A stretch of 64,000 nt of DNA from Bacteriovorax sp. BAL6_X (GCF_000443995.1 NZ_AUMC01000003.1:620001-684000), one strand, 5' to 3'; shown: positions 1 through 64,000, numbered from the stretch's first letter. A program made the numbers and translations. Notes: generated by a model from the letters alone, not told the origin.

Positions 1-381
1 TCTATAAAAATGTCGATACCGCTAGGTGGCCTTGTGGATTTAAATACTCTTTCTCATCGAAATAAGGTGATAGAGGAATTTAAAAATGATCCTTTTAATC
101 TCCAAAAGCTGCACACAAAACTCCTATTAGAAATGGTTGCTTGCAGTAAGAGAGTTTTTTCAAAGCCAATTAATAGTAAAGTTGAAAAGCATATTTCTTA
201 TGGAACAGCAGACAAATTAATTAGTGTTCCCGAGCTTGAAAAGTATTTAGCAGAAATTGATACAAGTTTTGCAGTGACTAAAATTGAAGGTGCACGACAC
301 GAACAATACCAAGAAATTGAAAAGTATCGAACTCCATACTTTAACTACCTTAGGGATCTCGTTAAAAAAATAATATTTTAG
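1..381 (+). CDS. Alpha/beta hydrolase, monoacylglycerol lipase/lysophospholipase-like (3' part only)
   Basis: The reading frame is open to the left window edge, so the N-terminal half with the nucleophile elbow lies outside. What remains is the C-terminal part of a Hydrolase_4 (monoacylglycerol lipase/lysophospholipase) protein. Counting from the ATG at 10, GTADKL carries the probable catalytic Asp68 and GARHEQ the probable catalytic His97. The cap-to-core segment around residues 6-50 has the family pattern of a GLVD-type stretch followed by a DPF motif. These enzymes cleave acyl chains from glycerides or lysolipids. The ATG at 10 is unlikely to be the true start. The 3' end overlaps the convergent next gene by 4 nt. 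Family assignment rests on motifs only. Confidence 0.7.
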   Translation, partial: SIKMSIPLGGLVDLNTLSHRNKVIEEFKNDPFNLQKLHTKLLLEMVACSKRVFSKPINSKVEKHISYGTADKLISVPELEKYLAEIDTSFAVTKIEGARHEQYQEIEKYRTPYFNYLRDLVKKIIF

Positions 382-1043
382 TGATCGTTAACATAGTCGA
401 TAAAGTTCTTTATAACTTTATGTCCACCTTCATAAGCGTCCTTTAGTTCTTGCTCTGTTAAGTTCATTTCGATATGGCCTTCAACAAAGTCCTGAGATGC
501 TTCAGGGTGACCTTGGAAGCTAAAGAAGGGAAGTGTTTCATGAGCAATTCCATCAAGAAAACAGTCATCAGATGTTGCAAGATGAATAAAGCCTCTTGGT
601 AGCTCCTTGACTTCATAGTGGTGAGTGATGAAGAGACTGAACTCTTCGTCTTTTTTGAAACCAAATTTGTCAGTAAGCACTTTCGATTTTCTTATTCCTT
701 CAAATAGTTGGTTATCTGGTTTTACCATGTCGACCTTTGAACCAAAAATATCCGCTATAAGCTGATGTCCAAAACAGATTCCCATAATTGGAATATTCTT
801 TTCTAGTTTTTCTTTCATGCGTTTTGCTAGATCAACTTGCCAATCAAGTCTTTGATAAACATTTGAGTCTGAACCGAAGATGATATAGCCACTGGCATCT
901 TCAATCTTATCGAGTGAACTACATCCAAATTGTGATACCCAGTGATATGTCGTAGGTATATTGAAGTTTTGAATCATTTGATTCATGCAGTTATATGATG
1001 GTTTTGCAATTGCGCAGTCGATTATTGCTATTGGCCTCTTCAT
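378..1043 (-). CDS. Class I glutamine amidotransferase-like protein (GMP synthase GATase-type)
   Basis: A stand-alone glutamine amidotransferase domain of 221 residues. The nucleophile is Cys90 in MGICFGHQL, and the His-Glu pair is H179/E181 in FQGHPEAS, so the full Cys-His-Glu triad is present. There is no fused synthetase domain, so the physiological amide acceptor is unknown. Stand-alone relatives include gamma-glutamyl peptidase-like enzymes and uncharacterised GMP-synthase-like proteins. It is probably cytoplasmic, as no signal peptide is seen. It is transcribed alone, leftwards, from the 413-bp gap shared with the divergent gene at 1457. Confidence 0.85.
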   Translation of the reverse strand: MKRPIAIIDCAIAKPSYNCMNQMIQNFNIPTTYHWVSQFGCSSLDKIEDASGYIIFGSDSNVYQRLDWQVDLAKRMKEKLEKNIPIMGICFGHQLIADIFGSKVDMVKPDNQLFEGIRKSKVLTDKFGFKKDEEFSLFITHHYEVKELPRGFIHLATSDDCFLDGIAHETLPFFSFQGHPEASQDFVEGHIEMNLTEQELKDAYEGGHKVIKNFIDYVNDH

Positions 1044-1456
1044 GGGGAATCCTTAAAAACTGGTCAAAATAGTGTCAATTTGGAATGCTTAATTTATCAA
1101 AATTGTTAAAAAGCTAAAAGAGCTTTATCGTAAAAAGAAGTCGTGTTTAGTTGGTTTTGATAGAGCGAAACTTCCACAGGAATTTGGCACTTTTATATTA
1201 ATTCTTCTAAGTATCAGTATTTTCTAAGTTTAAAGAATTAGAATTAGATAATATTTGGAAAATTTCTAAGTTGCTAAGAGTTCGTCAGTATCAAACGTGA
1301 ATTCAATATCTTTCGATTATATAAAGAATCCACAAGAAAGACTCTTTGTTGACTTGGGCCAAAAGTCTAATTTTATATAAAATCTAATTAAAAACAGGTT
1401 AAAGTTAAGGCAAGATTTTACCGATAAATAAATTAAGATTAATTTGGGGGGATATC
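1044..1456. other. Intergenic region between divergent genes (413 bp)
   Basis: This is the only gap above 300 bp. It is AT-rich and should contain the promoters of the two divergent flanking genes. A small hairpin (AAAGCT, 5-nt loop, AGCTTT, around 1110-1126) is visible without a T-tract. No tRNA, small ORF with a ribosome-binding site, long repeat or recognisable riboswitch was found. Confidence 0.5.
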
Positions 1457-1930
1457 TTGTCAACTGCCAAGAAATTAGATCAAGACAATATTGAGAAGCC
1501 AGTTGCTTCTGCTGAAGTGCCGCAGGTTTCAAGTTCTAATGATGAAGGCCCATCTAATATTTTAGAGTTCTCAATTACTAAGCAGATTAAGGATGTTGAT
1601 TTATCAAAGTTAGGAGAAAACTCTGAGGAGAGTACTAGTAGCTTGAACAATCTTGATCTTGCAGCAAAGCCGGTTGGTGAGATTACTCATACTCAAATTC
1701 TAAACCTTGCAAAGAGTTCAACTGAAGTGGACGTGCTTGAAGCACAAGTGAAGCTTATTGCTCTTTTTGTATCTGAGGCCAGATTGCTTGAGGGCGAGCT
1801 GAATAAGTATATTCACGCTATTCACAAACAAAGTCCACAATCAAAGAAGTATCTTCTTCAAATGAGAAAAGTGGTAAAAGACTTCTCTAATATTGAAAAG
1901 ATTCTCGAGAAGGCCAGATCTGTAAAATAA
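1457..1930 (+). CDS. Hypothetical acidic/helical protein
   Basis: A 157-residue protein of unknown function. The start is TTG at 1457, chosen because a purine-rich GGGGGGA lies about 7 nt upstream and no in-frame ATG precedes the conserved-looking part. Residues 1-60 are Ser/Glu-rich and probably disordered. Residues 75-157 are predicted helical, with charged heptad-like stretches ending in a Lys-rich tail. No signal peptide, membrane segment, cysteine or known motif is visible. It stands alone between divergent and convergent neighbours. Confidence 0.6.
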   Translation: MSTAKKLDQDNIEKPVASAEVPQVSSSNDEGPSNILEFSITKQIKDVDLSKLGENSEESTSSLNNLDLAAKPVGEITHTQILNLAKSSTEVDVLEAQVKLIALFVSEARLLEGELNKYIHAIHKQSPQSKKYLLQMRKVVKDFSNIEKILEKARSVK

Positions 1931-1938
1931 GCCGAAAG

Positions 1939-2127
1939 TTAGCGACTAGCTATCTGAAGTAGCTTCTCTTCTTTTGATTTCTTAGAGTCTTTGTCTTTCT
2001 TTGACTCTTTTTCGTCTTTTTCAGGACCTTGGTCTTCAACTGGGATACTTTTTAGGATCTCTGTTGCAGATACATTCATGCTAAGTCCAAGACATGCGAT
2101 AACGGCCATTGCTAGTACAAGTTTCAT
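1939..2127 (-). CDS. Small secreted lysine-rich protein
   Basis: The frame is open upstream to 2235, but the start at 2127 is preferred. There, GAGGGA precedes the ATG by a normal distance and the product begins with a clean signal peptide (MKLVLAMAVIACLG...VSA, about 22 residues). The mature part is only about 40 residues and consists of alternating Lys/Glu/Asp/Ser (KDEKESKKDKDSKKS), strongly charged and probably unstructured. The function is unknown. It could be an exported polyelectrolyte-like peptide or an envelope-associated small protein. Confidence 0.55.
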   Translation of the reverse strand: MKLVLAMAVIACLGLSMNVSATEILKSIPVEDQGPEKDEKESKKDKDSKKSKEEKLLQIASR

Positions 2128-2308
2128 AAATTCCCTCACGTATATAATTACACTTAGAATAGAAAGGATTAGTGGCTTAGACAAAGAGAATCGGTTAGGG
2201 GTTGTAATTTTTTTAAATATGTAAGATTGAGGCAAGTTTCTTACCGTAGAATAGCTTTTGAAGAAGCAGGGTAAGATTGGGCGGTGCCAAACTTACCCTG
2301 AATATTTG

Positions 2309-3565
2309 TTATTTCTTAATAAATGTTTCTAGGAACTTCACTCTCGTTAATGCTGGAGGGTGAGAGTGGTAGAAAGAGCTATAAATTGGATCTGGAGTTA
2401 GAGTGCTCGCATTATCCTTGTACATCTTTACTAGTGCATTGATTAGCTCTTGTGGGTCTGAGTGAACCGAAGCAAACTCATCCGCCTCAAATTCGTACTT
2501 TCGTGATGCCCATGACGAAATAGGTGTAATAAAGAAAGTATAAATTCCGCTAACTAGAAGAAAGAGCGTTAGTGCTATATATGTCTGTGTCGTATGGACT
2601 CCATGCATTTCAAAGAACCATGATGTTTGCATTAGCTGTCCTAAAATAAATAGGCCAATAAAGCTAAAAACAAAGGCCTTGATCATCATCTTAAGGATAT
2701 GCTTGCGCTTAAAGTGGCCTAGCTCGTGAGCAAGTACCGCCTCAACTTCCGAAGCACTTAATGTGTTAATTAGAGTGTCAAAGAAGACAATGCGCTTATT
2801 CTTTCCAAAGCCTGTGAAGTAAGCATTTCCATGGCCACTTCTACGTGAAGCATCCATCACAAATAGGCCTTTGCTTTCAAAATCAACACGCTTTAATAGG
2901 TCGAGAATGCGATCCTTAACTTCTCCTTCTTCAAGCTCTGTAAACTTATTGAAAATTGGAGCAATGAAAGTAGGGTAGATCCACATAAGTAGTAGTTGGA
3001 ATGTACTTAGGAATGCCCAAGCATAGGCCCACCAGTATTGTCCTAGAGATTCCATGATCCAAAGGATTCCGTAAATAAGTGGGGTTCCAATTATAAGCCC
3101 TAAAAGCGAGCCTTTGATCATATCAGTAATGAAAGTTTTAAAAGTTGTTTTATTAAAGCCGTACTTTTCTTCGATAACGAAAGTCGTATAAAGAGATTCA
3201 GGAAGACCTAGGATTGAGTTAATAAAACTAAAGGCCAGAATGAAGATTGTTCCTGTAAAAAGTGGTGATAGCTCTAGAGCTAGGATGGACTTATTTAAAG
3301 CATCTAATCCTCCGCCAAGTGTCCAAATCACAAGAATGATATAGCCAATAAAATTGAAGAGTTGGCCCTTATTAAGTTTCTCCATTGTATAGCGAGCAGC
3401 TTTCTGGTGGTCTTCAAGAGTGATTTTATCTGCAAACTCTTCTGGAACTTTATTAAAATTCTTGCCTATATGCTTGATATTTCTCTTGTCTAGATAGGCT
3501 TCAACTAACCCTTTTATACATAAGACTGAAATAAATATTTTTGATGCCATCGTAAGATTGACCAT
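2309..3565 (-). CDS. M48 family membrane zinc metalloprotease (Ste24/CAAX protease-like)
   Basis: A 418-residue polytopic membrane protease. The zinc motif is H280-E281-L-G-H284, with the third ligand probably Glu360 in the YEFEADEFA segment. Several hydrophobic spans flank the catalytic domain (about residues 7-20, 60-80, 95-115, 150-195, 290-312, 325-348), as in Ste24/M48A proteases. An N-terminal extension of M48 type (PEEFADKITLEDHQKAARYT) is characteristic. Bacterial M48A enzymes are thought to take part in membrane-protein quality control; the substrate here is unknown. The start at 3565 has AAGGAAG three nt upstream, and ATG at 3550 is the alternative. It is divergent from the hydrolase at 3636. 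Confidence 0.9.
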   Translation of the reverse strand: MVNLTMASKIFISVLCIKGLVEAYLDKRNIKHIGKNFNKVPEEFADKITLEDHQKAARYTMEKLNKGQLFNFIGYIILVIWTLGGGLDALNKSILALELSPLFTGTIFILAFSFINSILGLPESLYTTFVIEEKYGFNKTTFKTFITDMIKGSLLGLIIGTPLIYGILWIMESLGQYWWAYAWAFLSTFQLLLMWIYPTFIAPIFNKFTELEEGEVKDRILDLLKRVDFESKGLFVMDASRRSGHGNAYFTGFGKNKRIVFFDTLINTLSASEVEAVLAHELGHFKRKHILKMMIKAFVFSFIGLFILGQLMQTSWFFEMHGVHTTQTYIALTLFLLVSGIYTFFITPISSWASRKYEFEADEFASVHSDPQELINALVKMYKDNASTLTPDPIYSSFYHSHPPALTRVKFLETFIKK

Positions 3566-3635
3566 ATGCTTCCTTTTTTTAACTTCAATATTTGTTATGA
3601 CCTTTATATCATGTCAAAAAAAAAGGTATTTGCCT

Positions 3636-4355
3636 ATGAATGTTCATCAAATTTATACCGATTCACCTTTACGCAACTATAACTATATTGTCGAAATGGG
3701 CAATGCAGAAGTTGCTGTGGTTGATCCTATCTATCCTCAATTAATCAATGAGTGGCTAGTCGCTAATGAACGCCAACTTGCCGTGGTCTTGCTCTCGCAT
3801 GGACACTATGATCATGTGGCGGGAGTTGATGCGTTAGTAAGTGAGCATGGTGCTCAAGTTTGGGGACATAAGGACAGCTTTAAAAATGTTGATCGTGTGC
3901 TTGTTGACGGAGAAAAGATTTCTACTTCTTTGGGAGAATTCGAAGTCATTGAAACTCCAGGTCATACGATGGATCACTTGTGCTTTTTATTCTTTGAATC
4001 AGGTAAGCAGGTTGAAATTATCACGATGGATACGATCTTTAATGCTGGAATCGGAAACTGTAAGAACGGTGGAAATCTTGAAGTATTCGTTGACACGATT
4101 CTTGCATTAAATGAAAGAGTCGAGGATCAAGTTGTTCTTTGGCCGGGACACGACTATATAATTAATAATTTAAATTTCACATTGGCCAATGATCCAGATA
4201 ATGAAGCCGCTAGTAAATTACTTGAACGAGTACAATCAGAAGGTAGTATTGGATTTCAAACCAATTTTGAAACAGAGAGGGAAGTTAATCTCTTTTTGAT
4301 GACGAAGAATAAAGAAAGAATTAAAGACTTAAGACATAAACGAGATAACTGGTAA
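3636..4355 (+). CDS. Metallo-beta-lactamase fold hydrolase, glyoxalase II-like
   Basis: The 239-residue protein carries the MBL zinc motif H55-G-H57-Y-D59-H60, the second-site residues H110 (ETPGHTMDH) and D132, and H172 in PGHDY, which is the hydroxyacylglutathione hydrolase ligand set. Glyoxalase II enzymes hydrolyse S-lactoylglutathione, and a glutathione-synthesis gene (gshA) lies 20 kb away, which is compatible with that role. The frame is open upstream to 3558, but ATG 3636 is preferred. The family alignment begins here, and an AAAGGT sequence precedes it. The exact thioester substrate is not proven by sequence. Confidence 0.85.
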   Translation: MNVHQIYTDSPLRNYNYIVEMGNAEVAVVDPIYPQLINEWLVANERQLAVVLLSHGHYDHVAGVDALVSEHGAQVWGHKDSFKNVDRVLVDGEKISTSLGEFEVIETPGHTMDHLCFLFFESGKQVEIITMDTIFNAGIGNCKNGGNLEVFVDTILALNERVEDQVVLWPGHDYIINNLNFTLANDPDNEAASKLLERVQSEGSIGFQTNFETEREVNLFLMTKNKERIKDLRHKRDNW

Positions 4356-4380
4356 ATAAAAAACGATGAAAGGAGTTGAT

Positions 4381-4854
4381 ATGAGTTTTCCAAAAGTAGG
4401 AAATATGGCGCCAGCATTTACAATGCTTAATCAAGACGAGCAAAAAGTAAGCCTAAAGGATTTCAAAGGTGAGAAGAACGTTGTTCTTTATTTCTATCCT
4501 AAGGCCATGACGCCAGGGTGTACAACTCAAGCTTGTGGTATTCGTGACTATAAGAAGGAGTTTGCTAAGGCCGATACAGTAGTTTTAGGGGTATCTCCTG
4601 ATGAACCAGCACGACTTGTTAAATTCATCGATAAGCAAAAACTAAATTTTGATCTTCTTTCAGATCCTGAGCATAAAATTATGGATAAGTATGGGGTTTG
4701 GGGACTTAAGAAATTCATGGGTAAAGAATACATGGGTGTTATTAGAACGACTTTTATTATTGGCAAAGACGGTCGTCTGAAATATGTAATGGATAAGGTG
4801 AAAACTAAGTCACACCATGATGACGTACTGAATTGGATTAAAGAGAATTTATAG
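4381..4854 (+). CDS. bcp: Thiol peroxidase, Bcp/PrxQ-type peroxiredoxin
   Basis: A peroxiredoxin of 157 residues with a thioredoxin fold. The peroxidatic Cys47 is in TPGCTTQAC and the likely resolving Cys52 is five residues on, which is the PrxQ/Bcp arrangement. It reduces H2O2 and organic peroxides at the expense of thioredoxin. The start is ATG 4381 rather than the upstream ATG 4366, because AAAGGAG lies 7 nt before 4381. It follows the MBL hydrolase by 25 nt and may share its transcript. Confidence 0.92.
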   Translation: MSFPKVGNMAPAFTMLNQDEQKVSLKDFKGEKNVVLYFYPKAMTPGCTTQACGIRDYKKEFAKADTVVLGVSPDEPARLVKFIDKQKLNFDLLSDPEHKIMDKYGVWGLKKFMGKEYMGVIRTTFIIGKDGRLKYVMDKVKTKSHHDDVLNWIKENL

Positions 4855-4886
4855 TCCTTTCTTTAATTAATTAGCTGAGGAAGTTT

Positions 4887-6017
4887 ATGAAGGCCCTAAT
4901 TTTATTTTTACTATTTTCAACGACTTATGCAGCAACTTTAGAAGTGATGTCTTATAACGTTGAAAACCTATTTGACACACAAAAGGATGAAGGAAAGAAC
5001 GACTGGGCTTACCTTCCAAAGAACACTAAGGGAAAGAAAGAAGCTTGTAAGAAAGTTTCTTCAAAGTATCGTCGTGATGAGTGTTTCTCGGCGGACTGGA
5101 CTCAAGAGAAGTTAAATTTAAAACTATCGCAAATTAAAGATGTGGTTTTAAAAGAAAGAAAGAAGCTTCCTGACTTATTAGTTGTTTCTGAAATTGAAAA
5201 TGAGAATGTTATCGGACAACTTGCAAAAGTTCTGGGTTATAAGAAATTTTATACTTCAAATTCACCAGACTACCGTGGAGTTGATCTTGCGGTACTTTTT
5301 AATGAAACAAAAGACTTTAAATACGTCTCAAAGAAAGAGCATGTTCTTAAAAGTGATTACCTAAAAAAGAGACCTTCTCGAAATATCTTTGAAGTGCAAT
5401 TCAAACTAGGGAAGAATGACCTTTATGTTTTTGCTAATCACTGGCCAAGTTTAGGAAACCCTGACGAAGCAAGAGTAACTGCCGCAACGACTCTAAAGGC
5501 AAGAATTGACGAAATCATGAAAAAGAATACGAAGGCATCTGTACTTGCTGTAGGTGACTTCAATACAATTCCAGATTTAAAGAAAGCTGGTAATAAGCAC
5601 CCAATGAGAGATGTTCTCTTAAAAGATGGATCAATTGTTGATGTCGAAAAAGTATTTAGATCTGAAAAGTCTAATTCAAAGAAAATAAGTTCAATGCCTC
5701 CTGGGACTTACTACTATGCAAGAAATTCTCAATGGAACCACCTAGACCGCGTCTTCGTTCCAAGAGTTATGCTAGGTGAGAAACATCCAGTTAGAATTGA
5801 TTTAAAGTCATATCAGATCTATGCTCCAGATTTTATTCGTCAACCACAACCACAAAGTGTTTTTGATGAAGATGTTGAAGAGATGAGAAATCGTGGATTT
5901 AAGATTGAAACGAAGAAGGTGCAAACAGCTCCAAATCGTTATGATCACTTAGCTACTAAGAAGGCCAAGGCGGGATACTCTGATCACTTCCCACTTGTTT
6001 TCGAATTAAATTACTAA
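4887..6017 (+). CDS. Secreted endonuclease/exonuclease/phosphatase (EEP) family protein
   Basis: The product (376 residues) starts with a short signal peptide (about residues 1-15, cleavage near TYAA). EEP-fold signatures follow in order: MSYNVENLF near the N-terminus (metal-binding Asn), VVSEIENE (metal-binding Glu), NHWPS (catalytic His), VGDFNT (Asp/Asn) and the terminal SDHFPL (Asp-His). The catalytic set is therefore complete. Family members cleave DNA, RNA or phosphate esters. As an exported protein it could degrade extracellular or prey nucleic acid or act on phospholipid headgroups, but the sequence does not decide which. A strong terminator follows directly. Confidence 0.85.
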   Translation: MKALILFLLFSTTYAATLEVMSYNVENLFDTQKDEGKNDWAYLPKNTKGKKEACKKVSSKYRRDECFSADWTQEKLNLKLSQIKDVVLKERKKLPDLLVVSEIENENVIGQLAKVLGYKKFYTSNSPDYRGVDLAVLFNETKDFKYVSKKEHVLKSDYLKKRPSRNIFEVQFKLGKNDLYVFANHWPSLGNPDEARVTAATTLKARIDEIMKKNTKASVLAVGDFNTIPDLKKAGNKHPMRDVLLKDGSIVDVEKVFRSEKSNSKKISSMPPGTYYYARNSQWNHLDRVFVPRVMLGEKHPVRIDLKSYQIYAPDFIRQPQPQSVFDEDVEEMRNRGFKIETKKVQTAPNRYDHLATKKAKAGYSDHFPLVFELNY

Positions 6018-6026
6018 AAAAATATT

Positions 6027-6055
6027 GGCCCTTTAAAAAGAAAAGGGCCTTTTTT
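6027..6055. terminator. Bidirectional intrinsic terminator
   Basis: An 8-bp perfect stem (GGCCCTTT 6027-6034 / AAAGGGCC 6042-6049) with a 7-nt loop. Six T follow on the plus strand, and a T-run follows four nt beyond the stem on the minus strand. It sits between the convergent EEP gene and the PAP2 gene and probably serves both. Confidence 0.85.
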
Positions 6056-6057
6056 CT

Positions 6058-7065
6058 CTAATCAAGAACACTAAGAAAGTATAATCTAGTACATTCTCTA
6101 ACAGGATAAAGTTCGTCCGTATTTTCTTTATAAAATTTCTTACACTTTGCCATAAAGTCTTTCGCGTAAGTATCGTTGTTCTTTTTTCCACGAAATTCAA
6201 AATGAAAACCTACATAGTCTGGTGCAACTACAGGGTGAATCGACATATCCCATTTTTCATTTTTACTTGGGTTGTACTCACTTGCATAAATAAGCTTTCC
6301 AGTTAAGTGACCAATTAATGCTCCAATGGCTACGTCACTTGCCCAGTGTGCACGATCATGAACACGGGACCAACCACCTATGGCCGCCGCAGTGTAAGCA
6401 AGTATAGGAATGTATGTAGATTGATCTTTGTAGTGTTCTGCAATGACTGTTGCAAAAGTAAATGCCGTAGTTGTGTGCCCAGATGGGAAGGAAACATTAT
6501 CGTTATCCCAATTGAAGCCCGTAAAATCATTCTTATCTTCTGTTTTATTTGGTCTTACACGACTAAAAGTCATTTTTGCTGCTCTTGTTATTAGTCCTGA
6601 GAGAACTGTTGCCTTAAGAGCGACTTTAGAAACCCTTTTAATTTCGTCATTTTGAATAACAACACCTAGAGCGTAACCGGCAGCAGAAAGTTGAATAGGG
6701 TAACTTCCGGCTTTCTCTCCCCAAAAAGCAATCTCTTCAGAAACTTCTGTACGATTGTCTTGGGCAAATTGCATAAGTTCTTCATCGTTATTAAAGAGAA
6801 GAATTGCGGTACCTGCTGTTGCTCCAATTAGTGCAAGCTCATTATTGGTAAGGCCAATAGGAAGGGTTTGATAAGAAGGAGCAAAAGTATATTCCCCATA
6901 GCGGTTAATAATACCATCTTCTTCGTAACGAGGCCGCAGGACACTATCTTCACCCATACCAGGGCAGAAGCCATCTCTTAAGAAGTCTTCGACTAGACAT
7001 TGCGCCTGTGCATTAATGACGAATACTAGGCATGCTATTATGCTTAGAAATCTACTTCCTTTCAT
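6058..7065 (-). CDS. PAP2 superfamily phosphatase, exported
   Basis: A 335-residue protein with signal peptide MKGSRFLSIIACLVFVINAQA. The acid-phosphatase/PAP2 signature is complete: KMTFSRVRP (KX6RP), PSGH (with the SGHTTTAF segment) and SRVHDRAHWASD (SRX5HX3D). PAP2 enzymes remove phosphate from lipid phosphates, including phosphatidate, undecaprenyl diphosphate and lipid A, or act as non-specific phosphatases. The N-terminal 110 residues precede the core and contain two or three weak hydrophobic stretches. The active site is expected on the periplasmic side. No operon partner is seen. Confidence 0.88.
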   Translation of the reverse strand: MKGSRFLSIIACLVFVINAQAQCLVEDFLRDGFCPGMGEDSVLRPRYEEDGIINRYGEYTFAPSYQTLPIGLTNNELALIGATAGTAILLFNNDEELMQFAQDNRTEVSEEIAFWGEKAGSYPIQLSAAGYALGVVIQNDEIKRVSKVALKATVLSGLITRAAKMTFSRVRPNKTEDKNDFTGFNWDNDNVSFPSGHTTTAFTFATVIAEHYKDQSTYIPILAYTAAAIGGWSRVHDRAHWASDVAIGALIGHLTGKLIYASEYNPSKNEKWDMSIHPVVAPDYVGFHFEFRGKKNNDTYAKDFMAKCKKFYKENTDELYPVRECTRLYFLSVLD

Positions 7066-7228
7066 GTGACCTACCTTAATAAAATTATGTTTATGCCATT
7101 ATATCTTGATAGCTATATTCGTAATTAGATTTTGTTGTATTTACACAGGGCCTATAAATTTTAGACAGTTAGGTGGCGGTAATATATTTCCTCAATTTTT
7201 AAAGATAAAATTAAGTTAAAATAATTGA

Positions 7229-8326
7229 ATGAGAGGAATTTTATTTCTAATTTTAACTATTTACGGCCTATGTGCATATTCATCAACTGACTTCAAATAC
7301 CATGATCGTTCGAATGATTTTCAAGAGTTAGCAAAAGCGCTAATTGCTAAATACCAATATCAAGACTTTGATGGCTTCTATCAAAACTATTCTGAGCACT
7401 TCCTAGCAAATCAAGTATTTGTAAAGGGCGCTGAGAGATTCTTTGTTAAACTTGGCCTTGCGACCGATGCTGGCCAGCTTAACAAATTCATTCCACTGGC
7501 GGCCGGTGAGGTCGTAAACTTCAAAGTTGGAAAGACTCCTGTTTCTATCTATTTTGAAAATATCGCAAAGGTTGAAAAGTATAAGATTGTTAAAAGCGTG
7601 AAAGGCTTTGTGGCAAATCAAATGAGAAAGGGAAGTTTTAAAAAGTACACCCTTATCGACCTCTTTATCCCAAAGGCCCATGCTGATGAATGTAATAATC
7701 AATTAGAAGAAATCGTCAATATTGATGAGCTGAAGGCGCCCATTGAAAAATTTAATAAAGACTATCTTATGGCACAAGCAAGTGGTTGTGTTCAAAAGGC
7801 CCTGAGCGCTGCTTGGGCAAAGACTGGTGGACTCGCTCAAGATGCAGGAAGTGGAATCTGGAACTTTATTAAGTCTCCCGTGAAGTCAGCAAAGAAGTTT
7901 TGGAATAGTGCTGTTGATACATATGAGACAACAAAGAAATTCATTACTCAAATCGATCAAAATCTAGCTAGTCTTGGTGAAGCATTAGGTGCTTTATCTC
8001 TTGAGTCTCAAATTCAATTAGTTTGTTCACTAGTAGGAAGCCTCGGACCAAATGTCTTAGTAAACGTGATTATGAAGGGACCACTTGGACTAGGAAATGC
8101 TCTGACATCCCTTGCGGATCTATCAAAGAGAGTGACATCATCGGCCAAATTTTTACAGCTACTTGACCAGCTAAAAAGTGCGGGAAAATTAGGGAAAGAT
8201 AAAGTTGGTGAGCTCATTAATAAAGTACTAACTACGAAGAACAATGATGGCCTTGAAAAAGTTAACAACCTTTCTTCTGGTAATTATGTGAACTTAACAG
8301 TGGAGTATGCGGCATGCGCACTTTAG
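7229..8326 (+). CDS. Secreted hypothetical protein, probable partner of downstream toxin-like gene
   Basis: 365 residues with signal peptide (about 1-18, MRGILFLILTIYGLCAYS). The first 140 residues contain amphipathic helices. After PKAHADEC the C-terminal half is long and helical (residues 175-340), with Trp/Gly/Ser-rich segments such as SGIWNFIKSPVKSAKKFW. A few cysteines (in ECNN, SGCV, LVCS, AACA) could form periplasmic disulfides. No known domain is recognised. Its 3' end overlaps the start of the next gene by 13 nt, so the two are translationally coupled. The helical segment before a toxin-like domain resembles the layout of polymorphic toxin preproteins, here split into two genes. This is an inference. 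Confidence 0.7.
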   Translation: MRGILFLILTIYGLCAYSSTDFKYHDRSNDFQELAKALIAKYQYQDFDGFYQNYSEHFLANQVFVKGAERFFVKLGLATDAGQLNKFIPLAAGEVVNFKVGKTPVSIYFENIAKVEKYKIVKSVKGFVANQMRKGSFKKYTLIDLFIPKAHADECNNQLEEIVNIDELKAPIEKFNKDYLMAQASGCVQKALSAAWAKTGGLAQDAGSGIWNFIKSPVKSAKKFWNSAVDTYETTKKFITQIDQNLASLGEALGALSLESQIQLVCSLVGSLGPNVLVNVIMKGPLGLGNALTSLADLSKRVTSSAKFLQLLDQLKSAGKLGKDKVGELINKVLTTKNNDGLEKVNNLSSGNYVNLTVEYAACAL

Positions 8327-8907
8327 TTATATCGCTATTGCTAATTTCTAACTTATTTGTTTTCGCTGCAGGTAAGAAGTGCAAGGACCTTGATGCTAAG
8401 GTGATAAGGGCAATTGAGTCACAAAAGATTATGAGCCAAAGAGGAATAAAGGGTGAAATTAGGCAAGAGATGACAAGTCTTCTCGACCGCGGGGTAGAGA
8501 TAGATCCAATGTTTTTTCAACATATGATTTATCGAAAGGGATTTAAGACAACAGGTTTTAAAGATAAAAACCTTCTTGTTGGGCACGCGAAAAAACATGG
8601 TGATGAATTTAACTTTGCTAGTGACAGGCAGTACTTAAGAAATGCTGAGAAATTTGCTCGATCTAGTGATGATAATATTATTTCTTTTAGAAGTAAGAAT
8701 GATATTTATCGCTACAACCCTGTTTCAAATGAGTTTCAAGTAATTGAACGCTCCGGAAAGGTAATTGGAACTTATTATCGACCAGACCTAAGAAAACTGA
8801 ATGCTGCTAGAAAAAGAGAAAACCTTCCTCCATTTAAGAGTGTAACTGAATGGTTCATTAAGAATAAGTGGGAGCGCTTTGTTTTAAATAGTGACTTTAA
8901 AAAATAG
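8314..8907 (+). CDS. Secreted protein with BECR-fold (colicin D/E5-like nuclease) toxin-type domain
   Basis: 197 residues with a signal peptide (about 1-19). Residues 88-157 follow the consensus of toxin-type BECR ribonuclease domains. They run from H91-A-K-K-H95-G-DEF, through a Y-L-x-x-A-E-K-F helix and R126 in ISFRSKND, to YNPVSNEF and GTYYRP (T153, Y154). Such domains are usually the C-terminal warheads of contact-dependent or polymorphic toxins and cut tRNA or other RNA. Here the domain is a short exported protein with no recognisable immunity gene beside it. Coupled to the preceding gene by a 13-nt overlap; convergent with a metalloprotease gene (11-nt overlap). The assignment is from remembered motif pattern, not from a search. 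Confidence 0.6.
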   Translation: MRTLVISLLLISNLFVFAAGKKCKDLDAKVIRAIESQKIMSQRGIKGEIRQEMTSLLDRGVEIDPMFFQHMIYRKGFKTTGFKDKNLLVGHAKKHGDEFNFASDRQYLRNAEKFARSSDDNIISFRSKNDIYRYNPVSNEFQVIERSGKVIGTYYRPDLRKLNAARKRENLPPFKSVTEWFIKNKWERFVLNSDFKK

Positions 8908-9934
8908 AGAATAAGTCATTAAATATTTTAAAGGCCTGGCTTTTTACAAATTCTTCAAAATTAGTAAAACGATTAACGAAATCTCTTTGTGTCGACTTTT
9001 CTTGGTATAAGTAAGCCGTCGCAGCTTCTGCAAACATTTCTTCTGGTGATACTGTGGCGTATTTCGAAGGGAAATTATCATAGACGATTAATTCATTTGT
9101 ATTAGTTAACCTAAGCTTTGCTTCTGATAAGCTAATCTTTGGATAATGGTGATCATTATTGTGTTGGTATGTGAATTGCCTCTCATTGTCATTTGAAGAC
9201 CAACCAACAGAGTTAATGAAGCCTTGGTATAGCTCTGGGTTTTCTTTTTGGACAAAGTGAAAGAACTCGTGAGTCAGAGTCAAATTGATTTCTTCATCGT
9301 TTATTAATTGATCTTTGTAGATGACGATTTGTTTCCATTCTTCATCATACTTTCCTTTTGTCAGCCAACTCGTTGGATGTGTTGTCTCAAAAATAACAAA
9401 CTTTAAGTGATTCGTTGTATCTGTAAATCCTATGTCGAGTAACTCTTTGACCAGTCGAACCTGTTTTAAGTTTATTTCTACAGCGGGGATAATAAGGATA
9501 TTATAATCTTCATACACCTGTACCTGTAGGGCACTTGCCTTAGCTCTTTCTTTTTCAGTAATATTCTCACTGTACTCAAAATCCACAAAATCGACGATGC
9601 CATTATTATTTAGATCAGATCCAAATCTTGTTTTGTCTTCAGGGAACTCATCTGTGATATTGTCGTAACCATCACCATCAATATCATTATCCATAGCATC
9701 TGGAATACCGTCAAAGTCTTGGTCGAGGAAGATGAAGTAGTTATCATTTCTAATTACATCCTTTTCAATAAAGGTTTCATTTATTGTATAGCGTAGTTTT
9801 TCATTGATGGGTGGAAGATTGAATGGGGCGGCCAAGACCACTTGTGAGATTACCATTGAAATGGCAAGACTCTCTATGGACCAAGAGCGGTCCATTAGAG
9901 AGTTTTTAAATATGTTCTTCATTTTGAAAACCAT
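8897..9934 (-). CDS. Secreted zinc metalloprotease-like protein with calcium-binding type 3 repeats
   Basis: 345 residues with an N-terminal hydrophobic export segment (about 17-36). Residues 70-118 contain Asp-rich thrombospondin type 3-like calcium loops (DQDFDGIPDAMDNDIDGDGYD and DLNNNGIVDFVD). A gluzincin-type motif H222-E-F-F-H226 follows, with a plausible third ligand at Glu298 or Glu303 (SPEEMFAEAATAY). It probably acts outside the cytoplasm as a calcium-stabilised protease. It lies just downstream of another metalloprotease-like lipoprotein gene on the same strand (20-nt gap), so the two may form an operon. The start may be 9934 or 9922; neither has a convincing ribosome-binding site. 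Confidence 0.7.
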   Translation of the reverse strand: MVFKMKNIFKNSLMDRSWSIESLAISMVISQVVLAAPFNLPPINEKLRYTINETFIEKDVIRNDNYFIFLDQDFDGIPDAMDNDIDGDGYDNITDEFPEDKTRFGSDLNNNGIVDFVDFEYSENITEKERAKASALQVQVYEDYNILIIPAVEINLKQVRLVKELLDIGFTDTTNHLKFVIFETTHPTSWLTKGKYDEEWKQIVIYKDQLINDEEINLTLTHEFFHFVQKENPELYQGFINSVGWSSNDNERQFTYQHNNDHHYPKISLSEAKLRLTNTNELIVYDNFPSKYATVSPEEMFAEAATAYLYQEKSTQRDFVNRFTNFEEFVKSQAFKIFNDLFSIF

Positions 9935-9954
9935 TTAGCTATTTTATCCAATTC

Positions 9955-11325
9955 TTAGTGGTAGTGAGCTGACCAAATATCTGCCCATGCTTCTATAAAG
10001 CCACCGTGTCCACCAACAAGAGCGTATGATAGAATCGCCGCTGGGAAGTATAGTGGGCCAAGAAGTGCTGACTGTTTCGCGTGACCTGCTTCGTGTCCAG
10101 AAGCAAAGCGGTAACCTGAGCAGAAGTCTAGCTCAAATAGTCCTGCAGACATCTTTCCTGGAACAATTCCAAGTCCACATACATCAGCATAGATTTGCAT
10201 CCTTGAAGCTGCAATTCTGATACGAGGTAGATCAAATTCAATCATTCTCATATAACTATATGGAGTAACGGCTTCAAGAAAATTGATAAATAAGTTAACG
10301 CCACGACTAACTGGTGCAAGAATTACCTTTGTCCCAATAAAAGCAGCTCCTACCATTGTATTGATTAATCCCCACGATAGATTAGAAGCAATCACAAATA
10401 GGTGCATAAGTGGGTGATCTGGGTTTGCTGGATCAAATAAAAGTGATTTTTTCCCAAATACGCTTTCATAAGTTGTTAGGGCCTTATCAAATTCTGCTCT
10501 TTGTTGCTGAGTTAGAGCTTCTTGCTTATATTCTTTGAATTTTTCTAATTTCTCAGAGTTTTCTTTCTTTCCAGTATTAAGGAGGTTGTTGATATTTTCA
10601 CTTAATTCTGGTGAAAGAATATTTGCATCTCTCATTGCCTTAAGTTTTGTAAGAGTTTTCTTAGCATCTTGATCGATGATCTTCATCATTCCAATATAGG
10701 CCATATGCTGTTGTAGAACTTCAAGCTTGAATGCTTCATCATTCTCAGTAAATCGTTGCATCTTGTCTGAAGAGATCTCTTCGATATAACCAATTGAGCG
10801 CTTTGTATAACCTTCACTTAGGTTTCGCATATAAGTCAGAGAGTAGAGAGCAAGGACTTCATTTTGTGCAATTTGTTCTGGTGTGTTGATGAGACGCTTC
10901 ATCTCATCCTTACGATAAGAGTCTTTTCCTGCGTCAAATGTAATTGCGTGGATGTCGAGAGTTAGATCTTTAACCTGCTTCATCCAGTTGCGAATTTTCT
11001 CTTTGCTTTCGTTATATTTTTCAACAGTACGCACTCTTCTTCTACGATCATTAGATCCATAAGTACGTTCCGAGTCTGTCCAGGTTTCAAATTGAGGAGC
11101 ACTATTGATTAATTTGGCAATTTGTTCTGATTTTAGTTGTAGTTCATTGGCCATCATCAGTTTTGATTCTGATAGATTCGACTTTTCAGAGCTTTCAAGA
11201 CTTAACTTGAAGTTATTGAAGTGACTGTTGATACCTTTGTTGGTGACAACTTTACAAGATGCCATTTGAAGGCAGGCAAATACACACAAGGTTGTATTTG
11301 CAACTTTTTTAATTGCTGGTGACAT
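9955..11325 (-). CDS. Lipoprotein with C-terminal HExxH metallopeptidase-like motif
   Basis: 456 residues. The signal peptide ends in a lipobox (LQMASC, lipidated Cys about residue 24). Residues 40-290 are predominantly helical and charged, with coiled-coil character. A hydrophobic segment near 310-345 follows. The C-terminus carries H411-E-A-G-H415 followed by KQSALLGPLYFP, and then FIEAWAD (Glu445 as possible third zinc ligand). Similar H-E-x-G-H-x-x-Q-S...GPLY stretches occur in uncharacterised bacterial membrane metallopeptidase families. GGAGAG precedes the ATG at 11325. Activity is inferred from the motif only. Confidence 0.65.
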   Translation of the reverse strand: MSPAIKKVANTTLCVFACLQMASCKVVTNKGINSHFNNFKLSLESSEKSNLSESKLMMANELQLKSEQIAKLINSAPQFETWTDSERTYGSNDRRRRVRTVEKYNESKEKIRNWMKQVKDLTLDIHAITFDAGKDSYRKDEMKRLINTPEQIAQNEVLALYSLTYMRNLSEGYTKRSIGYIEEISSDKMQRFTENDEAFKLEVLQQHMAYIGMMKIIDQDAKKTLTKLKAMRDANILSPELSENINNLLNTGKKENSEKLEKFKEYKQEALTQQQRAEFDKALTTYESVFGKKSLLFDPANPDHPLMHLFVIASNLSWGLINTMVGAAFIGTKVILAPVSRGVNLFINFLEAVTPYSYMRMIEFDLPRIRIAASRMQIYADVCGLGIVPGKMSAGLFELDFCSGYRFASGHEAGHAKQSALLGPLYFPAAILSYALVGGHGGFIEAWADIWSAHYH

Positions 11326-11421
11326 AATCTCTCCGTTTTGGGTTTACGGTATTTTGCGAGTTATATCATTTAATTTGATTGAGTCGGTCGGATTTGTAAT
11401 CTACTCTTAGGTGTACAAAAT

Positions 11422-11649
11422 TTAGTCAATAAACTGTAGATCGATTTCTTGAGCTAATTTATTCAGTAAGTATTTAACTTCAGGCTCTAGGCTAGGGTGG
11501 GCCTGAACGATAATGTCGCGATGGCCTTCGTGCTTGTCACCTTCGATTGTTGAGTAGAAACATAGGCCTTCATTTGCTTCAAGTTGAAAGTAGAAATATG
11601 CTGATTCTTTCTTAGGTACTCTTACAATTGTTTTAAATATCTCACTCAT
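11422..11649 (-). CDS. DUF4911-like small protein
   Basis: 75 residues, no signal peptide. The pattern IVRVPKKESAYFYFQLEANEGL fits my recollection of the short DUF4911 family, whose function is unknown. A compact alpha/beta fold is likely. It is monocistronic, divergent from the lipoprotein gene at 11792. Family assignment is tentative. Confidence 0.6.
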   Translation of the reverse strand: MSEIFKTIVRVPKKESAYFYFQLEANEGLCFYSTIEGDKHEGHRDIIVQAHPSLEPEVKYLLNKLAQEIDLQFID

Positions 11650-11791
11650 AAAATACTCGACAAGTTTGTTTTTTATTTAGTTATTTGGCTTGGCAGTCTT
11701 TGCCTATCCACGAAATTTCATTGACTTAAACGCTTTGTAACCTAAAATATTATTAAAGGCCACTCTTTTATCAAGTCATGGAGGACTACAA

Positions 11792-12520
11792 GTGAAAGAT
11801 TTCAGGAAGAGATTTCCACTCACTTCAGTATTAATTTTAGCATTGGCAACGACTTCTTGTTCGTGGTCAAAAAGAAAAACTCTTTTTGATGAAGAAGGCT
11901 ACCCAATCGAAGAAGCGAAGCAGGCCGAAGCTAAACAACAAATGGTTCCTAAGGCCCAGTACGATCAACTTCTTGAGAAATATGACAAGCTTTTAAAGGA
12001 TACTAAAGCTCCAAGCTTGGCCGAGCAATACAAAGGCAAGGAAGGAAAGGCATCTGTTGAGCAAGTACAGCTTAGTATGATTGATGATCTTCAAGGAGCC
12101 AAGAGTAGTAGTGTTGCTGAAACAGTAGACGTTTTTGCTAATGAAGTGGTTGCACAAAAACAGCAAGAACAATCGGATGATATTCTTTTGCAAAAAGAGT
12201 TAAACCTTCTAAAACAGGCCGAAGGTCTAATGGCACAAAACCGCTTGGACCAATCTCTAACAATCCTAAAAGATCTTGAAGGTTCAAGACATAATCAAAT
12301 TAAAGTAAGAGCAAAGTTCTACTTAGCAGAAATGCTCTTTTCTCAACAAGAGTTTGATCTAGCGATGCAGTTGTATGAAGAGATTCTTAGGCAACATGCT
12401 TTCTCTGGACTTGTTATTAAGAGTTTAGGAAGACTTATTGTTTGTACTGATAAATTAAAATTAGCAAAGAAGAAAGAGAAGTATTATTCAATCCTTCACG
12501 ATTTCTTCGGTGAAGCATAG
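11792..12520 (+). CDS. Lipoprotein with C-terminal TPR-like helices
   Basis: 242 residues from a GTG start (11792), chosen because GGAGG lies about 7 nt upstream. The signal peptide ends with lipobox ATTSC (Cys about residue 23). A Lys/Gln-rich linker follows. Residues 140-235 form helical hairpins with tetratricopeptide spacing (ALTILKDLEG, KVRAKFYLAEMLF, DLAMQLYEEIL), suggesting a protein-binding scaffold on the inner or outer membrane. The stop is 8 nt before the LysM gene, so the two are almost certainly co-transcribed and probably work together at the cell wall. Confidence 0.75.
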   Translation: MKDFRKRFPLTSVLILALATTSCSWSKRKTLFDEEGYPIEEAKQAEAKQQMVPKAQYDQLLEKYDKLLKDTKAPSLAEQYKGKEGKASVEQVQLSMIDDLQGAKSSSVAETVDVFANEVVAQKQQEQSDDILLQKELNLLKQAEGLMAQNRLDQSLTILKDLEGSRHNQIKVRAKFYLAEMLFSQQEFDLAMQLYEEILRQHAFSGLVIKSLGRLIVCTDKLKLAKKKEKYYSILHDFFGEA

Positions 12521-12528
12521 GGCATAGT

Positions 12529-14739
12529 TTGAAGAAGAAAAGTCTAAGCTTATTATTTTGTATCGTATCTATTCTCATGAGCATGGGACAGGTTCGTGCG
12601 CAAGATGATCTTAAGGATCTAGAGCTCTTAGATGATAAAGACCTTCTTATGCTTTTAGAGGAAGAGACTGATAGCCCGCAGCAAACTGATGTATCGGACG
12701 AAGTTCTTGCTGATGAACTAAATTCTATCAAGAGCGATCAAAAGAAAGCCCTACCTGGTGAAGAAATTCTAACTGATGAAAACTTAGAAAAGATTAATGC
12801 CAATAATTTAGAGAATGCAGACAATCTCGAAGAGATAGATATTCTTGCAAAAGATGTTGATTCAAAGTCTCAGGCTACTAATGTGGAGATTGTTGAGCCA
12901 GAGAAGGGTAAAGAGTCTAGCGCGAGTGACCAGAAAGTTTCGATTAATAAAAATCTATTCAATGTGGGAAAAGAGGAGAAAGAACTTCTTGATCTTGCAA
13001 AATTCGTTGAAAAGAAAATTCCTGAAGAAGAGTGGAACGAACTTGCAACATCTGCAAAGGTTGATAAGTATGTTGTACAAGAAGGTGACTGGTTATGGAA
13101 GATTTCTCAGAATCTTTTTGGGTCAGGATTTTATTATTCTAAGATATGGTCAATGAATCCTCAAATCACAAACCCACATGAAATTGAGCCGGGACAAGTT
13201 CTCGTTTTTTCAACGGGAAGCGAAAGCTCTTTTCCTAAGGTTGCATTTGGTACGTTTGAAGATGACGGTTCACAAACACGTCGTTCTGAAAATGTTAAGG
13301 TTGCCTCTTCTGGTGCCTTTTCAGCATACGGTGATGATATAAAGTCTAATTGGCTAAAAGAGAGAAGAAAGCTTGTTAATAAAGGTGCGTTCTTTCAATC
13401 ATTAACAGAGTCTTCGTATGATGATGTTTTATCAATGACTGAGATTGAATTAAATACTGACTATAAGAAATATGCTCCGCCTATTTCTCGCATAATTATT
13501 GAGGAGCCAGATAATCAATATGATAAGAACGGTATCTCTTCTATTGAAAGACAAGAGATCACAGTTTCTCATGGTTTCTATTTAAATACGTTTCTTTCGA
13601 CTAACCATCTTCAAGATTTAGGATATATCTCTGATAAGCAAGATGAGTCTGTACTTATTCTTCGCAATCAACATGTCTATGTTAAGTTTGATAAGAGTGT
13701 GCAGGTAAGGCCTGGTGATAAATTTTCAATCTATCAACCGGATGGAAAAGTTTCTCATCGTATTTCTGATCGAGAAGGCTTGCGCTATACAATCTTAGGT
13801 CAAGTAAAGGCGATAAGAGAGTTAGAAGATAATAAGTGGGAAGTCGCTGTTGATGAAATCGTTGAAACGATTGAGCGCGGTGCTAGAGTTACTGTTTATA
13901 CACCTAAGATTGCTAAGATCTTTAAAACTTATAATCCTCGCCGAATTGAAGCGGCTATTATTGGTTCATATAAGCAACAAGAGCGTGGACTAGCTCTTGG
14001 AAGTGTTGTTTACCTCGATCGTGGTCGAGTTGATGGTGTTGAGCTAGGGAATGTTTTTGAAGTTTACTCATTCATGGATAGAGGAACAGGGAAACAAATT
14101 AGTTCTCAACCAACATATGTAAAAGGTGAGGCAACAGTTATCACTGTTACTGATAATTTTGCGACGGCCGTTATTTCTTATAGTAATTCAGGTTTGGATC
14201 TTGGTGATATCGCTCTGACAAAGTCTGAGGCTACTGCAAAGATGGCAGAACAATTGCGTAATAATACACGGGCAAAGAATCTTGGTAAGCAAGAAAACCT
14301 TGCTCTTGAGGAGCTTGATGTTGAGCTAAATTTAGACAATCTTGGAGAGGATCTTCTTAAGCAGGTTGATGAAATTCGCCTTGAAGAAGATGAACTTGAA
14401 GAACTTGAGCGTCAAGAAAGAGAGAAGTCGATCATTAAAGAACAAGCTCGTGATCTTAAGGAACTCGAAAAGCTTGAGAAAGAATTGATTGATGCAGAAA
14501 CAAAATTAAATGAGCAGAAGATTGACGAAGATACTTACTTGGAGCGTCAAGATCTGAATTTAATTGAGAAAGGTGTGAAGGCAAAAGATCCTAACGCACT
14601 ACCTTCAATGAATGAAATCGAATCACAAGAAGGTCTTAAGTATATGGATGAAGATCTGAACAGTAAGGAGAACCCTTACGGATTGACTCCATATGACATC
14701 GAAGAAATTGAAGAACTATTGAATAGTGACTCAAATTAA
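12529..14739 (+). CDS. Exported LysM-domain protein with acidic coiled-coil tail
   Basis: 736 residues, TTG start at 12529 followed by a Lys-rich, hydrophobic signal peptide (ending near VRAQ). Residues 30-150 are acidic and low complexity. One LysM domain lies at about 180-227 (YVVQEGDWLWKIS...NPHEIEPGQVLVF) and should bind peptidoglycan. Residues 330-565 contain a beta-rich region with two similar halves around VQVRPGDKFSIYQ and LALGSVVYLDRGRVDGVELG. The C-terminus (about 585-736) is a Glu-rich coiled coil. It is paired with the upstream TPR-like lipoprotein. The overall architecture suggests a structural cell-wall/envelope component; the specific role is not known. Confidence 0.8.
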   Translation: MKKKSLSLLFCIVSILMSMGQVRAQDDLKDLELLDDKDLLMLLEEETDSPQQTDVSDEVLADELNSIKSDQKKALPGEEILTDENLEKINANNLENADNLEEIDILAKDVDSKSQATNVEIVEPEKGKESSASDQKVSINKNLFNVGKEEKELLDLAKFVEKKIPEEEWNELATSAKVDKYVVQEGDWLWKISQNLFGSGFYYSKIWSMNPQITNPHEIEPGQVLVFSTGSESSFPKVAFGTFEDDGSQTRRSENVKVASSGAFSAYGDDIKSNWLKERRKLVNKGAFFQSLTESSYDDVLSMTEIELNTDYKKYAPPISRIIIEEPDNQYDKNGISSIERQEITVSHGFYLNTFLSTNHLQDLGYISDKQDESVLILRNQHVYVKFDKSVQVRPGDKFSIYQPDGKVSHRISDREGLRYTILGQVKAIRELEDNKWEVAVDEIVETIERGARVTVYTPKIAKIFKTYNPRRIEAAIIGSYKQQERGLALGSVVYLDRGRVDGVELGNVFEVYSFMDRGTGKQISSQPTYVKGEATVITVTDNFATAVISYSNSGLDLGDIALTKSEATAKMAEQLRNNTRAKNLGKQENLALEELDVELNLDNLGEDLLKQVDEIRLEEDELEELERQEREKSIIKEQARDLKELEKLEKELIDAETKLNEQKIDEDTYLERQDLNLIEKGVKAKDPNALPSMNEIESQEGLKYMDEDLNSKENPYGLTPYDIEEIEELLNSDSN

Positions 14740-14773
14740 TCTATGCTAGCGAAAAATATGTTAAGATAATCTT

Positions 14774-14804
14774 GGTGCGTTCTGGTAACGCACCTTGTTC
14801 TTTT
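14774..14804 (+). terminator. Intrinsic terminator after the LysM gene
   Basis: A perfect 8-bp stem GGTGCGTT/AACGCACC (14774-14781 and 14787-14794) with a CTGGT loop, followed by the T-rich tail TTGTTCTTTT. It separates the LysM operon from topA. Confidence 0.85.
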
Positions 14805-14817
14805 ATGATAGGAGAAA

Positions 14818-17364
14818 GTGAACATCATGACACAATCAGAAGTTGTGAGTGAAGCTGCAACAAATGCTGCCTCTAAAAAGGCCTCGAAAAAAGCAGCAAA
14901 AAAAACAACAAAGAAGAAAACAGCTAAAAAAACTGCCAAAAAAACAGCTAAGAAAAAAGTAGCTAAAAAGGCAGCCAAAAAGACTGCAAAGAAAACTGCT
15001 AAGAAGACAACAAAGAAAAAGGCAGCCTCAGTTAAAGACAAAGACTACAAACTAGTCATTGTGGAGTCACCTTCAAAGGCCAAAACGATTAAAAAGTATC
15101 TAGGTCGTGGCTTTCAAGTTGTTGCCTCAAATGGACACATTAAAGACCTTCCAAAATCAAAACTAGGTGTTGATATCAAAGAAAATTTTGAAATCGACCT
15201 CGTACCGATAGCTGGTAAAGCAGCAAAGATCGAAAGAATTCAAGAATTAGCAAAAGATGCAAACGAAATCTTCCTCGCACCCGACTTAGACCGCGAAGGA
15301 GAGGCCATTGCATTCCACCTTGCTGAGGAGATTGGAAAGCGTAAGAAGATTAGAAGAGTTATCTTCAATGCCGTTACAAAGAATGCTGTAACGAATGCCG
15401 TTGAAAACCCAGTTGATCTAAACGTTAATATGTATGATGCCCAAAAGACACGTCGTGTACTTGACCGTCTTGTGGGATATAAGATTTCGCCAATTCTTTG
15501 GGACAAAGTTCAGCGTGGTATCTCTGCGGGACGTGTACAATCGGTTGCCCTCAGAATCATTGTTGAAAGAGAAGATGAGATTAAGGCCTTTATTCCTGAG
15601 CAGTGGTTTTCAATACACGGTGAGATGGAAAAAGATGGAACACTATTTGAGTTTAAATACTATGGTGAAGAGGCCAAGAAGAAAACTGAATTAACAGACG
15701 AAGAGTTTACAAAACAAATCGTTAAAGATGTTAATGGGAAAGAGTTTGAAGTTATTGACGTTAAAAAACGTGAAAGAAAACAAAACCCAACGCCTCCTTT
15801 TACAACGTCAAAGCTTCAGCAGGAAGCAGCTAATAAGTTAGGTTTTACGGCCAAGAGAACAATGATGGTTGCGCAAAAACTTTATGAAGGGATTGCAACA
15901 ACTGACTTTGGAACTGTCGGTCTTATTACATATATGAGAACGGACTCTGTTAGAACTGAGCCTGAATCATTAAATGCTCTACGTGAATATGTTAAGGGCC
16001 AATATGGTGAGAAATTCTTATCACCTGAACCAATTGAATATAAGAAGAAGGGAAGTAGTAAGGTTCAAGATGCCCACGAGGCCATCAGACCGACTTCTCT
16101 TGAATATACTCCTAGTCAACTAAGAGGCGATCTAGAGCCAGATGAGCAAAAATTATATGAGCTAATCTGGAATAAGTTTATTTCTTCTCAAATGAGTCAA
16201 GCGATTATCGACCAAACAGCGGTAACCTTTGAATGTGAAGGCCACTTCTTTAAAGCAAATGGATCGATCATAAAGTTTCCAGGTTTTAGAACTGTTTATA
16301 TGGAAGCAGCTGCTGAAAAAGCTTCACGTCGTGGAGGCAATGACGAAGAGGATGAAAATGACACACCAAAGGCAACAGGAGAGTTACCTGTAATTGAAGT
16401 AGGTGAGCAAATGCCAGCGAAGAATGGACCTGCTGAGCAGGAGCACTGGACTTCACCACCTCCTCGCTATAACGAAGCTTCACTAGTTAAGACTCTTGAA
16501 GAGAAGGGGATTGGACGTCCATCAACTTATGCTTCAATTATTTCTAACATCCAAGACCGCGGTTATGTAGAAAAGGTTGAAAACCGTTTCATGTCAACAG
16601 AGCTTGGAACTGTTGTTTGTAAGATGCTTATTGAATCTTTTCCAGATGTAATGGATGTTGCCTTTACGGCCAATGTTGAAAAGCTTCTGGATAAAATTGA
16701 AGACGGTGAAATTAAGTGGAAGAAAGTTCTTAAGGAATTCTGGCAAGGTTTTGAAAAGACTCTTGAAAAAGCAAAAGAGGAAATGAAGAACCTTAAGAAA
16801 CAAGAGATACCAACTGGTATTGACTGTCATAAATGTGAAGACGGAGAGTACCTTATTAAGTGGGGACGTAATGGTCAGTTCCTTGCTTGTCGTAACTACC
16901 CAGATTGTACTTCGACTCATGACTTTAAAAAGCATCTAGATGGAAAGATTGAAATTCTTCCTAAGGACTGGTTTAGAGACCCGTGCCCAGAGTGTGGAAA
17001 GCGTTTAGAAGTTAAAAAAGGGAAGTATGGACGTTTCGTTAGATGTGAAGAATATCCAAAGTGTGAAACAACACTTCCATATACTATTGATGTCACTTGT
17101 CCAAAGTGTAAGGTTGGTAAATTTGCAGAGAAGAAGTCTCGCTACGGGAAGATCTTCTATGGTTGTACGAATTATCCAGAATGTGAAACTGCACTATGGA
17201 ATGAACCAAAGATAATGGACTGTCCTGCTTGTGGATTTGGCGTTATGGGCGTTAAGGAAACTAAGAGATGGGGAAAACAGCTTCAATGTCCTGAGTGTAA
17301 GCACTCGGTAGATTGGGAAGATACCCCATTTGCTAAAGAAGAAGCACAAGAGAATAAAGAGTAA
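14818..17364 (+). CDS. topA: DNA topoisomerase I with histone-like Lys/Ala-rich N-terminal extension
   Basis: A type IA topoisomerase that relaxes negative supercoils. Toprim domain: KLVIVESPSKAKTIKKYL, then the acidic DLDREGEA. The catalytic tyrosine is about Tyr372 in LITYMRTDSVR. The C-terminus has four zinc-ribbon-like Cys4 repeats (from about residue 675). Ahead of the Toprim domain there are roughly 50 residues of repeated AKK/TKK units, like histone H1 tails. GTG 14818 has GGAG only 3 nt away; ATG 14827 is 12 nt from it and gives MTQSEV. Either start is possible. The DUF368 gene begins 6 nt after the stop. Confidence 0.95.
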   Translation: MNIMTQSEVVSEAATNAASKKASKKAAKKTTKKKTAKKTAKKTAKKKVAKKAAKKTAKKTAKKTTKKKAASVKDKDYKLVIVESPSKAKTIKKYLGRGFQVVASNGHIKDLPKSKLGVDIKENFEIDLVPIAGKAAKIERIQELAKDANEIFLAPDLDREGEAIAFHLAEEIGKRKKIRRVIFNAVTKNAVTNAVENPVDLNVNMYDAQKTRRVLDRLVGYKISPILWDKVQRGISAGRVQSVALRIIVEREDEIKAFIPEQWFSIHGEMEKDGTLFEFKYYGEEAKKKTELTDEEFTKQIVKDVNGKEFEVIDVKKRERKQNPTPPFTTSKLQQEAANKLGFTAKRTMMVAQKLYEGIATTDFGTVGLITYMRTDSVRTEPESLNALREYVKGQYGEKFLSPEPIEYKKKGSSKVQDAHEAIRPTSLEYTPSQLRGDLEPDEQKLYELIWNKFISSQMSQAIIDQTAVTFECEGHFFKANGSIIKFPGFRTVYMEAAAEKASRRGGNDEEDENDTPKATGELPVIEVGEQMPAKNGPAEQEHWTSPPPRYNEASLVKTLEEKGIGRPSTYASIISNIQDRGYVEKVENRFMSTELGTVVCKMLIESFPDVMDVAFTANVEKLLDKIEDGEIKWKKVLKEFWQGFEKTLEKAKEEMKNLKKQEIPTGIDCHKCEDGEYLIKWGRNGQFLACRNYPDCTSTHDFKKHLDGKIEILPKDWFRDPCPECGKRLEVKKGKYGRFVRCEEYPKCETTLPYTIDVTCPKCKVGKFAEKKSRYGKIFYGCTNYPECETALWNEPKIMDCPACGFGVMGVKETKRWGKQLQCPECKHSVDWEDTPFAKEEAQENKE

Positions 17365-17370
17365 TTAATT

Positions 17371-18291
17371 ATGATCAATAAAAATATGGCCCTTGTTTTT
17401 TGCAAGGGCTTTCTTATGGGCATTGCCGACTTAATCCCTGGCGTTTCGGGCGGAACTATTGCATTTATTACTGGAATCTATGATAAGTTACTGGCCACAG
17501 TAGCGGCTATTGATAAAGGCCTTATTAAGGATGCGCTAACTTTTAATATAAAGAATATTTCTGAGAAGGTTGATTTAAAATTCATCATTCCTTTAGGGAT
17601 AGGAATTCTCGGGGCCATGCTTTCGCTTGCAAGGTTAATGCATTATCTCATTAATTATCACCCTGTCCCAACATGGGGTCTATTTTTGGGCTTGATATCG
17701 GCCTCTATTATTGTCATTGCTAGAGACTTAAAGGATCGTAAGAGTCTAATGGCCCTTACTATGGTGGCCTTAGGTGCTGCAATCGGCTTTGTTATTACGC
17801 AACTTGTACCAGTAACAACTCCAACAGACTTATGGTTTATCTATATTTGTGGGCTCATAGGAATTACGGCCATGATTCTTCCTGGAATCTCAGGTTCTTT
17901 TATTCTTCTAATTTTAGGAAAGTATGAGTATGTAACAGGGGCCTTAAAGAATCCATTTCAAGAGGGGGCCCTGGTTATCATAGGCGTCTTTGCACTTGGT
18001 TGTTTAACGGGACTTGTGAGCTTTTCAAAAGTTTTAAACTTCTTTATGAAGAATTTTCGTGAACGTACGATGGCCTTCCTTGTTGGGATTCTTCTTGGTA
18101 CATTGTCTAAGGTGTGGCCTTGGAGAGAAGTGACAAAGTCAGTGGTTATCCGTGGCAAAACAAAAGTCCTTTCTGAGAGTCTCTACTTTCCAACTTCTTT
18201 TACGTCAGAAGATATCCTTGCTGTTATGCTTGTTGTCATCGGTTTTTTCTTTGTCTTCTTTTTAGAGCGTAGTGCTAACAGAAGCAACTAA
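17371..18291 (+). CDS. DUF368 membrane transporter (PopT-type, undecaprenyl phosphate recycling)
   Basis: 306 residues, eight to nine hydrophobic helices. The family signature GIADLIPGVSGGTIAFITG is at residues 10-30, and a second internal copy of the same type (LPGISGSFILLILG) is at about 170-183, as expected for an inverted repeat. DUF368 proteins were identified as polyprenyl-phosphate transporters that return undecaprenyl phosphate to the cytoplasmic face for cell-wall synthesis. It starts 6 nt after topA with little ribosome-binding sequence, so translation probably depends on topA. The gene is unusually rich in GGCC. Confidence 0.85.
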   Translation: MINKNMALVFCKGFLMGIADLIPGVSGGTIAFITGIYDKLLATVAAIDKGLIKDALTFNIKNISEKVDLKFIIPLGIGILGAMLSLARLMHYLINYHPVPTWGLFLGLISASIIVIARDLKDRKSLMALTMVALGAAIGFVITQLVPVTTPTDLWFIYICGLIGITAMILPGISGSFILLILGKYEYVTGALKNPFQEGALVIIGVFALGCLTGLVSFSKVLNFFMKNFRERTMAFLVGILLGTLSKVWPWREVTKSVVIRGKTKVLSESLYFPTSFTSEDILAVMLVVIGFFFVFFLERSANRSN

Positions 18292-18313
18292 AAACATTGT
18301 ATAGTTCAGTGAC

Positions 18314-18342
18314 TTGACCTTTTATTTAATTCTCATTAACAT
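18314..18342 (+). promoter_or_regulatory. Putative promoter and dyad before the porin gene
   Basis: TTGACC (18314-18319) with a 16-17 nt spacer to TTAACAT (18336-18342). A dyad GTTTGG-ttat-CCAAAC follows at 18345-18360 in the leader and could be an operator or a leader hairpin. A GGGAG ribosome-binding site precedes the ATG at 18383. Confidence 0.4.
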
Positions 18343-18382
18343 TCGTTTGGTTATCCAAACTAAATATTCAATGGGAGAATAA

Positions 18383-19483
18383 ATGAAAAAGTTGTTTATC
18401 GCTTTAATTGCAGCTACGACAGTTAGTGCTGCGACAACACAAGAGCTAGAAAGAAGAATCGACATTCTTTCTAAAGAAGTACAGAGCATGCAGTCAAAAG
18501 GCCTTTCATCTAAGGTAAGTCTTGGTGGTTATGGTGAGGTTATCTACACTGATAATAGTGAAGGTACATCTCAGTGGGATACTTTAAGAAATGTTCTTTA
18601 TGTAGGTTATCAATTCAGTGAGAAATGGTCATTTATGACTGAAATCGAAATCGAGCACGCTGATGAAATCTATACTGAATTTGCAGAGATTCGCTATGCT
18701 CACTCTGATCTACTAAACTTCAAAGCTGGTCTTTTACTTACTCCAATCGGTATTGTTAACACTGAGCACGAGCCAACTCGTTTTATTGGTGTTAAGCGTC
18801 CAAGACTTGAAAATGCAATCATTCCAACGACTATGCGTGAAAACGGTGCAGGAGTTTATGGTACATGGAATAATCTTGAATATAAGTACTACATCATGAA
18901 CTCACTTAAATCAGATGGTTTTTCTGAAGGTGGTGTACGTGGTGGACGTCAAAAAGGTGCTAAAGCTGATGCAGGTCATTGGTCACATGTTGCTAGAGTT
19001 GATTACGGATTTGACTTTGGTCTAGATCTAGGAACATCAATCTACGTAGGTACATCTAATGGAACAGCTCAAGGTGAGCACAATATCTACGATGTTCACT
19101 TAACATATAATTACAAAGGCCTAATGGTGAAGGCATTATATGTTTACTCAACTCTTGATGGTAAAGAATTCTCAGCAGCAACAGGAAATGTTGTAGCAGA
19201 CGTAATGCAAGGTTACTATGTTGATCTAGCTTACAATATTACTCATGGTAAAACATATTCGATTATGCCATATGTAAGATACGAAAGTTACAACACTCAA
19301 GATGATGTTGATTCATCTGTTGGTGTAGCTGATAAAGCAAATGATAAAGAGCATATCACAGCTGGTATTATGTTTAAGCCACTTGATAAGATTTCTTTTA
19401 AAGCTGACTTCACAAAATTAAATAATGCATCTAATGCAGGTGAGTCAGAAGAAGTTAACTTTGGGATCGGATGGGAATACTAA
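18383..19483 (+). CDS. Outer-membrane porin-like beta-barrel
   Basis: 366 residues. The signal peptide is about 1-16 (MKKLFIALIAATTVSA). A short coiled coil (ELERRIDILSKEVQSMQSK) of the type that precedes trimeric porin barrels comes next. The rest is alternating amphipathic strands with Tyr/Phe/Trp girdles and a terminal aromatic residue pattern (NFGIGWEY) for BAM recognition. It resembles phosphate-selective/OprO-P-like proteobacterial porins. The next gene overlaps its 3' end by 13 nt, tying it to a flavin-binding protein and a membrane protein, so it may serve as an outer-membrane route for that system. Confidence 0.8.
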   Translation: MKKLFIALIAATTVSAATTQELERRIDILSKEVQSMQSKGLSSKVSLGGYGEVIYTDNSEGTSQWDTLRNVLYVGYQFSEKWSFMTEIEIEHADEIYTEFAEIRYAHSDLLNFKAGLLLTPIGIVNTEHEPTRFIGVKRPRLENAIIPTTMRENGAGVYGTWNNLEYKYYIMNSLKSDGFSEGGVRGGRQKGAKADAGHWSHVARVDYGFDFGLDLGTSIYVGTSNGTAQGEHNIYDVHLTYNYKGLMVKALYVYSTLDGKEFSAATGNVVADVMQGYYVDLAYNITHGKTYSIMPYVRYESYNTQDDVDSSVGVADKANDKEHITAGIMFKPLDKISFKADFTKLNNASNAGESEEVNFGIGWEY

Positions 19484-19995
19484 AATTTTCAATTCTATTC
19501 AATATTAGGGCAGTAAAGGGGATTTTCCTCTTTACTGTTTTCTTGTTTTTTACACAAGTTCAAGTTCATGCAGGAATTAAGGAAACTCTTTCTAAGAAGT
19601 ATCCTGATTGCTCGTTTGTTGAGAAGTCTAAGTTTTTAACTGATAATGAGTTTGAAACAATTAAATCAAAATACCCAACTCGAAATATTCGTCGCTTTTA
19701 TTCTTTCTATAAGAGAGAGTGTAAGAATAAGATATCATACGATTTTATCTTTACCGATACAGTTCGTACAAAGAATCAAGTTCTTCACGTCCACATAGTA
19801 AAGAATAATATTGAAAGTTTAGCAATTGTTAAATTTGAAGAACCTTCTGAATATAAGGTTAAGAAAAGTTGGCTTTCTCGCTTTAAATCACAGAGGCCAG
19901 ATTCAATAGATATCGTTTCCGGAGCGACTCTTTCTTCAAATAGTACAAAATTCCTAGTGTGGTTGTCGCTATATCTACAAAAAGATATACTCTAG
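19471..19995 (+). CDS. Exported FMN-binding domain protein
   Basis: 174 residues. An N-terminal signal or anchor segment (about 14-34, VKGIFLFTVFLFFTQVQVHA) precedes a domain whose C-terminal end has the FMN-binding signature S150-G-A-T153-L-S-S. In NqrC/RnfG-type proteins the threonine of this motif is covalently flavinylated by ApbE. Two cysteines (C47, C84) may be bridged. No apbE gene is in the window. Coupled to the porin upstream (13-nt overlap) and 8 nt from the membrane protein downstream; probably an extracytoplasmic electron carrier. Confidence 0.7.
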   Translation: MGILKFSILFNIRAVKGIFLFTVFLFFTQVQVHAGIKETLSKKYPDCSFVEKSKFLTDNEFETIKSKYPTRNIRRFYSFYKRECKNKISYDFIFTDTVRTKNQVLHVHIVKNNIESLAIVKFEEPSEYKVKKSWLSRFKSQRPDSIDIVSGATLSSNSTKFLVWLSLYLQKDIL

Positions 19996-20003
19996 TCTAA
20001 GTT

Positions 20004-20420
20004 ATGACACCCTCGGAAAAAAATAATCTATTTATCTCAAATTACTTCATTGTTGCAACAGGGACAATATACTTTGTGGCCAAGTATTTTATGGCCATTG
20101 AAGGTGACTGGGGAGTCGAAACTCATCCACTTTCAATTTGGATGCAAAAGCTTCACATTTTATCTGTGCCTTTTCTTCTTTTCTTTGTCGGGACAATTTT
20201 TTCAAATCATATCTACAAGAGAGTAGTAAGTGGCTACAAGAAGTCACGCACATCGGGAATTTTTCTAATTGGGCTCTTTGTCGTTATGAGCTTATCTGGA
20301 TATTTAATTCAGGTTAGTGATAATGATCTCCTAAGACAGTGGTCTGCCTATATTCACCTTGGAGTGTCTCTTGTGTGGAGCCTAGGCTTCACTTACCATC
20401 ACGTGATGGCCAATCGCTAA
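20004..20420 (+). CDS. Four-helix membrane protein with cytochrome b-like histidine pattern
   Basis: 138 residues with four transmembrane helices at about 12-30, 51-70, 84-103 and 113-133. Histidines lie at the ends of helix 2 (H51, H69) and helix 4 (H118, H132, H133). Helices 2 and 4 run in the same direction, so H51/H118 and H69/H132 could pair on opposite membrane faces. That is the layout of a bis-His diheme cytochrome b. No family name is certain; DUF4405-like or cytochrome b561-like are the nearest ideas. Being last in the porin/FMN-protein operon, it would suit passing electrons from quinol to the flavoprotein. It overlaps the convergent DUF501 gene by 4 nt. Confidence 0.65.
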   Translation: MTPSEKNNLFISNYFIVATGTIYFVAKYFMAIEGDWGVETHPLSIWMQKLHILSVPFLLFFVGTIFSNHIYKRVVSGYKKSRTSGIFLIGLFVVMSLSGYLIQVSDNDLLRQWSAYIHLGVSLVWSLGFTYHHVMANR

Positions 20421-20908
20421 ACTTGTTGTAGCTTCTTATCAACTAGCTCTCCAATAGCATGAGGGCGAACTAGGTGAAAAGCATAGAACATATGAAGACA
20501 TCTTAAGTGATAAAAGTCTCTTAGGCCTCCTATTCCAGTATCTGTAATCATCGGCATCATATTGTCTGGTAATTCAAGATTCATCTCTTTAAATAATTTC
20601 ACTCTTTCATCGCGATATGACTCATGAATAGCTTTAACTTTTTCTTTTAGTTCTTCATCATTATCAATCATGGCCTGAAGCTCTTTGGTAAATCCCTGGC
20701 CCTCGATTTGGCTAATGGCCTTATAGACGACAGGATCTACTAACCAATAGATCGTTGGAAATGGAACCTTATCAACAACTGGAGTTACTTTGATTGAAGC
20801 TGGTCTACCGTCATCTGTTCTTGCTGAAACTTCAATAATACCTCTGGCCTCTCTTTTTAAAAAAGCTTCAATCTGTTCAATATCATTTTGCGTAGCTTGT
20901 GTGCTCAA
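20417..20908 (-). CDS. DUF501 family protein
   Basis: 163 residues. The DUF501 core is seen in GIIEVSARTDDGRPASIKVTP, VPFPTIYWLVDP and the helix YKAISQIEGQGF, followed by a helical C-terminal half ending in a His/Cys-rich stretch (YHLRCLHMFYAFHLVRPHA). The function of DUF501 proteins is unknown. They are cytoplasmic; in other bacteria they often neighbour exopolyphosphatase or division genes, which is not the case here. Its start overlaps the stop of the barrel-like gene upstream by 4 nt (ATGA-type coupling). Confidence 0.8.
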   Translation of the reverse strand: MSTQATQNDIEQIEAFLKREARGIIEVSARTDDGRPASIKVTPVVDKVPFPTIYWLVDPVVYKAISQIEGQGFTKELQAMIDNDEELKEKVKAIHESYRDERVKLFKEMNLELPDNMMPMITDTGIGGLRDFYHLRCLHMFYAFHLVRPHAIGELVDKKLQQV

Positions 20909-21636
20909 AATAGAGATGCTCCTATAGTATAAAAAATTGAAAATGAATTTATATCTTCTCTTGCACTTTGTTCTTTAAGAATTTCAACTTTAGTTCGATC
21001 TGTTCGATCAACTAAAGTGGCCTTGTAAGAACGATAGGCTGCGACCGTAACTTCGGCAAAGAATGGAAAACGATAGACTTCTTTAACTTGCTCAATACCA
21101 ACAGAGAGCGAGCCTCCGAATGAGTCATAGTTTAGTTTTAACTCTTTACCATTTGTATCAATGTTGAAGTCATCAAGGTCTAGAGAGTTAAGAAGCCAGC
21201 TTGGACCAAACTTAACGTAGAGTTTAAATCTTTTAAATCCAATATGACGTAAAAAATCAATTTCATAAATATCACTATTAATACGTATAGTGGGTGTTAT
21301 ATTGAAGGATCTAAAGTTTCCTCGCCCTTCTAAAACATTATTATCGTAGGCGAAGCGAAGATCACGTGCGCGCCCAAAAGTCGTATGGGACTCTAGCCCA
21401 ATTTCAACTCTTTCAAGTCGAAATGAAAATTGTGTATAAATACCAAAAGCTTTTGATTCTTCACGGTCTTCGATATCGTATTTATTTTCAAATTGATCGT
21501 CGTCTAATTCGTTAAAAACAGTGTTTTGTATAGTGAAACCAGCTCTTAGGTAGAACTCATATGGCCCAGAAGCACTTCTTACATTTAAAGAAGCAAGAGA
21601 GGTTATAAATATGAGAATCAGTTTAAAATTCTGCAT
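20905..21636 (-). CDS. Probable outer-membrane beta-barrel protein
   Basis: 243 residues from ATG 21636 (a TTG at 21651 is also in frame). Signal peptide about 1-22 (MQNFKLILIFITSLASLNVRSA). The mature part alternates polar and aromatic/hydrophobic residues in strand-length blocks (YEFYLRAGFTIQ, FGIYTQFSFRLE, LKLYVKFGPSWLL), suggesting an 8-10 stranded barrel. No family is recognised. It is the middle gene of a minus-strand operon with DUF3943 upstream (14-nt overlap) and DUF501 downstream. Confidence 0.65.
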   Translation of the reverse strand: MQNFKLILIFITSLASLNVRSASGPYEFYLRAGFTIQNTVFNELDDDQFENKYDIEDREESKAFGIYTQFSFRLERVEIGLESHTTFGRARDLRFAYDNNVLEGRGNFRSFNITPTIRINSDIYEIDFLRHIGFKRFKLYVKFGPSWLLNSLDLDDFNIDTNGKELKLNYDSFGGSLSVGIEQVKEVYRFPFFAEVTVAAYRSYKATLVDRTDRTKVEILKEQSAREDINSFSIFYTIGASLF

Positions 21637-22258
21637 GAAAAAAATATCCAATTGATTTCTTGTCTAAGTCCGGGGCGATGATTGCATATGCTGTTCCTTC
21701 AAAGATTGAAGGAAATAGTGTCATTGGGTTTATTAAGTGGCCAAAAAAGCGCCCAACCTTGCTATCTCCATTTAGTAGAGACATTGATAGCTTTTCAAAG
21801 CCGTAGCCCATAACTGCACCAAGTACAGGCGTTTGATAGAGGTCTTGAACTGAGGCAGGCTCTGTATAAACTTCAATAAGAAACTCAAAGATGGTACTTG
21901 AGACAAAAGTTAATGCGAGGGCATCTGAATATCGATAACTTCGAGCACGATAGTAGAGAAACATTTGTGAACCAGTATATGGGTGAACCATATAGTTCCA
22001 AAACGGCTCATCGCGATCAAAAACAATTTTCCCAAAATTCTTGCGGTAGGTATCCCATGAACCTTCATTTTTTACCGTATCCCATTGAGTTAGAGGGTAG
22101 GCAATGAGAGAGATTCCAAAAACAAAACCAACGTCTTTATAAATTTCTTCTTTTGTGTGATCTCGATCTTGGTAAAAATACTTTTTTTGTGCAAAAGAAG
22201 TACTTTGCATGCACAGAGTAATTATTGTAAAAGATAGGCTAATAATAAAATTTTTCAC
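21623..22258 (-). CDS. DUF3943 family exported protein
   Basis: 211 residues with signal peptide about 1-23 (ending SFAQ). It contains the DUF3943 hallmarks: a DEPFWNYMVHPYTGSQMF segment, YYRARSYRYSDALALTF, an FLIEVYTEPASVQDLYQTP segment and the Gly-rich GAVMGYGFEKL. Members are predicted outer-membrane or periplasm-exposed proteins of unknown function. It begins the minus-strand operon that continues into the barrel-like and DUF501 genes, and is divergent from the exported protein at 22334. Confidence 0.75.
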   Translation of the reverse strand: MKNFIISLSFTIITLCMQSTSFAQKKYFYQDRDHTKEEIYKDVGFVFGISLIAYPLTQWDTVKNEGSWDTYRKNFGKIVFDRDEPFWNYMVHPYTGSQMFLYYRARSYRYSDALALTFVSSTIFEFLIEVYTEPASVQDLYQTPVLGAVMGYGFEKLSMSLLNGDSKVGRFFGHLINPMTLFPSIFEGTAYAIIAPDLDKKSIGYFFHAEF

Positions 22259-22333
22259 GATGTAATCTTATATAAAGTTCGCCACATTCTGGCCAATAAT
22301 ACATTGCGATAATTAAGTCAGTTCACTATTAAT

Positions 22334-23344
22334 ATGAAAAAAACAATCTATTTTTTACTAATTTTATTTACTTCATTACAAGTCGCTGCTCAAAGTTCTA
22401 ATTATCTTGTTTTTGATGAGAGAGAAGATGGGCCATGGTTTCCGGTACAGTTATATATCAATGGTTCATTTGACGTTATTCAAAACCCTTATTGGTTTGA
22501 TCAGAAGGACTACTTTGAAAAGCATAAGATTGTTTGGAACAAGGTAAAAGACCCCATTCATTCGATTAAAAAGAATGGTGGATTTGATACATTTCTAAAA
22601 GAAGAGTTCCTAAGTAGCCGCGTGCTACCAAATATTTTCCTTCATACATTTGGTGGGGCATATGAGACGAAGAAGCTCATGGAGTACTCAGACTTCTACG
22701 ATATAAAGTGGGCCAAGACTTTTACGTTTCTTGTAACCTTTGCCATGCACTTTGGAAATGAGGCCAATGAAACAACTCAGCCAGAAGTGTCTGCACTTGA
22801 TCATATTGCAGACCTTTACATCTTTGATGTTGCGGCATTCTTCTTGGGTTTAAATGATCCCTTTATGAATTTTATGGTTGATGAAATAGGTATGACGACT
22901 TGGCATTTTATGCCAGTCTATGATGTTGAACATGAAGACTTTTTTAACGTTGGACTGAATTATATCATGCGCCCGAAGTTTCTTCACTTCGATAAGTTTA
23001 GGCCACTTCTTTATATGGGGATGATGAATATGCTAGGTTTAACTTATGATCATGGTGACCTCTCTCATTCAATTACGGCCGGGATGGCGTTTACAAATCC
23101 TCTTGAGCAGAAAGGCCGCTTTGTTTATGGTTATTTCTTAGAAACCATGGGGAGACAAGCTGCGTCACTGCTTATGAATAGTTCTGAGGACTTTAGAGTC
23201 CGTCTAAATCTTTATCCTGCACTATTCCATTTTTATGCTGATAGCGTTTCTAATTTTGCACTTATGCTTGGTCAAACGAAGAACGAAGACTTTGCCTTTG
23301 GGATCAATTATGAACTTCCTATTAGTATCGGGAATCTAAACTAG
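22334..23344 (+). CDS. Exported hypothetical envelope protein
   Basis: 336 residues with signal peptide about 1-19 (MKKTIYFLLILFTSLQVAA). The mature chain is rich in Phe, Tyr, His and Met (HFGNEANE, WHFMPVYDVEHEDFF) and ends in strand-like segments (DFAFGINYELPIS) consistent with an outer-membrane protein. Some resemblance in style to the divergent DUF3943 gene (aromatic HP/NP segments) is noted, but no family can be named. It lies 75 bp from the DUF3943 start, so the two may share control. gshA follows after 64 nt. Confidence 0.6.
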   Translation: MKKTIYFLLILFTSLQVAAQSSNYLVFDEREDGPWFPVQLYINGSFDVIQNPYWFDQKDYFEKHKIVWNKVKDPIHSIKKNGGFDTFLKEEFLSSRVLPNIFLHTFGGAYETKKLMEYSDFYDIKWAKTFTFLVTFAMHFGNEANETTQPEVSALDHIADLYIFDVAAFFLGLNDPFMNFMVDEIGMTTWHFMPVYDVEHEDFFNVGLNYIMRPKFLHFDKFRPLLYMGMMNMLGLTYDHGDLSHSITAGMAFTNPLEQKGRFVYGYFLETMGRQAASLLMNSSEDFRVRLNLYPALFHFYADSVSNFALMLGQTKNEDFAFGINYELPISIGNLN

Positions 23345-23408
23345 GATAAGATTAGCTTGCTTGCATATTACTGAAAGCGTACTATAGATGCGAAATATAG
23401 GACAATTT

Positions 23409-24998
23409 ATGGTTAAGATTAATAAGCAAGCACTTGAAAATTATCAAACAAAATACGGAAGTGATTCAATTCTAAATGTTAATAAGGGAATTGAAAAAGA
23501 AGGCCTTCGCGTACAGGTTGATAGTGGAAAACTTGCTAGTTCGGATCATGACACAAAATTTGGTTCAAAGCTTCTTCATAAGTGGATCACAACTGACTTC
23601 GCTGAGGGCCTTCTTGAGTTTATCACTCCCGTTTCAAAATCTAATCGTGAAACATTAAGCACCCTCGGCAATCTTCAGCACTATGTATTAGAGCAAGATT
23701 CAAATGAAATAATATGGCCATCATCAATGCCTTGTATTTTACCGGAAGATAAAGATATTAAACTTGCATATTATGGTGAGAGTAATTCTGGCCGACTAAA
23801 GACCCTCTACCGTTCAGGGCTGGGGCTTCGTTACGGTCGGTCAATGCAGGCCATTGCTGGCCTTCACTATAATTTTTCAATGACTGAAGAGTTTTGGAAG
23901 AATTGGCATGAACTAAGTGGTAGCGATCTTTCCTTACAATTATTTATTAATGAAGAATATCTCAATCTTTGTCGTAATTTTAGAAGTTACTCAAATGTCC
24001 TGCTCTATTTATTTGGAAATTCTGTTTCTGTTCACGAGTCGTTTCTTAATGGTAAGAAGCATAACCTCGAAGTTATTCATGACGATGAAATTCATGGAAA
24101 AACTTATGGTACAAAAGAGGGGACTTGTTTAAGAATGGGAGGACTTGGTTATACGGGCGCATCTCAGAATGGGATTCGTATTTGTTATAACGGCCTTGAT
24201 AGTTATTGTGATAGTTTAGAAGAGGCGCTGCAAATGAACTTTGCAGACTTTGATAAGATTGGCTTAAGAAATGAAAAAGGTGAGCTTCAGCAAATTAGCA
24301 CTCATATTCTTCAAATCGAAAATGAGTTTTATTCTATAATTAGGCCAAAGCGAATTGCTCCTCCTGGAAAAAGTGCTCTCGCTAGCTTAAGAAGCAAGGG
24401 GATTGAATATATTGAAGTAAGGCTTCTTGATTTAAACCCATTTGCAAAGAATGGGATTACTAAAACTCAGGCAGACTTCCTAGATGCATTTCTTTTGACA
24501 TGTCTATTCATGCAGGCCGATAAGTGTAATCGAGAAATCTATAATGAGATTGAAGATAATAATCAACTCATTGTTAAACAGGGAAGAAGTGCTGGATTAG
24601 AAATTAGTCTAAATGGTTCAAAGATTAATTATCAAGAGTATCTAGCAAAATTCTTTAATCAAATGACTGAGGTAATTCATGCTATTTCAGATGGGGAGCG
24701 TAAGGAAGAATTACTCTTTGCCATTGAAGAGCAACGTAAGTTAATTGATCCTGCAAACTCTTTATCGCAGAAGGTATTTGATCTCGTCTCACAAAAGGGA
24801 CATATCCAAGCAATGAAAGAACTTGCTCTTGAGCATCGTAAAGAGTTGGCATCTACAGATGTAAATCAAATTTTTCAAGAAGAGTTGGCACTTGAAAAGA
24901 ACTCATCAATACAGCGCCAGGTGGAGTTTGAAAAACTCGACGACGTAGACTTTGAAGAATACGTCGCCGCATATGTTGCTTCTAGTTTTTCAAAATAG
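23409..24998 (+). CDS. gshA: Glutamate-cysteine ligase
   Basis: 529 residues, the size of proteobacterial (E. coli-type) gamma-glutamylcysteine synthetase. Family segments include NKGIEKEGLRV near the N-terminus (metal/substrate Glu residues), TDFAEGLLEFITP, RYGRSMQAIAGLHYNFS and IEYIEVRLLDLNPF. It joins L-glutamate and L-cysteine using ATP, the first step of glutathione synthesis. ATG 23409 is preferred over 23388 because TAGGAC lies 7 nt upstream. gshB is not in the window. The 3' end overlaps the convergent lpxO-like gene by 9 nt. Confidence 0.95.
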   Translation: MVKINKQALENYQTKYGSDSILNVNKGIEKEGLRVQVDSGKLASSDHDTKFGSKLLHKWITTDFAEGLLEFITPVSKSNRETLSTLGNLQHYVLEQDSNEIIWPSSMPCILPEDKDIKLAYYGESNSGRLKTLYRSGLGLRYGRSMQAIAGLHYNFSMTEEFWKNWHELSGSDLSLQLFINEEYLNLCRNFRSYSNVLLYLFGNSVSVHESFLNGKKHNLEVIHDDEIHGKTYGTKEGTCLRMGGLGYTGASQNGIRICYNGLDSYCDSLEEALQMNFADFDKIGLRNEKGELQQISTHILQIENEFYSIIRPKRIAPPGKSALASLRSKGIEYIEVRLLDLNPFAKNGITKTQADFLDAFLLTCLFMQADKCNREIYNEIEDNNQLIVKQGRSAGLEISLNGSKINYQEYLAKFFNQMTEVIHAISDGERKEELLFAIEEQRKLIDPANSLSQKVFDLVSQKGHIQAMKELALEHRKELASTDVNQIFQEELALEKNSSIQRQVEFEKLDDVDFEEYVAAYVASSFSK

Positions 24999-25958
24999 AG
25001 ATTGAATAAAAGTAAGTACTAAGTAAATTAAACCAAATGCGATCGCAAGTAGTGTTAAATTAACTGTGTGCTTAATAATCTTATAAAGAACAATATTCGT
25101 TTGCTTAAGTGTTCTTACCTTTAAAAGAGCTGGAGTAACGGCACCAAAGATTGCATTTACTAGTCCTCTTTGGTCACCTGGAACATTTGGAACCAGAGTG
25201 ATTCTCATAATTTGCTTAAAAATAAAATTGATTATCTTTCCAACGATATTCGTTGGGCGATCAACTTCAAGCATAAGAATAATTCTTTCATTTTCAGAAT
25301 TATTGAATGCAAAATGAAGATATGTTTCATCAAAAAGTAAGGCCTCTCCATCTCGCCAAGAATAATCAGTACCATCAATATTGATGTAACAACGGTCATC
25401 ATTAGGAGTTTTAAGACCTAGGTGATAGCGAAGAGAAGTGGCAACAGGGTCTAAGTGCTTTGTTAGCTTTGATCCTACTGGAAGGATTGAGTACATGGCA
25501 CCATTGACACCAGGAACCTTTGAAACAAGTTCAACAGTTTTAGGACATAACTCTTTTGCCGATTTAAGAGTTGTTCCATACCAAGTAAGGTAGAACTTTG
25601 ACCAACCGTACTTGTAGAAAGTTCTAAAACCAATATCGTAATATGCACTTGAAGTAGGATCTTTTACCTTATCGAAATATCCATTCTCTCTTAAATTTAC
25701 GGCCTCATTGCGAATTGTTTCCCAATTATCCTGAACTAATTTAAGTTCTGGAAAGTCAGCAAGGTTCATAATGGGTTTTGCCGCGCGCTTCTTTGTGAAC
25801 ATATAGAGTAGACAATTTAAAGGTGCAAAGATTGGCCAACCCTTACGTAGATAGAAATTTAAACTCTCGTATCTTTCGGTTCCACGGTACGCGTAGACAT
25901 AGCCCATAGAGGCAATTCCAAAAAGAAAGAGAAAAATGAGTACAGATATAACGCTAAT
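24990..25958 (-). CDS. lpxO: LpxO-like lipid A 2-hydroxylase (Asp/Arg hydroxylase family), apparent ATT start
   Basis: An Fe(II)/2-oxoglutarate dioxygenase of the aspartyl/asparaginyl beta-hydroxylase family. Segments such as FPELKLVQDNWETIRNEA, HLDPVATSLRYHLGL (first His), DGEALLFDETYLHFAFNNS (second His) and ERIILMLEVDRP fit LpxO, which hydroxylates the myristate chain of lipid A. The first in-frame ATG is at 25907, but the frame continues upstream for a hydrophobic stretch (SVISVLIFLFLFGIAS) that would supply the LpxO N-terminal membrane anchor. The only good start is ATT at 25958, 8 nt after GAGG. The C-terminus has an extra 75 residues with one or two hydrophobic segments. Confidence 0.8.
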   Translation of the reverse strand: MSVISVLIFLFLFGIASMGYVYAYRGTERYESLNFYLRKGWPIFAPLNCLLYMFTKKRAAKPIMNLADFPELKLVQDNWETIRNEAVNLRENGYFDKVKDPTSSAYYDIGFRTFYKYGWSKFYLTWYGTTLKSAKELCPKTVELVSKVPGVNGAMYSILPVGSKLTKHLDPVATSLRYHLGLKTPNDDRCYINIDGTDYSWRDGEALLFDETYLHFAFNNSENERIILMLEVDRPTNIVGKIINFIFKQIMRITLVPNVPGDQRGLVNAIFGAVTPALLKVRTLKQTNIVLYKIIKHTVNLTLLAIAFGLIYLVLTFIQSLF

Positions 25959-26081
25959 AGTCTTATCCTCGTTTAAGTTTTAACAATTAGGATCAAATAT
26001 ACATCAAGCGTTTGCTTTCCTCCATGATTTTTCTCAGTATGTGTAATGTGTCATTTTTTATAGGTAAGTTGATGAAAGGGT

Positions 26082-27188
26082 TCAGTCTAGCTCTGGATGC
26101 TTTACTACACCTTTATATATTGGGCTACATTTCTCAACGCCAACAAATTGAAATGTCGAACTCTTCACACTAGACACTGGGGCAGTTGCCGTTTCGAGGA
26201 AGGCCTTGGTTTTGGAAATTTCTGGTTTCGTAAATGTTCCCTTGATGACTTGTTGTAGTTCAGGGCAATACTTCTCATCAACAATAGAAACAATAAAGTC
26301 TTTAAAATTCTGCTTTTTTAAATTGGCGGCCCCTTGAGCAATAATTAGATGCTCTTGTGTTGCTACAGCGACATCATTAAATATTAGTAGGTCTCCGGCA
26401 AGTGTTACCCCTGCATTAACCTGCTTCAGGTTTGTGTCCCCGCCCCGAAAGCCACCAACTGTTTGCCCTAGGCTTGCAGCACTTGTGTAGAGAAGTCCGA
26501 TAGGGCCAAGTGCCACAACTGCTGCGGCATCGATAAGCCCAATACTTCGAGTATCGAGAAAGTTAGAAATAACGTCATCGACTCTAAATCCTGTTAGAAT
26601 TAAGTTCTTGCCTGATAGGTTTGTAAAGATATGATCATTTGCTTTTACCTCAATATTTATAAGGCCAGATAGCCCTAGGCCAGCATCAAAGTATTTAATG
26701 ATATGGTTAATATCTAGGTTGTTATAACTTAAGTCAATATCTTTAAGTGTAGGAAGGTTCAGTGTTAGGACGCCTCGATTCTTAGTTCCAAAGTCTGGAA
26801 TATGAATCTGTCCTATCTCAATTGTTGTGCCTTCTTTCTTATGAACAAAACAGCTCATACTCTTAAGTTTGAAATTCTGAAGTTGAATACCGACTGCTTT
26901 GACTTTTATTTTGGAATTAAGGGCCTGGATGAAGCGATCAATTTTTTTTGCATTAACATCAATTTCTAAAAAACTAATATTAATTGAATCAACTTTAAGT
27001 TCACTTCTTTCATCTAACTGATACTTTAGATTATGGAGAGTCCACTGACCGATACTGACTTTTTCAACACGTTCAATCTTTACGTCAACCATGGAAAGAG
27101 ATTTCTTTATCACCCACTTATAATTCAATATAAGAAGAAGTAGAGTAGTGATGAATATGAGCAAAGTGCCTAGAAGTATCTTTTTCAT
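26082..27188 (-). CDS. AsmA-like membrane-anchored envelope protein
   Basis: 368 residues with one N-terminal membrane helix (about 4-24) and a large extracytoplasmic part of alternating short strands (VKIERVEKVSIGQWTLHNLKY, LTLNLPTLKDIDLSY, GLSGLINIEVKAN). The C-terminal pattern, a GDLLIFNDVAV block with VIKGTFTKPEIS at the end, resembles AsmA/DUF748-type proteins that form lipid-conducting grooves between membranes. A Gly/Ala-rich hydrophobic segment (about 220-245) interrupts it. Short compared with AsmA (about 600 residues). Function in lipid transport is only suggested by fold. Monocistronic. Confidence 0.6.
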   Translation of the reverse strand: MKKILLGTLLIFITTLLLLILNYKWVIKKSLSMVDVKIERVEKVSIGQWTLHNLKYQLDERSELKVDSINISFLEIDVNAKKIDRFIQALNSKIKVKAVGIQLQNFKLKSMSCFVHKKEGTTIEIGQIHIPDFGTKNRGVLTLNLPTLKDIDLSYNNLDINHIIKYFDAGLGLSGLINIEVKANDHIFTNLSGKNLILTGFRVDDVISNFLDTRSIGLIDAAAVVALGPIGLLYTSAASLGQTVGGFRGGDTNLKQVNAGVTLAGDLLIFNDVAVATQEHLIIAQGAANLKKQNFKDFIVSIVDEKYCPELQQVIKGTFTKPEISKTKAFLETATAPVSSVKSSTFQFVGVEKCSPIYKGVVKHPELD

Positions 27189-27310
27189 GAGTAAAATGAT
27201 CGGTTACATGTCAATATTATATATTTATCACAATTAAAGCATATAAGCAGAAAATCTAAAATAAAAACTATATTAATTGAATTAATTTATTCATCGCTTT
27301 TATGATGCGC

Positions 27311-27316
27311 TATAAT
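27311..27316 (+). promoter_or_regulatory. Promoter -10 box for the GNAT-lysA operon (near-leaderless)
   Basis: A perfect TATAAT at 27311-27316 lies only 10 nt before the ATG at 27327, predicting a transcript start 2-4 nt from the start codon. The bases before the ATG (TAGATTAAATT) contain no ribosome-binding sequence. The -35 region is weak. Confidence 0.5.
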
Positions 27317-27326
27317 AGATTAAATT

Positions 27327-27968
27327 ATGTTTAAAAAGCTAATCCCTCAAACATTACAGACACTGTCTAAGGCCAGTAAAGAGTATAATTCCTACTGTCC
27401 TTTTGTCTTAGATCACAAGTCAAGGCCCGTACCTGAGGGGATAAAGACTCGTTATGCTAGGTATGACGATGCTCAAGCAATTGCTCGTATCATCAGTGAA
27501 AATAATATTGATTCAAATCTCGACTACTCCTTCTTTTTTGAAAGAACAAAAAAGGAGTTGGCCCGTGGTGGGAATTTAAAAGGCTTTCATCTGATCGTTG
27601 CCATTCTTGATGAAGAAGTTGTTGGCTATGGTAGATCAATCTTATACACGCAGGAAATGGTGGATCGCTACAAATACAAGGCTCCTATTGGTTGGTACCT
27701 TATGGGCCTTACTGTTTTACCTGAATATCGAGGGTGCGGCATAGGAGATCTTCTAACTCAAGAGCGACTAAGACATATTGGCCAGATCTCTACAAAAGCC
27801 TACTATGTTGTTAACGAAAAAAATAAGACTTCAATTAAAATGCATGAAAAGTATGGTTTTAAAATAAAAGAAAAAGGGCCAGGCTTTTTAAAGATAGCAT
27901 TTAATGACGGGCTAGGAATTCTATATGAATGTAGCTTAATCAATAGGGAATCGAATGGACTTCTTTAA
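27327..27968 (+). CDS. GNAT family N-acetyltransferase
   Basis: 213 residues. The acetyl-CoA pyrophosphate-binding loop is seen in LTVLPEYRGCGIGDLLTQERL (residues about 130-150), followed by KMHEKYGFKIKEKG, the usual GNAT strand 6-7 region. The substrate is unknown. It overlaps lysA by 14 nt and must be co-transcribed and probably co-translated with it, so a link to diaminopimelate or lysine metabolism is possible but unproven. Confidence 0.85.
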   Translation: MFKKLIPQTLQTLSKASKEYNSYCPFVLDHKSRPVPEGIKTRYARYDDAQAIARIISENNIDSNLDYSFFFERTKKELARGGNLKGFHLIVAILDEEVVGYGRSILYTQEMVDRYKYKAPIGWYLMGLTVLPEYRGCGIGDLLTQERLRHIGQISTKAYYVVNEKNKTSIKMHEKYGFKIKEKGPGFLKIAFNDGLGILYECSLINRESNGLL

Positions 27969-29202
27969 TTATAGAAATCATGAGTTATTTGCAGAAGAAA
28001 ATAAAGTTTCAGATCTCGTTCAAAAGTATGGAACACCACTTTATATTTATTCTTTAAAAACATTCAAAAGGCACTTCCTCGCTTTTCAAGAGCCTTTAAG
28101 AGAGCATCGCCATTTAATTTGTTATGCAGTTAAAGCAAATTCAAATATTAATATCTTAAAAGAGCTCGCTGCGATGGGAAGTGGTTTTGATATTGTTTCT
28201 CGCGGAGAACTTGAAAGAGTTTTGGCCGCAGGTGGACTTGCATCAAAGACCGTTTTTTCTGGAGTTGGAAAGTCTTACGATGAAATTGAATTTGCACTTG
28301 AGAAAGGTATTAAGTGTTTAAACGTCGAATCTATTGCAGAACTTCGAAGAATTAATGAAGTTGCAAAAAAAATAAATAAGAAAGCACCTGTTTCTATTAG
28401 AGTTAATCCCGATGTTGATGCCAAGACACATCCTTATATTGCAACAGGACTGAAAGAAAATAAATTTGGAATTTCATTTCAAAAGGCACAAGAGGTTTAT
28501 GAAATTGCTCATTCGTTGGAGCATATTAGTGTTGAGGGAATTGATTGTCATATCGGTTCACAGCTCACGAATGTGGGCCCTTTTTTAGAAGCGCTAGAAA
28601 GGCTAAAGCAATTAGTTGATACCTTAAGAAAAAATGGAACACCTCTTAAACATATCGATTTAGGCGGTGGCCTCGGGGTAAAGTACCGTGATGAAATACC
28701 TCCTCATCCGAGTGAGTACCTTGCTGAAGTTATTAAAAGCCTTGAAGATTATCCTGAGTTAGAACTCATTTTTGAGCCAGGAAGGGCCATTGCGGCCAAC
28801 GCAGGAATTCTTGTCACAAAGCTTGAATATATTAAAGAGAATGAAGGTAAGTACTTTGCCATTGTTGATGCGGCCATGAATGATCTAATGCGGCCAGCTC
28901 TGTATCAGGCATGGCAAGAGGTCATTAAGGTGGATCAGTCGATTAAAGGAACAAAAGAAAACTTTGATATCGTTGGCCCTGTTTGTGAAACAGGGGACTA
29001 CCTTGCAAAAGAAAGGGAACTTGAACTTTGTGAAGGGGAGCTTCTCGTAATCCGATCATGCGGGGCGTATGGTTTTACCATGTCTAGTAATTATAACTCC
29101 AGACCTAGAGCATGTGAGTTGCTCGTTGATGGTGCTGACGCTCGTTTAATAAGAAAGCGAGAAACTTATCAAGACCTTTACTACTTGGAACAATGTGATT
29201 AG
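27955..29202 (+). CDS. lysA: Diaminopimelate decarboxylase
   Basis: 415 residues, a fold-III PLP enzyme. The PLP-binding Lys60 lies in CYAVKANSN. The glycine-rich phosphate loop HIDLGGGLGV, FEPGRAIAANAG, the active-site Cys in GPVCETGDYLA and the terminal YGFTMSSNYNSRPR are all present. It converts meso-diaminopimelate to L-lysine, the last step of lysine synthesis. Translationally coupled to the upstream acetyltransferase. No lysine riboswitch is present in the short upstream region. Confidence 0.97.
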   Translation: MDFFNYRNHELFAEENKVSDLVQKYGTPLYIYSLKTFKRHFLAFQEPLREHRHLICYAVKANSNINILKELAAMGSGFDIVSRGELERVLAAGGLASKTVFSGVGKSYDEIEFALEKGIKCLNVESIAELRRINEVAKKINKKAPVSIRVNPDVDAKTHPYIATGLKENKFGISFQKAQEVYEIAHSLEHISVEGIDCHIGSQLTNVGPFLEALERLKQLVDTLRKNGTPLKHIDLGGGLGVKYRDEIPPHPSEYLAEVIKSLEDYPELELIFEPGRAIAANAGILVTKLEYIKENEGKYFAIVDAAMNDLMRPALYQAWQEVIKVDQSIKGTKENFDIVGPVCETGDYLAKERELELCEGELLVIRSCGAYGFTMSSNYNSRPRACELLVDGADARLIRKRETYQDLYYLEQCD

Positions 29203-29211
29203 GATCCAAAT

Positions 29212-29766
29212 ATGAATTCAAAAACTATAACACTAACACCACTTTTTCCAACAACTGAATGGGCCTGGGATATTTCAAAAGACCATGGCAGTACTGTTCG
29301 TATCCTACACCCATCTGGTAATGTCTTTATTTCACAAGTTATATTAAATCGTCAGTCTCGTTTAGAAGGTAACGAACAAAAAATTTATGACCTCAACTTA
29401 AAAGATGTAGACCTTATCGCTTATATTATGGATTACTTCATCAATAAGGCGACAACAAAACTTAATCGTGGAAACGCCATGATTGTTGCGGGAAATCTTG
29501 TTAGTAGTTATCGCTTTCGTCTACCTCTTGGCCCAGAAACACTTCCTTTAGAGGATCAAAAAACTTCTTTTGGTGAATACCGAAAATTTGGTGAACATAA
29601 GTTATTCATGGAAGGCCAAGAAATTAATGTCTTTGTCATTGGGAAAGAAGGCAAGAATGAATTCTATGCAGTTACCCTTAATGATACCAAAATAGGGGAT
29701 TTCAATATTCCAAAGCTTGAACTTTTAAAATTTCCACGCTCTTACTTTAAACAAAGTTTTGATTAG
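29212..29766 (+). CDS. Hypothetical protein downstream of lysA
   Basis: 184 residues, no signal peptide or membrane segment. It is a mixed alpha/beta protein with strand-like segments (TVRILHPSGNVFISQVILN, FYAVTLNDTKIGDF) and a helix near 65-80. No motif or family recognised. It follows lysA by 9 nt and is therefore probably the third gene of the GNAT-lysA transcript. Confidence 0.65.
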   Translation: MNSKTITLTPLFPTTEWAWDISKDHGSTVRILHPSGNVFISQVILNRQSRLEGNEQKIYDLNLKDVDLIAYIMDYFINKATTKLNRGNAMIVAGNLVSSYRFRLPLGPETLPLEDQKTSFGEYRKFGEHKLFMEGQEINVFVIGKEGKNEFYAVTLNDTKIGDFNIPKLELLKFPRSYFKQSFD

Positions 29767-29821
29767 AAAAGCCGTTTAACGTATTGAATTTACAGTGGAT
29801 TTCTTTACACTATCTTTGTTT

Positions 29822-29842
29822 ACTATACTGGTGTATAGTATA
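29822..29842 (+). promoter_or_regulatory. RcnR/DmeR-type operator overlapping a -10 box
   Basis: TACT-N7-AGTA (29826-29840, central GGTGTAT) matches the spacing of the RcnR site, TACT-G6-N-AGTA. Longer dyads also overlap: ACTATAC/GTATAGT (29822-29828, 29833-29839) and TATACT/AGTATA (29824-29829, 29837-29842). TATACT can serve as a -10 hexamer, so repressor binding would block transcription. A GGTGGAGG ribosome-binding site follows before ATG 29859. Confidence 0.65.
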
Positions 29843-29858
29843 TAGGTGGAGGTCATAG

Positions 29859-30137
29859 ATGGCACATATTCAACAAAATAAGAAGAAGATTATAACTCGT
29901 ATAAGGCGTATCAAGGGTCAGCTCGAAGCCGTTGAGCGTGCCCTTCAAGAAGATAAGGATTGCTATAGTATTCTACAAACACTGGCCGCATGTCGTGGTG
30001 GGCTTAATGGACTAACTGGTGAGTTAATTGAAGAACATGTGAAGAATCACGTTATGGTCTCTCCTCTTGATCCGAAGACACCTCAAGATGAAGCTGCAAT
30101 TGAATTGGTAAATTTAATTAAAACTTATTGGAAGTAG
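29859..30137 (+). CDS. Nickel/cobalt-responsive CsoR/RcnR-family repressor
   Basis: 92 residues, all-helical DUF156 family. The metal ligands of RcnR are conserved at the same numbers: His3, Cys35, His60 and His64. The RIRRIKGQLEAVERAL helix carries the DNA-contacting basic residues. In the metal-free state it should repress its own operon, and Ni(II) or Co(II) would relieve repression. It lies directly upstream of a DmeF-type efflux gene and downstream of a matching operator, so the operon is self-contained. A DmeR label would be equally suitable. Confidence 0.88.
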   Translation: MAHIQQNKKKIITRIRRIKGQLEAVERALQEDKDCYSILQTLAACRGGLNGLTGELIEEHVKNHVMVSPLDPKTPQDEAAIELVNLIKTYWK

Positions 30138-30139
30138 AT

Positions 30140-31066
30140 ATGAAACATGAAGAACATTTGGAATCACATAATTTTGTATTGGATGATGCACGACTAGGTT
30201 CAAATGAGAGGAAGACGATTCTCGTTATTATTCTTACATTTGTAACCATGGTTGTGGAAATTGGTTATGGATACTTTACTGGATCGATGGCCTTACTTGC
30301 AGATGGCTGGCATATGAGTTCACACGTTGGTGCACTTGGTATTACTGTTATTGTTTATCGACTTGCACGATCTGAAAAAATAAATAAAAAGCTAAGTTTT
30401 GGTGCAGGTAAAATGATTCCTCTAGGAGGCTATACGAGTGCCCTCATGTTAGGAATTGTCGCCGTTGTAATGGGGGTAGAGTCGATAGGAAGATTTTTAA
30501 ATCCAATGGATATTAAGTTTGAAACGGCCATTATCGTTGCAATAATTGGTCTTATTGTAAATATACTGAGTGCAATACTGCTATGGGACTCACAGGGTCA
30601 GCAACATGGCCATGGACAGGATCAAGCTATTAATCATGTTCACGATCACAACCATCGTTCGGCCTTATTACATGTTATTGCAGACGCTCTAACTTCTGTA
30701 ATGGCCATTGCGGCCTTGTTCACTGGGAAGTATTTTGGATGGCTATGGGCCGATCCAATTATAGGAATTCTTGGGGCAATCGTAATCTTAAAGTGGGCAT
30801 GGGGGCTGGCCAAAGATACTGTCTGGGAACTTCTTGATGGTAATTCGAAATTATTTGATGAAGAAGAAATTAGAAAGCTTTTTGCGCACGATGAAGATAT
30901 TGAAATAGCAGACCTTCACTTGTGGAGAATTGCTCCAAATGCTCATGCGTGTGAAGTGATGATTTATAACTGTAACTTAAAGGGAAGTGAGTATTACCGT
31001 GAAAAAATACTAGCGAAGTACGATATTTCTCACCTTATCGTTGAAGAAAGACTTTGTAGCAAGTGA
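30140..31066 (+). CDS. dmeF: Cation diffusion facilitator, DmeF-type Co/Ni efflux
   Basis: 308 residues with six membrane helices. The first metal-site helix reads LLADGWHMSSHV, and the second site is in HVIADALTSVMAI. The cytoplasmic loop is His-rich (QQHGHGQDQAINHVHDHNH), and the C-terminal cytoplasmic domain (ADLHLWRIAPNAHACEVMI) is of CDF dimer type. CDF pumps export divalent metals by proton antiport; DmeF members favour cobalt and nickel. ATG 30140 is chosen over the upstream TTG because GGAAG precedes it. It begins 2 nt after the repressor gene. Confidence 0.88.
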   Translation: MKHEEHLESHNFVLDDARLGSNERKTILVIILTFVTMVVEIGYGYFTGSMALLADGWHMSSHVGALGITVIVYRLARSEKINKKLSFGAGKMIPLGGYTSALMLGIVAVVMGVESIGRFLNPMDIKFETAIIVAIIGLIVNILSAILLWDSQGQQHGHGQDQAINHVHDHNHRSALLHVIADALTSVMAIAALFTGKYFGWLWADPIIGILGAIVILKWAWGLAKDTVWELLDGNSKLFDEEEIRKLFAHDEDIEIADLHLWRIAPNAHACEVMIYNCNLKGSEYYREKILAKYDISHLIVEERLCSK

Positions 31067-31099
31067 TAATTTGATAAGTATTTAAAATGCCGTCTTTTT

Positions 31100-31125
31100 G
31101 GGGCAGTAATGCCCCTGCTTTTTTC
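31100..31125 (+). terminator. Intrinsic terminator of the metal-efflux operon
   Basis: Stem GGGGCA/TGCCCC (31100-31105, 31110-31115), loop GTAA, followed by TGCTTTTTTC. It ends the rcnR-dmeF unit 34 nt after the stop codon. Confidence 0.85.
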
Positions 31126-31220
31126 TCCATCTTTTATTATTTCAGTACCTTATTTGCCGATTTTTAAATTGTATTAATATTTTATATGAATTTAGTTGAG
31201 TTCGTCGATAAAGAAGCGAA

Positions 31221-34200
31221 ATGAAGAAGATATTTAAAAAGTCTTATATTCATATTTTATGCTTACAGCTGTTAATTTCGAGTTGTGTACCTGAAATTCA
31301 ACGTCGTGAAAATAGTCGCGGAGAGGTTCATGTAAGTAATATTAGTGTGCAAGGTGACAAGCTAAGAATCTTAGGTTCGAGTCTTCATAAGGTTGAAAAT
31401 ATTCGCATCACTGATAAGAGTGGAGCGACTTCAAATTTTTCAATTGGTTCGCAAAATGAAGGGGAGATCATAGCAGATGCACTTTCCAATACTCTTCTAC
31501 CTCTTAATCAAATTCTTACTATGACATTAGAGAGTGCAAGTGGTGCAAGTACATTTTCAATCAATGTTGACCTTCCTGATCTTGGAGCATCTCACGGACA
31601 GATTCTTCAATATAATGCCATCACTAGAAAGTGGGCGCCGGCCAATCAGCCAACATCTAGTGTGACTTCTGTTAATGGGAAATTAGGTGCAGTTAATCTT
31701 ACGGTAGATGATCTGTATGATGCAGACACAAGTGGTGCAATCTCTGGTTCAATCTTAAAATTCAACGGAACAAGTTGGGTTATTGGAACGGATGAAGGCG
31801 GTTCATCAACAAATGCAACATCAATTCACAATCGATTAGTTTCAAATATTTCACCAACTGATGGTCAGGCCCTTGTTTGGAGCAGTAGTAACTCATCTTG
31901 GGTTCCTTCGACAATCGCAAGTGGCGGTGGCGGCGGATCTGGTGAAGCTAATACCGTTTATACAACAGGTGGAACTTCTATTTTTAAACAAAAGGTTGGT
32001 AGTCAACTCCAGTTTAAAGGTCTCTCTCCATCATCTGATATCAATATTACTGAAGGGTCAAACTCACTTGGACTTCAAATAAATACAGGTAATGGTGCAA
32101 ACCAACTTCTAAGACTGGACTCTCTTGGAAGACTTCCTGCTATCGATGGTTCACAGCTTACAGGCATCTCTGGCGGAGGTGGTGGAAGCGGTGAAACCAA
32201 TACAATGTCAACGGCCGCAGGTGCTTCTATTTTCAAACAGAAGTCTGGGGTAGACTTTGTAATGCGAGGTATTTTAGGTTCATCTGACTTTGTTGTTAAT
32301 GAAAGTACTAATACAGTTGATCTACAAATTAATACAGCAAATGGTGCAAATCAACTCTTAAGACTTGATTCAAGTGGGCGCTTACCTGCTATTGATGGTT
32401 CTCAGTTGACAGGAATTGCTGCTGGTGGGGGAGACTCAACATTACAATCACGTGATGTATCGGCCGCAGCACCATCCAACGGTCAAGCTCTTCTTTGGAA
32501 TGATGTAAGTCAGCATTGGGAACCTGCTACAATCACTGCTGGTGGGGCCGGAGGAGAAATTAATACTGCCTCAAGTGCTGGTGGTGAAGCAATTTATCAA
32601 AATAAAGTAGGTTCAAATTTAGTCTTTAAGGGACTTACTAATACATCAGATATTTCCTTAACTGGAAATGCAAATGATATTCAAATTGGAATAAATACTT
32701 CGAATGGAGCAGGACAAATTCTTCGCCTTGATTCTTTTGGAAGACTTCCGGCATTAGATGGATCGCTTCTTACTGGTATCTCATCATCATCTTCAGGGGA
32801 TGCTGTTAGCTTACAAACAAGAGATATCTCTTTAACAGCGCCAACTGATGGACAGGTTTTAACTTGGAATAATACTTCTTCTGAGTGGGAGCCGCAAAGC
32901 CTTGCAGCAGCAAGCTCTGATGCCACAACTCTTCAAACGAGATCTATTTCAACAACAGCACCTGCTGATGGGCAGGCCCTCGTTTGGAATAATGCAACAA
33001 CTCAATGGGAGCCTCAGACAATCGTTTCTGGTGGCGGCTCAGGTGAGAATAATACGATTTCAAGTGCTGGTGGAGTTTCTCTTTTTAAACAGAAATCTGG
33101 AGTTGATTTAATTCTAAAGGGCCTTCAAGGCTCAACTGACTTTGCGATCTCTGGTAGTACTAACACTGTTGATCTTCAAATTAATACATCAAATGGTGCA
33201 AACCAACTTTTAAGATTAGATGCTTCTGGGCGTCTTCCTGCACTAGATGGTTCTCTTCTAACTGGAATTGCAGGTGGAAGCTCTGATGCTACGGCCATTC
33301 AGTCTCGTACTGTTTCTTCTGTTGCTCCTTCAAACGGACAGGCACTTTTATGGAATAGTACCAGTTCTCAGTGGGAACCAACAACAATCGTTACAGGTGG
33401 AGCTGGTGGGGAGGCCAATACTGCTTCTAGCGCCGGTGGAGAAGGGCTATTTCAAGCAAAGGTTGGAACAAATCTCGTTTTTAAAGGCCTTAGTGGCGGT
33501 GCGGACATTACATTAACTGGAAATACTAATGATGTACAAATTGATGTGACAACGACTAATACGGCAAATCAGCTGTTAAGGCTTGATGCTTTTGGGCGTC
33601 TACCTGTGGTTGACGGATCTCAGTTAACAGGAATTGTTACTTCTGATAATACAATTCAATCACGTGCTGTAGCTTCAACTGCGCCAACTGATGGCCAGGC
33701 CCTTGTGTGGAATAACACCGCTTCACAATGGGAGCCGCAAACGATTAGTGCTGGAGGAAGTGGAGAAGTTAATACAATTTCAAGCGCTGGTGGTGCGACT
33801 TTATTCAAACAAAAAACAGGAAGTGATCTTGAGTTAAAAGGTCTAACTGTAACAACTGATCTTGCGATAACTGAAAATGTAAATGATGTACAAATTGGAG
33901 TGAATACTTCTAATGGGGCCAATGAACTTCTTCGCCTTGATGGCTCTGGCCGTCTACCTGCAATCGATGGTTCTCAGCTGACAGGAATTTCTGCCGCTGG
34001 AGAAACGAATACAGCAAGTAATAGAGGTGGGGACTACGGGTTATATTCTCAAAAAGTTGCAAGTGATCTTCAATTTAAGGGCCTAACTTTTAGTTCTGAT
34101 TTTTCAGTAATTGACGCTGGGACATACTTAGATATCTCTGTTGGAAATACAAATGTTGGTGATGGACTTCTTCGTCTCGAATCAGATGGAAGCTTGCCAT

Positions 34201-35291
34201 CTCTAGATGCAACGAATCTTTACAACCTTCCTGCAAGTGATACAACCTTACAGTCTCGTGCGGTTTCGGCAAGTGCTCCAACGAATGGACAGGTATTAAC
34301 TTGGAATAGTTCATTTTCTGAATGGGAGCCAGGCGACCTCGTTGCTCCTGGTGATGATCTTGGAAATCATACAGCTACTCAAAACTTTCAAATTGGTGCC
34401 AACTATATTTCTTACTCAGGACTTGATGAAGGTCTTTATGTAAACCTAGGTGGTAATGTTGGTATTGGAACAAATATACCAGCTGCGGATCTTCACATTG
34501 TCGACTCTCATGCAGAAGTAAAAATTCAAGATAGTAATACAGGTATCTCATCTGAGGTAAATTTCACATTTCTTGCCGATGGTTCGGAAGCCGGCTTTGC
34601 TCTTTTAAATTCAAATTACGACTGGGCCGCTGACTTTCCAGATTCCTCTTGGTCAGATGTGATGTTATTCCACTCAGCTCCTGAGACTGCTAATGGAATG
34701 CGTATGCATGCCTTTGCTGGTGATATAAATCTTTCTGTTGGAGATGCAATATTAACTGATGTTGTAAATGTAAACGGAACAAATGCCAACGTAGGTATTT
34801 TAACGACTTCACCTAGTGCTTCTTTCGCCCTTGATGTAAATGGATCTGTTCGTGGGACTGCTGCATTTGATTCAACATCAGATGAGCGTCTTAAAAAGAA
34901 AGTAATGACAATTTCAAGTGAGATTTCTATTCTCGACAAAATTTCGCTTCTTGATGGTGTGTACTTCGAGTGGAGAAAGGATGAGTTTCCACAAAAGAAT
35001 TTTAAAGAGGGCAGAGATATTGGTGTCATTGCCCAGAATGTAGAGAAGGTCTTTCCTGAGGCCATTTCAAAAGATGAAAACGGATATTTAAGTGTTGCTT
35101 ACGCAAAATTAGTAGCTCCACTTATTGAAGGTGTTAAGAGTTTATTTTCAATTTCAAAGGAACAAGGAAGAAATATTGCTTCCCTTGAGGCCCGTACAAA
35201 ACAACTTGAAGAAGAGAATCAGATGCTTAAAGAAGCTCTTTGTGAAATGAATCCAAAAGCGAAGATCTGCCTCGCTAAAAAACCTAAGTAG
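31221..35291 (+). CDS. Giant surface fibre lipoprotein with tandem repeats and S74 self-cleaving chaperone domain
   Basis: 1356 residues. The signal peptide ends in lipobox ISSC (Cys about 22). Residues about 125-1040 are two kinds of repeat (see repeat feature), linked by Gly/Ser-rich stretches. Within them, VTSVNGKLGAVNLTVDDL (about 149-166) is a phage tail-fibre type motif. VGIGTNIPAADLHI follows near residue 1090, another motif common in phage fibres. The C-terminus is a Peptidase_S74 intramolecular chaperone: Ser1220 in S-D-E-R-L-K begins it, DIGVIAQNVEKVFPEAI follows, and the last 60 residues are a coiled coil. Autocleavage before Ser1220 would free a 137-residue tail after trimer folding. 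The design matches mosaic adhesive trimer fibres of Bdellovibrio and implies a trimeric, lipid-anchored adhesin. Monocistronic. Confidence 0.85.
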   Translation: MKKIFKKSYIHILCLQLLISSCVPEIQRRENSRGEVHVSNISVQGDKLRILGSSLHKVENIRITDKSGATSNFSIGSQNEGEIIADALSNTLLPLNQILTMTLESASGASTFSINVDLPDLGASHGQILQYNAITRKWAPANQPTSSVTSVNGKLGAVNLTVDDLYDADTSGAISGSILKFNGTSWVIGTDEGGSSTNATSIHNRLVSNISPTDGQALVWSSSNSSWVPSTIASGGGGGSGEANTVYTTGGTSIFKQKVGSQLQFKGLSPSSDINITEGSNSLGLQINTGNGANQLLRLDSLGRLPAIDGSQLTGISGGGGGSGETNTMSTAAGASIFKQKSGVDFVMRGILGSSDFVVNESTNTVDLQINTANGANQLLRLDSSGRLPAIDGSQLTGIAAGGGDSTLQSRDVSAAAPSNGQALLWNDVSQHWEPATITAGGAGGEINTASSAGGEAIYQNKVGSNLVFKGLTNTSDISLTGNANDIQIGINTSNGAGQILRLDSFGRLPALDGSLLTGISSSSSGDAVSLQTRDISLTAPTDGQVLTWNNTSSEWEPQSLAAASSDATTLQTRSISTTAPADGQALVWNNATTQWEPQTIVSGGGSGENNTISSAGGVSLFKQKSGVDLILKGLQGSTDFAISGSTNTVDLQINTSNGANQLLRLDASGRLPALDGSLLTGIAGGSSDATAIQSRTVSSVAPSNGQALLWNSTSSQWEPTTIVTGGAGGEANTASSAGGEGLFQAKVGTNLVFKGLSGGADITLTGNTNDVQIDVTTTNTANQLLRLDAFGRLPVVDGSQLTGIVTSDNTIQSRAVASTAPTDGQALVWNNTASQWEPQTISAGGSGEVNTISSAGGATLFKQKTGSDLELKGLTVTTDLAITENVNDVQIGVNTSNGANELLRLDGSGRLPAIDGSQLTGISAAGETNTASNRGGDYGLYSQKVASDLQFKGLTFSSDFSVIDAGTYLDISVGNTNVGDGLLRLESDGSLPSLDATNLYNLPASDTTLQSRAVSASAPTNGQVLTWNSSFSEWEPGDLVAPGDDLGNHTATQNFQIGANYISYSGLDEGLYVNLGGNVGIGTNIPAADLHIVDSHAEVKIQDSNTGISSEVNFTFLADGSEAGFALLNSNYDWAADFPDSSWSDVMLFHSAPETANGMRMHAFAGDINLSVGDAILTDVVNVNGTNANVGILTTSPSASFALDVNGSVRGTAAFDSTSDERLKKKVMTISSEISILDKISLLDGVYFEWRKDEFPQKNFKEGRDIGVIAQNVEKVFPEAISKDENGYLSVAYAKLVAPLIEGVKSLFSISKEQGRNIASLEARTKQLEEENQMLKEALCEMNPKAKICLAKKPK
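31590..34345 (+). repeat. In-frame protein repeats (A and B modules) inside the fibre gene
   Basis: Module A (about 80 residues) runs from an NTxSSAGG start to LLRLDxxGRLPAxDGSQLTGI. It occurs seven times, with its GRLP core near 32128, 32378, 32740, 33227, 33594, 33947 and, degenerate, 34180. Module B (about 35-40 residues) reads LQSRxVSxxAPTDGQALVWN...SQWEPxTI and occurs seven times, with two degenerate copies at the N-terminal end. The DNA copies are well diverged although the protein is conserved, so the repeats are old and under protein-level selection. Confidence 0.85.
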
Positions 35292-35407
35292 TTAGAATTA
35301 CAAGTGTTTTCACTATAGTAGATGGTATGGAGAGTTTGCTCCTTATGCTGGAAGAAAATTAGAAATCAGTAGGGTAAAAAGAGTCATTAAAAAATTCTGT
35401 GAATAAA

Positions 35408-35440
35408 AAAAGGGAGCTATTAAGCTCCCTTTCTTTTTAT
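35408..35440. terminator. Bidirectional intrinsic terminator between fibre gene and acnB
   Basis: Stem AGGGAGCT/AGCTCCCT (35411-35418, 35423-35430) with a 4-nt loop. A T-rich tail (TTCTTTTTAT) follows on the plus strand, and the A-run on the left gives a T-tract for minus-strand transcripts. It lies 17 nt after the acnB stop and probably serves mainly acnB. Confidence 0.85.
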
Positions 35441-35457
35441 ATCTCTATTGCTTTAAA

Positions 35458-38019
35458 TTAAGCTTCGTCGATACTGAAGTTTTCCATCTGATCGAAGTTT
35501 AGGTAACGATAGATTGAATCATCTTTACCTTCAAGTGGCTTCATCATTGATAGATATTCATCAACTTTTGGAATGTATCCAAGCTTTGCACAGATTGCAG
35601 CAAGTTCTGCTGAACCTAAGTAAACCTGAGCACCTTTACCAAGTCTGTTGTTGAAGTTACGAGTTGAAGTAGAGAATACTGTTACACCGTCTTTAACACG
35701 TGCTTGGTTACCCATACATAGTGAACAACCTGGCATTTCAAGTCTTGCACCAGCAGCAGCGAATTTCGAATAGTAACCTTCTCTTGTCAATTGGTCTTTA
35801 TCCATCTTTGTTGGAGGACAAACCCATAGTCTAGCATCAGCTTGACCTTGACCATCTAGAACAGTCGCAGCAGCTCTGAAGTGACCAATATTTGTCATAC
35901 ATGAACCGATGAATACTTCATCAATCTTATCACCTTGTACGTCACTCATTTTCTTAACGTCATCAGGATCGTTTGGACAAGCAACAATTGGCTCTTTCAT
36001 TTCATCAAGATCGATTTCGATAACAGCAGCGTACTCAGCATTTTTATCTGCTTCCATTAGCTCGCCACTTTCAATCCATTTTTCAACTTCAGCGATACGT
36101 CTCTCTAAAGTTCCAACGTGACCAAAACCATTTGCGATCATTGACTTCATAAGTGCAACGTTTGAGCTTAAGTACTCAACAACTGTTTCACGACTTAGCT
36201 TAATCGTTGAACCAGCAGCACTTCTTTCTGCAGTAGCATCAGTAAGCTCGAAAGCTTGCTCAAGTTTAAGATCTGGAAGACCTTCCATCTCAAGGATACG
36301 ACCTGCGAAAATATTTTTCTTATTCTTCTTTTCTACTGTTAGTAGTCCGTCTTGAATTGCTTGGTAAGGGATCATATTTACAACGTCACGTAGAGTGATT
36401 CCTGGTTGTAATTTTCCTTTGAATTTAACAAGAACTGACTCTGGCATATCAAGTGGCATAACACCTAGAGCAGCTGCAAAAGCAACAAGCCCAGAACCTG
36501 CTGGGAATGAAATTCCAAGAGGGAAACGAGTGTGTGAGTCACCACCAGTACCAACTGTATCTGGGATAAGAAGACGGTTTAGCCATGAGTGGATAATTCC
36601 ATCACCTGGTCTAAGAGCAACACCTTCTCTGTCATGGATATAAGTTGGAAGAGTAGCGTGAGTAATAACATCACTTGGCTTTGGATAAGCAGCTGTGTGA
36701 CAGAATGACTGCATTACAAGGTCAGCGTTGAACTTAAGACATGCAAGTTCAGTCATCTCATCTCTTGTCATTGGCCCTGTTGTATCTTGTGAACCAACAG
36801 TAGTCATTTTTGGAAGACATGAAGTTCCTGGAAGGATTCCTTCAACTCCGCATGCTTTCCCAACCATTTTCTGTGCAAGAGTGTAACCTTGGTTTTCGTG
36901 AGCTTCAGTAGTGTGAGGCTTAGCGAAGATTCCTGAGTCATTTGCAGTCCCTTGTCCAAGTTCTGCTCTTGCTTTATCTGTAAGCATTTTACCAATGATT
37001 AGAGGAACACGGCCACCAGCTCTAAATTCGTCTAGAATTGTTTCTGGAGCGATTTCGTATTTTGCAAGTTCTTCACCTTTGTCATCAAGGATTTTTCCTT
37101 CTAGAGGACGAACTTCAATAATTGTTCCTGTTGTCAGTGCTGATACGTCAATTCCTTGAATTGGAAGAGCACCTGAATCTTCTGCAGTGTTGAAGAAAAT
37201 TGGAGCAATAGTTGAACCAATGATTACACCACCACGTCTCTTGTTTGGTACGAATGGGATATCTTCACCAATGTGCCATAGAAGAGAGTTACAAGCTGAC
37301 TTTCTTGAAGAACCTGTACCAACAACGTCTCCTACGAAAGTTACAGGAAGGTTAAACTTTTCTTTTAGGTCAGAAATTTGTTTTGGACCTTCTGGGAAAA
37401 GAGCTCCACCCATAACATTTGCGTGAAGAGGGATATCTGCTCTTGTGAATGCAAATGGAGCAGGAGAGAAGTCATCTGTATTGATTTCACCGTCAACTTT
37501 GTAAACGACAGTTTTGATTGATTCATCAACTTGTGGTTTATTTGTAAACCACTCAGCATTTGCCCAAGACTCGATGATTTCTTTTGCAATTGCATTTCCA
37601 CCATCTGCAAGTTTTTTTACGTCATCAAAAACGTTAACTGCAAGAGGAAGGTTCTTTAGTTCTTTAGCAGCAAGTTTTGCAAGAGCATCATCATTTCCTG
37701 CAACAATATCAACTAGACCTTGAAGGTTGAAACCACCAACCATTGTCCCTAGTAATTCAACCGCATATTCTTTTGAAATTAGTGAACAAGTTTGTGCACC
37801 TTTTGTGATCCCAACTAGGAAGCTTGCTTTTACTTGAGCAGCTGGATCAACTCCTGGGTTGATACGATCTTTAAGTAGATCAAGTAGCTCTTGTGTTGGT
37901 GCAGCTTCAAGAAGTTTAACAACTTCAGTAGCTTGTTCTTTTGTTAGTGCTAATGGAGGAATACCTTCTTTGGCCCTTTCCTCAACATGTGCGTGATAAT
38001 CTTCTAGAAAATTAGACAT
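35458..38019 (-). CDS. acnB: Aconitate hydratase B
   Basis: 853 residues, close to E. coli AcnB (865). It carries the AcnB-type N-terminal HEAT-like and swivel domains before the core. The [4Fe-4S] ligands are Cys707 ([10 protein letters not shown]), Cys765 and Cys768 ([10 protein letters not shown]), at nearly the E. coli spacing. It isomerises citrate and isocitrate in the TCA cycle, and AcnB proteins can also bind mRNA when the cluster is lost. GAGGATCT lies just before the ATG. Few GGCC sites and even codon use suggest high expression, unlike its neighbours. Confidence 0.98.
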
Positions 38020-38185
38020 AGATCCTCGACTTTTTGAGTTAAATTCAGTTTTTTGTATTTGATTTATACATGCATTTTTACCACCTTTTAGGCCGTTTTA
38101 CTAGTCGTTATCAGCTTTAAGAGGCCCTGACTAAATTAACTTTTTTTAACTCACTGCATATCTAATGAGAGTCGATAGGCAAACT

Positions 38186-39079
38186 ATGAAAAAGCAAGAA
38201 TTCGAATTGGAATTGGAAAAAATGTGTGAACAAATCTTCTTTAAAGAGGAGCTCTTGGAGTATATCAACGTCCGAAAGTCTTATATTCAACACTTTTCAA
38301 AGGCGCTGATGAAAGAATTGGGTTGTAACGTTCTAATGGGTGGACCCGACTCTGGTATCTTTGGCAATATCCCACTACAAACGAGAAAGCAGGTGAATTG
38401 GATAGAGGTCTATGCTGGCACAAAGGCCATCGTTGAGCTTAAGAATATCTACGGTCAAAAGCGTTACCTGTCTGTGAGCACTTCTAAGCTTTCGCATATG
38501 GTGGCCATGTCAGATGAAAGCGATTTTACATTACTGCTCAATGACGTTCTTCGCCCTGGTTTTGTGGCCGGTATTGATTTTGACTTTTTGCGATATAAAG
38601 GAGCAGCTTCAATTACGATTTCTAAGTCTCGAGCGCGTGCCGCCCAAAAGCACGGAGGCGCGATCTTTGAAAATGTTCTACTCATCCACAACCTAGGAAC
38701 AAGCGACTGTAAGAGTTATGACTATAGGCCAGACTTAAAGTGTAATTCAATTAACCTTGCTGTGGACTACCGCCACTATAATATTATTTTAAATATTGAA
38801 TCTTCGGGAGAAGAGTCGACTGTACGTAAGCTCTATCTTTCTCGCGGTGCGAATCTTAGAAATTATTTCGAGAAAGAGGGCAGTATCGATATTTATCATA
38901 TGGATATTAAGCGTAGTCCCCATTATGATGAAAACCTCTCTCTTGATAAGTTTGATGGCGTTTACTTAAGTTGGCGGCCTCATATTGTAGACAAGTATCT
39001 AATTGAAGAAGCACAGAATCATCCTAAATTTCCTCATTTTCCTAGTTATGAAGATGACGGTGGTGAAGAAGCCGCATAG
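38186..39079 (+). CDS. Hypothetical cytoplasmic protein
   Basis: 297 residues from ATG 38186, preferred over ATG 38165 because GATAGG precedes it. No signal peptide or membrane span is seen. Mixed alpha/beta composition, with a basic, Ser/Arg/Ala-rich helix ISKSRARAAQKHGG near the middle and an acidic C-terminus (YEDDGGEEA). No motif points to a function. It is divergent from acnB and separated from pepD by 67 nt. Confidence 0.6.
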   Translation: MKKQEFELELEKMCEQIFFKEELLEYINVRKSYIQHFSKALMKELGCNVLMGGPDSGIFGNIPLQTRKQVNWIEVYAGTKAIVELKNIYGQKRYLSVSTSKLSHMVAMSDESDFTLLLNDVLRPGFVAGIDFDFLRYKGAASITISKSRARAAQKHGGAIFENVLLIHNLGTSDCKSYDYRPDLKCNSINLAVDYRHYNIILNIESSGEESTVRKLYLSRGANLRNYFEKEGSIDIYHMDIKRSPHYDENLSLDKFDGVYLSWRPHIVDKYLIEEAQNHPKFPHFPSYEDDGGEEAA

Positions 39080-39146
39080 CATTTAGGCTTTTCTAAAATT
39101 GATCTTCATAGTAGATTGTTTAAAAACATAACAAGTAGGTTATTTT

Positions 39147-40577
39147 ATGAATCAATCACGTGTCGAACAATTAAGTCCAAAATATGTTTGGTCTAACTTT
39201 CAAAAACTTCTAGATACTCCAAGACCTAGTTATCACGAAGAGGCCGTACAAACTCTACTTCTCTTATTTGGAAAGAGCTTAGGCTTAGAAACTTATCGTG
39301 ATGAGGTAAATAATGTCATTATTAAGAAGCCGGGCCAATTGGGTGGCGAAAACTCTGCACCGGTAATCCTTCAAGGGCACCTTGATATGGTTGCACAAAA
39401 GAACGAAGGTAACGCTCATGATTTTAAAAAGGATCCTATCACAACCTTTATCGATGGTGATTGGGTGCGTGCTAACGGGACAACGCTTGGTGCGGACAAT
39501 GGTATCGGCTGTGCATTTGCGATGGGACTTCTAGAAAGCAAAGATATTGCGCACCCACCATTAGAGTGTGTTTTTACGGCCTGTGAAGAAGCTGGAATGC
39601 ATGGAGCAATTGGCCTTAAGGGTGACCACTTTGATGGAAAGATTATGCTAAACCTCGATACAGAAGAGGAAGATGAGCTTATCATTGGTTGTGCCGGTGG
39701 TGTTGATCTTATCTTTGAAAAAGAGTTTAGCGAGGGCCAAGCAAATGGTGTCCATCAAAGAGTTGCTATTAAAGGTTTAAAAGGTGGCCACTCGGGAATT
39801 GATATTCACCGTGGACGCTTAAATGCAAATAAACTTATTCCACAGGTTTTTGCTGGAGTTGATGATATTCAACTTGTTTCGATCAAAGGTGGATCATTAA
39901 GAAACGCTATTGCTAGGGAAGCCTTTGTTGATTTTTATACAAGTGAAGAAAGCCTTCTTAAGATTCGTTCAAATTTTGAATCTCTATGGGAAAAGAATCA
40001 AGAGGCCGAAGCTGGTTTAAAATTTGAGTTATCATCAATGAGTGAAGAGGTAAGGGCCCTTTCATTAAAAGATTCAAAACTTGTGCTATCTGCAATTAAT
40101 AATTGCCACCACGGCGTTAAAGCATGGGACGAGCACTTTGAGGGTGTTGTTGAAACTTCGACAAACTTAGGTGTGATCACTCTTGAAGGTGGTAAGTTTA
40201 GTATGGCCAATCTTATTCGTAGTGCTAGTGAAGATGCGAGAGATAGCTTTGCACAAGAAATGATCTCTGCTCAAAGCGAACTAAGCTCTAATGCCATTCT
40301 TGAAGGTGCCTACCCTGGTTGGAAGCCAAATCCAGAATCTAAAATTCTATCAGTTACTGGTGAAGCCTTTAAAGATTTGAGAGGCCATGCGCCAAAGATT
40401 TCTTCAATCCACGCAGGACTTGAATGTGGAATTCTTTCTAAAGCTATGCCAGATGTTGATATTATTAGTTTTGGTCCGACAATTACAGGGGCCCATTCCC
40501 CGGATGAACAAGTTTCAATTTCATCAGTGGAAAAGACATGGCTACTATTTTTAGAAGTTATTAAGAGGCTTATATAA
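39147..40577 (+). CDS. pepD: Aminoacyl-histidine dipeptidase (M20 family, PepD)
   Basis: 476 residues. M20 zinc-site residues: His78 and Asp80 in LQGHLDMVAQKN, the bridging Asp in TLGADNGIG (about 117), the catalytic Glu pair in TACEEAGMHG (about 149-150), the Asp in LNLDTEEED, and a late His in GPTITGAHSPDE. This matches Xaa-His dipeptidase (carnosinase-like) enzymes that hydrolyse dipeptides in the cytoplasm, useful to an organism living on prey protein. The stop codon shares its last base with the start of the next gene. Confidence 0.93.
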   Translation: MNQSRVEQLSPKYVWSNFQKLLDTPRPSYHEEAVQTLLLLFGKSLGLETYRDEVNNVIIKKPGQLGGENSAPVILQGHLDMVAQKNEGNAHDFKKDPITTFIDGDWVRANGTTLGADNGIGCAFAMGLLESKDIAHPPLECVFTACEEAGMHGAIGLKGDHFDGKIMLNLDTEEEDELIIGCAGGVDLIFEKEFSEGQANGVHQRVAIKGLKGGHSGIDIHRGRLNANKLIPQVFAGVDDIQLVSIKGGSLRNAIAREAFVDFYTSEESLLKIRSNFESLWEKNQEAEAGLKFELSSMSEEVRALSLKDSKLVLSAINNCHHGVKAWDEHFEGVVETSTNLGVITLEGGKFSMANLIRSASEDARDSFAQEMISAQSELSSNAILEGAYPGWKPNPESKILSVTGEAFKDLRGHAPKISSIHAGLECGILSKAMPDVDIISFGPTITGAHSPDEQVSISSVEKTWLLFLEVIKRLI

Positions 40578-40930
40578 TGCTAGTGATTGGCCTACAAAAT
40601 AATATCCCAACTCTCTTTGTCTACTTGATAGTTGTTCAAATTCCAATGATTATCACATATCTCTTTGCTAAGGACTTAGGAGTATCTAACCTTTGGCTAT
40701 ACTTTGTATGTCTTATTATTGGACTAAGAGTTGCATTCTTTAAGGATGATCACTTTAAAAAGAAGGTGGAGTCAAAACTCTTTAAACAACTTCAAATGAA
40801 GAATGGGAAGTCTCCTTCAAAGAGTGAAATTGTTAAAGCGTTAAATCTGACTGTTGGGCTTAGAGATATTATCTTTTTTGCTAACTTAATTATCGTTTTA
40901 GTTTTAACGGCATTTTTTAATCAATTTTAA
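40577..40930 (+). CDS. Small hypothetical membrane protein
   Basis: 117 residues with about three hydrophobic spans (15-33, 38-52, 93-115). A Lys-rich cytoplasmic loop (DDHFKKKVESKLFKQLQMK) lies between the second and third. It starts on the last base of the pepD stop (TAATG overlap), so translation is coupled to pepD. No family recognised; the coupling might point to a role in peptide handling, but nothing in the sequence proves it. Confidence 0.6.
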   Translation: MLVIGLQNNIPTLFVYLIVVQIPMIITYLFAKDLGVSNLWLYFVCLIIGLRVAFFKDDHFKKKVESKLFKQLQMKNGKSPSKSEIVKALNLTVGLRDIIFFANLIIVLVLTAFFNQF

Positions 40931-40965
40931 CTGCGTAAAAATATCTTAATCACGATAAGAATGGT

Positions 40966-43113
40966 GTGGAGTATAAATATATTTACACCATTCTTATCTT
41001 CATCTTAGTTCTCGAAGGTTGTCAAAAACGCAGTCGAACTATTAGCTCTGTAGGCACAAATCTGCAAGTTACCAAAGGTGACTTAACAGCACATCTTGTC
41101 TCAAGAAGATTAAATGGACAAAGGGTTGTGATTGAAGGGCAGTGTTCAAATGATATCCCGGTTTACTTTATTTCAAATAATCTTGTAAGTAACCAAAGTA
41201 CATACACTCAATGTCTGGACGGTGAGTATAGAAAGACATTATTCTTCCAATCAAATATCGTTGGCAATCAAGATGTATTTGTCACACAAGATGGCCTTTC
41301 TATTGTTGTTAAGATTCCCAATGTCGTTACTCGTCGACCGGACAAGGTTATTGTTGACACTCCTATGGAAGGCTACTTCTATGGACGAACTATTTATGTC
41401 TCTGGACGTTGCCAACCAAGTGGGACTATTTTTATTCGCGGAAGCTATATTGAGGACTATGTTAAAACTGCCGGATGTCCAAATGGGCTTTTTCTAACTC
41501 CAATATATTTTTCTAAGATTAATGCTGAAGCAATAGAGACCCACCTTTTTATTAATCAAGTAGATGCTTACGGTAATAGTTCAGACGTTATAATTAAGAC
41601 GATTAAGTTTAGAAATGATGACCATTCGATCTTCTTAAGTGAGTCAATTGTTGGTGTTCTTGATGATACATTAGAGGTCAAAGGCAGCTGTAAGGGGTTT
41701 GAACGAGTTAGTGTCGATGGGAATGTTGTAAATTGTTATAATGATCGTTTCACTTATAACCTCAACTTATTACCACGAAAAAAAACAGGACGCATACTTT
41801 ACCAGATTCCAGTAGAGGGACTGAAGGGGGACTTTCGATCAAATCTACGAATGCTTTTCTATTATTATAAAGTTGTTGAAAGCTCACCGCACTTTTTTTC
41901 TCCACGAGGAAAGTATGATGAAAGTGCTAAGGGGAGGCATATTATAAGTGGTACTTGTGGAATTACTTATACAAATGGAAATGTACGTCTCTATACAAAA
42001 AAGTCTGAAAATATATTACGAGATGGTCACAATATTCCTCTAAGACAAATTGATGGTGTCTTTATTGTTTTCCCTGATGAATATGACTTAGATGGAGAGA
42101 CAACAGTCTTTGCGGAATGTAATGATTTTTATATCGATTATAAAACTAATCATTTTTCAACCACTTTCGATTATATTCCCTCAAGTGAAAAGAGACTCGC
42201 TCCAAATGAAGTAGATGTGTATCGCATGGGCCATAAGATTGAAGGAAGATGTTCGCAAGGAAGTTCGGTACGATTACTAGATATAGTTAACGAGAATGTT
42301 GAACAGGCCAAGTGTATAAATGGCAATTTCTCAATTGATGTAATATCCTCACAAATATCCGGTAAAAACCAATATGAAATCTTTGAAGTTAATTTGTTTG
42401 ATAACTATCAAGGGGCCAAAGAACTAATTGATATTAACTATAATCACTCAGTTGCCTTTCCTTATCGTTTTATTCAAGAGTCACCTGTTCCTGGGTGGGG
42501 GTCTAAGGTATCGCCTATTCGTTTTTATTGGAATTATCCCTATAAATCAGAGGTTAATGATATTTATTATGGCTATTATTCCAAGAATAGCTACATTCAG
42601 GTCGAATGGATGAAATTACCACAAAATACCAATCAGTTGCTTCTCGATGGGCATGAACTGCATAAGCTAGGCTATAATGAATGTGATGAAGTTCAGGTCT
42701 ATTTTCAAACTGTTGATAAGAAAAATAGGAAATCATTTATTATTGAAACAAACCCAATTCGTTTTGACTTTACTCCACCTGATGAAGTCGAAGTCGAGAA
42801 GATCGATTATTCACCATTATTTAGAAAACAATTACCCAAATTTCATTTTAAAGATACCGATGATAATTGCGTAAACGATGAAAATTTATTTTATAAATAT
42901 ACTCTCTATCAGGTTGTCTTTTCTAAAGAGAATGAAGAGGAAATTGTAGATCGAGTAACAATTGATGAATTTACTGTTTCTAAACTGCTGAAAGCGAGTT
43001 TATTCAATAAAAAGTATGACCTGGAAGGGAATTATCAGGTAGGCGTGACAGTATTAGATCGCGGTCAAAATGCAACGAAAGAATATTTATCAGTTATTTT
43101 CTCATGGAAGTAG
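40966..43113 (+). CDS. Lipoprotein with repeated Cys-loop beta modules
   Basis: 715 residues from a GTG start. The signal peptide ends in lipobox VLEGC (Cys19). The chain contains at least five modules of the form [V/I]-x-G-x-C ... C-x-[N/D]-G-x-[F/Y]. Examples are C60/C83 (VIEGQC...QCLDGEY) and C149/C171 (VSGRCQ...GCPNGLF); later copies start at VKGSC, ISGTC and IEGRC. Each is probably an Ig-like beta domain with one disulfide. Residues 510-715 form a different C-terminal beta-rich region. It is probably a surface- or periplasm-exposed structural or binding protein. Confidence 0.7.
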   Translation: MEYKYIYTILIFILVLEGCQKRSRTISSVGTNLQVTKGDLTAHLVSRRLNGQRVVIEGQCSNDIPVYFISNNLVSNQSTYTQCLDGEYRKTLFFQSNIVGNQDVFVTQDGLSIVVKIPNVVTRRPDKVIVDTPMEGYFYGRTIYVSGRCQPSGTIFIRGSYIEDYVKTAGCPNGLFLTPIYFSKINAEAIETHLFINQVDAYGNSSDVIIKTIKFRNDDHSIFLSESIVGVLDDTLEVKGSCKGFERVSVDGNVVNCYNDRFTYNLNLLPRKKTGRILYQIPVEGLKGDFRSNLRMLFYYYKVVESSPHFFSPRGKYDESAKGRHIISGTCGITYTNGNVRLYTKKSENILRDGHNIPLRQIDGVFIVFPDEYDLDGETTVFAECNDFYIDYKTNHFSTTFDYIPSSEKRLAPNEVDVYRMGHKIEGRCSQGSSVRLLDIVNENVEQAKCINGNFSIDVISSQISGKNQYEIFEVNLFDNYQGAKELIDINYNHSVAFPYRFIQESPVPGWGSKVSPIRFYWNYPYKSEVNDIYYGYYSKNSYIQVEWMKLPQNTNQLLLDGHELHKLGYNECDEVQVYFQTVDKKNRKSFIIETNPIRFDFTPPDEVEVEKIDYSPLFRKQLPKFHFKDTDDNCVNDENLFYKYTLYQVVFSKENEEEIVDRVTIDEFTVSKLLKASLFNKKYDLEGNYQVGVTVLDRGQNATKEYLSVIFSWK

Positions 43114-43122
43114 AGCGAACGA

Positions 43123-43140
43123 GGGGGCATGGATGCCCCC
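43123..43140. terminator. GC-rich hairpin between convergent genes
   Basis: Inverted repeat GGGGGCAT/ATGCCCCC (43123-43130, 43133-43140), practically a six-bp G/C stem with loop ATGGAT. No T-tract follows on either strand, so it may act as a weak or factor-assisted terminator, or as a 3' stabiliser for both transcripts. Confidence 0.45.
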
Positions 43141-43149
43141 GTTATATAA

Positions 43150-44043
43150 TTAGTAATGCCAAGGAAATTGAGAGAAGTCTTTTTCACGCTTTTCAACAAA
43201 AGCATCACGTCCTTCTTGCGCTTCAGGAGTTCCATAAGCAAGCCTTGTAGCTTCACCTGCAAAGAGCTGTTGGCCTACTAGGCCGTCATCAAGAAGATTG
43301 AATCCAAACTTAAGCATACGCATGGCCGTAGGTGACTTTGAGTTCATCTCTTTTGCCCACTCAAGAGCAACCTTTTCAAGGTCAGCGTGTGGTACAACTT
43401 TATTTACCATTCCCATTTGAAATGCTTCTTCTGCACTGTAGTTGAAACCACAGAAGAAAATTTCACGAGCACGTTTTTGACCACATTGGCGCGCAAGGTA
43501 TGCTGAACCATATCCTGAGTCAAAAGAAGCAACATCAGGGTCTGTTTGTTTAAAGATAGCATGTTCTTTTGAAGCAATGGTCATATCGCAAACAACGTGA
43601 AGTGAGTGTCCTCCTCCAACGGCCCAACCTGGAACAACAGCAACAACAACTTTAGGCATAAAGCGAATTAAACGCTGTACTTCAAGAATATGCAATCGTC
43701 CAAGTTTTGCTGGATCAGGAGTTCCATCACCATCAACATACTTATATCCATCTTTTCCACGAATTCTTTGGTCTCCACCTGAACAGAACGCCCATCCACC
43801 GTCTTTTGGTGATGGCCCATTTCCTGTGATAAGAACAACACCAACATCACTCCACATTCTAGCGTGATCAAGAGCGCGATAGAGTTCATCAACTGTTTGA
43901 GGTCTGAATGCGTTACGACACTCTGGACGGTTAAATGCAATTCTAACTGTTCCTTGGTCGACAGCGCGGTGGTATGTAATGTCCTTGAAGTCAAAGCCTT
44001 CTACTTCTTTCCAAGCACTTGGGTCAAAAATATCTGAAACCAT
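43150..44043 (-). CDS. menB: 1,4-dihydroxy-2-naphthoyl-CoA synthase
   Basis: 297 residues, crotonase fold. MenB-specific stretches: AFCSGGDQRIRGKDGY, VPGWAVGGGHSLHVVCDMTIA (oxyanion hole), DSGYGSAYLARQCGQKRARE and the C-terminal FSQFPWHY. It closes the naphthoquinone ring of succinylbenzoyl-CoA in menaquinone synthesis. No other men gene is in the window. Menaquinone could feed the membrane redox module at 18-20 kb. Confidence 0.96.
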   Translation of the reverse strand: MVSDIFDPSAWKEVEGFDFKDITYHRAVDQGTVRIAFNRPECRNAFRPQTVDELYRALDHARMWSDVGVVLITGNGPSPKDGGWAFCSGGDQRIRGKDGYKYVDGDGTPDPAKLGRLHILEVQRLIRFMPKVVVAVVPGWAVGGGHSLHVVCDMTIASKEHAIFKQTDPDVASFDSGYGSAYLARQCGQKRAREIFFCGFNYSAEEAFQMGMVNKVVPHADLEKVALEWAKEMNSKSPTAMRMLKFGFNLLDDGLVGQQLFAGEATRLAYGTPEAQEGRDAFVEKREKDFSQFPWHY

Positions 44044-44154
44044 GGGATCTCCTTATTGTTTTGCTCAATATAAAATGCCTGAGTTAAAGTGTCATTCATA
44101 ACTTTGTATGCGGCCTGTCTAAACAAAATGGTGAGAGTGTGAGTTAATGATGAT

Positions 44155-44451
44155 ATGAAAAATCTATTACTTTTTACATTCTTATTCTTTCTAGGACTTA
44201 GTGTTAACGCAGAGGTAACTGTTGTCATCGATGGGACTCGTTATTTCTGTAGTGAAGATGGCAGGCCTCCTCAAGATCGCCAGTGGCAATGTGTTGCTCA
44301 TTGTGACTCAAGATCATCAGATGGTGAGTGTCGTAGGTATAGGGAAGATTTCTGCGGTATTAATGCAGTGTGTATTCCTTATTGTGAAACTCGAACTTCA
44401 AATGGAGTATGTCGTCGTTACGGAGATGATATTTGTCGATCAGAAGACTAG
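44155..44451 (+). CDS. Small secreted cysteine-rich repeat protein
   Basis: 98 residues with signal peptide about 1-19 (MKNLLLFTFLFFLGLSVNA). The mature 79 residues contain nine cysteines and two tandem copies of C-x2-[H/Y]-C-[D/E]-[S/T]-R-[S/T]-S-[D/N]-G-x-C-R-R-Y-x-[E/D]-D-[F/I]-C (near residues 46-67 and 73-94). The spacing suggests disulfide-stabilised mini-domains. Basic Arg pairs recur. The function is unknown; such proteins may be secreted binding or inhibitory peptides. Confidence 0.65.
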   Translation: MKNLLLFTFLFFLGLSVNAEVTVVIDGTRYFCSEDGRPPQDRQWQCVAHCDSRSSDGECRRYREDFCGINAVCIPYCETRTSNGVCRRYGDDICRSED

Positions 44452-44458
44452 ATGTCGG

Positions 44459-44818
44459 CTAAGGCTTAAAGAGCTCAAGCTCTTCTATCTCTACATAGAA
44501 GTGCTTTGACTCATTATCTGTTTCACCTTTCATAAGAAAAAGGGTCTGGTAATTATAGTCTGAATCAAGCCCAAGAAGGCTTGAGCGAATTTTGACGAGA
44601 ATGAGTCCTTGCTCATCTTTAACAAGGTAGAAGTTATTCTTTAGTTTCTTATGGATTCGGGCCTTAAGTGTTACTTCTTTACCATCACTTGGGTTTCTCT
44701 TTAAGATTTCGGAAGAGTAGATACTACCTTGCTCTTGCCCTAGAAACTTTTTTTGGCCACCACAAGCACACAATAATATCGAAAAAGAAATAATGAAAAA
44801 TTTATTCATAGAAGTCAT
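44459..44818 (-). CDS. Small lipoprotein with OB-fold-like domain
   Basis: 119 residues (or 116 from ATG 44809). Signal peptide with lipobox LLCACG; the lipidated Cys is about residue 19. The mature part has five strand-like segments (EVTLKARIHKKLKNNFYLVKD, LILVKI, QTLFLMKGE, HFYVEIEEL) in an order typical of OB folds. No binding partner can be named. It is convergent with the Cys-rich protein gene, with only 7 nt between. Confidence 0.6.
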   Translation of the reverse strand: MTSMNKFFIISFSILLCACGGQKKFLGQEQGSIYSSEILKRNPSDGKEVTLKARIHKKLKNNFYLVKDEQGLILVKIRSSLLGLDSDYNYQTLFLMKGETDNESKHFYVEIEELELFKP

Positions 44819-44838
44819 TATATTTAACTTGTGGGTTT

Positions 44839-44867
44839 TTGACTATAGGGCAAGTAGCGAAGATAAT
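44839..44867 (+). promoter_or_regulatory. Promoter giving a predicted leaderless mRNA
   Basis: TTGACT (44839-44844), a 17-nt spacer, and GATAAT (44862-44867). The ATG of the next gene is at 44874, six bases after the -10 box, so transcription should begin at or next to the start codon. There is no ribosome-binding sequence between them. Confidence 0.6.
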
Positions 44868-44873
44868 TAAACC

Positions 44874-45284
44874 ATGAAATTAATCTCACTTATATTATTT
44901 ACTCAATTATCTTTTGCTAGTATTGGTGGCAAGTGGTTAGGCACAGGAGCTGTTAAAACTCCTAAAGCAACTCAAGAATGTTCTGAAGTTTATTTTAGAT
45001 TATTCTATGATGGTAAGAAATTTAAAATTCAAGAAGGTGGTTACAATTGCAATGGCCTAAGTGCAGAATATCCATTTTCTGTATTTGATGTTAGAGGCCC
45101 ACTTCTTTACTATAAAGGAGAGGTTTCAGGACTAATCAATAATGACGAGTTAACGATTTATTCTAAAGAAGATGGCTTTTCTCTTCGTTTTTACTTTGTC
45201 GCTGAAGACGAAGTTGAGGTTACTGAGTCTTGGCAAGAGGGGAGTGATTACTTAGTCATTAAGTCTAAATTGAATCGAAAATAA
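44874..45284 (+). CDS. Secreted hypothetical beta-strand protein
   Basis: 136 residues with a short signal peptide (about 1-16, MKLISLILFTQLSFAS). The mature domain starts with GGKWLGTGAV and continues through alternating strands (YFRLFYDGKKFKIQEGGY, LLYYKGEVSGLINNDELTIYS), reminiscent of small lipocalin-like or avidin-like barrels. Two cysteines (ECS, YNCN) could pair. The function is unknown. The stop is directly adjacent to the convergent globin-like gene. Confidence 0.6.
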   Translation: MKLISLILFTQLSFASIGGKWLGTGAVKTPKATQECSEVYFRLFYDGKKFKIQEGGYNCNGLSAEYPFSVFDVRGPLLYYKGEVSGLINNDELTIYSKEDGFSLRFYFVAEDEVEVTESWQEGSDYLVIKSKLNRK

Positions 45285-45764
45285 TTAGGCTGCCTTTTTA
45301 AAGGAATCTACTCGCTCTTTATTCTCTAAAAAATCTTCAAACTCCCTGCGTAGTGTTGCATCCATCATTCCGTCAGATATATATTCAGCTACATAGTAGA
45401 AGCACTCACGCCAGGCCTTTTCTAACCTGGGGCTCCAGGTGTTCATATGAAAGAGCATTAATGTTTGAATAAATGCTTCTTCAAATATAGGAAAGTAAGT
45501 CTCAGACATTTCATACTTGATTTGATTATTTCCTAGTCCCTGGAGGTAGTATTTTAAATACTGCGGATTTTTTAAGTTATTGATTGTTATACTAAGGGCC
45601 CTGATAAAAGATGCCTTTAAGTGTTCGCGGTCCGTGTGAGCAAAAACCTTTTGCATTCCTGGCTCGAGAATAATGACATTATCAAAGAAGGCATTAGTAA
45701 AGTTATTAAGATTAGGCTCAATTCTTCTAAATGATTCAGTAATTTGATGCTTATCAAAGCTCAT
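45285..45764 (-). CDS. Globin-like protein lacking the proximal histidine
   Basis: 159 residues with the helical layout of single-domain, flavohaemoglobin-type globins: an N-terminal helix ITESFRRIEPNLNNFTNAFF, the CD-region Phe41 in QKVFAHTD, and a helix with YYLQGLGNNQIKYEM. In globins the residue after LGxx is the haem-proximal His (LGxxHxxY); here it is Gln81. The following SETYFPIFEEAFIQTL and W-rich helices (WSPRLEKAWRECFYYV) fit helices G and H. Either haem is bound unusually or not at all, as in some sensor globins. No fused output domain. Confidence 0.65.
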   Translation of the reverse strand: MSFDKHQITESFRRIEPNLNNFTNAFFDNVIILEPGMQKVFAHTDREHLKASFIRALSITINNLKNPQYLKYYLQGLGNNQIKYEMSETYFPIFEEAFIQTLMLFHMNTWSPRLEKAWRECFYYVAEYISDGMMDATLRREFEDFLENKERVDSFKKAA

Positions 45765-45882
45765 ATAGTCTCCTGTGCGCTACAACTTACTTATCGTTGG
45801 CAACATAATTTCTTTTGAATTAAGATTTCTTAAATTCTCTCCAAACCCTGTATTTACAGATTGTCCTACTTAGGAGAGTCTA

Positions 45883-46908
45883 GTGGTAATGAAAGTTTTA
45901 GCAGTAAAAAATTTAACTTATAATTTTGATCAAAAATCAATTTGTCAGTTTGATAAGATCTCTTTTGATCTTAAAAAGGGGGAGGTCTTAACTCTTCTTG
46001 GCCCTTCTGGAACGGGGAAAACGACTTTATTTAATATCCTCACAGGAAAATTACAACCACTTAGTGGTGAGGTTGAAAAATCTGAGGGACTCAAAATTGA
46101 AATGGTTTCTGGTGTTAATAATCTAAACTGGGACTTAACGGTTTTTGAAAATATTGAAAGTCATTTACTTGCTCATGAGCCAAATGCCGATACGAATCGT
46201 GTTCGTGATATGATTGAAATTTTTGGCCTAGAGTACAAGGATCACAAAAAGCTCGATCAATTATCGGCCGGACAATTACAAAGACTTCTCTTTGCTCGCT
46301 CAATGGTCGTTGCACCAGATGTACTTTTATTGGATGAGCCTTTTTCGAATATCGATGAGTTTCTTAAGGCAACCTTATGCCATGAAATCTTTGAAATTTT
46401 TAAAGAGAACGAAATTTCATTAGTATTTGTCACTCATAATTTAAAAGAAGCTTACTCTTTAAGTGATCGAATTATGTATCTTAGTGGTGCTAAACTTCAA
46501 ACTTATCAAAGGCCACAAGACTTCTATGATAGGCCTTTGTCAATTGATGCTGCTCGTTTTGGTGGGATGATTAACCTCGTTGCTGGCCCAATTGTTGAGA
46601 GAAATGGTGACAAAGTTGTTGTAAAAAACGATTTTGGACAATTTGAAGTTAAAGATAATCTCAAAACAAATAACCAATTTGTTTATTTGGCCTTTCGTCC
46701 AAAGTATTTAAAGTTGGCCGATGACAATGGTCATTTAAAAGGGCGAGTGAAGGCAATTATTAGACATGGTGAATATGACTTCGTTGAAGTAGCAACCATG
46801 AATGCTAAGGTTCTAAGGTTTCAATTGGCCGACTCATCTCAGGTGAGTGTTGGTACACAAGTTAAACTTACCATCGACTTTGAGAATGCTTTCCTACTGC
46901 CTGTTTAA
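45883..46908 (+). CDS. Orphan ABC transporter ATP-binding protein with TOBE domain
   Basis: 341 residues. Walker A GPSGTGKTT (about 40-48), signature LSAGQLQRLLFAR, Walker B LLLDEPFSNID, and the switch His in VFVTHNLKEAYS. Residues 250-341 form a C-terminal TOBE-type beta domain (FVYLAFRPKYLKL, VKAIIRHGEYDFVEV), as in iron(III), polyamine or sugar importers. No permease or binding-protein gene adjoins, so partners must be encoded elsewhere. GTG 45883 has AGGAG at 6 nt spacing; ATG 45889 is the alternative. Confidence 0.88.
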   Translation: MVMKVLAVKNLTYNFDQKSICQFDKISFDLKKGEVLTLLGPSGTGKTTLFNILTGKLQPLSGEVEKSEGLKIEMVSGVNNLNWDLTVFENIESHLLAHEPNADTNRVRDMIEIFGLEYKDHKKLDQLSAGQLQRLLFARSMVVAPDVLLLDEPFSNIDEFLKATLCHEIFEIFKENEISLVFVTHNLKEAYSLSDRIMYLSGAKLQTYQRPQDFYDRPLSIDAARFGGMINLVAGPIVERNGDKVVVKNDFGQFEVKDNLKTNNQFVYLAFRPKYLKLADDNGHLKGRVKAIIRHGEYDFVEVATMNAKVLRFQLADSSQVSVGTQVKLTIDFENAFLLPV

Positions 46909-47001
46909 CTATTTTTTACCAAAACTTAATTATTAGCACATCATGTTTTCTCTTAGAATACTTACAACTATTGTCGTTGTGGTATCGTTGGAGGAAAGAA
47001 G

Positions 47002-47547
47002 ATGAAATTATTAATTATCGGTTTTTGTATTTTACTTTCAATTCTTGCATTCGCTAGAGAGATTGATACCGATAAGAGTTTTCTAAAATGGCACGCAAGT
47101 AAAGTTGGTGGCCAACACTGGGGCCATGTCAAATTCTTAAAAGGAACAATTGAACACGATGATAAGGGTGAGCCTGTGAAAGGAAAATTCACTGTTCAGA
47201 TGAATACTATTGATGTTCGTGATCTTGAAGGAGAGTGGAAGGATAAGTTACAAAACCATCTTCGTCAAAGTGACTTCTTTGAAATCGAAAAGTATCCAAC
47301 AGCGACGATGGTAACGAAATCAATTACAAAAATTGCAAAAAATAAATATAAGGTTGTAGCAGACTTTAAGATAAAGCAAGTAACACGTCCTCTAACTTTT
47401 ACTATGAATTACGATGGCAAGAATGCCACAGGAAAAGTTAGCTTCGATCGAACAAAATTTGGTATCAAGTATCGTTCAACTTTATTGGGCACTGTGGCAG
47501 ATAAGGTTATTCACGACAAAGTTGATTTAGAATTTAATGTTCAATAA
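47002..47547 (+). CDS. YceI family periplasmic protein
   Basis: 181 residues with signal peptide about 1-16 (MKLLIIGFCILLSILA). YceI lipocalin-like pattern: DKSFLKWHASKVGGQHWGHVKF near the start, FTVQMNTIDVRDLEG, LRQSDFFEIEKYPTATMV, IKQVTRPLTFTM and a final beta strand. The family binds isoprenoid chains such as polyprenyl compounds inside a beta barrel, and may carry quinone-like or polyisoprenoid lipids in the periplasm. A GGAGG site precedes the ATG by about 8 nt. Monocistronic. Confidence 0.9.
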   Translation: MKLLIIGFCILLSILAFAREIDTDKSFLKWHASKVGGQHWGHVKFLKGTIEHDDKGEPVKGKFTVQMNTIDVRDLEGEWKDKLQNHLRQSDFFEIEKYPTATMVTKSITKIAKNKYKVVADFKIKQVTRPLTFTMNYDGKNATGKVSFDRTKFGIKYRSTLLGTVADKVIHDKVDLEFNVQ

Positions 47548-47632
47548 GCTGAAATAACATATTGAACTTGAACACATAGCGCAAGACTAAGTAATAGATG
47601 CACGTAAGTTTATTCTATGTTAAGTTTTGCGT

Positions 47633-47815
47633 ATGAAAGCCGGAAAAATCGAAATCGCATTCTTTGAAAAAGATAAGTACTTATTCCCGATAAATCGTCG
47701 TAGCAAGAATCCTATTGTTGACTACAAGAATGAGCTAATTAAGAAGTCTATTGCGAAAGAATTAAATCTTAAGGTTAAAACAATCGATCTCAAAGACTAT
47801 AAGAAGCCTAATTAG
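47633..47815 (+). CDS. Small basic hypothetical protein
   Basis: 60 residues from ATG 47633 (a TTG lies 6 nt earlier). Lys-rich, with alternating short strand (KIEIAFFEKDKYLFPI) and helix (NELIKKSIAKELNL). No signal peptide. Overlaps the convergent pseudouridine synthase gene by 4 nt. It reads as a real small gene by composition, but without a clear ribosome-binding site. Confidence 0.45.
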   Translation: MKAGKIEIAFFEKDKYLFPINRRSKNPIVDYKNELIKKSIAKELNLKVKTIDLKDYKKPN

Positions 47816-48636
47816 AATAGCCTTTTATCTTGGGGTACTTCAATAGTAACAAGATTACCACTTCGCCAAGGATCATCAAAAACAAGTTTAGATGCGATAA
47901 GGGCAAGACCTGTATCGTTCACATTTCCTTTTCCATAACGAGGATCACCCATTACTGGAAAACCTAGCTCTGTGAATTGAATTCTAATCTGGTGCTTACG
48001 CCCCGTGATTAGGTTGACTTCGACAAGGGCCGTCTTTTCAAGATACTTCTTAACTTCGTATTCTAAAATTGCGTTCTTCCCATCGATTACACTTTCAAGA
48101 CGCTTGGCCTTCTCTGGCTTTCCTTTTACTTCTGCTTGATATGTTTTTTGAATTTTATGGTTTTTTATCTGTTGCGAAAAAGCACGTGCCGCTTTCTTAG
48201 TATAAGCAATCATCATAACACCGGCCGTTTCTTTATCAAGGCGGTGGATGAGAAATGGTTCACGTCCAGTGCGTTTGTGAATTTCTCTTATGATTGTGTA
48301 TTCATCACCATACTTCGTACCTTGGCACAAAAGACCTGCTGGTTTGTAGTAAACTCCATAGTGGTGAGTTTCATGAAGACACTCAACAGTGCTCATGTCA
48401 AATTCTGCAATATTTGGATCAACGTAGAGCTTGATAGTTTGACCGCGCTTGATTTCATATTTGGCCTTTCTAATTCGCTCTGGCTTAGCGGACTTTGTCC
48501 AACAAGCACCTTGTTTCATAAGATTTTTGATTTTAATCTTTGATAGCTCTATTCCTGCTTTTGCACACTTTTCTGCAAGTAGGTCTGCTGCCGTTGTATC
48601 TGAATAGGCCTTTGCCGTTACACTAAATTTTTTCAT
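47812..48636 (-). CDS. RluA family RNA pseudouridine synthase
   Basis: 274 residues. Catalytic Asp134 lies in the family motif IHRLDKETAGVMM. YYKPAGLLCQG and LITGRKHQIRIQFTELGFPVMGDPRYG are the other RluA/RluD-family motifs. N-terminal residues 1-70 resemble an S4-like RNA-binding region (KIKNLMKQGACWTKSA). It isomerises uridine in rRNA or tRNA; the exact site cannot be read from sequence. A small Cys-rich-tailed gene lies 6 nt upstream on the same strand. Confidence 0.92.
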   Translation of the reverse strand: MKKFSVTAKAYSDTTAADLLAEKCAKAGIELSKIKIKNLMKQGACWTKSAKPERIRKAKYEIKRGQTIKLYVDPNIAEFDMSTVECLHETHHYGVYYKPAGLLCQGTKYGDEYTIIREIHKRTGREPFLIHRLDKETAGVMMIAYTKKAARAFSQQIKNHKIQKTYQAEVKGKPEKAKRLESVIDGKNAILEYEVKKYLEKTALVEVNLITGRKHQIRIQFTELGFPVMGDPRYGKGNVNDTGLALIASKLVFDDPWRSGNLVTIEVPQDKRLF

Positions 48637-48642
48637 AAGTTA

Positions 48643-48945
48643 CTATCCATTAAAATAAGGACAACCGCTGCATCCACTTTGGCAACAGTCATTAATATCG
48701 GCTTCTTCATCAACTCTTAAGTTTGGTGAAACAAGTGATAGGGTGTAAGTCTTTACGCCGCGAACATTTCCAATTAGAGTGAAAAGTTCAGGACTTTGAA
48801 TTGGTGTCTCCATTGTTCCTAAATTTAGAGATAGGGCCAAATGGTGAGCTATCGAGCGAGAATCACATAGAATATTGAACTGTGCCTCATTATTTAGAGT
48901 CACAAGGTATTTCTCTGCATATGATTCAATGATATATTCTTTCAT
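48643..48945 (-). CDS. Small protein with C-terminal CC-x3-C-x2-CP motif
   Basis: 100 residues. The last 14 residues (CCQSGCSGCPYFNG) contain a dense Cys motif resembling the 'oxidoreductase-like' C-terminal motif found in short bacterial and eukaryotic proteins, probably a metal or iron-sulfur site. Residues 1-85 have alpha/beta character. It lies just before the RluA-family gene (6-nt gap), so the two are probably co-transcribed; it is divergent from the radical SAM gene with 29 nt between starts. Confidence 0.65.
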   Translation of the reverse strand: MKEYIIESYAEKYLVTLNNEAQFNILCDSRSIAHHLALSLNLGTMETPIQSPELFTLIGNVRGVKTYTLSLVSPNLRVDEEADINDCCQSGCSGCPYFNG

Positions 48946-48974
48946 AAATAATCCAAATCAACTAAGGTAGCGCC

Positions 48975-49874
48975 ATGTTTTATGATTTCCCGATAAAATA
49001 TCACGAACCTGTTTTTCGTCCTCCTTCTGAAGGGCGTTCTCTCCTTATACAACAAACCATTGGTTGCTCCAATAATAAATGTACATATTGCAATATGTAT
49101 CGTTCTAAGACTTATAAAGAGAGAAACAGCGTTGAGGTTATCGAGGATATCAAGAAAGCGGCCGCTTATTATCGCCGCTTTGAAATGCGTCCCTCTAAAG
49201 TATTTTTATGTGATGGAGACGCGCTTGGTGCTCCAACCGAAGACCTTTATAGGAGTCTTTTGGCGATTCGTGAGGAGTTTGGAGATATTCGCGTGGGAGT
49301 CTACGCAACAGCTCAGAATATGCTAGATAAAACAGCAGAAGAGCTTCGCTACCTAAAAGAGGCAGGTCTTGGGATCGCATATCTTGGAATGGAATCAGGT
49401 TGTGACAAAGTTCTTCATATGACTGTTAAGGGAAATAGCGCCCAAGATATGATTGATGGCTCCAGAAGAGTGATGGATGCGGGGATGAAATTATCCATTA
49501 TCGCCATGCTTGGACTAGGTGGTAAGAAGCATACTGAAACTCATGTAAGAGAGACGGCCCGAGTTCTATCTGAAATCTCACCGGATTATTTGTCATTTCT
49601 TACGACAATGGCGATTGAAGGGACTCCGTATTACCGAATGGTACAGCGTGGTCTTGAAATGCTGACTACGAAAGAGATTCTAGGGGAGATGCACGATATT
49701 TTATCTGGTGTTCAAACTTCTCGAGAAATTTTACTTAGGATTAATCACGTTTCGAATATGTACCCAATTGGAGGGAGCCTTCCTCAGGATCAGGCCACGA
49801 TAATTCAACAGGTTAAGCAGTGGTTTGATGAAGCTCCTGAAGGAACATATCCACCAAAACCTTCACATATGTAG
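48975..49874 (+). CDS. Radical SAM protein (CX4CX2C type)
   Basis: 299 residues with a TIM-barrel radical SAM core. Cluster-binding cysteines: GCSNNKCTYCNMY, that is C-x4-C-x2-C rather than the classic CX3CX2C. Other family features are VFLCDGDALGAPTE, ATAQNMLDK, GLGIAYLGMESGCDKVL (SAM-binding GxxxGxE-like) and MLGLGGKKHTETHVRET. Proteins of this type are widespread but lack an assigned reaction. The C-terminal part HVSNMYPIGGSLPQD is typical of the same group. Nothing adjacent shows the substrate. Confidence 0.85.
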   Translation: MFYDFPIKYHEPVFRPPSEGRSLLIQQTIGCSNNKCTYCNMYRSKTYKERNSVEVIEDIKKAAAYYRRFEMRPSKVFLCDGDALGAPTEDLYRSLLAIREEFGDIRVGVYATAQNMLDKTAEELRYLKEAGLGIAYLGMESGCDKVLHMTVKGNSAQDMIDGSRRVMDAGMKLSIIAMLGLGGKKHTETHVRETARVLSEISPDYLSFLTTMAIEGTPYYRMVQRGLEMLTTKEILGEMHDILSGVQTSREILLRINHVSNMYPIGGSLPQDQATIIQQVKQWFDEAPEGTYPPKPSHM

Positions 49875-49896
49875 GAATTCGCAGTATAAATTGGCC

Positions 49897-50364
49897 ATGA
49901 CTCAACAACAATATAATATTGCATTTATCATTTTATCAGTTTTAGTATTTATCCTTTCAATGGGAGTGGGCTTCTTCTATATCAAGCTTAAGCAAGAGAC
50001 GAAAAAGCGTATCGCGGAACATGACAAGATGGAAGCAAGGGAAAAAGAAAGACAGGCCTTTGTTCGCGACAGCCTTATCACAATTGCACGTGCTTTTGTC
50101 CAAAAACAATGTGAAGCAAGTGAGGCTTGTATTCGCTTAAGAATGCTTATTGATCGTGTAGACTTTGTTGAGAATGAAGAATACCCAATTATCTTTTCGA
50201 TGTATGAGGAAATTAAGCACTTCCCAACTCATCAGGCCCGTAAAGAGTTATCAAAGCAAGAGCGCTTCTCGCAAGATAAGGAGCGATTTGCAATTGAAGA
50301 TAAACACATGGATAATTTAACTATTGAATGCAATAAGCTAATAACAAATCTAATGGTTAATTAA
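49897..50364 (+). CDS. DUF2489-like membrane-anchored protein
   Basis: 155 residues from ATG 49897. The frame is open 72 nt upstream, but that part overlaps the radical SAM gene and has no family match. One N-terminal membrane helix (about 8-29) is followed by a charged linker and a soluble helical domain (DSLITIARAFVQKQCEASEA, CIRLRMLIDRVDFV), which resembles DUF2489. Its function is unknown. The stop overlaps the lgt start by one base, so it is coupled to lgt. Confidence 0.7.
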   Translation: MTQQQYNIAFIILSVLVFILSMGVGFFYIKLKQETKKRIAEHDKMEAREKERQAFVRDSLITIARAFVQKQCEASEACIRLRMLIDRVDFVENEEYPIIFSMYEEIKHFPTHQARKELSKQERFSQDKERFAIEDKHMDNLTIECNKLITNLMVN

Positions 50365-51161
50365 TGCAATACTATGTCCACAATCTTAATCCAATTGCTA
50401 TCGACTTTTTGGGGATCAAGATTGCGTGGTATTGGCTGGCCTACTTCTTTGGCTATTTCTGGACACTCTATTTAGGAAAATATCTCATTAAAAGAGAAGA
50501 GCTAAGTGTCTCTTTTCTCCATTATTTAAATTACCTTTTTACTGGCTTCTTTGTCATGCTTGCCGGTGGAAAACTCTTTTATATCTTCTTCTATAACTTT
50601 AATTACTATGCTGCGGATTTAAAGCGCGTTCTGTATTTTTGGCAGGGTGGAATGAGCTTTCACGGTGCCCTTATTGGAGGCGCTCTTTGGACTTATTATT
50701 ATGCTAGAAAACATGATCTTAAGTTCTTTGTCTTAACGGATATTATTCTTACAAGTGTTGGGCCAGCTATCATGTTTGGCCGCATTGCTAATTTTATAAA
50801 TGGTGAGCTCGCTGGAAGAGTTTCTGATGTGCCTTGGGCCGTTATCTTTCCAAAATTATATGATTCTAATCCTCGCCATCCTTCACAGCTCTATGAAGCC
50901 GTTTTAGAAGGATTCGTTTTATTTCTTATTTTATTTACTTTGAAAAAGAATTTAAAAAGACCAGGTTTAAACTCTGGCCTTTTTCTTATCATTTATGGAA
51001 TTGGTCGCTTCATTGTTGAATTCTTTCGAACTCCTGATCCTCAAATTGGGCTTTTCTTTAACCTCTTTTCCGTGGGGCAATTCTACTGTTTTGCGATGAT
51101 ACTCATTGGGCTGGCCATTATTTTTTTGCCTTCTCGTTTATCGCATTCTCGTACTGCTTAA
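50364..51161 (+). CDS. lgt: Prolipoprotein diacylglyceryl transferase
   Basis: 265 residues with seven membrane helices. Lgt motifs: WQGGMSFHGALIGG (essential His region), GPAIMFGRIANFINGELAGR (Lgt signature with the catalytic Arg) and NPRHPSQLYEAVLEG. It attaches diacylglycerol from phosphatidylglycerol to the lipobox cysteine of prolipoproteins, the first maturation step for the many lipoproteins in this window. Coupled to the upstream gene; 44 nt at its 3' end overlap an antisense gene. Confidence 0.97.
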   Translation: MQYYVHNLNPIAIDFLGIKIAWYWLAYFFGYFWTLYLGKYLIKREELSVSFLHYLNYLFTGFFVMLAGGKLFYIFFYNFNYYAADLKRVLYFWQGGMSFHGALIGGALWTYYYARKHDLKFFVLTDIILTSVGPAIMFGRIANFINGELAGRVSDVPWAVIFPKLYDSNPRHPSQLYEAVLEGFVLFLILFTLKKNLKRPGLNSGLFLIIYGIGRFIVEFFRTPDPQIGLFFNLFSVGQFYCFAMILIGLAIIFLPSRLSHSRTA

Positions 51162-51324
51162 GTAATTCTGGATCAACTTCTGTTGGTGTAATCTTACGAA
51201 AACTCTTGCGAGCATTAATCATATTCTCACACTTATGTACGGCACCGTCTCCTTCAACTGGAACGTTTTTACGCCCATCTTTCATCCAAGTAATTTCTTT
51301 TCCACAATAACGACATGATGCCAT
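51118..51324 (-). CDS. Small zinc-ribbon-like protein
   Basis: 68 residues. It begins MASCRYCGKEITWMKD and has a later HKCEN, giving C-x2-C and H-x-C elements typical of a treble-clef or zinc-ribbon knuckle, then a Lys/Glu-rich helix. The GGAGTTA preceding the ATG is a good ribosome-binding site. The function is unknown. Its 3' end lies antisense to the last 44 nt of lgt, and its start faces the serS promoter. Confidence 0.6.
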   Translation of the reverse strand: MASCRYCGKEITWMKDGRKNVPVEGDGAVHKCENMINARKSFRKITPTEVDPELLKQYENAINEKAKK

Positions 51325-51415
51325 GAGTAACTCCCTGATTTTAAAGCAATTTAGAGTGTCAATTTTAGTGGTTTTGGGTTATTCTAACAACTATAAAAAT
51401 AAACTGGAGTGCATA

Positions 51416-52696
51416 GTGTTAGATATCAAATTTATCAGAGAAAATGTTGATTTAATGAAGGATGTAATTGCGAACAAGCGAATTGGTCTTGATCTTGATG
51501 AGCTTCTTTCAATTGACTCTAAACTCTCTGAGTTAAAGACGAAACAACAGGATTTACAAGAGAAGAGGAATGCTCACTCGAAATTAATCCCAAAAGCATC
51601 TAACGAAGATAGACCAAAGCTTATTGCTGAAGGTAAAGAAATTGCCAACGAGCTTAAGGAAATGAATCCAGAAATTAGTGAACTTGAAGAAAAATTTAAG
51701 GCACTTATGTATGTTGTCCCAATGGTACCGTCTAAAGATGCACCAGTTGGAAAAGACGATAGTGAAAACGTTGTCAGTCGTGTTGAAGGTGAGAAACCAA
51801 ATTTCTCATTTACGCCAAGACACCACGTTGAAATTTTAGAAATGAATGAATGGGCGGAGTTTAAGAATATCGCAAAAGTTTGTGGCTCACGCTCTTATTC
51901 TCTTAGAAATGATATGGTTCTTTTAGAGATGGCCATGCACCGTCTCGCTCTTGATATGCTAACGGAAAAAGGTTTCACATTAGTTTCATCGCCATCGATG
52001 GCAAGAGAGGATGCTCTTTATGGTACAGGTCACTTCCCAACAGGAAGAGAGGATGCTTACTATATTCCAGAGCATGATATCTATCTTTCAGGAACGGCAG
52101 AGGTTCAATTAAATAGTCTTCACGGCGGTGAGATCATTAATGAATCTGACCTTCCAATTCTATACGCAGGTTTCTCTCCATGTTTTAGAGGTGAAGCAGG
52201 AAGTTACGGTAAGGATGTAAAAGGCCTTATTCGAGTTCACCAATTTCAAAAAACAGAACAATTTGTTATTTGTAAAGGTGATGAAGCAGAGTCTGAAAAA
52301 TGGCACAAGTCACTTCTAGAGGCTGCTGAAGAATTCTGTAAGGCGCTTGAACTTCCATATCAAATTCTTGAAGTATGTACAGGAGATATGGGTGCTGGAA
52401 AGTTTAGAATGTACGATATTGAGTGTTGGGTTCCAAGTGAAGAGAAGTATCGTGAAACTCACTCATGTTCAGCACTTCACGACTGGCAAGCTAGAAGAAC
52501 AAATACTCGCTACAGAGACGCAGATGGAAATGTTAAGCACGTTTTCACTTTAAATAACACGATGGTTGCAACTCCAAGAATTCTTGTTCCTTTCATTGAG
52601 AATCATCAGCAAGAAGATGGCTCAATTTATGTTCCTGAGAAATTAAGATCATATATGGGTGGAAAAGAAGTTCTTAAAGGACGTAATCGCCAGTAG
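51416..52696 (+). CDS. serS: Seryl-tRNA synthetase
   Basis: 426 residues from GTG 51416, chosen because GGAG is 6 nt upstream and the product then starts MLDIKFIREN as in the family. The frame is open further upstream to 51323 but that part has no match. An N-terminal antiparallel coiled coil (about 28-105) for tRNA-Ser is followed by a class II core: motif 2 in SPCFRGEAGSYGKDVKGLIR, motif 3 in NNTMVATPRILVPFIENHQ. It charges tRNA-Ser (and tRNA-Sec if present). No T-box leader is seen. Confidence 0.97.
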   Translation: MLDIKFIRENVDLMKDVIANKRIGLDLDELLSIDSKLSELKTKQQDLQEKRNAHSKLIPKASNEDRPKLIAEGKEIANELKEMNPEISELEEKFKALMYVVPMVPSKDAPVGKDDSENVVSRVEGEKPNFSFTPRHHVEILEMNEWAEFKNIAKVCGSRSYSLRNDMVLLEMAMHRLALDMLTEKGFTLVSSPSMAREDALYGTGHFPTGREDAYYIPEHDIYLSGTAEVQLNSLHGGEIINESDLPILYAGFSPCFRGEAGSYGKDVKGLIRVHQFQKTEQFVICKGDEAESEKWHKSLLEAAEEFCKALELPYQILEVCTGDMGAGKFRMYDIECWVPSEEKYRETHSCSALHDWQARRTNTRYRDADGNVKHVFTLNNTMVATPRILVPFIENHQQEDGSIYVPEKLRSYMGGKEVLKGRNRQ

Positions 52697-52702
52697 GCGA
52701 TT

Positions 52703-53239
52703 TTAACAGGGAAGAATTAGGCTTATAGTCTGAACTCCCTGTTCACTACGTGATAACTTGAGCTCACATCCATGTGTCTTTGTCATGGATTGGGCCAAGC
52801 CTATCATCTGGGTATTCGTACTAAGCATCTCTCCTTTAAGGATCTTAACTCCTCGAGATCTCGCCTCAAGAATTAATAAACTTAGTAATTCCTTACCAAC
52901 CCCAATACCTTGGTATTTATCAATGATAGTGATGGCAAACTCTGCAGTATTTGGGTTGTCCCGATGAATATCAAATCTCGCAACACCCATTGGTTGAGTT
53001 GGCCCCGCGGCCGTTGCAACACCGATTGCGTAGTGAAATCTCTTATCATATTCAGTAAGATTAATTAGTTCTTTTGCTGTTAAGCCTTTCTTTGCACCAA
53101 AGAAGCGGTGATAAATAGACTTTCGCTCCATTTCATGGATGCCCTTAAGAAGCAGCTTTTTATCGAGAGGGCCGACTTCACGAATCTGTGCTTTATGGCC
53201 TGCAAAATCGTAAATATGGTCTAGAGCTAGAGCTTCCAC
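52703..53239 (-). CDS. GNAT family N-acetyltransferase
   Basis: 178 residues with a GNAT core. Strands AEFAITIIDKYQGIGVGKEL carry the acetyl-CoA motif (QGIGVG), then LLSLLILEARSRGVKILKGE. The N-terminal IREVGPLDKKLLLKGIHEM resembles the ACS-modifying (protein lysine acetyltransferase) subgroup with an RFFG segment. The start is GTG 53239. Convergent with serS, 6 nt after its stop. Substrate unknown; Acs-type protein acetylation is possible. Confidence 0.8.
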   Translation of the reverse strand: MEALALDHIYDFAGHKAQIREVGPLDKKLLLKGIHEMERKSIYHRFFGAKKGLTAKELINLTEYDKRFHYAIGVATAAGPTQPMGVARFDIHRDNPNTAEFAITIIDKYQGIGVGKELLSLLILEARSRGVKILKGEMLSTNTQMIGLAQSMTKTHGCELKLSRSEQGVQTISLILPC

Positions 53240-53280
53240 ACCGAAATAGTATCACAGCTTTATTTGAGAGTATGATTTTT

Positions 53281-53310
53281 TTGACACAGCCTCCACTAAA
53301 TGCGTAAAAT
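53281..53310 (+). promoter_or_regulatory. Promoter of the ParA-like operon
   Basis: Perfect -35 TTGACA (53281-53286), an 18-nt spacer and -10 TAAAAT (53305-53310). A strong GGAGGAG ribosome-binding site follows about 8 nt before ATG 53344. Confidence 0.6.
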
Positions 53311-53343
53311 TATAGGTAAAGTACTTATGGAGGAGACTTAATA

Positions 53344-54453
53344 ATGGATAATTTCTACCCACTTAAAAAAGTGGCCGATATATATGGTGACCCAAATTTA
53401 AAATTTGAAATTCAAGACCTTGAATCTGCAGGACAAATTCCTGCTTCTCGTAAGTACAGAAGTGGTGCAATCTTTAGAAAAGGTTGGCCCGTAAATTTAC
53501 TTCCAAAAATTGGCGAACAAGTTGGGTATTTCAAGAAATTTGAGAAATCGACTTCTGTTTGTGTTTTTACAACTAAAGGTGGAGTTCTTAAGTCTACTCT
53601 TGCTCTTAATCTCGCTCGTACAGCTGCTCTTCATGGACAGCGAGTGTGTGTGGTAGGGCTTGATATTCAAGGAGATGTGACGACATCACTAGGTTACGAT
53701 ACTGAGTCTGATGACAGTGGAAATCTTGATGAGCTAATTCAAAAATTAGATCAAACGAAGGGACTATGTGACTACTTCTCTGGTGAGGCAACTCTTGATG
53801 AAGTGATCGTTCAACTAGGAATGCCTAATTTATTTATTATTCCGGAAACACCTGAGCTTGTTGCGCTTAATGACTCATTAAATAATATTAACCGCCGTGA
53901 GTTTTGGCTAAAAGAAAGGGTGATCGATCCTCTTAAAGAACACTTTGATCTTGTGATTATGGATTGTTCTCCAAACTGGAATAAGCTAACAACTAATGCC
54001 TTAGTGGCAAGCGATGCGCTTATCTCACCGCTAGAGTGCAAGATTAATAATTTTAGAAACTTTAGAGTATTCTCTCATTTCTTAAAAGAATTTAAGGATG
54101 AAATGAGATTAGACTTTGAGTCAATCTTTGTTCCTACAAAATATTCAACGAATAAGAAATTAAGCAATGATATCTTAAATTGGTACTATCAAAATGTTAC
54201 AGGTTGTACGACTGTTGGAATTAAAGAATCAGTAAGTGCTGAAGAGGCAATGGCCCTTAATCTTTCAATTGCAGAGCATGCTGCAGGAAAGCCTATTGCA
54301 AAGGACACTGTCGAGTTATTCAAACAAATTCATCAGGCCATCTCAAATTATCATGTAAGAAAGTCTGAACAAAATCAACTTCCAGGTCACCAGGCGCGAG
54401 TTTTCGGCGGACTTGGGCAAGCGAATTTTGGAAACTTAAGTAATAGGTTTTAA
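53344..54453 (+). CDS. ParA-family ATPase with N-terminal MerR-like DNA-binding segment
   Basis: 369 residues. The N-terminal 60 residues (YPLKKVADIYG...IQDLESAGQIPASRKYRSG) resemble a MerR/winged-helix DNA-binding head. A ParA/MinD-type P-loop follows, KGGVLKST (78-85, deviant Walker A with signature Lys78), then VVGLDIQGDVTTSLG (switch I) and DLVIMDCSPNW (Walker B/switch II). Residues 335-369 are a Gly/Asn-rich tail. Such ATPases move DNA or protein cargo along the nucleoid. No ParB homologue is adjacent; the partner is probably the next gene, 2 nt away. It is not in a typical chromosomal parAB setting. Confidence 0.85.
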   Translation: MDNFYPLKKVADIYGDPNLKFEIQDLESAGQIPASRKYRSGAIFRKGWPVNLLPKIGEQVGYFKKFEKSTSVCVFTTKGGVLKSTLALNLARTAALHGQRVCVVGLDIQGDVTTSLGYDTESDDSGNLDELIQKLDQTKGLCDYFSGEATLDEVIVQLGMPNLFIIPETPELVALNDSLNNINRREFWLKERVIDPLKEHFDLVIMDCSPNWNKLTTNALVASDALISPLECKINNFRNFRVFSHFLKEFKDEMRLDFESIFVPTKYSTNKKLSNDILNWYYQNVTGCTTVGIKESVSAEEAMALNLSIAEHAAGKPIAKDTVELFKQIHQAISNYHVRKSEQNQLPGHQARVFGGLGQANFGNLSNRF

Positions 54454-54455
54454 TT

Positions 54456-54863
54456 ATGGCCATTGGTTTAAATGACTTAGCAGCTAAGAAGCAGACTAAA
54501 AAAGTTGAAGCTCACCCTGCTGTTGTTGCTATTGAAAATACTGATATTGTGACGACCGAAGAAGTCATGGAAAAGCAACAAAGGCCTTGGGAAGGAAAGC
54601 TACAGGCCCAAAAAAGTTCTGTGGCAAGTCTGGCCGTTAAAAGGGCCAGAGAGATTTCCGCTAAGAACGAGCTTCATGCAAAAGAGCTTAGAAAGAATTT
54701 TACTAGTGCACAGAAAGAATTAGAAGTTAATCAATATATTGAAAATCGTGAAAAAGAGTTCATGGACTTAGATTCATCGAAGCAAATGCTTAAGACAAAG
54801 AATCGTATAAGAACACAGCGCTCTTTGTTTAAGAGATTAAGAGATTCAATCTTTAGGTCTTAA
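54456..54863 (+). CDS. Coiled-coil partner of the ParA-like ATPase
   Basis: 135 residues. A short N-terminal MAIGLNDLAAKKQTKK segment (possible ParA-stimulating basic peptide), a linker of low complexity, then a long charged coiled coil (about 60-118) and a basic C-terminus (RIRTQRSLFKRLRDSIFRS). No DNA-binding ParB domain is visible. It begins 2 nt after the ParA-like stop, so the pair is a single unit; it could be an adaptor linking cargo to the ATPase. Convergent overlap of 18 nt with a lipoprotein gene. Confidence 0.7.
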   Translation: MAIGLNDLAAKKQTKKVEAHPAVVAIENTDIVTTEEVMEKQQRPWEGKLQAQKSSVASLAVKRAREISAKNELHAKELRKNFTSAQKELEVNQYIENREKEFMDLDSSKQMLKTKNRIRTQRSLFKRLRDSIFRS

Positions 54864-55166
54864 TTTCTTATCAATATTAAAGTTATGAAATTCTTTCTCA
54901 TTAAAGCAATGAAGAATTTTAGGGGAGTACTTCTCGATTACTTCTTTCGACTTCGCTCCTCTAAAAAGCTCATTGAAAGCATTTGAGCATACTTGCTTTG
55001 TAAATTTATGTTTGATCCCACTACATTGCTTAATGAAATCACAAGAATAAGGGTAGCCTCGATAACATTTCATTGATTCAATATCACATGCATTTTCATC
55101 TACTGTCTTTGTGTTGCAGGAAGTGAGTAGAAAAATAAGAACTGCTAAGCTAGACAATATTTTCAT
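54846..55166 (-). CDS. Small cysteine-containing lipoprotein
   Basis: 106 residues with signal peptide and lipobox FLLTSC (Cys17). The mature chain has six further cysteines (ENACDIES, MKCYRG, YSCDFIKQC, VCSNAF, LHCFNE), probably paired in the periplasm. The rest is helical and basic (IKHKFTKQ). Function unknown. It overlaps the HD-domain gene upstream by 17 nt on the same strand, so the two are coupled. Confidence 0.65.
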   Translation of the reverse strand: MKILSSLAVLIFLLTSCNTKTVDENACDIESMKCYRGYPYSCDFIKQCSGIKHKFTKQVCSNAFNELFRGAKSKEVIEKYSPKILHCFNEKEFHNFNIDKKLRPKD

Positions 55167-56088
55167 CGATTAATATATCCTTAAACTTGTTAATGACATC
55201 ATGTTCGTAATGATCAAGTTGATTCATTGTTAAATCAGTTAGAGCATCTCTCACATTCATCTTATGGACGGTGACCATTTTATCGTAAGTATTTACTAGT
55301 GAGATAATCATTATAGGTAGGCTTAACTCTTTTAAACGATTTGGGCCTGAACCACCTATGACCTCTTCATGATTGACGATGAGTTCGAGAACTTCCTTTG
55401 TTACCCATGGCTTATCTTTAAGAGCGCTGACAGCATCTTTAACGTGTAGGCCATAAACTCTTTGCTCATCTTCACTCAACTCTTCTTTCGTCCTTTTAAA
55501 AAGCTCTTGATCTTGGCTATTTAAACGTGTGATTCCAACATCGTGGAGTAGGCTTGCCGTTGCAATATTTGAGATCTCGCTGTCGTTACAACCTGCTCTT
55601 ATAGCAAGTCTCGTGGCAAGTGTTGCAACATTCATTGAGTGTTCTATTATTAAGTTTGTATCGACAGTTTTTTTGTTAAAGAATTGTTTTAAGGCATCTG
55701 GCCCTGAAGAGAGAACTTTTTTTAACTGAGCAGCAGCAAGTTCTGTCATTTGATAATTCTCTTCTTTGTCCGGGGCTTCCATTGATTGTTCGATGGCCGT
55801 TTTACAAGCTCCATCTACGACTTTAACCTTATCTTCAAGAGATATGTCTATATTCTGAAGTTTTGAATCAAGAAGGTCTTTAATGTATTGCTGATACTTT
55901 TTTACATCTGCTTCGAGAATATAGAACTTAGCAACTTGTTGCTTATTGAGCTTTTCAAGTTTTTCATGTGAGATAGCACTGCCTGCCTCTTGATACTTAA
56001 GATAGGTCTCTTTAAAGTAAATATATAAATCAAACGTTATGATGCTTTCAGCTTCAATTGTTGTGATTCTTAGCGGGTAGTAATTCAT
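55150..56088 (-). CDS. HD-GYP-like phosphohydrolase domain protein with degenerate GYP motif
   Basis: 312 residues. Residues 1-135 form an alpha/beta N-terminal region of unknown type. The HD domain follows with IEHSMNVATLATRLA, ASLLHDVGITRL (HD pair), GLHVKDAV and LELIVNHEEVIGGSGPNRL, the place where HD-GYP proteins have HHE-x2-DG-x-GYP. Here the pattern is NHE and GSGPN, so the GYP triplet is lost. It may still hydrolyse or bind a cyclic dinucleotide, or act as a non-catalytic effector. It lies downstream of the histidine kinase (88-nt gap) and is coupled to the lipoprotein gene. Confidence 0.8.
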   Translation of the reverse strand: MNYYPLRITTIEAESIITFDLYIYFKETYLKYQEAGSAISHEKLEKLNKQQVAKFYILEADVKKYQQYIKDLLDSKLQNIDISLEDKVKVVDGACKTAIEQSMEAPDKEENYQMTELAAAQLKKVLSSGPDALKQFFNKKTVDTNLIIEHSMNVATLATRLAIRAGCNDSEISNIATASLLHDVGITRLNSQDQELFKRTKEELSEDEQRVYGLHVKDAVSALKDKPWVTKEVLELIVNHEEVIGGSGPNRLKELSLPIMIISLVNTYDKMVTVHKMNVRDALTDLTMNQLDHYEHDVINKFKDILIDENIV

Positions 56089-56176
56089 AAATCCTAATTC
56101 ATTAAAACTAATAATAAAGTCTATTAATTTAATTCTATTGTGAATTTAGAATTTACACAACTATAGAGACTTAGCA

Positions 56177-58057
56177 CTATTTGTGTTCATTGAGAGGAAT
56201 ATAAAGTGCCACAAGAGTTCCAACGGGTTTTCGCTCAATTGTGAACTTTATCTTAAGTAATTCGCAATAAGAGCGAATAATAAAATAGCCAAAACCGGAA
56301 CCTTTTTCTCCTAAGGTACCAAAACTAATGCCCGTATCGGTCTTCTTATAGATTTGATCTAACTTCTTTTTAGTAATTCCAATACCATTGTCATACACTT
56401 CGAGTTTAAGTGTTTGATCCACTTGTGTGCACGAGATTTTAATAAGTCCGCTATTGGGAGTAAATTTTATTGAGTTTGAGATGATATTACCTAGTATCTG
56501 GTGAGTTAGGATTGGAAGGTTAGAGTATACCTGTAGGTCTTCAGGGGTCTCTGGGATTTCAATTTTTATTTTCTTTCTTTCACACTGAGGAGTGAAGATA
56601 GTGACAATATTATCAAGTAAGGTTTTTACCTTCATATATTCAAGTTGGGGTTCATTATTGATTAACTCTTGTTCGGCCTTAACATTATCTAAGATATCTT
56701 TGATATGCATGCAGGCCGAGTAAACCTTAGGCCATGCCCTCGTTTCTTCAACATAACCTCGACGAAGATAACGACTTGAATAACCGACAATAACAAAGAG
56801 AGAATTTGCAATATCATGCGAGAGAACTCTTAGGAGGCGAATATACTTTTGCTGATCTAGGTTTTTTATGAAGTTAATTTCGTTCTCTTTATGAAGTCTA
56901 TTGATCTTTAGGCTAAGGGCAATTGATAAGGTGAATGACTCCACCATATTTCCTAGGAGGATTGAGTTTTGTGTAAATTCATTGTCTGTAAAGTGGCCGT
57001 AGATTGTCGCAAAATAGGCGAAGATACCAAAGTTCATTATAAGCCATGAAAGTAGATAAACTTTTGATTCAATCGTGGGTTGCTTTACGTTCGTATAGAT
57101 TGAAATATAAATGATAAAGACAACTAGTGATAAGATATAAATATCGACGAGAGGCCCAATAATAAAATTATACGATTCAAAGAATGGGATGAGAATTGTG
57201 ATTATGAGGACCATTGATATGACTGCAGAAGCCTTTTCTAGTCTCTTTATGGCCGGCCTCTCAAAGAAGTTGATACTCAAAAGCTTCTTTGTAAACTTAT
57301 AGAGGTAATTACACGAGATTATTGCAAAAGTACCTAGGTAATTCATATGGTTATCTAAAGAAAGAATACTTTGTGTGAATCCAGATATAGACAGAACAGT
57401 ATTAATCATAAAGAAGATAAAGACTGAGTATACGATATAGATCGACTCTCTATTAATAAGGCCGAGAATTAGATTATAAATGAGTAGGGTACACATAAAG
57501 CCAAGATAAATAGATAGGCTTATGATTTTGGTCTGTTCTTCTTTTTGAATATACTCAGTGTCTGCTAGTAATACTTTTGTATCAAACTTGTTTAGACTAC
57601 GAGTTTTGATAACTATTGTTTGTTGCTCTCCCGGAGCTAGCTCTATCCTTAGTGACTTGTGCAGAGTTGTATTCGCATTTATTTTCTTAAGAGGAAACTT
57701 CGAGAGCTTTTGAGATTCTAAATTTTTAAGGAAGACTTCATTTAATTTAAAAGTATGGGAATTGAAATAAAGCTCTTTGTGAACAGGCCGGTCTAATGTA
57801 TTTCTAATGTTAAAACGAAGATAAATATATTTATTTGTATAATTAATATTTACAACAGTGTTACCGTTAACTTTGAAACCATCTGGTGTGTAGTTCTTCT
57901 CATTCGTAAGTTTGTATTCGACAAAATTTGAGATATTTTGATTTTGATCTTTGAAAGTCTCATTATTAATCTGTACAATTGTCTGCGTTGCGATAATTTC
58001 TTTTGCTGGAATGAAAAGAAATAGTAATAATAAGAGTCGAAAAATAAAATTAATCAC
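56177..58057 (-). CDS. 7TMR-DISM sensor histidine kinase
   Basis: 626 residues. A signal peptide or first helix (about 5-22) leads to a periplasmic 7TMR-DISMED2-like beta domain (about 25-175). Seven membrane helices (about 180-390) follow, then a cytoplasmic kinase. The phospho-accepting His414 is in LRVLSHDIANSL, which is unusual in having Ile-Ala-Asn-Ser after HD. The ATP-binding domain has N-box ISNSIKFTPNSG, G1-box YDNGIGI and G2-box GEKGSGFGYFI. No response regulator is adjacent. The input may be a small ligand or carbohydrate; the output may involve the HD-domain gene downstream. Confidence 0.88.
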   Translation of the reverse strand: MINFIFRLLLLLFLFIPAKEIIATQTIVQINNETFKDQNQNISNFVEYKLTNEKNYTPDGFKVNGNTVVNINYTNKYIYLRFNIRNTLDRPVHKELYFNSHTFKLNEVFLKNLESQKLSKFPLKKINANTTLHKSLRIELAPGEQQTIVIKTRSLNKFDTKVLLADTEYIQKEEQTKIISLSIYLGFMCTLLIYNLILGLINRESIYIVYSVFIFFMINTVLSISGFTQSILSLDNHMNYLGTFAIISCNYLYKFTKKLLSINFFERPAIKRLEKASAVISMVLIITILIPFFESYNFIIGPLVDIYILSLVVFIIYISIYTNVKQPTIESKVYLLSWLIMNFGIFAYFATIYGHFTDNEFTQNSILLGNMVESFTLSIALSLKINRLHKENEINFIKNLDQQKYIRLLRVLSHDIANSLFVIVGYSSRYLRRGYVEETRAWPKVYSACMHIKDILDNVKAEQELINNEPQLEYMKVKTLLDNIVTIFTPQCERKKIKIEIPETPEDLQVYSNLPILTHQILGNIISNSIKFTPNSGLIKISCTQVDQTLKLEVYDNGIGITKKKLDQIYKKTDTGISFGTLGEKGSGFGYFIIRSYCELLKIKFTIERKPVGTLVALYIPLNEHK

Positions 58058-58110
58058 TAAGAGAGTATAGTTTTAATTAAACAAATTTTAAATAACAATT
58101 GTGTAGATAG

Positions 58111-58758
58111 ATGAAAAAAAATCTGAATTTCTATTTTGACTTCACGTCTCCTTATTCATACCTCAGTATGATGCAGCTAGACGCAGGCCTTCTGGCCGAA
58201 AAGTATGAGATTAATTATTGCCCAGTGATGGTGGGGAGGCTTTTTGCCTTAAATGAAATGAGTGCGCCTGCTCAAGTAAAGAATAAGGCCTTGTACTTAT
58301 TTAAAGAGGCCTTGAGGGCAGCTGAGTACTTGGGGGTAAGACTAACTTCTCCAAAAATGCTACCATTTAACTCTTTACCTTACTTAAGAATGGCCCTAGG
58401 TCTTAAGAATGATAAGTTGAAGCAAGCAGCATTTATTCTTGAGACATTTCATTATGGTTGGAAGTATGGCCACGATTTTAATGATTATAATCAGTTTAAA
58501 GAGTATATTACGAAAAAATGTTTGACAGCAGAGGAGTACGATTCTTTAGATAGTGATCGAAACTTAAAGAAAGAATTAAAGCTTGAGATTAATCGAGCTT
58601 TTGATAAAGGTATCTTTGGTGTTCCAACATTTGAAGTTGACGATGATTTTTATTGGGGTAATCACAATATTGACTTTCTCGCAAAAAATAAATTTTTAGA
58701 CTATAATGAACACGAAGAATTTATTAACTTTAAAAAATTCTTCGAGGAAGCAAAATGA
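58111..58758 (+). CDS. 2-hydroxychromene-2-carboxylate isomerase/DsbA-like family protein
   Basis: 215 residues with a thioredoxin-like fold. It begins NLNFYFDFTSPYSYLSM, the HCCA isomerase/kappa-GST motif with an SPYSY active-site Ser instead of the DsbA CxxC, and has the cis-Pro segment FGVPTFEVDDDFYWGNHNI. Family members isomerise aromatic intermediates with glutathione as cofactor; gshA in the window supports a glutathione pool. No aromatic-degradation genes adjoin, so the substrate is unknown. The next gene starts within its stop (ATGA). Confidence 0.85.
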   Translation: MKKNLNFYFDFTSPYSYLSMMQLDAGLLAEKYEINYCPVMVGRLFALNEMSAPAQVKNKALYLFKEALRAAEYLGVRLTSPKMLPFNSLPYLRMALGLKNDKLKQAAFILETFHYGWKYGHDFNDYNQFKEYITKKCLTAEEYDSLDSDRNLKKELKLEINRAFDKGIFGVPTFEVDDDFYWGNHNIDFLAKNKFLDYNEHEEFINFKKFFEEAK

Positions 58759-59318
58759 AATTGAAATTAAAATTAAAACTACTTTTTATTCTACTGATTG
58801 GTCTTAGTGTACATGCAAACACTAAGGTTATGATGAAAACTAACTATGGTGATATCACAATTAAACTCTATGATAAAAAGGCACCAGAGACAGTAAAAAA
58901 CTTTTTAAGCTATGTTAACTCTGGTTTCTATAATGGAACAATTTTTCACCGTGTTATTGATGGATTCATGATTCAAGGTGGGGGATACGATACAAGCCTT
59001 AAAAAGAAGAAAACAGAAAAGCCAATTAAAAACGAAGCGACTAATGGCCTAAGTAATGTTCTTGGAACAATTGCGATGGCAAGAACTTCTGTTATTAATT
59101 CAGCAACGTCACAATTCTTTGTAAACGTAAAAGATAATACTTTTCTGGATCATTTAGGGCCAACACCATCTCAATACGGTTACGCTGTATTTGGAAAAGT
59201 TATTAGCGGTATGGCCGTTGTAAACCGAATCAAAAAATCAAAGACTGGAAGAAACGGCCCATTTCAAAACCTTCCGGTTTCAAATATTGAAATTAAGAAG
59301 GTTTACGTCCTTCCTTAA
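58755..59318 (+). CDS. Cyclophilin-type peptidyl-prolyl isomerase, exported
   Basis: 187 residues with a Lys-rich N-terminus and signal peptide (about 1-22, ending HANT). Cyclophilin core: VMMKTNYGDITIKLYDKKAPETVKNF, FYNGTIFHRVIDGFMIQGG (catalytic Arg in FHRV), and LGTIAMARTSVINSATSQFFVN with the Q-F-F motif. It catalyses cis-trans isomerisation of prolyl bonds in the periplasm. ATGA overlap (4 nt) with the preceding HCCA-isomerase-like gene gives a two-gene operon. Confidence 0.93.
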   Translation: MKLKLKLKLLFILLIGLSVHANTKVMMKTNYGDITIKLYDKKAPETVKNFLSYVNSGFYNGTIFHRVIDGFMIQGGGYDTSLKKKKTEKPIKNEATNGLSNVLGTIAMARTSVINSATSQFFVNVKDNTFLDHLGPTPSQYGYAVFGKVISGMAVVNRIKKSKTGRNGPFQNLPVSNIEIKKVYVLP

Positions 59319-59360
59319 TTTTAAAACCGCTCAAAAGGCTCAAGTATATATAACTCATAA

Positions 59361-59397
59361 ATAGCAAATTCTTCGTAGGGAAGAATTTGCTATTTTA
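59361..59397 (+). terminator. Intrinsic terminator after the cyclophilin gene
   Basis: A perfect 14-bp stem (ATAGCAAATTCTTC 59361-59374 / 59380-59393), loop GTAGG, followed by TTTAGTT. It precedes the SelO-like gene, whose promoter (TATAAT at 59405-59410) lies just after. Confidence 0.75.
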
Positions 59398-59404
59398 GTT
59401 AAGA

Positions 59405-59410
59405 TATAAT
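59405..59410 (+). promoter_or_regulatory. Promoter -10 box before SelO-like gene (leaderless)
   Basis: Perfect TATAAT at 59405-59410. The ATG at 59417 begins six bases after it, and CTGTGT between them offers no ribosome-binding site. Transcription is therefore predicted to begin at the start codon. Confidence 0.5.
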
Positions 59411-59416
59411 CTGTGT

Positions 59417-61276
59417 ATGGGCTCATTAAAGATAAGTAGCAAAACAAATAATAAATCAACTAGCAAATCGAATTTAAATTATTCTAAATTTAATCAAATT
59501 AATGGTAAACATCCACTCCAAGAGAGTTGCCAAGATTCCTTTATTACTTACCAGGTTAGAAAGAGGGATGGGGGAAGTGTTGCTTACTTTAACTTTGAGT
59601 TAGCAAAGGAGATGGGCCTAATCGCTAAGGAACATCAAAATACCCTTACTAAAGAGCTTGCTCAAAAAATTCTCGATACATTTTCTATCGTGATCATAAA
59701 TGAATATGATATTGAAAACGGTGTAGAATATCCAAAAGATGAAATCTTACCGAATCGTTATATGGCAACACGCTATCTTCAGCTACAACACCCGAATAAG
59801 CAAGGAAAGACCTCAGGTGATGGACGCTCAATATGGAATGGAACAGTCAAACACAATGGCCTTACTTGGGATATTTCAAGTCAGGGCACAGGGGCAACGA
59901 AACTTTCTCCTGCAACTCATATCCAAAATAAGTTCTTTAAAACCGGAGACCCGTCAATTTCATACGGTTGTGGCTACTCAGAGTTTGATGAAGGGCTTGC
60001 AACTCTTATGTTTTCAGAGGTTATGCAAAAGAATAATTATGAGACTGAGAGGTGTCTTGCCATTATTAAATTTAAAGATAATATCTCAATCAACGTTAGG
60101 GCCAATAGTAACTTAATTAGGCCTTCACATATGTTCAATCATCTAAAGCAGGCCAATTATGACGCTTTAAAAGATATTGTGAATTATTATATTGATCGCC
60201 AGAAAATGAATAATGAATGGCAGAAGGTACCTAAAACAACTAAGGCGAGATACCGCTACTTCTTAAAGAAGCAAGTTGAGGTCTTTGCAAAGCTTGCTGC
60301 CAATTTTGAAGATGACTATATCTTTTGTTGGCTGGATTGGGATGGAGATAATATCCTTATGAATGGGGGAATTATCGACTATGGTTCAATTAGGCAGTTT
60401 GGGCTCTACCACCATGAATATCGCTTTGACGATGTTCAACGCTATTCCACAACAATTAAAGAACAAAAGGATAAGGCCAAGTATATTGTTCAGACCTTTG
60501 TGCAGATTGTGGATTTTTTAGAAACGAAAGAAAAGAAACCTATTGCTGAATTTGCAGCAAGTGAGTATCTTGAACAATTTGATGAAATTTTTGAGACTCA
60601 AAAGAAATATAATCTAATTTCAAAAATAGGGATTTCTCCGAAATATCATGATTGGTTAATTCAAAAAAAATCTCAAGAAATTGAAGAGCTACAAAGATCC
60701 TTCTATTATTTCGAAAAAGCGAAATCAAGCTTCGGCCTCTACGAAGTTAGTGATGGAATTTGTTGGGATGCAATTTTTAGTATGCGCGATATTCTTCGAG
60801 AGTATCCTCAAATGATATTGAGTCGAGGAGAGTGGATTACTCGTGAGGAGTTTATTAATATCGCTAAGTCTAGTTATGCAAGTAAGGCCGATTTAGAGAT
60901 CAATTCATATCGTGCGAATAAAATCGATACTTTTCAAGATTCTTATATTAAGTTGCTTCACTTGGTCTCAAAGAAATCAAAGAAGAGATTTGATGATGTA
61001 CTATTAGAAGTTGTTATGCGCTCTTCAATTATTAATAAATATGAAAGAGTAACAGGGGATAGTATTGCACGAATTGTTGAATCAATGATGAAGAAGTATA
61101 AGAAATTTGATCCGCAAACGATTTTCAATGTGGTTCATGACTTTAGGGAGCATCAAACATTCGACCCTGATAATATCAGTCCGAAGAGTGAGCGAGTTGC
61201 GAATGAGAAGAAGCATCTAAAACCTATCGTAAAAGAGCTTTTAAAAATTGTAAGAGATTACAGAGAAGGCATCTAG
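59417..61276 (+). CDS. Divergent SelO/YdiU-like protein AMPylase (pseudokinase)
   Basis: 619 residues. SelO-type order of motifs: YFNFELAKEMGLI near the start, SGDGRSI (134-139), an SSQGTGATKLSP segment (154-165) where SelO has LKGAGRTPYSR, a Glu in LATLMFSEVM (Glu201), and DWDGDNILMNGGIIDYGSIRQFG (Asp311-Asn312, Asp321) where SelO has the metal-binding TDN and DYGP. SelO proteins transfer AMP from ATP to protein hydroxyls. The nucleotide-binding Lys of KGAG is Gln156 here, with Lys162 nearby. The C-terminal half (from about 340) is helical. An S51 peptidase gene starts 3 nt later. Confidence 0.7.
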   Translation: MGSLKISSKTNNKSTSKSNLNYSKFNQINGKHPLQESCQDSFITYQVRKRDGGSVAYFNFELAKEMGLIAKEHQNTLTKELAQKILDTFSIVIINEYDIENGVEYPKDEILPNRYMATRYLQLQHPNKQGKTSGDGRSIWNGTVKHNGLTWDISSQGTGATKLSPATHIQNKFFKTGDPSISYGCGYSEFDEGLATLMFSEVMQKNNYETERCLAIIKFKDNISINVRANSNLIRPSHMFNHLKQANYDALKDIVNYYIDRQKMNNEWQKVPKTTKARYRYFLKKQVEVFAKLAANFEDDYIFCWLDWDGDNILMNGGIIDYGSIRQFGLYHHEYRFDDVQRYSTTIKEQKDKAKYIVQTFVQIVDFLETKEKKPIAEFAASEYLEQFDEIFETQKKYNLISKIGISPKYHDWLIQKKSQEIEELQRSFYYFEKAKSSFGLYEVSDGICWDAIFSMRDILREYPQMILSRGEWITREEFINIAKSSYASKADLEINSYRANKIDTFQDSYIKLLHLVSKKSKKRFDDVLLEVVMRSSIINKYERVTGDSIARIVESMMKKYKKFDPQTIFNVVHDFREHQTFDPDNISPKSERVANEKKHLKPIVKELLKIVRDYREGI

Positions 61277-61279
61277 CAA

Positions 61280-61939
61280 ATGAAAATTGGACTATATGGT
61301 GGCGGCGACTTTAGTGATAATGTCGAAATCGACGAGCATATACTTGAGTTATGTAATAGCGATTCACCGAGCATAACTTATATACCTGCAGGATCTTATG
61401 AATCTGAATTAGAATTCATTGACTTAATAATGGCCTATAAGAAAATAGGCTTTAAAAGGTTTATTCATTTTCCTGTTGATCATGAATTTGATCGAACTCT
61501 AAAAGAAGAGGCCCTTCAAAGTGATGTAATACATCTTGGTGGAGGCAATACCTTTTACTTTTTAAAGCATCTCAAAGAAAGTGGAATGTTTGAAGAGCTG
61601 ATTGATTATGTAGGGCGGGGAGGAGTTCTAACAGGACTTTCTGCTGGCGCAATTATTACAACTCCTAATATATTAACGGCATCTTTCCCACCTTGGGATC
61701 GTGATGATAATGAAGATAATGTAACTGATTTTGAGGCCATGAATATTGTCGACTTTGAATTCTTCCCACATTATCGAAAATCTAAGCGATATGACGATGA
61801 ATTAAAGAGACATTCAATTTTATCTCTCTATCCAATATATGCATGTCCAGATGGAAGTGGACTCGTGGTTACAGATGAAGAAATTGTTGTTCACGGAGAG
61901 TGCTATATTTTTGAAAATGGTCAGAAGTTTAAATTATAA
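61280..61939 (+). CDS. Peptidase S51 (dipeptidase E-like) family protein
   Basis: 219 residues with the class I GATase-like fold of S51 peptidases. Nucleophile Ser121 in LTGLSAGAIITT, the HLGGGNTFYFLKHL motif (85-98), and a His in FFPHYRKSKRYD. The family includes aspartyl dipeptidase (PepE) and cyanophycinase. No Cys replaces the Ser, so amidotransferase activity is unlikely. Coupled to the SelO-like gene by a 3-nt gap. Convergent overlap of 6 nt with the DUF454 gene. Confidence 0.85.
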   Translation: MKIGLYGGGDFSDNVEIDEHILELCNSDSPSITYIPAGSYESELEFIDLIMAYKKIGFKRFIHFPVDHEFDRTLKEEALQSDVIHLGGGNTFYFLKHLKESGMFEELIDYVGRGGVLTGLSAGAIITTPNILTASFPPWDRDDNEDNVTDFEAMNIVDFEFFPHYRKSKRYDDELKRHSILSLYPIYACPDGSGLVVTDEEIVVHGECYIFENGQKFKL

Positions 61940-62314
61940 CTTTCTTTTACTAGGTCTTGTAAGTAAGAAAACAATAACCCCAACTCCAATTAGAGAAACG
62001 ATCACTTTAATGGTTGGATTAACTTCAACATAAATGAGAGTGTAGGAAAAGAGTGCCACGATCATTGAGATGGCCATTATCTTCGATTTTACACTAACAA
62101 CTCCATACTTATTCCAATCTGTGATTATTTGCCCAAATACCTTATGGTCAAGGAGCCACTGGTAGTACTTCTCATTACTTTGAGAAAAGAAGTATGCACT
62201 TAGTAGGAGAAAAGGAGTAGTCGGTATAAGAGGAAGAAAAATACCAATAAAGGCAAGAATCACAAATGCAATTCCAAAGCTTAGGTAAATGGCCTTTTTA
62301 CTCTTATTTATCAT
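61934..62314 (-). CDS. DUF454 (YbaN-type) membrane protein
   Basis: 126 residues with about three hydrophobic segments (8-40, 78-95, 101-118). DUF454 signature: GIFLPLIPTTPFLLLSAYFFSQS followed by the HKVFGQIITDWNKYGVVSVKSK loop. Function unknown; YbaN lies in the E. coli inner membrane. Its start overlaps the cmoB stop by one base, so it is the last gene of the cmoA-cmoB operon. Confidence 0.88.
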   Translation of the reverse strand: MINKSKKAIYLSFGIAFVILAFIGIFLPLIPTTPFLLLSAYFFSQSNEKYYQWLLDHKVFGQIITDWNKYGVVSVKSKIMAISMIVALFSYTLIYVEVNPTIKVIVSLIGVGVIVFLLTRPSKRKL

Positions 62315-63243
62315 TAAAAAGTCTTTATTGGTGAATGAGCCTTCTTCTTCGCTTTAATACAAAATCTTACCGGAGCAGGGTAGCCTTCAACTGTTTTAGT
62401 ATTATCTTTTGGGTCCAGAAAATCTTGAAGGGATTGATGTGGAGGCGGACACCACTTTGTTTGTCTCTGCTCTTCAAAGTTAGTCGTTGAAACAGAAACA
62501 ACTTCCATATCAACAAAGCCTGTACGATTTATCCAATTCTTTAGACAGTTAAGAGTTGGTAGAAACCATACATTTCTCATCTTTGAATAACGATCTTCAG
62601 GGAAGAGGCAAATCGTTTCTTCACCCGGAATACCGATTGTTTCCATAATCATCTCTCCTCCAGGGACAAGAGATTCTCTAATTGAGATTAACTGCTCAAG
62701 TGGATGGCGGTGATGATATAGAACACCCATTGAGAACACTACATCAAAGAATGATCTAAAATTTGGAAGGTCTTCAATTCCAAATAATTCAAATTTTAAA
62801 TTATCGTATTTTTTAAAATGATTGATAAACTCAAACTGCGCCTGATTGTGTAGGACTGGGTCAATTCCAAGTACTAACTTTGGATCTTGTTTGGCCATCT
62901 CAAACATATAGTATCCGTTATTGCAGCCTACATCTAAGACAACCTTATCCTTTAAGTTTGGTAGAGATTCTTTTAATCTTTGCCACTTCTTATCTGAGCG
63001 CCATTCTGCATCGATATCGAGTTCGCCAACTTGAAAAGGACCCTTACGCCAAGGAATAAGTTTTGTTGCTGTTTCTAGAGTTTCATTTGAATCTTCTTTA
63101 AGAGAAGGGATGATATCAAATATCTCTTTATATTCTTTTTGGTACTTTGTACGAAACATTTGTACCTTATCGGCTTTAAGCTTTCTTAAAGATTCAATAT
63201 CAACTCGATTACCAAATTTTTCTAAGTATTCTAAATTATCCAT
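62314..63243 (-). CDS. cmoB: tRNA U34 carboxymethyltransferase
   Basis: 309 residues from ATG 63243 (AGGAAGAG directly upstream; the frame is open to 63276 but that part overlaps cmoA). Rossmann SAM-type fold: VVLDVGCNNGYYMFEMAK, VLGIDPVLHNQAQFEFI and FSMGVLYHHRHPLEQL. CmoB-specific residues include GPFQVGELDIDAEWRSD and the C-terminal TKTVEGYPAPVRF. It uses carboxy-SAM, made by CmoA, to convert 5-hydroxyuridine-34 of tRNA to 5-oxyacetyluridine (cmo5U), which broadens wobble decoding. Confidence 0.96.
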   Translation of the reverse strand: MDNLEYLEKFGNRVDIESLRKLKADKVQMFRTKYQKEYKEIFDIIPSLKEDSNETLETATKLIPWRKGPFQVGELDIDAEWRSDKKWQRLKESLPNLKDKVVLDVGCNNGYYMFEMAKQDPKLVLGIDPVLHNQAQFEFINHFKKYDNLKFELFGIEDLPNFRSFFDVVFSMGVLYHHRHPLEQLISIRESLVPGGEMIMETIGIPGEETICLFPEDRYSKMRNVWFLPTLNCLKNWINRTGFVDMEVVSVSTTNFEEQRQTKWCPPPHQSLQDFLDPKDNTKTVEGYPAPVRFCIKAKKKAHSPIKTF

Positions 63244-63250
63244 TCTCTTC

Positions 63251-64000
63251 CTATTTGATACATAGGTAACAAGCAAAATTATACCATCTGAAAATCATTT
63301 CTGATTTCTTAAACCCAGCTTCTTCAAGCATTCTAAGTTGTTGTTGAGGAGTAAGTGGCCTTAGAACATTTTCAAGGGCCTCTCGCTTTTGGGCAATTTC
63401 CATCTCACTATAGCCATTTCTACGTTTAAAATCGTAATAAAGGTCAATGAGTAGGTTATCAATTTGCTCGTCTTGGCAGATGATTTTTTCAGCTAAGATA
63501 AAGCACCCATTATCATTAAGGCCATTGTAGATATTTTTGAGAACATCTAAGCGTTCTTCGACAGGTAGAAATTGAAGAGTATAATTCATAATGGCCATAC
63601 CTGCGTTTTCAATCTCTACATCAGTAATCGACTCTTCTAGTAACTTTACATTTTCCTGTAGTCCGTGGGATCTAAGTTTCTGTCCCGCTTTTTCAAGCAT
63701 CGGTCTTGAAGTATCAATCCCAACAAACTGTGGTAGCTCCTTATCATTTTGGCGAAAGTAGTCGGCCATTAAAAGCATTGTTGTTCCTGTTGAACAACCA
63801 AAGTCATAGACCGTTCCTGTTTCATAAAAGCGTCTTGTTAGGTCGATGATAATTTTATGAATTTCATGATAATTAGGAATACTACGTGAGACCATGTCAT
63901 CAAATACTGAGGCCACATCTTGATTGAATTCAAAATCTGAGATTTTTTCAATTTTCTTTGCAAAAACTTGGTCTTTACCAGAGTTTAAAAATTTATTTTC
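63251..64000 (-). CDS. cmoA: Carboxy-SAM synthase (5' end beyond window)
   Basis: The frame continues to the window edge without a start codon. The 28 residues upstream of a GTG at 63916 (KIEKISDFEFNQDVASVFDD and preceding KDQVFAK) fit the CmoA N-terminus, so the true start lies beyond 64000. Core motifs: VYDFGCSTGTTMLL (SAM/prephenate-binding loop), FVGIDTSRPMLEKA, MNYTLQFLPVEER. It converts SAM and prephenate to carboxy-S-adenosylmethionine. Seven nt upstream of cmoB; same operon. Confidence 0.95.
   Translation of the reverse strand, partial: ENKFLNSGKDQVFAKKIEKISDFEFNQDVASVFDDMVSRSIPNYHEIHKIIIDLTRRFYETGTVYDFGCSTGTTMLLMADYFRQNDKELPQFVGIDTSRPMLEKAGQKLRSHGLQENVKLLEESITDVEIENAGMAIMNYTLQFLPVEERLDVLKNIYNGLNDNGCFILAEKIICQDEQIDNLLIDLYYDFKRRNGYSEMEIAQKREALENVLRPLTPQQQLRMLEEAGFKKSEMIFRWYNFACYLCIK

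Follow-up and report, generated by a model that had tools for sequence, protein, structure and literature searches.

Results

The window, the whole stretch of 64,000 nucleotides that was analysed, covers 620001-684000 of contig 3 in the 3.23-Mb genome of Bacteriovorax sp. BAL6_X. Its GC content is about 37%. A preliminary description had taken the source for a low-GC relative of Bdellovibrio, and the genome does have a low GC content and belongs to the Bdellovibrio phylum. An open reading frame on the plus strand (31221..35291) starts with ATG and encodes a fibre protein of 1356 amino acids, in which every motif named in that description was located. The fibre gene is chromosomal, with a metal-sensing repressor and a cation efflux gene on one side and aconitase B on the other. 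Terminator-like hairpins flank it at 31100-31115 and at 35409..35432 (plus strand), the second separating it from the convergent acnB, so the gene is probably its own transcription unit. In a genome of the same genus (G004), no fibre gene adjoins acnB. No secretion gene that would account for outward export of a lipoprotein fibre was found linked to the gene. Elsewhere in the window, the frames at 40966-43113 (715 aa) and 59417-61276 (619 aa) had no Pfam match at E 0.001.

The protein, whose features all lie on the plus strand, begins with a lipoprotein signal peptide (aa 1-21, MKKIFKKSYIHILCLQLLISS followed by C; 31221..31283). The lipobox, LLISS before Cys22 (31284..31286), lies immediately downstream of a hydrophobic stretch, and the same layout was found in all 52 relatives with the TIG-like base described below. 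Because the rows of the class alignment (A1) were cut at the cysteine, its invariance in A1 is circular, and the profile was therefore rebuilt from the Ig-like columns alone. Among matches of this Cys-free profile with a complete 5' end, the lipobox was recognised by script in 49 of 52 and by eye in the other three (PAC, IGC, and WSC). The lipobox noted earlier in this protein is thus genuine and kept across the class. The residue at +2 is Val, and Asp was found there in 0/52 lipoprotein-base proteins with a complete 5' end; by the +2 sorting rule, which comes from E. coli, an outer-membrane destination is probable. We infer from these sequence features that Cys22 is lipidated and that the protein is sorted to the outer membrane.

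The signal is followed by a predicted base domain (aa 37-115; 31329..31565). The AlphaFold (AF2) model of the base had a mean pLDDT of 85. Foldseek gave no match to it at E 0.001 or better; alignment with VIA-align placed IPT/TIG domains on top (best Z 8.6, 2.7 Å over 77 residues), with plexin A1 IPT, SGBP-B, Bacova_02650, CGTase, NFAT, and EBF3 as the leading matches. A separate sequence-profile search also returned an IPT/TIG protein, Bacova_02650, first (E 0.005). No Pfam family, TIG included, matches aa 1-142. As the Z scores are modest (near 8; up to 8.6) and Pfam is silent, we call the base IPT/TIG-like only; the model predicts an Ig fold of this kind.

Next come, in order, a first GQIL...W.P fibre module (aa 121-141; 31581..31643), the VTSVNGKLGAVNLT motif, the repeats, the tip, the S74 domain, and a coiled coil. 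The phage-fibre motif VTSVNGKLGAVNLTVDDL (31662..31715) and the VGIGTNIP motif were found as previously reported, at aa 148-165 and aa 1080. In the shaft (aa 201-1041; 31821..34343), seven A units of about 85 aa alternate with B units of about 40 aa (GQxLxWN..W.P). The long tandem repeats described earlier therefore exist at the protein level; at the DNA level they are too diverged, and Tandem Repeats Finder returned no rows. The suggestion that the repeat types may be new did not hold, since they match known phage-fibre families, namely PHROG 9627 (six stretches, E 1e-22), 11585, and 4120.

The tip region (aa 1048-1219; 34362..34877) carries two capping-loop-like motifs. Motif 1, NVGIGTNIPAADLH (aa 1079-1092; 34455..34496), fits RVGVGTTAPTSALH of Bd3182 well (PMC10769870), and motif 2, NVGILTTSPSASFALDV (aa 1190-1206; 34788..34838), fits FFGINTAAPAYNIH of the same protein with a small insertion. 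The chaperone follows at 34878..35144, with a predicted cut before Ser1220. Residues 1215-1356, where the preliminary description had placed an S74 domain, contain a match to Peptidase_S74 (PF13884; aa 1220-1281, E 3.4e-12; the score of 46.9 bits exceeds the cut-off, which is 22). The catalytic S-D-x3-K is complete (S1220, D1221, K1225, within SDERLK at aa 1220), with IGVIAQ at aa 1267; S-D-K is invariant across 43 alignment rows, and SD..K is present in 68/68 S74 domains. The sequence and weak coiled-coil Pfam matches at aa ~1310-1345 indicate a coiled coil towards the C-terminus of the chaperone (aa 1309-1345; 35145..35255). Against solved structures, the tip+S74 profile (A3) matched myelin regulatory factor (MYRF, 7dc3; 2.5e-20) and a phage long tail fibre (6f45), and it reached the tips of mosaic adhesive trimer (MAT) fibres of Bdellovibrio, 8ond (Bd2133, 2e-15) and 8ojn/8onb/8onc (7e-10). 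The latter three, at 152 aa, agree with the Bd3182 tip in size. A PDB search with the tip as a single sequence gave no match; the family profile alone reached the MAT tips. In MAT fibres, S74 cleavage exposes the tip cleft (PMC10769870), and this account, together with the S74 residues and the MAT-tip match, supports a similar putative route of folding and cleavage here.

Fibre repeats and S74 domains are also phage features, and the gene might be read as a tail-fibre gene left behind by a phage or prophage. In agreement with this, 147 phage records match the fibre, mostly at the tip and S74, besides the PHROG tail matches. However, even the best phage matches span no more than 13-14% of the protein's length, with identities near 31%, and no phage record matched the lipobox or the base. 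The tested neighbours of the gene are cellular (cation efflux, metal-sensing repressor, aconitase B, and peptidase M20), with no phage structural gene among them, and the base class is found across many genera, a single genome having as many as 16 copies. A phage origin of this kind is highly improbable, and the prophage tail fibre was rejected as a candidate on the neighbours and the base.

We then compared the fibre with the MAT fibres of Bdellovibrio bacteriovorus, all 21 of which are defined by a β-rich base of about 130 aa directly after a Sec signal (Caulton et al., 2024; PMC10769870). The paper lists 13 S74 proteins for strain HD100, with Bd3182 having 922 aa and Ser782 in SDARLK (PMC10769870). 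The genome that we took as HD100 likewise has 13 S74 proteins, and a 922-aa member of the set carries Ser782 in SDARLK, an agreement that supports this identity. Read by eye, a base of the form LTYQGRILKxDGTPLEYxNVSF... is clear in 11/13 of these proteins and diverged in the other two (L130, and L133, which is Bd3182). Those whose starts were within the fetched sequence have a Sec signal and never a lipobox. The genome of the window encodes six S74 proteins. L008 and L011, both complete, have a Sec signal and then a KLGYSGRLVxxNGTPVTGTPDLKFDLFYS domain; as the same base was recovered in HD100, this Sec-signal type is the MAT base. Two others, the present fibre and L009, have the lipobox and Ig-like start, and the N-terminus of L010 is that of a type IV prepilin (Pfam N_methyl). 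Relatives from other genomes of the family sort into the same start classes.

The fibre could still belong to the MAT superfamily as an ordinary member, since its tip, capping-loop-like motifs, shaft, and S74 domain are MAT-like and its nearest tip sits on a MAT base. The base argues otherwise. The MAT-base profile (A2) did not match the fibre gene and matched three other places in the same genome instead, the third of them on a contig edge. When the two base profiles were aligned with hhalign, they matched over 34 columns only, in the later GQVL..W.P fibre module, which is the sole part aligning between the two base classes. No protein matched both bases, so the two sets are disjoint. Of 37 MAT-base matches, three were flagged for a lipobox, and in all three the cysteine lay upstream of an ordinary signal-peptidase-I site. 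The model of the MAT base (L008) showed no clear structural relative, in line with the MAT paper, and IPT domains were absent from its structural match list, which is not in itself proof of a different fold. Hence the link to Bdellovibrio MAT fibres drawn in the preliminary description stands for tip, shaft, and S74; assignment to the same class does not, the MAT base being replaced by a lipobox and an IPT/TIG-like domain. Ordinary MAT membership thus appears rather improbable, and the sequence comparisons indicate that the lipoprotein base marks a second fibre class beside the MATs.

Profile A1 of the lipoprotein base matched in 54/129 genomes (a handful of them through the shared fibre module only) and in 26/48 genera of the order, at up to 16 places per genome. 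The MAT-base profile matched in 28/129 genomes of the order, a lower bound for diverged forms since A2 was built from this family. When 369 genomes from across the phylum were scanned, strong matches to the lipoprotein base came from a few further families (e.g. 4e-25, 6e-45); in the Bdellovibrio family it reached only E 1e-5 or worse, and HD100 was not among the matches. By these profiles, the class is essentially absent from Bdellovibrio. The full protein gave one distant match in genome contigs, in a Bacteroidetes MAG. Our literature search, with the supplementary fibre lists of the MAT paper outside its scope, found nothing on lipoprotein S74 fibres in predators; the class is widespread and, provisionally, apparently undescribed. 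Fibre genes of one base class were also seen in tandem clusters (L049, G018:C1:1411000-1422500; L086, G136:C1:3944500-3959500; and G114:C2), which suggests local duplication and tip shuffling. In the genome of the window, one small contig (L007, G000:C5:1-5933) consists almost wholly of an S74 fibre gene cut short (1803-aa open frame) and the start of a second MAT-base gene (base match 5639-5932); it is probably a repeat-driven assembly break.

The two classes have tips in common. In a BLAST of the last 330 aa, the best tip match lay on the other base for 15/79 proteins. The closest tip to that of the fibre belongs to a MAT-base protein of the same genus (L058; 41% over 313 aa), and another pair across bases, L069/L103, shares 51% over 270 aa. 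On a tree of 68 S74 domains, the lipoprotein label needs 15 changes against a shuffled mean of 22.6, with most forks weakly supported and the strongly supported branches forcing 2 changes only. A non-S74 tip (QCSFSTTTTG..YRF.PAN) is carried by L106, a MAT-base protein of the Bdellovibrio family, and by the lipoprotein-base proteins L113 and L118 from elsewhere, at 56-64% identity. These comparisons indicate that the lipoprotein and MAT classes exchange tips. By profile, S74 was present in 31/47 lipoprotein-class proteins with a complete end, in a sample fetched partly by S74; other ends are F5/8 type C, FGE-sulfatase, and domains without a Pfam name.

Two lipoprotein-class fibres, L137 (G055:C92) and L136 (G084:C104:50500-70000), end in variable regions of diversity-generating retroelements (DGRs), with a template copy nearby. 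Mismatches fall at template adenines in 15/15 and 14/18 cases, respectively, and each gene adjoins a reverse transcriptase (Pfam RVT_1, E 6e-23 and 2e-18). No reverse transcriptase or DGR was found in the window's own genome.

A prepilin-like N-terminus (FTLAEVMVAAGLIGVLSM) is combined with a C-terminal S74 in L010 (G000:C3:119500-124500, plus strand, gene from ~2361), and likewise in L088 (544-5300; G136:C1), where G136 has three such genes in tandem. Such pilins, capped by S74, appear to be a third kind of anchor.

Discussion

Our results point to a lipid-anchored, surface-displayed, trimeric adhesin fibre of a class set apart from the MATs by its base and swapping tips and shafts with them, a reading to which we give a probability of roughly two in three. 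Signal peptidase II would expose Cys22, which would be lipidated and probably held in the outer membrane, as no Asp stands at +2. The IPT/TIG-like Ig domain would form the base of the fibre, from which three chains may wind into a long shaft of phage-fibre repeats ending in a β tip whose cleft is flanked by two capping loops. S74 would template trimer folding of the tip and then release itself by a cut before Ser1220, which would uncover the binding cleft. In the manner of MAT fibres, the tip may then recognise a ligand of another cell, which would most likely be prey.

The fibre is probably used by this Bdellovibrio relative to touch other cells. Alternatively, it may stay in the periplasm or mediate adhesion to self, to surfaces, or to free glycans. 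Bacteroidetes IPT-type lipoproteins, with SGBP-B and Bacova_02650 among the best matches of the base, bind glycans, and predation by this organism is itself inferred from kinship with Bdellovibrio. Against this, the tips are exchangeable with those of MATs, among which one has been found to bind glycans of prey (PMC10769870), and DGR-varied tips suggest changing targets. We consider a role other than prey recognition unlikely, though less so than ordinary MAT membership; the diversified tips, including the DGR variable regions, argue for ligand binding.

As a tentative extension, which we regard as possible but somewhat short of even odds, Bacteriovorax-type relatives may carry prey-recognition fibres on swappable bases (lipid and IPT, MAT, or prepilin) that draw on one tip pool, with some lipid-anchored ones rewritten by DGRs. 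Such a predator would possess a self-mutating recognition arsenal. The MAT paper leaves open how MAT fibres stay on the predator surface, and a parallel lipid-anchored class would be one answer; importantly, a lipid anchor makes surface attachment testable through one cysteine. With this work, the fibres known from Bdellovibrio gain counterparts in a sister order that is large and has received little study, and recognition tips are connected with diversity-generating retroelements; the DGR-varied fibres of this phylum merit separate study.

The fibre resembles several known systems in part. SGBP-B and Bacova_02650, surface lipoproteins of Bacteroidetes, are lipidated. As predicted for the fibre, they place an IPT/TIG Ig stalk after the lipidated cysteine, but they lack the fibre shaft and S74, both of which are present here. 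Myelin regulatory factor (7dc3) gave the top-scoring solved S74/tip match of profile A3, yet it is a eukaryotic membrane-bound transcription factor. The S74 tailspikes and long tail fibres of phages (K1F endosialidase, the T5 L-shaped fibre; 6f45) share the chaperone, the self-cleavage residues, and the fibre repeats, whereas the present gene is cellular, has a lipobox and base domain, and has no virion genes nearby. The S74 group of MATs, such as Bd3182, shares the long repeat shaft, the C-terminal S74 with S-D-x-x-x-K, the presence of several fibres per genome, and exchangeable tips, and its capping-loop motifs have look-alikes in the fibre. Further marks of the MAT superfamily are chains intertwined as a trimer, surface display on the predator, and relocation into prey. 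In contrast, MATs have a Sec signal and a base of about 130 aa with a putative surface partner, where the fibre described here has a lipobox, an IPT/TIG-like domain, and a predicted lipid anchor.
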